A stretch of DNA of 64,000 nt from Bugula neritina (lineage: Eukaryota > Bryozoa > Gymnolaemata > Cheilostomatida > Bugulidae): the NCBI GenBank assembly GCA_964035545.1, contig OZ037773.1:5005251-5069250 (forward strand), given 5' to 3'. Position 1 is the stretch's first letter. Every line of letters starts with the position of its first letter. Both the position numbers and the translations under genes were made by a program. Below are positions 1 to 64,000 of the stretch, one piece after another. Under the pieces are notes generated by a model. That model ran no database searches and had not been told where the DNA came from. It was given only the letters and a program-made list of their open reading frames with translations.

Positions 1-34
1 ACAGGTATACTAGAGTATAGCCCTAACTTCTTAC

Positions 35-1746
35 CTGCGGGCTACATCCACTTGCACTGAGTGATCTATAACCAGGTCAGCTGGACAAACAGGATTAATC
101 TTTTCAGGGTCACCCCCCAATCTTTTAACAGCGTCCCTCATTGCTGCGAAGTCCACAACTGCTGGAACTCCACTAAAAGAGAAATATGCATCAAATATAT
201 ATCAGTATCTAGAACGAGGCTTTAAATATTTTAAAATTTTCATTTCGATAAAAAATCGCTGGCTTTGGATAGAAAACTACCTTTCATGTTCCGTTGCACT
301 AAAAGCATGTTGTGAGTATAAAGTAAAAATAAAAGGAAAAAAACAGTTACTACAGTAATTGTTTCAGCCTGATGCATAACATAATATTTTACAACTACGG
401 ATGGAAAAACCACATAAATAGTCAAAAAGGTGATGATGAATTATTTTCAATTCAAGGATTTGAAATAACATAAATCACCACCGATTTGACTTCATTTTAC
501 CAACTAACCTAATATAACAATACAAAAAACTTAAGCACGCAAGAGCTGGGCCTAAGTATTTTTACTTTAGGTACTTAGAAAAATTGAGCAAATTTGTTAA
601 CATAATGACTTGACTCGCTCAGCTATTTGATTCAACTTGGATATTTTAACTGGATTGCTACGAATTTAGGCAAGTAAAATTCTGAAACAGAAAAATTACT
701 ACAAAATTTGTATTATAGACATACGCAAATATAACTAAAAATTAAAAATATTGACTGGCATCACAGGAGTATAGGTTAATTTAAATAAACTTAAATGAAT
801 TTAAGTAGTTACTTGAATTGACTTGGATATGACTTAAATTTTTCTCCACCTGAACCATGACTTGACAAAAAACTCAAGTTCATCCTAACTCTGAGCTCTG
901 ACACTGGTAGGCAAATTAATAATGTTAAAAGTCAAGTGTGAGGTGAGTGTAGCTAGTACAGCTAGCTAGCATAAAAGTGTAGCTAAAACAGGAGTGTAGC
1001 CAGTGTAGGGGTAGCTAGTACAAGAGTGTAGTTAGTAAAAGGGTTTAATTATTATTATGAGTGTAACAATTACAAGCGCAACTAATAAAAACATGTTGGC
1101 AACAGTAGTGTTCAGTGTTAGTAGCAGTAAGCCCAGTACTACTTACGTAAAGCCCAGTACTACTTACGTAAAGCCAAGTACTACTTACGTAAAGCCAAGT
1201 ACTACTTACGTAAAGTCTTGTAAAATGACCCTGCTAGGTTTGAAGGGCACCTCTGTACTGTTACTCTGATTTTTCTCCCAATCCAATATCTTCTTAACGT
1301 CATCTTCCTTTACAAGAAAGTTGTCACAGTTTCTCACAGCTGACTCTAGCAGCACTCGTACAGAATATGGTAGCTTATCTGAGAAAATGAAATAGAAAAA
1401 TAAAATAAGAACTCATAAATAAAATAAAATAAGAAAAAAAATAGTACTCAATTCAAGTTCACAAAGTACTAGTAATATTAATTTCAGAGTCTGAAAAAAT
1501 AAAATGAAATTTTTGACAAAAAATTGGCAACTTTGTCGTAACAATCGCTTAGAAATAACACGCTGCAGGCAAAAAAGAGAAATATTTTTCACATGACAGA
1601 CCCTACAGTAGCGACATTACACATTCACATCACTATAGAACACTCACCATATCTATCATCAGAGAGTTTAGTTAGGTTAAAGAATTTATATTCCTTGCCA
1701 TTACTGGTGAGCGAATCCTCGCACGTCTTATATGGATTATTACCAC
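35..1746 (-). CDS. ACO1: Cytosolic aconitase / iron regulatory protein 1 (5' part of gene, partial)
   Basis: Three minus-strand exons, in transcript order 1746-1648, 1378-1210 and 172-35, join in phase. They encode the N-terminal region of IRP1/cytosolic aconitase, the bifunctional Fe-S enzyme (citrate-isocitrate isomerisation) that binds mRNA iron-responsive elements when iron is low. Recognisable stretches are [66 protein letters not shown] and [18 protein letters not shown], which match the animal IRP1 family closely and in order. Acceptors and donors are canonical (for example TTTTAG before 172 and GTAAGA after 35). The first coding exon with the ATG lies upstream of 1746 and was not located. 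The remaining roughly 85% of the protein, including the Fe-S cysteines, lies beyond the left edge. Vertebrate IRP2 shares this region, but a single IRP1-type gene is usual in invertebrates, so I call ACO1. Confidence 0.93.
1129..1212. repeat. 21-bp tandem repeat x4 duplicating the ACO1 5' splice site
   Basis: Four head-to-tail copies of a 21-bp unit (1129-1149, 1150-1170, 1171-1191, 1192-1212) sit across the exon/intron boundary of the ACO1 exon ending at 1210. On the minus strand each copy carries CTTTAC followed by GTAAGTAGTACT, a near-perfect donor. The authentic donor is at 1209; copies lie at 1188, 1167 and 1146. Because the unit is 21 bp, use of a downstream donor would keep phase, but the frame reads ACG TAA, so any extension adds an immediate stop. 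Confidence 0.9.
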
Positions 1747-4509
1747 CTAAACCAATAAGAGGGAGAAACTAGCTGCATTATGCTCATTGTATTTAATCAT
1801 GCTGTTTTGTAAAATGAAGTGATAATGAACAGAGTATAATGTACTTGCAAAAGTTATCATAATAATATCCATAGACCATAGGGCTACAAGTACATGGAGT
1901 TATATTGCTAGTCATACTCTGCTAATACTCACACACTTAATAACTATATAAGTGTGTGAATATTAGACTCAGTAATTGGAACTTACAGGTGTAAGACTAA
2001 GTGTATAACTATAAGTATTAGTATAACATTGACTATAATTTAAACTATAAATATAACTTATAAAATAAGTTATATAAAACCAGGTGACTTATAAGTTATA
2101 GTTATTAACTTATAGTAACTATAAGTTTATAATAGTTAGTGTTACAGTTTGAGTTACACTTACTGAGTCTGAAACCCTAACTCATACTGATGCTAGTCAT
2201 AGATGATAGTGATACTGATATTGAAAACCAATAGCCATAGATAGGTCAACAATAAGAGCTATTAGTATTGAATTTACAAAATTCTAAATTTCAAGTCTTG
2301 AAAATCAAAATAAAATCACAATGACAATGTATCGTTAAAAATAACCCACCTGACATAACTTATATTTATACTTATAGTTACTGTTACAGGTAACAGTGTC
2401 AGTGTGAGTGTTAGACTTAGTCAGTAGTGTTACTGTTAATCTTTATTTCTCAGGAGTTGATGAGATGAGCCACTATATATGTATAAAAAAATTCCAGGAA
2501 CACGTAATCATAGATTGAGTTTGGTAATTGCTACAACAATTTCGTTTACAAAGTATATAGGAGTTTTTGCTTCACAGTTTCACGCACTGGCTCCTTATAA
2601 TATCTGTAAACTTATCGGTGTTGAGCTTTTGTGTCAAGGTTTTTAATTTCCATCAACGAAGTATGTTGGCCTTGACATTATCATTACACGTACGCTCTAA
2701 GACTGGAATTGATCAAAAAATGCCAATATTAAATTGTACGAGTGAAAATATTTTGGAGCGTAGCTAGACAATAGCTCCTAATCTTACTTTCATTTTTTTA
2801 GCACTATGGAGCTCTAGCCACCAAACTCATGATTTAAATGTGGAAATAGGAGTGATATTGATTGTTGCCCCCACTGAACTAAAACTAGAAATTATAGTTC
2901 AATGGTTATAGTTCAATGGTTTCTCCGGTCTCACGCTGGATGCTTTGCTTTTACTTTTAGTATTAATCATAATTATAATGTACTATTAGTATTAGTATTA
3001 CTATTGGTATTACATTTAGTTTTACTATTAAGTAGTATTACTATTACTATTAGTATTATTAATATAAATATAATTATAACAAACTAAAACCTAGTGATAT
3101 TTTATTAGTTAGACTTAGTCACTATTTTATGATAATGATTATGTTAAACTTAATGTATCATTGTCAATGTGATTGTAATTCAAATTGTTTGAGTTTCTTT
3201 TAACTTCATTTCAATTTTCAGTTTCACTTTGACTTTCAGCTTCAATAATTTAATAAATACTAATACCAATATTAATAGTAATACTTTATGTTTATTTATT
3301 ACTTAAGCTTTTAGTTTTAGCTTTACTTTTTGGCTTAATAAACATGTTCACTTGTAGTTGTTGAACTTGATAAGTTGAACTTGAAGTTGATGCCTAATAA
3401 AACATAAATTAATTACTACCAATTTAAAATATTACTATTACAGTAATACTATAAGTATAAGTATTACTATTAGACTTAGTACTATTAGTATAATAATAAT
3501 ACTAGTTACAGAGTGACACTGGTACTAAGTATCAGTGTCACTCATTTACTGTTACTATTAGTATTACTACTACAGCTACAAGTACTACTACTACTACTAC
3601 TACTACCACTACTACTACGTACTACTCACTACTAGTAGATCACTATTACTGTATTACTATTACTATTAGTGTTAGTTATAATATTGCTATTAGTATTACT
3701 AATAGTAATAGCAATTGCATTGCGGTTGCCATTACTATTGGTGTGACTATAAGTGTAGAATACCTGAATAGTAGCTGTAAGACTAAGAGTAAGTATCAGT
3801 ATAACTCAAATAATAACAATTTGTGGTTAACTCAAACTGAAATTGTATTACACACTATTAATATTAGTATTACACTTGGCATTGTAATTATGAATATTAT
3901 TATTAGTATTTTAATTCATTTAGGCTAGTTATAGTAATACTAATAGTAATACATTTACTTTTAGATTTAGTGTTTTTCATTTTGACTTTTGAAGCATAGT
4001 GATAGTTCAAGTATCACTATCAGTATGGTTATTGTCATCGGATTGTGTGGCTCAAGACCTAGTACATGATTATATTGATCTTATTTGGTATTGGCATTAA
4101 ATATTACATGTTGAAATGATTTGCATATTGAGTTGAACTAAATAATAATAATTTGACTTTCAATTTGAGTTTTGTTAGTTTTGAGCATCTCATTCTGTCA
4201 CGCTGAAACTAGAAAGATTATATTTCATTATTCTAATGAAATAAAAATTCTTATTTAAGTTTAACTTTATGTCATACCAGTTTGTTTGTTTGTTTTTATT
4301 TTGTCGTAGTCGGGAAAAAATTAATTGAGAAAAAATAAACAAAATGACAGGGCCTATGGCGCAATAGCACTGTAGCTAGTCGAGGCACCGAGCCATGTTA
4401 CCACAGTTATTCACTTTAACAAAATCGTAGTTATTTTATAGATGGTAAATGTCTAGTATCACGTTGCCAGTCGCTTAAAGTTACTGCCATCAATAGGTTT
4501 CATTTTTAG
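1747..4509. other. Intergenic / upstream ACO1 region, no gene seen
   Basis: No coding exon could be supported on either strand, apart from an expected but unlocated ACO1 first exon. The stretch from about 2960 to 3960 is rich in a degenerate ATTAGTATTACT-type simple repeat in both orientations, with a short (ACT)n run near 3580-3620. The remainder is AT-rich unique-looking sequence. Confidence 0.6.
2960..3960. repeat. Diffuse TATTACTATTAG-type simple repeat
   Basis: Interspersed imperfect copies of TATTACTATTAG and its complement cover much of this kilobase. The same motif recurs at about 14040-14130, 14820-15140 and 58325-58500. It is too degenerate to be a clean microsatellite and gives spurious I/S/T-rich reading frames. 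Confidence 0.7.
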
Positions 4510-4711
4510 AAAACCCACTCACACAGATTTGGATTCATAGTTGATATTCATGTGATGAAAGGGTTTTTTAAGCAAGCTAGAAACTTGTTTTCTGTTATGG
4601 CAAAAAGCAATTATGACTGAATTTTCTTTACTGAATAGCCTTTACTGGGATTCATACCATTACGTTTGTGTTTACCAGGCCAGTGTGCTAACCACTAGGC
4701 CACAACTGCTC
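4510..4711 (-). mobile_element. tRNA-headed SINE, old copy
   Basis: Read on the minus strand this starts GAGCAGTTGTGGCCTAGTGG, continues through a B-box-like segment (TATGAATCC), then TCAGTCATAATTGC, and ends in a diverged form of the family tail. It shares order and spacing of blocks with the copies at 12848, 21271, 41533 and 46187 but is much more diverged, so it is probably the oldest copy in the window. Pol III-transcribed, LINE-mobilised retroposon by family type. Confidence 0.7.
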
Positions 4712-5192
4712 AACTGAGAAATATACAATAATATTTAACATTAATTAGTAACCAGCTTCATGGTTCAGAGAGCTATCGGCGTGTCATCAGTTTTTAATTT
4801 TTTATTTGCATCATTCAGACTACCACTGTTGTCTTTTCACTGCTAAAGGTTCTATGATACGATGAAAAATTTAAGCCTAAGTTTTATATAATATAAAACT
4901 GTTATCTCTAATGTTTTCATTATTTTTCTAGTTACAGACTTGGTGGTCACTGTCATCAGGAGAAGCGCCCTTTTCTAGTAGTCAAGTGCCAACATACTTC
5001 ATGGTTGGTATAACATATGTATCTCAATAATTTTGACTTGCATATCTACAGGTATTGTGAGAATGTATTGTTATATCTCAATCACAGAGGCAAGCCGATG
5101 TCGGTTAAATTGTTCAACTCGTAGAAAACTCTAAAACTAAGAGTTAAAAATTCCAAAATGTGTTGCAGTAATATTAAAATGCTGTTTCTCAG

Positions 5193-7059
5193 GCAGAAGA
5201 AGTAAGTGAAGATTGGATCAACTCCCTCCGTGGAGAGCATGAATCCAACAAAGAGTGGGCTATCAAGAAAAGCTTTCTGGTCGCCCATCATGATAAATAT
5301 GAGCCAGACAGGCTGGTTTGTCTTGCCAACTGCTTCATCAACATGGAACTGTATGGATGCAGGTACATCTCTACTCTGACGTGTGTTCTTAAACTAGTTA
5401 TTTGAAGTTGCCTTCTTTTTATAAACAAGGATATGAAGATGGGATTTTGATTATAAATACTAAAAGAATGCTTTAGGCAGTTATGTAATAAGAAAATTAG
5501 AGTTTCGAAAAAGTAAGTTTGCTGCAATATAAAACGGCATTATTTTTTACAGAATTTCCCAGTTATTATGGTATCGTAGGTATTAAAACTTTTCAGTGCT
5601 TTGTTTTAATTGGTTAGTAAAAAAATTTTTAGTATATTGTTGCATAAACCTCCTAAACAAATACAATTTCGAATAATATTTTCTGAGAATGAAAATTAAT
5701 CGAAATTGTCCGTTATCTATAATTTAGTCTCCTATTAGGCTTTTTTGTAACTTCTTATGGAAATATTTTTGTTGCATTCAAAAATGTCAACTCAACTTTT
5801 TATAGCATTAAATTTTGGTATTTCTTCGCTTCAGATATCCCAAGGAAGTTGTTGATGAAGTGAATCAATTGGCAGCACAACTTGCTGACTTAGAAGACTA
5901 CCGGAAGGAGAGAAAAGATCGAGAAGCAAAGAGAATTAAATTCGTTCAAGCAACTAGCGGTAAGGCGTGAGCTAGCGATGGCCGGTTGTAGTTGCAAGTA
6001 TACATTTGCAAACGGCAAACTTCATAGGGTCTGTATCAGTTTATATTATTGGACGAAGGCGTAAATTAAACTCTGTTTAAAAATATTGTTTTCTGAATAA
6101 GAAATATCAAATTTTAAGTTTTCGGTGGAAGGGTATTGTATATAATGTTTTCTTTATTTTATTCACTACTGTCGTCTTGTATATTGGATTTAAAACCTTG
6201 ATTTGATATTTTTTATTTTAAATTATATTTGCTGTACTTTTAGTAATTGTAAATAAATTATTTATTTTACCCATACAACATTTTGTTTATCTTAGACTCA
6301 AAAAAGAGAAAGGCCGAAGACACTAAAAGTGTGCCACTCATCTCGAAATTCCCAATGTTTGTGAGCGCAAGCAATGCAACGCATTCAAAACAGGAAATGT
6401 TAACTATTCCTCCATCAAACACTGACCAAAATATAGCAAAATCACAAGCAAGTAAAGGTCCTACTGATGTCACAAAGCCAATAGATCTCAGAGAAAAATT
6501 AAATGCTTGCGCATCGAACAAAAGTTCCCAATCTAGTTCTCTAAGTGTATCTGTAGAAATTGAGTCTAAATATAGGAAAGTTACAGTAACTAACGGCAAT
6601 AGAGACATAATTAAAAGTGATGCTGCTCAGTCCAGCTCACACAGTAATCAGACTCTTCATTTAGAATATACTTGTCCACAGTTACTACCAGAGTACAGGC
6701 CGGTGTATTTAAAGGTGAGTCAATAGCTTCTCTATTTTTACAATATAAGTATGGTTTTAATAAACAGCTCTGTTATCTTACATAATATATTCCTCACTTC
6801 TATTCCTACTCCCAACAATCAGTTAAAGTTTCTTTCGTAGCTCATTAATTTGACTTTCTTCAACTCTTCCAACTGCCTTATATGAGGAGAAACATGTTTT
6901 ACTTGTTGCACCCACGTATGAGGACTTATGGCTTGTATTTAAACGAATCTCCATGTTTTTCATACCAGATGTCGTTTACCCAAATGAAGATATAAGCTTG
7001 CTTGCTTCCAATTTAAATATAGCTTTTCAAATTTATGCTATATGTAAATTATATATATA

Positions 7060-7114
<55 letters not shown>

Positions 7115-10100
7115 CAGCTTGAGTCATCCATCACACTCTTAGTGGAGAATATCAATGACCTCTTCATACTAAACTCACTGGACCCAGTTTCCTCATTCAT
7201 CCTAATATGGAGCTCTAGCACCATATCCATGCTATCCAACAGCTTCTCACGCTTTAAGCATGTGTGTGATATTCAGCTGCAAAATGGCTGCTATGAGTAT
7301 ACGATAGACAGCAAGGTGATAGCCAAGGTCGCAGGTATGCTCTCTATAACTCATACTTGCTGATTCATCTCATCATCTCTATTTGCTTTTCCAGTTTGAC
7401 TAAAACTTGATTTCATGCATAAAGTCGGTTTTGTTGTGCATTCAAATACAATAACATTTTGATTGTACTTTATACTAAATTTTATATAATTATGATTTAT
7501 AGTAAACTTATTCTTTTATATTATTGTGTTTTTGTACGAGGGCAGCTTAGTTTGTACTTTTTCTCAACAGAAGCAATTTTTTTAGTCAAGTAATGTGGTC
7601 TGCAGTATAAATTTGAAGACATTCAGCTGTTCACCAGGTCAAAAATGTTTTTAAGTTTATATATCTGTACACTGTTAGTCTGCGTATCTCATCTAATAGA
7701 AACGAAAGCAGTTTCTGCGGTGTCTGAGCTGTCCAGTAATAAGAACCGGTTAAAGAAAGTTGCCGCTTTGCTGGCGCAGAAGGTTCTGGACTATCTGATA
7801 CCCCGAGCCTGGATTGTGCTGAGGAAAGATCTTAGCATGGCTAACGACGGTGAGTTGCCAGCTGCGTAGAGAATGACGGTGAACCCTCACTCACCTTTGA
7901 TGCTCTTTTGTTACAGTTTTTTATTAACCCGAAAAGTACCAAAAAGTTAATTACTTCCTAAAAACAACATTTAAAGCGCTAGGCATTTTTTTGTTTTTAA
8001 ACAAATCAAATGGAGTGGTTCATAGTGTTGGCAGTTTTTAATGTCTAACATGTGGCATCACATTCACATACTTGCTAAAGGATGTGGTATGATAGCTTAT
8101 CAGTGTACTCTGATTCAAATCCAACACCTAATTTGTGCATTGTTATATGTCACAATTCTATGACTCTCTGTTTCTGGAATATGTAGTATCAATATCAAAG
8201 CCTTTGTTGGTACTAAATGAAACCTGTAACAGCCTGTTGATATCACCTTGTGAATCTATAGAACTTATGCTATGACCTACTGTATGGCACCTACATAATC
8301 TTAACTCTTCATGTCCTTATTAAGGGTGGTCTTGATAGCATGAGAAAGTTTAAGGCTGACCTAATCTAATTAGCATGGTACGAGTTTGAGATGTTAACAA
8401 GTTTTGTTATGTAGCAATATAGTAATATACCGTATTGTACTATAATATTTAGTAATATACAGTATTGTACTATAATATTTGGTAATATACAGTATTGTAC
8501 TATAATATTTGGTAACATACAGTAGGATACAGTCATACACATTGATATATTTTGTTTGACAAATTCTCTTTCTTATTAAATATATGATTTATGCGAAAAA
8601 TAAAAAATCGAGAACTTCAAAGCAGTGTTATTTATAAATACAAATGCTGTGTTGGTGACTGTACCATTGTGTTTCAGCTGTTACCAATGACCTCATCAAA
8701 GGGGCACCTAAATCAACCAATCAGATGTCTAAGGGAATGTCCTTGTTGAAATCAATGGGCTGGTCTGAAGGTAATAAAGTTACACTGTGAACTCTTGGAC
8801 AAGTTGTTGTTCACTCTCTTTTTATGACTCAATCTAGTAACACATTCTATGATAAATAAAGCTTCTTCACTTATTCATTTCAACAGTTTCTCTAACAAAA
8901 TAACTATAAAGCAAAACAAATTTTATTAGGATGAACCCTTAACCCTCGGCATAAAATGATGATTTTTTATTAGTTTTATGGATTCCAAAAATACCAAAGA
9001 ATTTTAAGCTCTTGGTAAAAATTAACTAAATTGATTAGTGCGCTACTTGATGTTTCATTTCTTGCTAGTATGTGTTGTTTAGTACAGTGTAACATGGCTG
9101 ATGTTGAAAAGGATCTATGGGGTTTATTCTACTAACAAATTGCAATTATGAGGCTCTGGTAAAATTGTTAGATTATGCATAAAAACTCTGATGTAACATC
9201 TCATTGGCACTAAAATATTGTTAGGTTCTGGCCTGGGTTCCAACAAACAAGGTATTAAAGAGCCTGTTCAGGTGGAGACAACAATAAATAGACAAGGTGA
9301 GTCATAAATAATAGAACAGTTGATTTAATTTAGCCAAATCAATTTATTTTATGATTATATTAAAAACAAGGAAAATGTATATATGTTATATATATCATTT
9401 AGTATTTAATGTTTGGCTAAATATAAGGCTTTATTACATTGAAACACTTACTTTTCCAAGCATATCTGTTGTGACAAATGCTTAAATAATTACTCTAATA
9501 TAAAATAGTGTTATTTAGTATATCCAAAAGAAAGTATTGTATTATTCTATCTAATATATTGTCATGTTATAGCTTACTACTATTATATGAGGCAGTATAA
9601 TGCAGTTATACTACCGTATTATCGTACAATAGGACGGAATTTTGTTTGTAGGCTTCGGATTTGATGACGGCAGCAAAGGTCTAAAGAAATGTGCCCACGA
9701 CTTCTTCAGCTCCTATATAAGGGAGGGGAGGTGCGACGTCCTCGTCTTCAGCAGCGAGTTTACCTCCGAGGACAGGAAAATCCTCCACCAGGTTTCCCGG
9801 GCTTACGGACTCGACAGCAAAAGCAGGGGCTCTGGTTCCAACAGGTGCTTGTCGGCCATCTGTATTTTAAATAATTTCATTAGGAGTTGTCGTTTCGCTT
9901 CATTTGCTTACATTTCAGACCATTTCCTTGTGTGTAATCATAGTGCAGTGTCATTATTGCTGTGCAATAGTTGGGAAAATATTGCTTGTTTAAGGGATGT
10001 TTCTAGAAGTGTATTTGGCTGTATAATCAGGTTGGCACATTATTTATGACATCACATACTTGTTTTTAAACTGAACTCTACTGCTGTATAATTTATGGGG

Positions 10101-10502
10101 TGAAAGGATTGTTACATTTACCATCATAGTCATATATTCACTTATCCTGAATGTTACAGAACTGAAGCATTTTCCTCTTTTGGGGTTATCTTTTCTCAAG
10201 TGTGTTACTTGAGGAAAGATAACTCTAAATAAATGAACCCATAAAGACGAGAATATTTATATTAAACAGGTGTCTGCGATGGTTTTTAAAATTGGTTTCA
10301 GGAAAAGGTGATGTGCACTGAAGTTTCATTGTTCTTGTGTGTCATTTCTGTGTATATATACTGTAGATGTTTAACGTTGAAGAGGAAAGGTGTACCATTG
10401 GGTGCTCAAATTAAACAACTGGTAGACTCTGGTGTATATGACAGTGACTGGTGTACAATAGTACCTCCTGGATCAGAGATTCACTGGGCTCCATTAGGAT
10501 GA
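5193..10502 (+). CDS. NKRF: NKRF-like protein: XRN2-binding, dsRBD-like, G-patch and R3H domains
   Basis: Nine in-phase exons: 5193-5362, 5835-5959, 6296-6714, 7118-7334, 7700-7849, 8678-8770, 9225-9296, 9652-9844 and 10367-10502 (TGA). They encode 524 residues. Domains in order: an XTBD (XRN2-binding) fold from DWINSLRGEHESNKEW to LYGCRYPKEVV; a basic SKKRK nuclear-localisation-like motif; a low-complexity Ser/Thr-rich exon; a dsRBD-like segment (NGCYEYTIDSKVIAKVAE); a G-patch (GMSLLKSMGWSEG then GLGSNKQG); and an R3H domain (RKILH in an R-x3-H arrangement, then YGLDSKS). This order is that of NKRF, a nucleolar factor that recruits XRN2 and stimulates the helicase DHX15 through its G-patch in pre-rRNA processing. 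Human NKRF is about 690 residues. The start codon is uncertain: an ATG at 5001-5003 followed by a weak donor (GTTGGT) would join phase 0 to give MAEEVSEDW, but this is inference. Confidence 0.88.
7049..7110. repeat. (TA)n microsatellite adjoining a 3' splice site
   Basis: A (TA)n tract fills the position of the polypyrimidine tract immediately before the acceptor TCAACAG of the NKRF-like exon at 7118. Confidence 0.95.
8421..8530. repeat. 30-bp tandem repeat, about 3.7 copies, intronic
   Basis: Unit AGTAATATACAGTATTGTAC plus TATAATATTT, copies starting at 8421, 8451, 8481 and 8511 (last partial). It lies inside an intron of the NKRF-like gene. No coding role seen. Confidence 0.9.
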
Positions 10503-11514
10503 CAAAGTCAGTTGTGTGAATACAGTAATGGAGGTGTTTATCGACAGCTAGTTAATGAGTCGTGACTCAAAGAGTGTGACATTTGTTCTGCTATTTGAAT
10601 CACGTGCACTGATCATGTTTCCTAGGATCTCCACAGCATGAAATATTATGAAATTTCCTAAATTTTATTATTTAAATCTTATTTGTCAATAAGATCTGTT
10701 TTTTATTCCACATTGTTACAGATTTTTATAAAATGTAGAGTTTACAAATTGCAAGTATTTTTCTTTTATTTACATACTCTACATGTAAACGTAAATACAG
10801 CAAATTTATACTTGACATTTATTTATGTCCTTTGTCTTCTCAATGCATAAGATACAAAAATTTACTGCAGTTGAGTTTAATCTTGAATCATACAATTGAT
10901 GTATGGTTTCACAGTTAATACAAGAGCAAAGCAAACTCTAATATAGATTGCAACTACTCACTAATAATTAGTAACTGATATTGTCACAATGTAAATCTTT
11001 CATAGGTAAATCTTTGATTATTTAATTCCAGAAGGTAAATTGATGCCTTCTAGACATGGTAATGCTGAAGATAATAAGTTGATACATATAATACACACAT
11101 GCTTTTCTTAATAACGTTTACTCCAACTAGACCTGTGATCTTTTATCAACTATAATCCAATAAGCTTGTAGATATATAAAAATATTTATTAAAATACTAA
11201 TAATGAAGAATAGAGAGACTGCTAACAACTGCTATAATGGTAAACAGTATTTAATAGTATGATGCAGGCAGAGAAAAAGAATAGTTTTAAAGAGTGTTAA
11301 TAAGTTAATAAGTACATTTCCCTTCCACATTCCTCCATCAGTGTTTTCAGTAGTTTTGATTTCTGAAATGGCCTTGGCCAAAATTTATCATTCTTGGTTT
11401 ATGTTATTTTTGCTTATTATGAAATAAAATACCAACTTTCTACAATACTAATGAAGAATTTTACCAGATTAAGGTTAAATAAGCTATGATATATCATAAA
11501 ACCAGGTAGAACTA
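10503..11514. other. Convergent intergenic spacer (3' UTRs)
   Basis: AT-rich spacer between the stop codons of the plus-strand NKRF-like gene and the minus-strand 112-residue gene. It should hold both 3' UTRs and polyadenylation signals. No further coding exon was found. Confidence 0.6.
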
Positions 11515-12740
11515 CTACAAGGCGTCTACGGTGGCTGCAAACGCTGTGATCTCGTTACTTATAAACTTTGTCAGCTCAGCTTTACTGGCTTTAGGATTTT
11601 TCTTCACGTATTCACTGATAGCAAGAATTGTTTTCGCCTGAAACATACAATATAAGCATAAAATAGTTTTTACATAATATAGCAAGCATATCAGTGACTT
11701 TTACAGTAAACCAGGGTAATATATTGTAACTATGGGAAGTAAGATCTGCTACAAACTGAATACAGAGTAATCCCATGTATCTCGTATTCTAAGTATGGTG
11801 AACTCACACACAGTTATTGATTTTGTTATTATGTATAACTCTAGAAAATCGTTCAATATATTTCTAGCTAATAAGGTAAAGATGGTTTGATAAATAGTAG
11901 ACTTTAAACATAATGAATGTAGCTAAACAATTCTGTTTAAAATTTTACTCAGATGGACAGCTATGTTAAAGAAATTGCAGAAAATCTACTCTCGTGTGTT
12001 TAAAACTAAATAATTGAAATTTTTTTTCTAAAATCAAAGAAAGAGTATGTACCTGGGCAGCATCTATCTGAGATTGGTTATTTACTCTACTCCAAAGATC
12101 TGAGGCCACACGGAACTGGGTCACTTGTTCCAATGTTTTCTTACTGGAGTCGTCCCCTTTCTTCAACCAGTTTAGCAAGGCCAACTACAACAGAAGAACA
12201 CAATTGCTATCCTAAAATTAACACCTATAACACAATGATTACTATACGAGTGACCTCTCAAAAAAATTTTAATCAACACCTTGATAACAATGAAACTGAA
12301 AACAAAAATAAGAAAACTACGTAAAAATAATTTGCAAAATCCTAGAAAGAGAGTAGTTTAATTGAAAATCTATCGGCCAACACATATTAGCCCTGTATAT
12401 TTACTTTAAATCTTTTAGCAATCAACCTATTTACTCAGACTAAGAAAAGTGGCCCTCTATATATGGTAGAAATACAGTTTATTGCATATGTAAAAGAAAT
12501 ATGCTAAAGAATATACTTGCACGTATTTATATACATACTTATCAATTTACACAATAACATCATGGGCTTTAGTTGGAGACTAGAAGATTAGCTAAGAGTG
12601 CTAACAACAACAAAATGAAAGTTTAAAAGTATAAAAATACAGCATAGCATGCAGACCTGTTGAACCAGTTCACCGGTTGATCCAAAACCTCCCGGGTTAA
12701 GCAAATTTCCCAGTAACCCAGCTCCACTTAGATTACTCAT
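11515..12740 (-). CDS. Small helical protein of unknown function, 112 residues
   Basis: Three minus-strand exons join in phase 0: 12740-12657 (ATG), 12184-12053 and 11637-11515 (TAG). All junctions are GT-AG. The product begins MSNLSGAGLLGNLLNPGGFG, a Gly/Leu-rich head. It continues with amphipathic, probably helical segments (ALLNWLKKGDDSSKKTLEQV, FRVASDLWSRV) and ends in a Lys-rich helix and EITAFAATVDAL. It has no cysteine, no signal peptide and no membrane segment. The even helical spacing and good splice sites argue that it is real. I do not recognise the family and assign no function. The gene is convergent with the NKRF-like gene. Confidence 0.75.
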
Positions 12741-12847
12741 GGTGTTTAATTTTTTTCACTACAAATATAACATTATTAATAGAAATTGAACTAAACATTG
12801 CAGCATTTGAATTTATAACACCAGCATGCAAGTAGTATTAAGTAAGA
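12741..12847. other. Upstream region of the 112-residue gene
   Basis: Putative promoter and 5' UTR of the minus-strand gene whose ATG is at 12740. AT-rich, with no clear core promoter element. Confidence 0.4.
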
Positions 12848-13057
12848 GAGCAGCCGTGGTCTAGCGGCTAAAGCACTGGCTTAGTAAACACGAAGTCATG
12901 GGTTCAAACTCTAGTACATGCCATTGATGATGTTAGGAAGAGCATCAAGTCATAATTGCTCCTGTTTCACATATGATTAAGTCCTTGGCCCACTTTGAAA
13001 AAAATACCCCATTCCATCAGGGGTTTCTCACAGGAATAGTGACTATAAACTTGCGTG
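12848..13057 (+). mobile_element. tRNA-headed SINE
   Basis: Starts GAGCAGCCGTGGTCTAGCGG (A-box-like), has GGGTTCAAACTC (B-box-like), a central block GTTAGGAAGAGCATCAAGTC, and the conserved tail CAGGGGTTTCTCACAG followed by GACTATAAACTTGCGT. It shares these blocks in order with four other copies in this window. Confidence 0.88.
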
Positions 13058-15330
13058 ATTTCTTTTTGTAAGTATGAAAATAGTATTTAGTATTCGAGAT
13101 CAGCAATTTAAATCATCATCAACTGCAAAAATGTTATGTCCATCTTTGATATATATTTAGCATTCAACTGCATCCCGAAATTAAGTTGATAGTAGACTAC
13201 TTATAAGGTAACATTTCATGGGTGATCAGTACATGCAAAGGAAGATTCTAAAAAGATGTGACTAATATCTGATAATAGTAATCACAACAGTAAAATATAT
13301 TCATTGCAATAAATGCTTCCCATGTTTTTAATTATCACCAACAGCCAACTTAGGTTTGGCTTATTTGTTGATGCTAAAATGAAATTTAACCTTAAATTAT
13401 TCAAGTTACTAACAATGATAAATATCAAAGATAAAATGATAGTGAGTATATAACATAATCATGAGCGTTGCCTTACTATAAAGAATCAAACTAAAACACC
13501 TGTAAATTTAGCTTTTGATTTACACAAGTAAACCTGATTCGTAAGTAAATATGAAAATAATACATGTGGTAAACAGATAATTTTAAATTAATTATAACAA
13601 TTTTAAATAATCAATTCATATATTGATTACTTTGATCAACAAAATGGGTTATAAGGGTTAAAATTGGCTAGTGATACTGATTATGATATTACTAGTAGCT
13701 GTAGTGACTCTAAATTCAGTTGAGTGTCTGCTCGAGAACAAAATTTAAAAGGTGCCTTTAACTTTTCGAGTTAGCCTTTTTAATAGTATTGATTTTTCCA
13801 CTATTTTTCAAATTTTTTGAAAAAGAAGTAAAAAAAAATAATTGAAGAGATATTATTGTCCTATGAGTGTTTCAGTAGAAAAACAAAAGTTGAAAATGAA
13901 AATCAAAACTTTTGTTCCAACTTGAACCAGAAGTGTAAAATTTCTTATAAATATAAGTGAGTATAACTATAAGCAGTAGAGTACTATAATACTAAAAGTT
14001 GTATTAATACTAAACTTAATCTATAAGTAGAAGTATAAAATTACTATTAGTATTAGTAAAGTAGTAGTACAAGTATTACTATAACTATTACTGCGTTTGT
14101 ATCGCTATTAATCTATTAGCAATTGGTATGAGTATTAGTTAATGTTATTATTAGTAACAGTGCTAGTGTAGCTTGCAATTTATCACCCTGAAAGGGAATT
14201 ACTATCAGTCATTATGTATGTGTAATTCAATAAATGACTAAATCATTATACCTTTGAATATCTTTGAATACTTTTGAAGATATCAATTACAAGGAACACT
14301 CAATGTTATAGACGCGCCTCATTTGGTTTACAGTGTGAAATTTTTTTGACTACAGGTTAAGTAAAACTTGTGTTAATTTTTGTACATGCTTTCCTGGTGT
14401 CTCTAAGACTAATACCAATGGCTTTGGTAAGAAAACACTAAAAGCAAAGGACTAAAACAGTCACTGTCAGGATCACTATGAGTATGAGTATCATTAGGAC
14501 TGTATGAGTATGAGTATCACTGGGAGTATAATTATCAGAATTAGTAATAGTTAGTAAATTAGTATCACTCCAAGTCTATCAAATTCACTTTCAATATCAC
14601 TGTCAGCATCCCTATCAGTATAAATGAAACCATTTGGAATATAATGCGGTTTATAGTCTTTAGCAGATAAGCTACAAGCTAACCTGAGGTGATTGTCTAA
14701 CTGCCTTACAAGCATTCGGATTTCCTACCAGCTTGTACGGCTTGGATATTGGCTATTGTGAGAGTGAAAGTAAAGACTGCACAGGGGACTCTTACGCAGA
14801 CTGTCGAGTAAGTAGGACCTTACATTTCACCATTAAAATCCAAATACTAATAGTAATATCAATACTAATAGTAATTATTAATACTATTACTATTAGTATT
14901 ACTATCAGGCTTAGCATTAGTATCACATTTACTTTTAGTTTTACTACATTATCATTATGATATTCATATTGATAGATTTACTTTTAGTATTATTATTCAG
15001 TATTGCTATTAGTATTACTATTACTATTAGAGTATTAGTATTAGTATTAGTAATACTGTATAACTTAAACTATAAGTGTATTACTATTAGTATTAGTATT
15101 ACCGTTACACTTACTGCATTAGTATTACTATTAGTATAACAATATAATTACCAATTAGAATTACAATGTTAGTCGTAATGATAATGATATTCATACTGAT
15201 ATTCATATTGGTAATGTATACTTCAATTGAGTTATTGACTAAAACTCAAACTCAAAGTTACTTCAATTTGAATTTCAAGGCATACAACAGTCAGATATTT
15301 AATAATCATAAAACTTTGTTATAGTTGCGA
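13058..15330. other. Intergenic, no gene seen; simple repeats
   Basis: AT-rich sequence without supportable exons. The ATTAGTATTACT-type repeat recurs at about 14040-14130 and 14820-15140, generating I/T/S-rich frames that I regard as spurious. Confidence 0.55.
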
Positions 15331-15356
15331 AATATATATATATATATATATGTATA

Positions 15357-15388
<32 letters not shown>
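15331..15388. repeat. (AT)n then (ATT)n compound microsatellite
   Basis: An (AT)n tract to about 15357 is followed directly by about ten ATT units. Confidence 0.95.
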
Positions 15389-15389
<1 letters not shown>

Positions 15390-15631
15390 ACATATACACC
15401 TATAGACGTTAGTAGGTATAGAGCAATATAAATAACTATAATATAAATACACAAATATTAATATAAAATACTAATCATAATGTCGAGTTGAACTTGAAGT
15501 TCTGTACTGTTTACGGAAATGATATCATAGTGTTGCAATGATTACCAATAGAGTAGACTCGCTAATACAGCTAGCAATTGAATATTGTTAGTACTTATTT
15601 CTAACCTTATATCTTTTATTTTACGCATGTG

Positions 15632-15703
15632 TCCCATATGGTCTAGGGGTTAGGATTCCTGGTTTTCACCCAGGCGGCCCGGGTTCGATTCCCGGTGTGG
15701 GAA
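15632..15703 (+). tRNA. tRNA-Glu (UUC anticodon)
   Basis: A 72-nt cloverleaf without intron. Acceptor stem TCCCATA pairs with TGTGGGA (one T-G wobble). The anticodon stem-loop CTGGTTTTCACCCAG gives anticodon TTC. The T-arm CCGGGTTCGATTCCCGG is perfect. The A box (TGGTCTAGGGG) and B box (GGTTCGATTCC) form the internal pol III promoter, and a T-rich stretch (TTTT at 15707) serves as terminator. The CCA end is not encoded, as expected for a nuclear eukaryotic tRNA gene. Confidence 0.97.
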
Positions 15704-16774
15704 CATCTTTTGCTTCAGCTTTTCTTATTTTTTCTACTACATGTTTCAAACTGTTATATTTCTTTATGAGTGACTATAACATTAGGCTTACCAATCAGTA
15801 ATACCTTGAAAAATGTCACCAACGACTTCCATGTACTCACAATTCTTGAAAAATCCTTTTCGATATAACATGCATATTTGTAAATTTGCTTCTACTTCAA
15901 TTTTTTATTTTGTAATACTATACTTATTGAATCAGTTGTTCGAACTATGCCAACAAAAAGTTTCTAAGAAAATATCAAATAAGATATTTTTCAGCCTCCA
16001 GTTAACTTAGAAGATCTATTAAAGTTTCATGTTGTCAATAATGATCTAGATGTCCGCAGCGAAAAGAGTATTGAAATATTTTTAATCAACATTCTTCTTA
16101 AATATGTTATTGTTAGAAAACTAGAAAACATGTCAGAGAAATGTCGACCAGAACCATATAAACACTTTGATTTCGGGAGGGCATTAAGATTATTATTGCT
16201 AATATGAAGTCTTAATTTCAAGTATACAAAAAATTAAAGTTCTTATATATGTGGACAATAATTAGGCTACAAACCATACTACCTGTTCTCTGCTACAAGT
16301 ATCATCTAAGATCAAAGGGTTGAAGGTCACATCTGTCTATGATTAGTTGAATTGGTCTGCTATTAAATTCAATTTTGGGGAGATGATTTGTAATTGTTTC
16401 GACCAGAGCTGAAAATTTAGATTAATTTCAAAAACAAAAAATAAAAATAATAATTTCTCAAAAAATTAACATATTAAGTTTGTATTAAACGTTGTATTTG
16501 TTTCTGGTTCGAGGCGGTAAACATAAACGCGTGAGTGTTGGTCATCGAGGTTATTACTTTCGCATTTATCAGTCGTCCTGATACTCGCAGTCATTGTCAC
16601 CATCATTTTTATGATAATACTAAATATAATAGTAATAGTGAGTTTATGAATAAAGTTAATAAACTAATTTTAATCAAAGCTACTATGAATTAGGCATTTA
16701 ACTTTGAATTTACATTGACTATTAAGTCAAATCGCTATTGACCCAGAGCTCTGAGTATAACAATTACATTTATA
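15704..16774. other. Intergenic / upstream of ZFYVE19-like gene
   Basis: No gene seen. It should include the promoter and 5' UTR of the gene starting at 16775. No TATA box or other core element can be distinguished from the AT-rich background. Confidence 0.5.
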
Positions 16775-30046
<13,272 letters not shown>

Positions 30047-31096
30047 GTGATGAATCTTATTGCTGCCGCTCATTTACTCTCACCTTGGATCTGGTATGTT
30101 TCATGGAGGAACCGAATTTTGTTGACTTTTATTTGGCAGCTAATTGAAAACAATATTCTTCTGAATATACTTGGTTTGCCTTTTGAGTGGTAACTCGCAA
30201 TGTGAATGTTTTCTAACAAACCTTTTCAGCAACAGTCAGTTTTTTATTGATTGTTTTATTTTAATAAATTATATTTGTCTTCTATAGCAATAATAATTAA
30301 TAATATACTTGTGATATGATTGTTATATTGTGCTGTAACACTGTGATATAGTGTAATACAATATTACATGTTATAATTTTGCTGGTATATATCAATACAT
30401 TTAGTTACAATACTACCGGTATTAAGTTGCAGAATGTTGAGCTAGAGATTGTAAATATGGGCGTAAACCCGGGTGACAATCAGGTTTTTGATTGGATGAA
30501 AATAGTCTGCAGGCCTTAGCTGATAATAGACTTTGTGGAAAAACTTGGGAAAAAACGCATTTGATCATTATACTTAATGGTCAATTGTAACATCTAAAGT
30601 TCTCTAGTCTAAAAGACAAACAAATTGAGTTGAACGGTTTGTTTTTAAAAGATATGACTGTTGTCGTTCAGAATTCAGTTAATTAGAACTTATTTCTTGC
30701 ATTTTTATCGGTTTGAGGGTTTTTTCCACCACCCTCTGTCATAGTCATATGACAATGTAAAATACTTTAGCTCAACAGAAAGGTTGTTTTACACCCAACC
30801 CAATGGCTACACTGTCTAAGCGCTAGGGCTAACCTGTCTAAGTGCTAAGGCTAACCTGTCTAGGGCTTTACCTATCTAGCACATGTACAGTTAGATGACA
30901 TACAGTATGATACTTATGTGCTATAGATTCAAACTCCTGGTAGGTGGTGGTTGGTCACATCAAGTCCTGTAAGTTTATTGACATACTTTGCTTTAATTTT
31001 TAAATTTTATTCAGCATTGTTCTAATTTACCATTAAAATTATTCTACATTCTAAATTGGTGCAGCAGAGGTAAAGAGCAGCTCAGCTGAATGTGTA
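30047..31096. other. 3' flank of ZFYVE19-like gene, no further gene
   Basis: 3' UTR with AATAAA at 30263, then non-coding sequence. About three imperfect copies of a 22-bp unit (CTGTCTAAGYGCTARGGCTAAC) occur at about 30812-30865. Confidence 0.55.
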
Positions 31097-31615
31097 TGTA
31101 ACGTCTACCCCAGTTTATTTGATAACAGGTTGCACTGCTGGAGTTTTGCTGCATATGTTTATTGAAACTAACTGGTAACCAACGTGAAACTGCAATAATA
31201 CAATAATACGATTTAACAATAAAGACATTATTGAAAGAAAAATGAAACATACAAAAAATACATAATTGTTGCAAAGCAATGTTTAACATACCTCTATTAC
31301 CCTTCCTGGGGAGAGTTAGAATGAAGTATATAAAATTGTGATGGTGAAAGGTTAATCAAATAAAGAATGACTAGTTAGAACTGCAACAGTCAGTAGAGAA
31401 ATGAAGGCATAAAACACCTTAGCTATTATAACTTTGCTACAAGCTATATAAAGCTGACAGCTATTCTGTTAGCAAAATCATTGTATTGTAATAATGAAAA
31501 CAAAGCTATTTGTGGTTTAAGAAAAAGCTGTGGCTATGTGAGTAACAAAGTGAATATAAGGGTGAATGGTATGCAGTAGTGAGTACTATAATAAAAAAAT
31601 GATCAAAACGCTACA
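31097..31615 (-). repeat. 3' LTR of BEL/Pao-type element
   Basis: On the minus strand it begins TGTAGCGTTTTGATC directly after the purine-rich tract and ends GGGGTAGACGTTACA. A CAAATAAAC polyadenylation-like signal lies about 20 bp before the end. The terminal 44 bp (31097-31140) match the right copy at 35452-35492. Confidence 0.75.
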
Positions 31616-31679
31616 CTCCCACCTAAAATTTAGGATGAAATTTTACTTGGTGCTTTTACTAAAACTACTAATTTACTCA

Positions 31680-33049
31680 ATGGCCTGACGAGCCTTCACT
31701 TCGGGGTATCTATGTACTGTTAGTAGCAGCCTCATGGATTTCACTACTCATTTCAAAACGTTAGACTTGGCATTGACTAGTCAGAAACCATGAGATCAAT
31801 TGTGATCTAGTGTAGGTCCTAGACCTTGGTGAGCAGGAAGTGAGTGATGATGGCTAATTAGTAGCGCGGTCATATGTGCAGATTAGGGTAAGATGATAGG
31901 GTGCTTCTTATTATGTGACAGGGTGATACATTCTTGAAGTCTCCCACCAATAGGAAGTAGAGCTTTTGAGTCTAATAATGGATATAGCGTTGTCAGACAA
32001 CTAGATTTTTTTTCGGAGTCTGAGATGCCTTGATCACGGCGATCTCATTTAAAAAATACGCTGCATGAATGAGTTGAAGGATAGTTTGTTTGGCATTTTG
32101 AAAATTGAACGGGGCATATTTGCTTAAGTGCTTTTGAATTGTGGCAGTTGCTCTGACTGCTCTGTTTTAGTCAGAGAACTTTTCCAAGCATCCATCGAGT
32201 GAAAAGTGAACTGTTTGTGAAATGAATGACATTGATGACTGTTTTACCTCCACGTGTTTAGGGTTTACGTACACCAATGGCTGTGTGGGTAAGATATTAG
32301 GTTCGGTCCTGGGAAATTGTTTCTACTCTCTTTGCAACACATGTGTGAAAACGATCAGCAGTATTACTTATATGGTCAAGGACAACAGTGGAGTCAGAAT
32401 AGAAGTGTGTGCTGATGTTTGAAATGTCAAGTTCTTTGATATATTTTGTGATCGATCTGACAGCACTTGCTGCTGCCTGAAGTTTGAGTCATGAAACTTG
32501 TCTCATTGGTGCGACTTGGGCTTTACCTGAAAGCAGTGCAACATGCACTCGCCGAGTTAACTAGTTGAAGGTATGTGCAGTGATCATAGCACACTGTACT
32601 GGCGTCAGCTAAAGTGTGGTTAAGCAGTTTCCTATGAATCAAAATCATGAGGAGTGAGACATCGAGGTATGGTGATATGATTGACAGGCGTCAAGTCTGA
32701 TTTCCAAGCAGACCATCTGAGTCTGTGAGTGATGCATTCTAATCAAGGTTATTAGAACACGTCTCTTGTAAAATAGTTTTGCCCTAGAGAACAAAGGGAG
32801 CTATCAGACATCGGGGTTCAAAAACTAAGGCTACTGTAGATAGGACACCTTTCCTAGTGTCCGGTTTGATAATGGGTGATGCTGGAATGTGAATTGATCT
32901 TGCGCAGTATCCCAAAGGATACGAAGTGATCGTTCTTGAAGTAATGAATCGAAGGTGAGATCTAGGGTGGCAAGTGTGTTTGCACACTCACTCCTTGGTA
33001 ACTGTGATATGACAGACTTAATGTTGAAGGCTATTTTGTGTAGCCACAA
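31680..33049 (-). pseudogene. BEL/Pao pol remnants (late RT, RNase H, integrase zinc-binding)
   Basis: Three separate blocks in different frames, with stops and frameshifts, match BEL/Pao Pol in order. Block 1 (about 33045-32790) is the end of the RT region, split by a frameshift near 32830. Block 2 (about 32535-32310) is RNase H-like with an FYSDSTVVLDHI motif. Block 3 (about 31980-31690) is the integrase zinc-binding region, with PIGGRLQ and KHPIILP followed by a stop and H-containing segments. The integrase catalytic core is absent before the purine tract. The gene is broken and I give only short landmarks. Confidence 0.8.
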
Positions 33050-33150
33050 TTGACTGGTTTGACAAATGGACTAAGTTTGTTTGGTGACGGTGATTTGTGT
33101 TGTTTATCTGATGCATTTTGTTGAGAGCTTTGTCTTTCTGGGTTTTATCG

Positions 33151-34647
33151 TTAATCTGGTTTTATGGTGGGTTGCTTGTTTGAATCATTAGATTTCGTTA
33201 GGTTTCTGGGATATTTACGCATTTTGTGAAGAGAAGTTGGGTGCCTTTCTTTGCAGATATTGCAAACAGCAGGAGATCCACATTCCTTGGCAATGTGGTT
33301 ACCATCTAAACAGGCATAGCAAAGGCGTTTGTCTCTTATGAACTCATGAACTTCTGAAAATGGCAGGAGGTTTAGCTTGCCACAAACAGCAGTTTTGTGA
33401 TTGACCATTTTGCAAAATATACATGCATGAATGTGTGTTTTGGATTGCTGTGGAGTGACTTCAGTTTTCTGTGTAGCAAATGTTCTCCTTGGTATCACAG
33501 GTTTTTTAATGATGTCTTGGGTTTTTGTCTTTGCTTGCGTGTTTGACTCATGGAGAACTTTTGACATGTTGAAAGCCTCATTGAAAGCCATCTTCAACTT
33601 CTGGTATTTCTGTGTATTGCTCAAAAACATGGTCGGTTCTAATAGACGTTGCCTAACTAGGTTGATACTTTCAGCGTAATCATCAGGTGTGAAGGCAGGT
33701 TGCCGTTGGTGACTGGAGGTAGTGATGGGGCTTTGATAAGTAGGCTGGAAAACATTCTTTGAAATTTTGGTAGACTGTACAAAAGGATTTGTGGATGGTG
33801 GAGGCGTCATGAACTGTAAGAAAGGGTTTGTAGATGCTACAGGTGCCGATGAAATAATGTGAGGTTGTATTATGTTTTGTTCTGGAGGCTGAGGTTTGTA
33901 AATTATTGGTTGAGGTGGAGCAGCTGGTATAATAGACGGTGATTGGTTTAGAAGAGGACAGGAGCTATCTTTCTCTTCCTCTTCTTCAATGGCTTGGGCT
34001 ATGACTTGCTCTTCAGCCTCCGCTGCGTGTATTTCAGCCTGGAGCTGTTGCTGTTTGATAGCGTTTGCAAGTTGACTTGCTTGCTGTTGTAACTCATAAA
34101 TTAATTGTGCAGATTCTAATTTCTTTCTTAGTGCGGCTGCTTTAGCTTTAGATTTTACCTGCATTAATCTTAGCTGTGACTGTGAGCTAGCACGAGATGA
34201 GTGACTGGATGAAGCCGATTTTGAACTAACAAAGTGACTAGCAGATCCTAAGATCTCGAAGCACTGATTTTCTTGTGCTGGCTCGAAGCCAGCAGCTTTT
34301 GTTTTAGTTGAAAGTTTACTCATTCGATCTATGGCATCACCAATAAATGTTTCACAATCGGAATGCAATCTATCCATTTGATTTCGGACCCGAAGATCTG
34401 GCTTATGGTCTCCTAGCATCTGGCGCCACTCATCATAGGTTCCCTCTAAGTTGTGTTTAACTTGAGATAGTTGGTTTTTATAACTTTCCAATGAGTCGTA
34501 CAAAATATCCTGTTTTGATGCAAAGTGTGAAAATATAGCTTTGTGTAACTCAGCACAGTTTTTGATTTCATTGTCTAGTTGTGCAGCTTTCTGATTAATT
34601 TTTGTTCTTGAAAATATATGGGGTTTTGAGGTGTTTGATTTAGACAT
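33151..34647 (-). CDS. BEL/Pao-type Gag polyprotein, open frame
   Basis: A single uninterrupted frame of 498 codons. The N-terminal third is charged and helical (coiled-coil-like), the middle is Ala/Gln/Glu-rich, then Pro/Asn/Ser-rich with repeated STNPF motifs. The C-terminus has the cysteine/histidine knuckles typical of BEL/Pao Gag: CIFCKMVNHKTAVC, LCYACLDGNHIAKEC and CNICKERHPTSLH. Gag packages the element RNA in cytoplasmic particles. It is the only intact frame of this element. Whether it survives by chance, by youth or by selection cannot be decided from one copy. Confidence 0.85.
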   Translation of the reverse strand: MSKSNTSKPHIFSRTKINQKAAQLDNEIKNCAELHKAIFSHFASKQDILYDSLESYKNQLSQVKHNLEGTYDEWRQMLGDHKPDLRVRNQMDRLHSDCETFIGDAIDRMSKLSTKTKAAGFEPAQENQCFEILGSASHFVSSKSASSSHSSRASSQSQLRLMQVKSKAKAAALRKKLESAQLIYELQQQASQLANAIKQQQLQAEIHAAEAEEQVIAQAIEEEEEKDSSCPLLNQSPSIIPAAPPQPIIYKPQPPEQNIIQPHIISSAPVASTNPFLQFMTPPPSTNPFVQSTKISKNVFQPTYQSPITTSSHQRQPAFTPDDYAESINLVRQRLLEPTMFLSNTQKYQKLKMAFNEAFNMSKVLHESNTQAKTKTQDIIKKPVIPRRTFATQKTEVTPQQSKTHIHACIFCKMVNHKTAVCGKLNLLPFSEVHEFIRDKRLCYACLDGNHIAKECGSPAVCNICKERHPTSLHKMRKYPRNLTKSNDSNKQPTIKPD

Positions 34648-35070
34648 GACTTATTTAGGTAGAGAGCATTAGTTCTTATTTACAGAGAAATTTTGTGAAA
34701 TATTTTCTCATTAATTTGCTACAGTTTATCGCAGCAGGTACAGGACAAAAGTGACAGGTGATGAGGGATGATTGAAGAAACCTATTATTTGATGAGCAGA
34801 TTATGATGAAAAATGTCAGCCAATATCAAAATATTTGATAATGTTCCAAATTAATCCACTAGCTTTGTGATTTCACTATTACAAGTACTAATGTTACAGT
34901 ATTTCAAAAAAATTAAAACTAATTCAGCTTAGTTATATTAAGTTTAACAAAATCAAGATTATAAAAGAAGTGTTGATGTGCTATTACTTAGTTTAAGTGA
35001 TTATAGTAGGTAAGAAACTCAAGTGTTGTAGATTTAAACCACAATGATACATTAGAACAACTTATCGGTT

Positions 35071-35285
35071 GAGTTAGTTGTCTGTTGATCTCTGGCTCCG
35101 TCTGTGTAGTTCTGATGCGGGATGTTGTGCTAGCTGTTAAAATGACGTACTGGTGATGATAGTTGAAACTGAGTGGGTTTGGGTTAGTTGTCTGTTGACG
35201 GCTGGCTCCGTCTGTGTAGTTCTAATGCCTGATGTTGTGCTAGCTGCGGAAATGACGTACTGGTAATGTTAGTTGAAACTGAGTG
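35071..35285. repeat. 110-bp tandem duplication in retrotransposon leader
   Basis: Two head-to-tail copies start at 35071 and 35181 and share GTTAGTTGTCTGTTGA, GGCTCCGTCTGTGTAGTTCT and AAATGACGTACTGGT. They lie in the untranslated leader between the 5' LTR and gag, on the minus-strand element. Confidence 0.88.
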
Positions 35286-35451
35286 CAGACAGGAACTGAA
35301 TCTTGAACTTTACTGGCTTTATGGTTTGTTTTCTGGGTTGATTCTTTGAGTACTCCACTTCAAGGCAATGAGTTGCAGCAGGGTTTGTGTCTTCTTGGTT
35401 TTGGCAGCAACTGCACAGAACTGGTCTTTTCGATAGTAGGTAGAGTTTCAC

Positions 35452-35538
35452 TGTAACGTCTACCCCAGTTTATTGATAACAGGTTGCACTGCTGCAGTTT
35501 CACGTTGGTTATCAGTTAAATAAACATCAACAAAACTC
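35452..35538 (-). repeat. 5' LTR fragment with inverted segment
   Basis: 35452-35492 matches 31097-31140 in direct orientation. 35493-35538 matches 31141-31194 in inverted orientation with small indels. Beyond 35538 I see no LTR similarity, so this LTR is truncated or heavily diverged. Confidence 0.7.
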
Positions 35539-35638
35539 TGTAAATTTAAACATTTTATCTGAAGAGTGTATATTTTAACATACATGAAACTATTAGTAAT
35601 AAAATGTTTTATCAATTTTAACTGTGTCATTTCAATTC

Positions 35639-39436
<3,798 letters not shown>

Positions 39437-42400
39437 ATGCAAGCTGTGTACATCGTGTACGCTCTGCTTGGCGCAGTTGGCGTGACCTTGAACTTGGTCA
39501 CACTAATTCTTCGACGAAGATCGAGTCCGACAAGCTCTATCCGCGGAGTATCAGCGGAGCATGGCATATGTCTGGTGATTTCCAATCTCTCCCTTACAGC
39601 GATCTCTATCGCTGGTTTAGTCGCTTCTTTCCAAGATTTATTTCACTGGAGCTCAGTGTTGTGCAATGCTGCCGGTTACATCACAGTCTGTGTGGTGCTG
39701 ACTCACAGTTGGATGTACATGCCGTCCGCTGTCGTTCTGCTGGAGAAGGAGTACCATAAGGTTCGGCTGAGATCATACCAGGGACTGACAAGTCGCATTA
39801 TCTGGTTTATATCGGCGGCCATCTTGGTTACTTGTGCTGTTCTTGTATCAATTTGTTACATTCCTATCACCGAGTTTCAGTTTAGGAGGTGAGTAAATCT
39901 ATATATCTCATTATATTCTTTCATTTATTTACTTCATGAAGTTTTATATTTAAATGATATTGCCTATTGGTATTGATGGTGTAGCAAATCAAAGCTCACC
40001 CTACACTGCTAAGTGAATTCACACTCTGGGGATTTAGACTACATCAGTAAAAACTGCACTCCTTTTTAGTAAAATATGTTTTAAAAATGAAAACTTTCTA
40101 ACTACCAATAAAATTATTTTTAGAAATTCTGAATAATTAATAACTTAGCATTCAAGACTTCCTTTTCAAACTCAAACCCTTCCTATTATAGTTAAATTCA
40201 TAGTTCAAAAGAGGAGTCACATCCTAACTGTATCAACAATACTCAGTATTCAGAACTTACTATAGCTTTATTTTATTTAACTTCTGTTTCTCAAAGGCAA
40301 TGATTATAGTTTTAAAAACAGTTGAAGAGGTTGTTGCCCACATTTGTAATAGAAATTTGGCTGTGCTGGGGGAGGGGTTTAAAATTTTCTTCCTTTTGAA
40401 ACCTGCACTCATTGCTACCAGAATTTTTAGCAAAACGCTAAATTATTTAAAGCACAGAGTATGTTGGCCAAATATCTTGAAACTCTCTTTATATTAAAGT
40501 GAAAATGAAAGTTTTTTTGCCAATTTTTTGTTCCAAAGAGCATTAAGATACATAAAACTTATAATATGCTTGTATTTCCAAGTTCTCGATAGCAAGTTAC
40601 GTACAACCATAGAAAGTACACCTCATTCGAACAGCCATTGAAGAATTATCCTACAAATATATTTCTTTCTTGCAGACAGCTGTTGTGTTTGCCTGTTGCG
40701 TTCTCCAGCCAACCCGGGTACGAGTACACTTTGCTGTTACTCGCTCTGGTGTGGTGTGGAGTTCTCTCCACCTGGCTCTGTGTCGTCGCTTGGTTTATCA
40801 CTTATAGGAAGAACCGAGGGACTGTGAGATACGTAACGGAGCACCATAGGTCATCAGTGTCAGCATGTGTGGAGGTGGGCAACAATACTGGTTTTGACTA
40901 AGTCAGAATTTCCAATAAAATTTTAGTGTTGGGTACCAGATATTAAACTTTAAAAGAACAGATTTGACTATTGTAATTAGAATGACTATATGCAAATTAG
41001 AAACTTGTTTTAAGAACTTGTAAAAATGACATTTAGTAATGTAATTACCGTAAGTAAAGTAATACCTACTGCATAGAATAACAGATATATGTATAGTAAT
41101 GTATGCGCAAGTTTTTCACTAGATTAGAGTTTTGTTGTAATTCAAAAACAAATAAATTGATTTCTATATATAGAGTCAATCTCTACCCATGACAAAAATA
41201 AACTTAGTTTAACCAATGGAATAGACATTCTTAAGATTTTAACTAATGAAGTTATAATTATTTTATTATCTGCTGTGACAATTTTTTGCTTTGACCTTGT
41301 AGATGGCAAACATTAAAAGCAGTTCATAAAAATATATTCTAGACTTTGAGGCAGCGCACAGCATAGTTTCTCTAAGATTAGAAAAATTGGCAAAACATCT
41401 TTGGGTGGATCAGTAAATAAAGTTTAACCCTGCAATAACTGACATACTAAGAATAAATTCGTAGTAGTAGTTTATTGCATCACAATTTTCTATATGGAAA
41501 TTTTTCCAACTGCAATATGAAGAGCATTAAGGGAGCAGCCATGGTCTAGGGGTTAGGGGTTAGGGGTTTGGCTTAGCAAGCATGAAGTCATGGGTTTGAA
41601 CCTCAGTAAAGGCCATTGGTGATTGTAGAAGAAGTATCCAGTCATAATTGCTCCTGTGCCTCATCTGAATAAGTCCTTAGCCAGCTTTAACAAAAACCCT
41701 TTTTATCAGGGGTTTCTCACAGGGATGGCGACTATAAACTTACGTAAGAATATGAAGAGCATTAAACTGCAACATAAATCATGGTTACAGTGAATGTTTG
41801 TTTACATTAGAAGATGTAAATCAGTTCTTGTTTGGTTTAAATATTTTGATTAAAACTCATCTAAGGCATAAATAATTTCTTTTTTTCATGTCAATTGTAA
41901 ATGTAGTACAGAGTATAATATGGTAACACAGCTATTATGTAACATGTAAATATTATAATACTGAATACAGGTGGCTGTCAGCTTCTCTCTCTGGACTGTA
42001 GTTGTCTCTCTTCTGTCCATCTATTTCTGGAGGCAGCTGGAAGACTTGTTACACGCCGCCATCTTCTTATCTCTTCTGCACGCAGCTGGTCACCCAGGCT
42101 ACTCTCTCCTTTCCTATTGGCTCACCAGGTCACATGATGAGGTCAGCGCTGTTTTGAACAGAGACACGCCCACTACTCTCTCGGAGCTCTCTCTCATGAC
42201 AGTCAACCCTGTGAGTAGCAGCAAACTGTAGACTGCACAATCAGTCTCTACCTTAACCTTTCACCTGTCGTATTAGTAGTCAACAATTTGAAACTGTTCA
42301 AAGCAAAGTTGGTTTGTTGTTAGTTATTAAGTTTCTTTATATTCTAATTTTCATTCTATCTTTTTTTAACTAAAAGCTAATTTTTTTCTTTTTATTTTTC

Positions 42401-45400
42401 CCAAGTTTGCACTTTTCTTTAAGCAGTCGTTACTGTTATTTTAACTTATCTTAACTCTTATTTTATGTTGTTTGCTTAAAAAGAGATAGAATAATTTGTT
42501 AACTACTATTTGATTATAAGAGTTGCAAATTGATTGAGTTCTATTTTCACTGCCAACTGGTCAAGCAACTGTTTGTATGTTTGCTGAGGTGATAGAAACG
42601 TTTTTGTTCTAACAGATGACAAAGCAAATTAGGTAATTGGCTAATTGAATGTCAAATTAAGGCTGTATTGGAAATTGATATGGCAGTCTAAGAGCTTTGT
42701 AACTAAATATCTTTCGTCTCCATATGCAGGATAAAAGTGTCCTAAAGTTTCACGGAAAATGGTTGGGCAGGTTTGGGGAAAAGGTAGAAGCAGTTATTAA
42801 AGTTTACAATCAAGATCAGAAGACAAAATGGATGAGAGAAACTAGGGCTATGTTAATTCTGAAAAAGACTGAGCACCCTAACATAGTCAAGTATTTGTGG
42901 GTGGGCCAAGGAGGTGCCTTTACGTTCCCTACTCATGGACTTAGTCAAGAATCTGCTGAGCTTTTAATAAAGCCAAGCCAAAGGTTGGTCTACCTACCTC
43001 ACCAATGCTGCTAATAGGATATTTTTAGTAAAAATACATTCAATCAACAATTAACTTTCCCATTTTCATTAGCATGAAAGAAAATTACTTTTGAATGTTC
43101 ATCAAATTTAAATGGACTGGAAATATCATCTTTAGGTTTTATTTCACTGATTACATGCAAAGTAAGGGTAGTAACTAGAAAAGTTGAGAAAAGCCTGCGT
43201 TCTAGATTAGAACTGTATAAAAATAAAATATGTGCCGTAAACCAAAATTTATTAAAACAGATTCAAGAATTTAGGCTATAGTTTACCAGTATACCAAATT
43301 TAGTTATCTTTGCATAATAGTTGCAACTCAAGTTACATTTATCTGAGTAATAAATCTATGAGTTTAGTCACCAGCTATGCACAGCATGGCTTTACCCTTG
43401 AATAGATGAGAATACGTAGAGAAATTGTCTACACCTGATGGGGAAGCATGGAAACTGCCGCACACACTTGAAATATGAATAATATTTTGAAGACACACAA
43501 TTTACATAACTCTGTAGACTGGTGGTCTATTAATCTATATTTTTTGCTCAAACATATAAATTCTGGTAAACATATTTCTGAAAGTTGAAACTGTAAAATT
43601 ATGTAAGCGGCTCACTTGTGTGTGAACCTTTGCCTTGAGCGAACCTTGATTTAAATTTATGCAAATTCATAATTTTTGAAATGCATTTAAAAGCATGTCA
43701 TATTTATGAATTTATTATAATTATAAGTAGGTGCTTCATGACCTGGTAGGTTCAGCCCTCTCGAGTTGGGTGTGTATAGATTAGCATAGAGGGCAAAGGT
43801 CAAGATATTTTAATACAGTATTTTTAGACGGGGTTTTCATTATACTCTACATATGTCCGTTAGAGTGTTATAGTTTGTATTGCAACCAGTGTAATTTATT
43901 TTCTTTACTATTTTATGAGTTCGGAATTCAAATGTCAAAATTTAATGACTATATTTCTTCCAATACCTACATTTCACATGGTGCGAATCATTACCAAAAA
44001 AATGGTTATGGCGAAGTTCCAATTTTATGAATTATGGTTGAATAATATTATTAAAAATTTGAGTAGTAATACTCAGTCCCTGGTAACACAAATAAGTTCC
44101 TCTTTAGAAAATACTTGACTTTTAATAATATTCAAATGTTTTGATTCTGTCTATAGTGACAGGGATGCTGTAATGTGGAAGTGATGTAACTTGATTAGTC
44201 AACTAACCTATAACATTAAATCTCTCATCCCAATTGCTGTAGCCACTTCAAATTTATGAATTATTATTGTGTTTTCTATATTTTGACCTCTTGTACACAG
44301 AGTTTGTTGAGTTTTTTGCTAGTTTTGCATGCATAATAATATGGCTCAGTGTCAGGTGGTGAAAGCTGCTATAATAGTCGGTTTTAATCAATTTTTTTCG
44401 GGGAAATTCAGCAGTGAGTCATTATTTTGTATCAATGCCTCTGTTCTAAATTAAAACTGTAGCAAAGAAATTTACTGGGGATTAAAATTTACTGAGGAAG
44501 TTAAAGAACTTATATATGTAAAAAAAAGCAAACCATGTTTGGTTATGTTATACATGTTTGATAAAAATATTTTTTAGCTTCAATATTACTGGGTTTTAAA
44601 ATTTATTTCTCCAATAATAATAATTCTTATACCTAAGTCTTTGGTGCATCTCCGGAATTTGTTGAAGGAAAAATCAAATAAGCATTTTAAATATTTTTGG
44701 CTTTGGATAAAGAATAGTTTATAGTAACAAATCTAAATACAGGTGCAATGAGTGAATGTATAAAAATTAGGTAACAATTTTTTGTAAATATTTATGAGTC
44801 CTGGGTTTATATTCTTTACCCAGAAAGAAATATTTTTGGTAATTTCCTTTCAACTTATGTTGACCATATTTTTCATAAATAATGGGAGTTGTCTTTTCTC
44901 TTTCAATATCCAAAATTCGTTCAACCAAGATTCAATAAAACTGATAGTTGTTAAGCAGCTTAGAAAATTTATATTGTTTTGCAATGAAAACATTATTAAC
45001 CAGTTTTTTTGTAAATTTTACCCACAAAAATAATTTTTGTACAAAGAATTTTACACAGCTACCTTTTTCAAATAAATACTATATTCAACTAAATAATAAA
45101 ATTTCTATACAATTTTCTTCTTTGCACCTGCTTGATGACAAATGAAACTCGAATCTATAAATGTCTTTTAGAAAGAAGGACTTCCCCATTTTTCCATTTT
45201 GAGATAAATTAACTCATATTCAATGTGGTTTGCTGAAACTGTTTCCCCATCAGCTTATTATATCTACAAATATAAATATATGTCAACAGCTGTTGTCAAT
45301 TCTGTAGGATGGTATGTGTGGAACACTACAAACATGGCTCTCTGAAAGATCTTCTGCTACACACCCCCAGACTACTTACTGGCAGCACTCTCCGGCACAT

Positions 45401-48400
45401 TGCCATAGGCGTTACGTCAGCACTGGCTCATCTACGGCAGCTACACATTGTACATAATAAACTTTGCTCTCGGACTATCTTCATCAAATCTATAAGCAAG
45501 GTGATCAATTTATGCTAACTATCTATTTTGTAAAAATAAACTTTTCATTGGATGTTTGGAAACAGTTGCATCGAATGAAACCACAACCATAAATTCACTC
45601 ATATGAGCATCCATTCATATAATGCAAAGCTATGGAAACCAGTATATAAAGCAGCAATTTAAATAAAATTCAGTTTAACCTTTTTTCAAATAAAATTTTA
45701 TTTTGACACTGATGAGTAATTTTATTCCAAAAAAAGTTTTTTTATAATTTTTTTCCGTTTTGTTTGTTTTTCTTGCAAAATATGCTTCTGAGAATATAAC
45801 TGGAGTCTCGGCACTTTATGAATGTTGACCAGTCACAGAATTACAGCACAAAATGGTTCCCAACTATCACCTGCAACATCACTGTTTAGTATATGGTTAT
45901 TCTAGAGTGGAACTGTTGTCGTAGTTGTGGGCAGTTTTGAAGAGAGCGAGCAGATAACTCTAGACCACCTCCGGAGTAGTGGAGATCCTCCATCTCGGGA
46001 TCATTGGGGAGCAACTATTCAGTTAGACCAGAAGTTTGCTGCTGATATTCGGAGTTATGCCCTCTTTATTTTTGAGCTTGTCGCTGCCTGGAACAAACAT
46101 AACGGTATGTATTGCTAAATGTGTCACAGTTATTCTGTTTGCATAAATGTTAATTAATTAGCAAAATTATGTTTGAACCAATTTTTGGAGCGGCCGTGGT
46201 CTAGGGGCTATAGCTATTGATTTAGTAAACCGGTAGTCACGGGTTCGAACCCAGATAAAGGTCATTGTTGATGTTAGGAAGAGCATCTCTTTATACCAGG
46301 GTTTCTCATAGGGATAGTGACTACCAACTTGTGTGAGTGAGTTTGAAGAAATTTTTGAATATTTTTTCATGTTTTGCAAATGTGTGTATCTGAAGTTGTC
46401 CTCTTTTCTGACAAAATCAGACCATTTCCGAGAACCTTGTAATTTATGACATGGATAACCGAGAAAATCTACTCAAAGTGTAATTATTGATTTTTCACCA
46501 AATTTTGAAACAATTTTGTGAATATTCAGATCATATGAAAGTTGTAAGCTGTGTAGTTGAATAAAATGTGGTAAGACAACTGACAAAGTTTCAGTTGTGT
46601 TCTTTTTATGTCGGATGTTTTGAAGAAGCATGAACCTTATAAAATATTATTGTTATCAAGTTTGCATATGTCAACTAACTGAGTAAGAATTTTGCCCGTT
46701 GAAAATGTCTGTTTGCTATGGCGCATATAGATAACTGAATCTGAGTAAATATAGCATGTGCAATAAGGATTTCGATTTGTTTCTATAAAATATATACTCT
46801 CATTTCACCGTTTAGTAAAGTTTGCAGGTGATCAGTGACCTGTTCTGTTGTTAGGTCAGCAAATCAAAGCACCGACACACACAGAGGCTGCTGCTGCTGT
46901 CAGCGTAATAAATGAGATGAACTTACACACCCTGCAGAGCTATCATTTGGGTGGCAAGAGGAAAGTTCGACAGAACAAGCCACCTGTAAAGTCCAGGTAA
47001 GCGTATGTTAAGGTGTATACATTTTATATGACTGTTTCTTTGCAATGGAAATTTTGGTTTATTTATTTCTTTATCATATGCTTAGTTTATATATATTTTA
47101 TTCTGGTGAAAAATTGTATTTGAATTTTATATAGTTAATTTACGTCATCAAGTTATTTGCTTTGAAAAATAAAAAAAATTATGTTTTATGACAGTCATCA
47201 AAAGTATAGATTTATTCTAAGTTGAGAAGTTTTACGAAAGAATTAATTGTAATTTAAAGGTTTGTTACATGTTATGTAGAGGTCTATTACATGTTATGTA
47301 GAGGTCTGTTATATGTTATGTAGAGGTCTGTTAATTGTTATGTAGAGGTCTGTTACATAAACCCGAGTTCTGTGAGATTGAGGAAGAGCACCAGTCCCAC
47401 CTCCACCTCCAACGACTGGTGGATGGAGAGGAAATGGCTATAGAAATGGATGATAGCTGTCCAAGTCATCAACAGGAAACCAGCGTGTTACCAGTGGACG
47501 TCATCGTTGACCAGTTTACTTATAACAAGTAAGAGAATTTGCATCTCTTGTTAATTAAAAACTTCAACTATATATGTAGTAGTATAGACTATGAAAGGAA
47601 GTTAGCAGCTGCAGTGTATTTCTATTTAATTGCTTTACTCGATATTTAACTATGTAACTATGTTTACTAGTATTTTATTGATGATTGGTTAAAGAACTGA
47701 AATATTCAACTCAACTAGTTTGCTGTGCAGTCCATGTTACGTTGAATAACCATGAGCTAGTGAAAGTTATTCAGATAACTGAAGTTGATAAAATATCTAG
47801 TCACGTGATATAAAATAGTACGAACATTAACTGATGGTTGCTGGTAGTTCAAACAGCTTTCATGTCAATGCAAATTCTCAGAAAAAATTTTTACATACAA
47901 AAGATTTGTTTTGTTTAGTTAATCCACCAATCAGGTTGCAGGGACATGTTTATACCATGTGACCAACATAGATTTTAACACAATGCGTAAAATATGTCAA
48001 AATTCAGTATTTCAACTCCTAGAGTCATGTTTTTCTTCATATTCCTAATAATTTCTAAGCAACTTAGACTATGATGTTCAGTAATGGTTCATGTTTATCT
48101 TTTTTATTTAAATAATATACTCACATTTTATCCATGCGTCTAACCAATATTATATTCCAGAGCTCGCTATCACCCAGTATTCAGTAGAACAGGAAGTAGT
48201 TCCGCCTGCAGCACCGACTCCGGCTATCCAAAGAGTCTTCTGTCTAACGCTGTCTCTAACGGCAGCGACTTGCATAGTCTGACAACTGCAGGTACAGTTT
48301 TTAAATGCTTTCTTATCCATGTGTCCTATATAAACTCAGTTGTACCAATATTTAGTGTAAAGAGTCATGTCATATAAAATTTCAATTTTGCAAAAATGTA

Positions 48401-50329
48401 TTATTTTTAACAAGTAGGCTGTTGTGTTTGCTGATTGAACTTAAAGGGTTTAATCGAAAAATTCCACTTTTCATTTTACAACTTTTCAAATCTAAAGGAG
48501 TTGTCCGATCTTATATTTAAACTCTTGATTTCTAAAGCTAAATTTAGTAATAGAAATTCGAGCTAAGCAAAATGTGGTTTTATATACTCAATTGAAAAAG
48601 CTGTAGATTGCTTCTAACTACCGTTGTATTGGCCACTTTCGCTTTTCTTATTCATTTTCCATAATCATAAAACTTATGTGCGAGTTTTCATTGCTAACTG
48701 ATTTTTCAGTTTTAATAATCTTTACCAAAATTATCAAATAGTTTTTTATTACTTTTATTGATTTGCAACTTCTAAATCGTTCTGAAGTTTACATAAGGAA
48801 ACAGTTTGTGTGATAATTTATTAAACCTGTTTGTTGTTGACAGATTACGCAGGTGCTCCCTGTTATTTGACCAATGACAACTCAAGACACGAAGCAACTC
48901 GTAAGCCATCACCCGATATTTACATCATAAGTCAGGAACGCAGTCACCACTCACCCAGTAAAAATGATATTCAGCTTGGTAAGCTCCCAGTCAATGAACT
49001 GACCAATTATATGAAAGCAAAGCAGACTTTACCTCGAGACATTCTGGAAGATTGTGAGGAGTATCGTCTAGACAATAGCCTTCATTCTGAAGATGACCAA
49101 ATCTATGAGACGATTGAAAAGGAAGTTCAAGAGAAAAAAATTGGAAACACGCCAACTGGGCTCAATCTAGTTGAACTGGCCGAGAAAGTAACCGAAGACA
49201 TCAATCAGTTTTTGAAATCGAGAACAAACTCGTCTTGCAGTTCACCAGCTTCTAGCACGATAAAAGCTGTGACGCCAACCAGCGAGTCACCCAGTCATGT
49301 GACCAGCTGCAAGGGATGTATTCAAACTCGCCAGTTGTCTAAACTCACAGTTAACAGAACAGCGTATAAGAATAGTCTTGCTGGCAGGCAAAAAGAAAAT
49401 ATAAATAGTACTTTTCTCGCTAGACCAGGTGTCTGTAGAGCTCAAATATATTATAGTAGGGAGTTGTCTTCAACCTATGACATCATCACTTCACATGTAT
49501 TGCATGTAAATAGCAAAATAACGAGAAAGTATGTGAACCAGTACATGGCGAGTATAGATGAACCAGCAATCAAACAGGTGAGGCAATTTGAATACGCCTA
49601 ATATAAATATTTCAACCAGAAACAATAAACATTTTCTGTTATTACAATTTTTCTATCATGAAATTTCTGCCAGGTTTTAATTTTCTTAAAATTTTAAACA
49701 TAAATAGTTTTTGTCACTCATATTATGTAAACTGAATTTCTTTTGATTAGTTTTCATTCCGGTGATAAGCAAATTGTTGTTAAAGGGGAGATAATTCCTT
49801 GTTGGTTGTTTTGAAGGTATCAACCTATAAGGTTATAATATTGATTGTTTTAGCATGTCTTCCATGGTCTAAAAACAAAGCTCACTATGTGTTCTCAGGC
49901 TATATAGTTAAATATATGTATGTACAGATCAAAGATAAATGCTCATGCATTGTTGTAAGCAAAATTATAATGGAATGTTTTAATGCAATAGCGTGGTATC
50001 CCACCCCTTTCCCTTTACTTCCCACAGGAAGATAAAATTCGAAAACTAGATGTAGTAGGTTAAGGTCGAAAGTAGTAAATATGATCATGGCTCTCTTTCT
50101 AGAACTTACTGGAAGCCTGTAGTCACATAGAAGTCCCAGAATGCTTTGCATCCTGTACTGCATAATACCCTGTGACATATGCGGGCAGCATTTTGTATAA
50201 CCATTGTACATATATTATCTGTGTTTGTAGTTGTTGATGTTAACTGAACAGTGTTGGCTACAGGACCCGGTACCTTCAGCTGATTCGATCATGTCACAAC
50301 TAAGAAACGATTTCACCTTGACCTCTTGA
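39437..50329 (+). CDS. 7TM receptor fused to a pseudokinase domain
   Basis: Eleven in-phase exons: 39437-39888, 40676-40874, 41971-42210, 42730-42983, 45308-45500, 45906-46104, 46855-46996, 47346-47528, 48161-48291, 48844-49577 and 50231-50329 (TGA). The product is about 941 residues. Residues 1-297 hold seven hydrophobic segments with class A landmarks: an Asn in TM1 (GVTLNLVTLIL), FHWSSVLC before TM3, LEKEYHKVR in the DRY position, and HPGYSLLSY at the end of TM7. The Asp of TM2 is missing (SNLSLTAIS). Residues 298-512 resemble a kinase: GKWLGRFG, AVIKVY (K321), the alphaC Glu334, EHPNIVKYL, and ADIRSYALFIFELV (alphaF, D493). HRD is replaced by HNK at 431-433, the catalytic-loop Asn by Thr, and DFG by GSF at 455-457. 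Residues 513-909 are a Ser-rich insertion. Residues 910-941 (LLMLTEQCWLQDP) resume the kinase C-lobe. The likely role is ligand sensing with non-catalytic scaffolding, which is inference. Confidence 0.75.
41533..41748 (+). mobile_element. tRNA-headed SINE with perfect target-site duplication
   Basis: Copy in an intron of the 7TM-pseudokinase gene: head GAGCAGCCATGGTCTAGGGG with a local GGGGTTAG duplication, B box GGGTTTGAACC, tail CAGGGGTTTCTCACAGGG. It is flanked by a perfect 17-bp direct repeat AATATGAAGAGCATTAA (41514-41530 and 41749-41765). Confidence 0.94.
46187..46345 (+). mobile_element. tRNA-headed SINE, internally deleted
   Basis: Same head (GAGCGGCCGTGGTCTAGGGG), B box (GGGTTCGAACCC) and tail (AGGGTTTCTCATAGGGATAG) as the other copies, but about 50 bp of the central part after GTTAGGAAGAGCATC is missing. 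It lies in an intron of the 7TM-pseudokinase gene. Confidence 0.88.
47258..47357. repeat. 22-bp tandem repeat copying a 3' splice site
   Basis: Four units of GTTATGTAGAGGTCTGTTAC plus AT start at 47271, 47293, 47315 and 47337. The last one contains the acceptor TATGTAG before exon 47346. The other units place identical acceptors before 47280, 47302 and 47324. Inclusion of any upstream unit reads GTT ATG TAG in the entering frame, so it would stop translation. Confidence 0.88.
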
Positions 50330-53300
50330 ACCAGTTAGACTTTGATAGCACAACTCCCATTTTCTATGCATTTTTACAGCCTACTAGTTTGATTATTCAT
50401 AGACAAGTATTTAGTTTTGTAAATTTTTATTGTGAAATTGCATTAACTTTATGCGATAATTAATTACTCAGCTTTTTTATATTAAGTAATCAACTAATTA
50501 AAAGTCTTACTATATTTCATACATTAATTAAAAATACTTGTAGCTATTGCATTCCTGACATTTGCCACAAGTAGTGGTTTACTGGATAAGTATATTGGAT
50601 GCTGTAATCTAAGATTGCGAAACATCATGATGACAAAAGTGTAAAGAAGGAAATGAAATTGTATATAAATTTGTAAATAAATCTTATTGATTATTTTATT
50701 AATATACTTGGTCATGATGCCATAGTACTATCATTGGATCATAACTCTGTACACAACCTCAAATAAATGTGCAGTTACTATGGGGATCCATATAATGTCA
50801 TCTCAATTACATCATTGTATACAGGTAGAATTCTTATAGGTTTTAGGTCTGCTACACTTCAAAGAGTTTATTGTCTATGTCTCATTAGTTAGACTCAGCC
50901 AGGCTGATTGAAACTGAATATTATAATAATTCTAAACAGGAAATTGATATATAGTACAGATTACTTTTCTAAGATCTACTGATTTAAAATAAATCTTTCT
51001 AATAATTCAACTTTAAAATTTGTAATTGAGCAGCAGCATAGGTCAAGGTTATATGCTATTGTCAAGTTTACTTAGTAAATGTACAATGTGGTGCTAAAAA
51101 TTAGAATCTTATTTTGACAGAAAAGCAAACAAAGAGGATTATACCATGCACTATATACCTTTGTTTTCCAACGCAGCACTAATTAAATGTACACAATATA
51201 TTGATTCCACTCAAAAATCTCTCTCTTTTTTTATATATTCCAAAAGTAAAGGCGAAGCAAAAGCTAGTGGCCTTTAGTTCAAATAATTACGAGGGTTCAC
51301 AACTCCAACAAATGCAGTTAATTTCGAGGCTACGGCTGTTGCTGTTACGGAACTGCCCATGCTATTCTTTACTTCACAAGGGGGATTAGAAAGAATCAAA
51401 ATCTTATCAAGAATAAGTTTCAAAGTTGGTGTTAAATCAACTGAAACTAGTATAATATAAATTGTTATAAAGATACCAGCATATTGCCGTATCTCTACAC
51501 AGCTCACATACCAGAGAGATTACAATGCTACAAGTTGACCTATGCACTTCAACCTGATAGGTCATAAATATAAAACAACAATTTACATGTCAACTAGAAA
51601 TACATCTGTATAATATATTACGAGATAAACGTCAAGTTGAAAAGACATTTATCATTTGCTGACAATTGATATTAGATCTGGCGCTAAGCTTGTACATTCC
51701 ACTACAAGAGTTAATTACAAACCAGCATATTATAGTTATAGTGAGAGAGTAGATACACAGGCTAGTTAGGCCTGTTATGGCCACCAGGCTTACTCTAGTC
51801 GCCCTATTGACTAGTAGAGGCACCGCTCATCACTCATAGCTCCACTCATTTTCACACACTGCCATTATAGGGTGGTGCTTTAGCTCTTACATCAAATTTA
51901 TGTATTTTAGTTTAGGGCAGTGCTAAATATGCTGATTATGAAAGCATAAATCAGTTTTTGGTGGTTTGGGCGCTAGATCAAGAAAAGTACATTATACATC
52001 TACAAAAAGTGTAGTGAAACCCATTATATATATAGATATTATTTTGATGCCTAATAACACTTGTAAGTTTAATATTATTTCACCTTCCTTTGCCACTTAG
52101 GCTGAAAGACACTTATCAGTTTTATTGAAATGGAATTGCTAGTTTTGGTTTTAGAGTTATAACTTCACTTTAATGAGCGAGTCACTTTCTTTATTGGCAT
52201 TGTTCCATTTAGGTTCAGTAGTGAAAGAAAATTGAGATAGCCTAAATTCGTTAAATTTCTTCACCTTCTCAATTTCTCCATTGCTGCACTTATACCTCCA
52301 TTGTTTCCAGAAGTCATATTTTCAGGAAAAAACTTTTTATTTTTTCTGAAAATATGAATGTATGTTCTGAGTATTGAAGATTTTGTGCTAAAAATTATGC
52401 AATATTCATTTTTATCACCTGTGTGGGTAATTTGATTCTTATTTTGCCCAAACAGCAGGATGACACCAGAGTCTAGGCCAGAATTAGCAGTGACCCTCAC
52501 TAAAGTTAACTACACCAATCAAACTGCCTTAGTGAATATATTTCCACAGCAGCTGTCAACAACTTCTTGATTTTATTGTTGACAACTCAAGACTCTAGTT
52601 ACAAAAGTACCATTTCCACGAAGGAATCTCCTTAGTGACATAGATTGTGGAGATCACCAACACTCTCGCACGACTACGGAAGAACAACTCTATCAATAAG
52701 CTGCCAAGCTCTTCATGTACTTCCTTCCACATAACAGAGCAAGTGTAACACGGCTTTCATTATAATCATATCTTTGTTCCGGAAATGGCTTCCAAGTTTT
52801 TAATGCAACTCAATGCTATCAACACTACAAACCGATACAACACTGTGTTTAGTGTAAAGCATACAGGCTTTGGTAGTTTTATTGTCAATCGGCAGTGTTT
52901 ATAACATCAGGTTTGATGTAAGGGGCGATTTCCATTGCATTTATAATTTAAAGATATACTAGATACTTTTTAAACCAACAGGTCACATCAACTTTGTCCG
53001 AATTAATAACAAGCATCCAAACTCCTAACTTTTTAGAGTTGTATTATCTTGCTGTTTTTCCTTCCTAATCAGCAGCTGCTGCTGACGTGTGCAGAAGGAT
53101 GTAGCTTGCCTTATGCATATTCAAGTAGTGACAGCCCACCCTCATATTACAATGGCTGAGCACTGCGGTGTGGCTAAATTTTATGGCAAATATAATAATA
53201 CTTCCAGAACATTCTCAAGTGACTTGTAATAGCCATGTGTGCTCCATTATCTATAATAGTCAATGTTATTTATAGCCTCTATGGTTCTTGCCAACTCTTT

Positions 53301-54110
53301 TGAGTCACTGGGAGAGATTGGAATAACTGTATAGCTGTACCAGCAACATGCCTCACAAACAACTCTATTAGTCCATATGGAAACTCTTCTAGCCTTAGAT
53401 CTATGGCAACACACAGCCAGTACCCGTTACAACCTACTTATTGGTCTGGTTTTCAGATATGATATCAAATATATTTAGATGTAGTGATGGAGAAATTTAT
53501 TACCCTAAGTTCTTGATTTGTCCTAATAATTTTTGGTTATGGGTATGGGTGAAATCTTGTGAGAAGATAACTTTTTCCGTTTCACAAAATCTATAGGTTA
53601 GTCTAATTGTTTTCTGTAATACTAAACTTCTTCATAAATGTAGCTTATATTTAATCAAAATATAACTTTTCAGTCAGATTTCCTGGAGGAGATTGGATTT
53701 TTATTGAATTGAAAAATAACTGTATTAGTGACATTAACCTCAATGCATTCATGTTGTACTCATACTATGTATATTACCCACAATTATTTTAAGAAAACTT
53801 GTTCTTAGCTATAATGAGATACATGTATTAACCTTTGAGAAGAGTTACACAAAATAGAAACAAATAAAAGAAAATAAACAAAATTTGAATCAACTTTATG
53901 AATTATATTTCATAGTGTCTCCAGCTTTGGGGTCTAGGACTCTAGGTAAACCTCTTCAGTCTCAGGGGGGTGAGCAATCAGTTTATGGTCTATCTCATTC
54001 ACTTGGAGTGTCTTGTTAGACATTTTACCAAGTTGAAAGTGAGCAGTGATAGTTACCAGTTTAGTAATATAATGGATGTACTAGCAGCAACATTAAAGGT
54101 AGCATTGGCA
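50330..54110. other. Downstream of 7TM gene, no gene seen
   Basis: Should begin with the 3' UTR of the 7TM-pseudokinase gene. The rest is AT-rich sequence in which I found no supportable exon chain on either strand. Confidence 0.5.
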
Positions 54111-54388
54111 ACAGCAGTAGCAGTAGTAGTAGCAGTAGTAGTAGCAGTAGTAGTAGTAGTCGTAGTAGCAGTAATAGTAGCAGTAGTAGGTCACTAGTAG
54201 CAGTAATAGTAGTAGTAATAGTAGCAGCAATAGCAGTAGTAGTAGTAGTAGCAGCAGCAGCAGCAATAGTAGCAGTAGTAGCCGTATAATAGTAGTAGTA
54301 GTAGTAGTAGTAGCAGTAACGGTAGTAGTAGTAGTAGCAGTAGTAACAGTAGTAGTAGCAATAGTAGCAATAGTAGCAGTAGTAGTAT
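54111..54388. repeat. (AGT/AGC)n trinucleotide repeat
   Basis: About 280 bp of imperfect AGT units with AGC and AAT variants. Poly-Leu/Tyr/Thr and poly-Val/Ala frames over it are artefacts of the repeat. Confidence 0.95.
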
Positions 54389-55533
54389 CATGTTGGCATG
54401 TGGAAGCAGTACGCACAGTTACTACTAAAAGTAGTTAGATGAAAGCATGTACACATGGAGTAGTAGATTGATGCTAATTACCCATCTAATGAAGGCAAGG
54501 GTTGTACAGCAGCTGTAGACCTGCATATAGCCCATTACTGCCAGTATAAAATGAAGTCATCAAAGGCTGTGACCAGACTAACAGCTATCACTGTATGTCA
54601 GGTACACTACCAGGTGCCAACTTATACTCAGCATAATACGGAGTTATCCTTCCAACAACTGCTCTACTGAAATTACGATTCATGAATCCCAAACAGAACT
54701 GGGAAGGTAGTTGTTATAAACTAGGTGGTAGGATTCCAGCTATAGTTTGGAAAACAATTCTTACAGCCGATCCATTTAGCTATGTTTTTCACAGCCTAAT
54801 AACTTCTAAAATTCACCGAAAATATTGATGATATATCATAATTACCATAAGCTGTGTTTAGAGAAGCCCCCTTACTAGATGATAGATCAATGATAATTGC
54901 CTCAGTCACTCAGATAGCCCTAGGCTTCTCTTATGAAATTTGACCTCTAAATTACATTATTGATGTGGCAGGTTAGATTTCACTGAAGAGATACTCAATA
55001 CTCTCAGTCAGTTGACCAAAGCAAGTCAAAGTAGGAGCAGAATTTCAGTTTCTAGTAGAAATCTGTAGCATTTCAAACCCCAAAACAAGTACTATGAACT
55101 CAAGCTAAGCATCTACATCTCAGACTAATAGGTGAATTCTATGCTCAACTCAGAAGATGCAGCAGACTGTTGAGACTAAAGGCAGCACATGGCACCAACA
55201 AGCAAGAAGTGGCAGCTACCCCATATAACCATTTATATGGTGAAGTTGTGTAGTGACTGCATACGGTCACAGTATATACTATTATACTGGGTGATGACTG
55301 TACAGCAGTAGTGTTAGACTATCATATTTCTATAGATTCTTTATAAATGAAGTTAATAAAACAGTTCTTCTAGAATGTAGATAATAATATAGACTACAGA
55401 AAATTCAGTTGTAAAGCTTCACTGATGGTTACAAAATATAACTATTGTAGTTGTAGAATATAGTGGATGCAATTTTAGAAGAAAGTAGATGTAGATTTAG
55501 AAGAAAGTAGATGTAGTCATAGTGAATGCAGCT
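54389..55533. other. Non-coding, nothing seen
   Basis: AT-rich sequence between two tandem repeat arrays. No exon, RNA gene or element recognised. Confidence 0.45.
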
Positions 55534-55747
55534 AGAGTGGATGTAGTCAGAGTGGCTGTAATCAGAGTGGATGTAGTCAGAGTGGATGTAGTGAGAGTGG
55601 GTGTAGTGAGAGTGGATGTAGTCAGAGTGGATGTAGTGAGAGTGGGTGTAGTCAGAGTGGATGTAGTTAGAGTGGATGTAGTCAGAGTGGATGTAGTTAG
55701 AGTGGATGTAGTCAGAGTGAATGTAGTTAGAGTGGATGTAGTCAGAG
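55534..55747. repeat. 15-bp minisatellite, about 14 copies
   Basis: Tandem units of AGAGTGGATGTAGTC with variants (GTGAG, GTTAG, GGGTG). The 15-bp period keeps frames open on both strands, giving RVDVV repeats on plus and TLTTS repeats on minus; neither looks like a gene. Confidence 0.95.
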
Positions 55748-58700
55748 AGTAGTAGGCTAAGCTATAGAGCACAACCTTATCACACTGGCAATTAGCCTGT
55801 CAAACAAGAATGGTGATAATGATGATAGTTAGAGCTAGAATTTAGGTCATTATATATGATCCACTCTGTCTACTAGCTAACATGCTGCTGTGTGCACAAG
55901 TTTAGCTGGTAGCCAGTTCACACATCTGCACTTTGTATAGAATGGGTCAGCTGTGAGGAAATACCCAATAGCCCACGTATTTATTCCGAAAGAATAACTA
56001 GACTAAAACAGCATAAAGCCTAGTTCTCAGTTCAACATCTTTGGTTGTAGAGAGGGGGCCAAGCAAAAGCCCTTATCAGTTCTCCGTCCAATAGATAGAT
56101 CACATTGGCAGAAGAAGCGATAAGCGATATAACTTAGCAAAAGCTTCGTGTGCATCTCTACTCCCGGCTTTCTGTGTGGAAAGTTGCAATGCAACCAAAA
56201 GCCAGACAAAAAGCATTCGATTGAAGAGAAAAGCCTGTTTCCTTAATTAATACCAGAACAGAATTAATTAGTGAGAAACCTTCAGCTATAAACAAAGTAT
56301 AGCAGGCAGCAGGGTTTAGAGAGAAGAGTAAGTAATGCTGCCACTACTACAATCAAGCCAAGTAGTATGTTATTAATGGTAGAGACTCTTTCCAATAATT
56401 AGCAGAGTGCATTAATTACAGTTAACATTTCCTGGGAGAAGGCATCATTAGCACAAGAAGATGCTAGCATCTGCTTGCAGGCCACAACTAATCAATATTC
56501 ATAAGCCAGGAGCCAGGCCGGCTAACCAAGGCTAGGCCAACTAACCTGGACCAGGGACCGGGCCAACTAATCAGGGCTGGACCAGAAAGATGCCCCAACC
56601 TCAAGATATGATATCACTGTAACACACGTTTACTTGCATTTCCTCTGAAAAGCGCAGTAAGTCACCCATTTCCTCAAATGAACTATGAAGGCATTTCGTC
56701 ACGGATCATTGACTTTGGGTTTTCGCCATGACTTGCACTAGGCATTTCTGGCAAGACTCTGGAATAATGAAAATGTAAATTAGCAGGCAAAATGCCAACA
56801 AATGCGCAAGTTTAGCAACTACCATGATAGTAGTAATAGTTGGGAGGGTATCAGAGCGTGAACGATGACCTACTTCATTACTAACCATTACCAGTGGTTA
56901 CCAAGGCTTCCCTAGTAGTTCTTCTCGTAAGTTGATTCAGAGTAATTTACAGCAAACTCACACCTATTTTATGAATGTGTGAAAACAGAATGTGTCCTTT
57001 TATGCATCCTTTCAACAACAACAAAACACTCATTACGTGCATGGTACACAGCAAGAATACAAGGCGGATGATAGTTTTATACATTTACCTACATTCTTAC
57101 TATTATAGAAACACAGGGTATTACCTCCCCTTGCATCCCTTTTCTCTAAAGTAATGGGAACAGATGCTGGTATGTTGAAGCAGTAATAGCCCAGTCACAT
57201 CTCATTTGCTGCTTATGCATAGGATACCCATACAGTGGCCTAACTGCGTTGTGATATTTACTTTGCATTTCACTTCTTTAGGCTCACCAGCCATTATAGA
57301 GCAAAAATTTATAAATTAGTTGCTTGAAACCAGCAAAGTAACTGCACTATTGATATTAGAATTGTAATGGTACCAAATTACTAATTAAATGCTATAAACT
57401 TTTAATCATCAAATATAGATTCTGACAATTAATGAAATTGGTGAAATTTCTAGCCTTTTTTCACTTGCAAATTTCAACTTCGAAATGGCTTGTTCAACTA
57501 TAAGTTTTGGAATATTATTATCACAGTCGTCTGTAGATTTGAGAGTAAAAATATAACTGAGCAATTGCAGCAGTCACGTGTAGTGCGTGTAGTAGTTGCT
57601 ATTACTAGGTCAGTAGACTTTGTATTTCACCTCTAAGTTACAGTTAATCAGATTATATAATTGTTCAAACTAAAGAGAATAAAAGACAAAATAGTGAATG
57701 TACTTAAAGTTGAGGTATTTGCTGACATTGCATAACGTGGGAGCTGTCTTTGAACAATACAAGAGAAGTAGATAAAAAGAGAGAACAGCAGAATGAAAAT
57801 TAGGAAGTTTAAAATAAGGCAACCAACACACAGTCCTAGTATCACATGCAAGCATAATGGCGATCACTTTATTAATCACTTTCAATAAGAATTAAATTAA
57901 TAAGCACCTAGTGAGTAACTGTAAAGCTTTTTAGTTGCTAAAAATATAAAAAAATTCCTCCAAGTCTAAGAATTAGAAATAGTAAATTATCATAATTATA
58001 ATCTAAATTTTGTGTAAATAATTTTGATAGCCAATTATTATTACTATTACTAGTTGAGAGGTCATTTTCTGTAAGTATTAGTATAACTGTAGATTAAATA
58101 TACAAGAGGTTATAAATACATGAACCCAAAACTAATTTCAAGCTGCAATTTTAGTAAATCACCAAAGGAAAGTAAAACTCAAGTTAGACCAAAGGGCTAC
58201 AAGGTATAGCGTAGCTGTAGGCATATGAATATTCTTTTGCAAATGTAATTGTAAGGATAATCGTAGTGACATGCAAATGAGTAGGTTTTTAAAGCCTAAC
58301 AGTAACAATAAGTCTAACTGCAAAGGGAATTATTATTACTATTAGTATTACTATTAGGATTTTATTTTGGCATGTTTATTGAATTAATTAACTTGTGCAA
58401 TTTAGTATAACTATAAGTATTATACTTATAGTAACCTTAACTATTAGTTCTATTACTATTAGTATTACTATTAGTATTACTATTAGTATTAATAACTAAC
58501 TGCAAGTGTAAACTGTAATGTATTCAGTATTGACACTTCTAGTTCTACTAAATTTATTATACTAATACGTATAATTATATCAAAGCCTAAAGTTAAATTA
58601 TTAAGCTATTATAATTAATAAAATTAAATGCTAATAATTTATTTTTCATTTTCATATTATATAGATAACGTTGCATAATAAAAAACAGTCAACAATAAGA

Positions 58701-61700
58701 ATAAGCATAGCATTGCAGCTATGAGCTATGCCTACTGCTAGGCTGGTAACAACTACAAGTACAAGGAATAAATCTGCTACCAGGCCCAGTCATATTCGCC
58801 TTAGACATTCAGCGTTATTACACTGAGAGTTAGTAATAGCAATAGCAATAGAATATTTTAACTAGAAAGTTAAAACCCATCTTGATCTTCAATTTTATGT
58901 AAACCAGTAAAATAAAAAAGCTGTAGTAACTTTACTGTTTAGTTGAGTAAAAGCAGGTCAATTTCACAAATTGTAAGATTTTGGTACTACACAGAATTGT
59001 TATATGAAATTGTTTACCTCCAGCTAGATGGATAGTCAAGATTTCACATGCTTCTTGAGGGACAATCTCTTCCACGGTGGCTACACGCGTCCATCCACGA
59101 TAGTAGCATGCTGGCATTTGATGAAGATGTAGTGAGCAGGGAATGTTCAAAGGCATACTATTATAATATAACTAATCAAAGCTGCCAGCTGCTTTGCTCT
59201 AACGAGTGGTATTGCCAGTTCCCGATTAAATGACAAGAGAGTATTAGAAACCACAGCTAAAATTAGGCTACGCCTCAATAAGCATAGATAGCAAAGCTGG
59301 GTATTGTTTGAATAGATACACAGCACACTGGCTAAATAAAGATGCTTGAAAACTATGATAAAGCACTCAACCATTCATTGCATTGAGTCAAGATTCACTA
59401 ACTAGCTGTAGTATCAGTGCTATGATTAGTCAAGTGTGTAACCTCCTGAAATAATGCTAGATAAGAGAACTAGGTCATCTCTAAAAATCGCTGCACACCC
59501 ACTCCGCGCTACTATCAAGTTGAGGCACCGCAATCACCCGCCATCACTCACTTCTCAACTATTTCATCTAAAATTGATAATTTTTTCACAACGAATGCCT
59601 TGAACGTGTTTTGATTCTATCATCTGATAAAAATGAGTAAGTGAAAAAAGCTGGGTACTTTCACGACTGATTCCAAGTAATGATTCATTCCAAACTAAGG
59701 CCTACATTTTGACTCATGGTTAGCATTTTGACTCCAAAATCTATTTAACCAGGCCTTTATACAGAGCTTTGTGTAGCTTTCTATGTCAGCAAATTTTAGT
59801 CCAGCGAACAAATTGAAACCCGGCAATTTATTGCTTTTCTCAGGGTGTAGTAAAGCTGAATATTACTACATTGAAATATTGGTCTCTTTTTTTCTGTTTA
59901 GATGCCGTAACAGAACAATTTTAAAAGCCGATGTTCTTTGAGGTAGAAATGCTTGCAGGACTTTCTTCTGTTACGCCTTTCATCTAGAACAGACTTTGCT
60001 TAATTTCTCTCGTACAGCACCTATATCCCACTTACTCTAAACTTTGGCATATAGTAAACATTGCGTAGTAAAATAGGTTGCTTGAAGCAGCTGTTTTTTC
60101 TTTCAACGACCATATTCTATCCACGAAGCAGAAATGCTTAGTATTTATCCCCAAGACATTTAATTTCTGTATTACATTATCACTTAATTGATGCCTGAGG
60201 GACTTGTACCGATTCTTGTATTGATTTTATGGCAAATATATTCTCTAGACAATATAGTTACCCACAGCATAGCCTGTTCTGTGTGTTAAAAAAAATGTAG
60301 CAATAAGAAAAGAAGAAGCAAGAGAAGAATAAACTTTGATTTTCATACTGTAAAAGTTTGGGAAACCATTGGATGTTGACAAATTTAGTTTACCATCATG
60401 TTTATTTGCTTTCATAAGGGCCTGTCAACTCTTCAATAAGTCACATTATTGTGTAGATCTAACTAATGTAGATATTATAATATTGTTATAATAATGGCTT
60501 TCAGTTTGTTATAATAGTGATGTGCACTACTAACTAATGTTTATTCCTTTTCAATGGATGACCAACTTAATTCATAAACCACAGCTTGTGGTTACTGAAA
60601 GAGATAATGTATAATAGACTGATAGAAATAACATTTTGTTTACTGTGGAGACATAGTAAAGATAAGTGGTGGTTTGTGTGTGTAAAGACGTGCTAATACT
60701 TGTGAAATAACACCTATCATGGCCCCCATGGCTCTGAGTAATTCCTCTTTACTACAGCCAAAAAAAATGGCCGACAACATCTAAATAAAATGGCTAACTA
60801 CACAATCAAAATGACTCACTAAACTGAGTGAAAAAGGCATTACATTCTGACAGTGAAACACAAGACACTCTTAATGCTAAAAAGGAAAGATAATGAAACA
60901 ATGCTCAGCACAGATGCTTGCAGTGATAAAAATCTACTTCATGCAACCTTAACTACGTTAACCTACTTCTATACTACTAATTAGAAATGGCCAAGCTATG
61001 TCTTTTGTCAAAACATCTGTTAAGTATTAATGGCTGACCTATAGCTGCGTTTACAACCCTCCTGTTAGATAGGATGCATAAGGACTTGATTCACACAAAA
61101 TCTAGCTGCTACATAGCAGTGAAGGGGAAGCCTGGAGGGGGTGTAACTAGTGATTTCAGTAAGGAGTAGCTACAGGGGTGTAGCACTTCACACTTGCACT
61201 GGAAGGGGGGAGGGGAGTGCGCTAGTATTTATATCTTACAAGCATGTTTTACTAAATCTTGTTAGTCAGCAGTTATATTCCCTAAAGACTGTCAAGGTCA
61301 TACAGTGATTAATAAATAATGCTGCTTGTTCTTTACTTTCCGCTCTAAGTTTTTGAAACTTTGAAATGAATTTCTGGAAAATCAAAATCTTTCCTTAAAC
61401 TAGCATACAGATCCTTTATAATATATACATATAAACAATAAAGCAACTGCCCAAATTGCCTATGATCTCTAAGCTCAAAGTGACTATGAGAAGATGCTAA
61501 CACTCATTTATGGCTACATCTACAATTGCAGATCAAATTAATACAATTCAGCCCATCTGTCACAACTATATGTCATTGCACAGACTCTACTGCACTAATT
61601 TGGTTACTGGGTCAAGCAGTTGTGGAATCAGGCATGATCCATATCAAATTACAAGCTGCCTTTGCACATTGTTGAAGGGCATAACTGTAGATCAGATGCA

Positions 61701-64000
61701 CTCCTATGAATGGCATTGAATATAAAAACATCTATGAAGGATTATCAAGATAAATGCACAATTTTGTTTGACAAGATAATGATGCTAGTAGTAGTTAGTA
61801 TGCTACTGATAGGCAGTCAGTTAGGATTACCCGAACCTGATAGTGTATGGGGCATTTGAGGACCATTGGGTGGCTTATAACGCACTCAGTCCTTCTGATA
61901 TCCTAGACTTGAACAAATATGTGTTTCAGCTTATATTATAGTTTTGAGTAGCGTTTAGTCTGTGGTAGTGAGTAGAGCCCGTACTATACTTATGGTTGTA
62001 GGGGGTTGTACTACCCTCTCCCTTCTTGTGATGTGAAATCTCTACTATGCTTGTGGTCCAACTGTTCCTGTGATGTGGAAATATTTATGGTAAAAGGAGG
62101 TTTGTTACTCTAGAGTGCTAATGAGTTATGAAAAAATCTAAATTGAATTTTGATCATCATGTAACTATAACAACTTGATAGGAAGTCGGCCATAGATAGT
62201 CATTTAATATGCTCCAAGTGCCAATAGTAAGTGTAACAGGACGGCATAAATATCCTGCAGTGCATAGAATTTACCTGTGAAACTATTACAATGCAATCCA
62301 GGAATAAAATTAGAATAATTGGAGCTGGTATGCAGTGATAATAAGCAGGTGTATAACTTTGGAGAAACGTTTACCATGTTGTAGTTCTGGAAAGTTCCTG
62401 AAGGCTCTGTACTGTAACATTCTAATACTTCAAGTTGGATACATAGTTTACCCATTGTACTAGCTAATACATGTTTAAACTATACACAAGACATGGTTCT
62501 CCAGCATTCTTGTTCCAGGGCAATTCCTGCAGCAACTGCTAATAAAATTAGCTTCTTTATATACTCTACTTCAGAGCTTGTAGTAATTAAAGCCCCCCCC
62601 CCCAAATATAAGTGATTTTTTTTTCAGAAGAAAAGAGGCTTGTTGAAAAGTTGTGCCCTTTTATCATTTTCTTTAAGTTACTTCAACGTACAGATATTTT
62701 TCAGGCTAGTTTCAGTGTTTCAACAAGCAAGTTTACTAGTTCTTATTTAAAAACATCTGGTTGCCTGTAGAATTCTGGCATGCATAATTAATGAGTACTC
62801 AATTCATCTAATACAGGGCCAAGAATTGATATCCTAGTATGATATAATTCATATGATATCCCATGGCATTCCTTCAAATAGCTTTTGTTGACTACAATCA
62901 AAAAATACTATTTATGAGAACTACATATAATCCAATTTACAGCATGTTACTATGACAACATGTGTTACCATAGCGCAATGCTTATTTCATTGTTGAAGAG
63001 ATATGAGGCTTTAAAGTTAGAGAAGAAGCTTGCAACTCTGAGCAATTTCTGTCATCAATTCTAAAGGAGAAGGGGGGGGGGGCCACAAAAGAAAATAATC
63101 AGCATAGTGAACACACATGCATAGCCGAAAGTTATAAAAACTAGGTTATAAGAAGGTCAAGTATTGTTACAAGTATATCATAGTTACACATTGTATGCAT
63201 TACAAGCGCAAGTTGCTTTGTTTCTTTCTGCTGAAACATCTAGTTTAAGCTTCTCTTTGAAGAAAAATGCTGGGTGTATAAGGTTCCATGGAGTCTCATA
63301 AAATCTCAGACACGGCCAACTAAATGAAACAGTATCGTTCTTGCAGCACAATTTAACACCCAGAGTTGCTTACAACTGTATTGTTTTATTTGAAAAAAGA
63401 GATCTTATATTGAGAAAAAGTAGACAAATTCAAGATTTGAAGTTAGCTAGACCAAAACATTGATGGATGCATCACATAGTTTCTGCTAAGATGTGACTTT
63501 GTAGTTGAACTGCTGTTGCTGTGGAAAGATGAATTCACAAGTCAATGTGATAACAAGGATGTTATACAGGTACATTGCAGTGCCATGCTGGTAGGAGATA
63601 TTACTCACTGAGCAATTAGCTATAGTTTAGTAGAATAGCACGAACTGAGTGTGACAACCTGATAGCTAGGTCTTGAAATGTGAGAATTATATCGCCATAT
63701 TATTGTAACGGTTTCATCTCAGTAAGACGTTATGTTTTATTTTGGTACTAGAGTTAATTTAAATATACATATATTTCAATAATATTCAAAGAAATTGCAC
63801 ATGAAATATATATTGTATACCAAAATAAATAAATAGCGTCTAACTGGGAAGCGTCCAAGTAGGAAATTTAGCCTAACGTCTATCTGGAATGAAACCATTG
63901 TGACTTGGAATATAGCTCACTTCTCTCCATTTGTACAAACTATGAAATGAGTTCAAGTCAAACTTTAATATATTAGTTCTATGATCAGTATATAATGTTA
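55748..64000. other. Gene-poor right arm
   Basis: No supportable gene. It contains the ATTAGTATTACT-type repeat at about 58325-58500, homopolymer runs of C at about 62591-62602 and G at about 63073-63083, and two isolated exon-like minus-strand segments (near 59050-59115 and 62375-62455) that could not be chained. Confidence 0.45.

What the first reader, a model, noticed from the sequence alone, without database searches (positions are those of the whole stretch)
39437..50329. A 7TM receptor joined to a pseudokinase in one predicted gene
Eleven exons join in phase from a class A-like 7TM region (residues 1-297) straight into a kinase-like domain. The junction between TM7 and the kinase (exon 42210 to 42730) is a clean phase-0 GT-AG intron, and exons on both sides show strong family signals. 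7TM-kinase fusions are known to me from protists (GPCR-TKL and GPCR-PIPK types), but I do not know a standard bilaterian family with a rhodopsin-class 7TM plus a dead kinase. If real, it could be a receptor that scaffolds rather than phosphorylates. The fusion rests on my manual splicing.
Basis: partly seen in the sequence, partly recalled or inferred. Interest (0 to 1): 0.88.

Follow-up and report, generated by a model that had tools for sequence, protein, structure and literature searches.

The report
Receptor fused to dead kinase, bryozoan
A gene in a sea moss (bryozoan) animal appears to join a seven-helix membrane receptor directly to a kinase-shaped domain that has lost its catalytic residues, a combination otherwise reported from protists, choanoflagellates and sponges; it still needs RNA proof that the two halves are one transcript.

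Summary
Ten exons at 39437-49577 rebuild as drawn: GT-AG borders, one open frame of 909 codons. Exons 1-3 encode six clear and one weaker hydrophobic helix, C-terminus inside. They match no Pfam, PDB or protein-collection entry, so 'class A' is weak: the fit to the genome's own class A receptors beats 499 of 500 shuffles, but 2 of 9 adhesion/secretin receptors score higher z and real class A receptors far higher. Exons 4-6 encode a tyrosine-kinase-type domain (PF07714, E 5.6e-12) that is a pseudokinase: HRD is HNK, the loop Asn is Thr, DFG is SFE. The 42210/42730 join is the best of 12 open in-frame joins by consensus, although a small splice matrix ranks its acceptor poorly. No RNA and no relative could be examined; own-genome searches found no second copy. 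Chromosome lengths identify the genome as Bugula neritina, a bilaterian. [quoted passage not shown] Most likely a real 7TM-pseudokinase receptor acting as a scaffold; the main rival is two neighbouring genes.

The parts
39437..39888 (+). Exon 1: start codon, TM1-TM4 (N19, C76, W123)
   Evidence: Open frame with an in-frame TGA just upstream of the ATG; hydropathy; stop-free frame
40676..40874 (+). Exon 2: second extracellular loop with C155, TM5, third inner loop
41971..42210 (+). Exon 3: TM6, TM7 (HPGYS where NPxxY would be, by eye), juxtamembrane linker
42211..42729 (+). Intron 3, the decisive 7TM/kinase junction: donor GTGAGT, acceptor tctttcgtctccatatgcag
   Evidence: best of 12 open in-frame joins; donor rank 44 of 692 and acceptor 394 of 667 with a leave-one-out matrix from 8 introns; no AATAAA/ATTAAA inside, which is weak evidence (0.95 expected)
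42730..42983 (+). Exon 4: kinase N-lobe, VIK lysine K321, putative helix-C E334
   Evidence: PF07714/PF00069; own-genome kinase profile 43.8 bits over residues 315-504
45308..45500 (+). Exon 5: hinge, helix E and catalytic loop, HRDLxxxN changed to HNKLCSRT
45906..46104 (+). Exon 6: DFG changed to SFE (S456), helix F with D493
46855..46996 (+). Exon 7: after the recognised part of the C-lobe, basic stretch
   Evidence: the Pfam match stops at profile position 200 of 258 (10)
47346..47528 (+). Exon 8: tail
48161..48291 (+). Exon 9: tail, Ser-rich
48844..49577 (+). Exon 10: tail, polar, with YETI and STYDII
   Evidence: alternative terminal reading to the stop at 49599-49601 with AATAAA at 49624
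50264..50329 (+). Candidate exon 11 with stop (uncertain)
   Evidence: phase-0 acceptor giving 21 codons, then TGA

Best explanation
One gene of Bugula neritina encodes a seven-helix receptor whose cytoplasmic tail is a tyrosine-kinase-type pseudokinase followed by a polar, probably disordered tail of about 400 residues. Shown from sequence: open in-phase exon chain, hydrophobic segments with the C-terminus predicted inside, kinase homology, loss of the catalytic Asp, loop Asn and DFG Asp, good splice consensus at the join. Inferred: the receptor has also lost most standard G-protein switch residues (D2.50 to Ala, no Arg at DRY, P6.50 to Val, NPxxY to HPGYS), so it probably neither couples G proteins in the usual way nor phosphorylates; a ligand or partner would change the helix bundle and thereby the pseudokinase surface, which docks or allosterically controls an active kinase or adaptor, with tail tyrosines as possible docking sites.
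For: Exon chain and frame. Topology: six segments at mean hydropathy 1.64-2.64 plus TM7 at 1.15, a value that 6 of 20 own class A receptors fall below and 12 of 20 exceed at TM7; K+R 13 in inner loops versus 3 in outer loops, loop limits set by hand. Kinase: PF07714 5.6e-12, best PDB hit TYK2 E 1.1e-4, own-genome kinase profile 43.8 bits. Dead residues: alignments, positions in 58. Join: donor 42211 is one of 6 GTRAGT sites in 11 kb; acceptor 42730 is among 17 of 667 AGs with C/T at -3 and at least 12 of 16 pyrimidines; best of 12 open in-frame joins by these two measures. The only in-frame ATG between the upstream stop (42700) and exon 4 lies inside the acceptor and has a poor context, C at -3 and C at +4. 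No other 7TM-to-kinase neighbours on one strand within 10 kb among 161 7TM and 67 kinase matches compared.
Against: No RNA and no orthologue. A leave-one-out matrix from the gene's other 8 introns ranks the intron-3 donor 44 of 692 and its acceptor 394 of 667, the worst of the nine acceptors. Strand beta-1 and the glycine loop of the kinase cannot be recognised across the junction, and adding 13 residues of exon 3 did not raise the Pfam score (49.8 against 50.1 bits), so domain continuity across the join is not shown. Lack of a poly(A) hexamer in the gap is uninformative (0 seen, 0.95 expected). TM7 is the weakest helix; two segments inside the kinase exons are more hydrophobic (1.45 and 1.25). 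The last C-lobe helices are not recognised. The 7TM part has no known family signal. The neighbour control used Pfam-detectable matches and would miss a pair as diverged as this one.
Confidence: 0.6

Rival explanations
1. Two neighbouring genes: a stand-alone 7TM ending VSSSKL-stop at 42231 and a pseudokinase gene starting MQDKSV at 42724 or at an unseen upstream exon.
For: Exon 3 is open through the donor to a stop 21 bases on, and an ATG precedes exon 4 in frame. No recognisable kinase beta-1 in exon 3. Poor rank of the acceptor with the small matrix. Lack of a poly(A) hexamer does not speak against it.
Against: GTRAGT donor and strong pyrimidine tract exactly at the phase-0 join; only 492 bases between stop and ATG; weak start context. 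Random placement gives 0.17 same-strand 7TM-to-kinase pairs within 5 kb for the matches compared.
Confidence: 0.24
2. A real but young chimera or transcript without a lasting function, specific to this species or lineage.
For: No relatives found, both halves diverged, C-lobe incomplete.
Against: 909 codons without a stop over 10 exons suggest that selection kept the frame; I infer from the few candidates (129 for the kinase part) that the protein collection holds few animal proteins, so absence there says little.
Confidence: 0.12
3. The 7TM part is not a GPCR but another seven-helix membrane protein (can hold together with the fusion).
For: No 7TM family match; against 20 own class A receptors no better than shuffles by HMMER, by hhalign only 22 columns aligned, and no better than shuffles in a first block test.
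Against: Ordered helix-block test z 3.4, 1 of 500 shuffles reaches it, and the aligned columns keep N1.50, C3.25, W4.50 and the TM6 Trp, with a Cys in loop 2; but in that test the TM6 and TM7 blocks score negative and the TM7 block is placed behind TM7. Predicted topology N-out, C-in.
Confidence: 0.2

Closest known systems
GPCR-TK of choanoflagellates and sponges (PMC12716839, section 26 read in full)
   Same: 7TM followed by a C-terminal domain of tyrosine-kinase kinship; holozoan
   Different: Reported from choanoflagellates and sponges and described as tyrosine kinases; here bilaterian, catalytic residues lost, long polar tail; homology could not be tested
GPCR-TKL(/K) of acanthoecid choanoflagellates, oomycetes and amoebozoans (PMC12716839 section 26; PMC5784254 passages)
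   Same: Order 7TM then kinase-like domain
   Different: Different lineages, TKL or other non-tyrosine kinase types; no DEP domain among the Pfam matches here
JAK-family kinases (two stretches of TYK2 aligned)
   Same: Best PDB hit; catalytic loop IVHNKLCSR resembles LVHGNVCGR of the first TYK2 stretch (that this is the JH2 pseudokinase is recalled)
   Different: No second kinase domain or other JAK domain in the Pfam scan; JAKs are not fused to a receptor (recalled); scores are weak (10.5 and 12.2 bits per stretch)
Class A (rhodopsin-like) GPCRs
   Same: Aligned N1.50, C3.25 with a loop-2 Cys, W4.50
   Different: No PF00001 match; DRY, the CWxP Pro, NPxxY and D2.50 not kept

Membership tests
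Class A GPCR (PF00001) | Profile match to PF00001 | tested here: not met
   0 Pfam families at E<=10
Class A GPCR (PF00001) | Fit to own-genome class A receptors better than other 7TM families | tested here: inconclusive
   z 3.4 (1 of 500 shuffles reaches it) against -0.6 to 5.9 for 9 adhesion/secretin receptors, 2 of 9 above the query, and 8.8 to 47.8 for 20 class A receptors left out in turn (gap limits differed between the groups); HMMER rank 250 of 312 listed; first block set z 0.04 (53)
Class A GPCR (PF00001) | D2.50, DRY, CWxP, NPxxY motifs (motifs named in the PMC12716839 passages; numbering recalled) | tested here: not met
   A55, no Arg at 101-106, W225 kept but V227 for Pro, HPGYS 258-262; TM7 is aligned by eye only
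Class A GPCR (PF00001) | TM3 to loop-2 cysteine pair | tested here: met
   C76 and C155 present; the bond itself is not testable
Protein kinase fold, tyrosine-kinase side | Curated profile match | tested here: met
   PF07714 45.9 bits, cut-off 23.1; PF00069 26.9 bits, below its cut-off 31.7
Active protein kinase | HRD Asp, loop Asn, DFG Asp (motifs recalled) | tested here: not met
   K433, T438, S456
GPCR-kinase bigram | 7TM and kinase-like domain in one polypeptide | tested here: inconclusive
   In-phase join with good splice consensus, poor matrix rank, no transcript data
GPCR-TK of sponges/choanoflagellates | Kinase domain in the same clade as theirs | not testable with these tools

The most novel reading that the evidence does not exclude
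A bilaterian receptor in which both classical outputs are lost: a 7TM bundle without the G-protein switch motifs, fused in one chain to a catalytically dead tyrosine-kinase-type domain, so that it signals only as a ligand-controlled scaffold; the first GPCR-kinase bigram in Bilateria and independent of the protist and sponge ones.
Probability: 0.34. Interest if true: 0.8.

Novelty: new variant of a known kind. Interest (0 to 1): 0.56.

Why it matters
[quoted passage not shown] A bilaterian case would show that the architecture can arise again in animals, and with a dead kinase it would be a natural test of whether a 7TM bundle can control a kinase fold directly as an allosteric scaffold, without G protein or catalysis.

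Tried and rejected
Relatives in the 5.8-billion-protein collection: full length (the 8000 candidates sharing most words were scored, none at E<=1), residues 285-513 (129 candidates, none at E<=1), residues 1-275 (5967 candidates, none at E<=10). I infer that the collection holds few animal proteins, so this says little about other animals.

Paralogues in the own genome: 10 of 10 matches to the full protein and 3 of 3 to the 7TM part are the gene's own exons; of 4 matches to the kinase part one is elsewhere, a weak piece on C186 (E 0.0155, with in-frame TAA, so perhaps a ciliate contaminant). The first look of these searches is loose, so a distant paralogue could be missed.

Idea that beta-1 of the kinase is encoded in exon 3, which would put the fusion inside one exon: rejected as unproven, best ungapped score 0.01 bits and no gain in Pfam score.

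Class A by HMMER profile, by hhalign in global mode (45, only 22 columns) and by a first block set that wrongly included an N-terminal block (53, z 0.04): all failed. Redone with seven hand-chosen helix blocks (55, z 3.4); that choice was made after seeing 53.

A leave-one-out splice matrix from 8 introns went against the acceptor; a consensus count not trained on the gene (63) was used next, and both are reported.

Poly(A) argument: at first I took the lack of AATAAA/ATTAAA in intron 3 as support; one search shows 0.95 expected by composition, so it is dropped.

Contamination: rejected, the window lies on a 10.9-Mb chromosome; the small contigs with TAA/TAG inside kinases are a different matter.

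The neighbour count used 161 7TM matches typed from the 143 and 42 listed, and 67 kinase matches on C1-C9 typed from the longer tables; rows were left out, and the gene itself is in none of these tables, so it is a rough control.
Full report
What is there. In 9 of 10 exons the used frame is the only one of six without a stop.

Whose genome. Contig lengths of the window's assembly seen here (C1-C6, C8, C9: 35.64, 33.58, 32.42, 24.80, 17.72, 16.05, 13.35 and 10.88 Mb; C295: 15,248 bp) equal 8 of the 9 chromosomes and the mitochondrion printed for Bugula neritina tzBugNeri2.1 (passages seen); C7 was not seen, and the held copy has 215.85 Mb in 295 contigs against 216.00 Mb in 320 scaffolds. The window lies on C9. 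The COX1 on C295 reads AGA/AGG at serine positions (the conserved residues are recalled), as expected for a bilaterian invertebrate. [quoted passage not shown] So the animal is a bilaterian, not a sponge, which matters because sponges do have GPCR-kinase fusions.

The 7TM half. Six segments have mean Kyte-Doolittle values of 1.64 to 2.64 and the seventh 1.15; the TM7s of 20 class A receptors of the same genome range from 0.48 to 2.14, 6 of 20 below the query. Two segments in the kinase exons reach 1.45 and 1.25, so hydropathy alone does not prove TM7. Inner loops carry 13 K+R, outer loops 3, so the C-terminus is predicted inside. No Pfam, NCBIfam, PDB or protein-collection match was found. Against a profile of the 20 class A receptors the query scores no better than pattern-keeping shuffles by HMMER (rank 250 of 312 listed). 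With seven ordered, hand-chosen helix blocks it beats 499 of 500 shuffles (z 3.4), but 9 adhesion/secretin receptors reach -0.6 to 5.9 (2 of 9 above the query) and class A receptors left out in turn reach 8.8 to 47.8. That alignment places N19, C76, W123 and W225 on N1.50, C3.25, W4.50 and the TM6 Trp, and C155 lies in loop 2; D2.50, the DRY Arg and P6.50 are not there (numbering recalled). Its TM6 and TM7 blocks score negative and the TM7 block falls behind TM7, so HPGYS for NPxxY rests on the eye. A GPCR-like fold is likely; class A is possible and not shown.

The kinase half. Residues 306-507 match PF07714 at 45.9 bits (cut-off 23.1), and a profile of the genome's own kinases gives 43.8 bits over residues 315-504. 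The first PDB hits are tyrosine kinases (TYK2 E 1.1e-4, PYK2, ROS), at weak scores, with IRE1, BRI1 and LIMK2 further down. The VIK lysine K321 and the helix-F Asp D493 remain; HRD is H431-N432-K433, the loop Asn is T438, DFG is S456-F457-E458 (kinase motif names recalled). The glycine loop is unrecognisable and the match ends at profile position 200 of 258, so the last C-lobe helices are absent or unrecognisable. This is a pseudokinase with high confidence.

Are they one protein. Exons 1-3 are held together by the run of helices and exons 4-6 by the kinase profile, so intron 3 is what needs proof. Its donor is GTGAGT, one of 6 GTRAGT sites in 11 kb, and its acceptor is among the 17 of 667 AGs with a C/T at -3 and at least 12 pyrimidines of 16; the pair is the best of 12 open in-frame joins by these two measures. 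A separate kinase gene would have to start at an ATG that sits inside the acceptor with a poor context, or at an unseen exon. Against: a small matrix from the other 8 introns ranks the donor 44 of 692 and the acceptor 394 of 667, worst of nine; exon 3 is open to a stop 21 bases past the donor; there is no domain continuity across the join; there is no RNA. The gap holds no AATAAA or ATTAAA, but only 0.95 would be expected by composition, so this is no argument. Elsewhere no 7TM match is followed by a kinase match on the same strand within 10 kb among 161 and 67 matches compared; random placement gives 0.17 pairs within 5 kb. That control is blind to pairs too diverged for Pfam.

Relatives and literature. 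No relative was found, in collections that I infer hold few animal proteins. [quoted passage not shown] Passages of PMC5784254 call GPCR-bigrams rare or even nonexistent in metazoans. Among the rows listed by searches (20 of 2,341; 20 of 25; 15 of 32; 4 of 4; 12 of 46; 12 of 18) I saw no bilaterian case; for papers not named above I saw titles and abstract starts only, and most subscription journals are missing from that library.

How it probably works (inference). A receptor with almost no N-terminal domain, most standard G-protein switches lost and a dead kinase attached is best read as a conformational scaffold: the helix bundle positions the pseudokinase and a roughly 400-residue tail (62% polar, charged, Pro or Gly residues) to bind other kinases or adaptors. 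Two YxN and one STYDII site are possible docking points, but such motifs are common by chance.

Verdict. It would be a new variant of a known kind (GPCR-kinase bigram) in a new branch of animals and with a dead kinase. A transcript read across 42210/42730 would settle the main doubt.

Noticed in passing
window 46186-46340, 41532-41741, 12848-13058, 21270-21481: Dispersed repeat that looks tRNA-derived (SINE-like; box sequence recognised by eye, ARAGORN calls no tRNA there) in introns 2 and 6 of this gene and elsewhere; 1087 first-look candidates in the genome, 40 scored.
   Followed up: partly
L040 (G000:C6:11172572-11176912): A mitochondrial copy of about 4.1 kb on C6, 98.6% identical to the mitochondrial contig C295.
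   Followed up: partly
G000 small contigs, e.g. C188, C173, C64: Kinase genes with in-frame TAA/TAG but almost no TGA, suggesting ciliate contaminant contigs in the assembly.
   Followed up: no
L041 (G000:C17): Bacterial-looking contig with what seems a cbb3-type oxidase gene (recognised by eye), perhaps from a symbiont.
   Followed up: no
window 47242-47358: 22-base tandem repeat whose last copy supplies the acceptor of exon 8.
   Followed up: no
window 23889-25082: Open frame with a fucosyltransferase (PF00852) match, E 4.8e-10.
   Followed up: no
window 9633-10046: Open frame with an R3H domain match, E 7.9e-9.
   Followed up: no
window 15632-15704: A tRNA-Glu gene.
   Followed up: no
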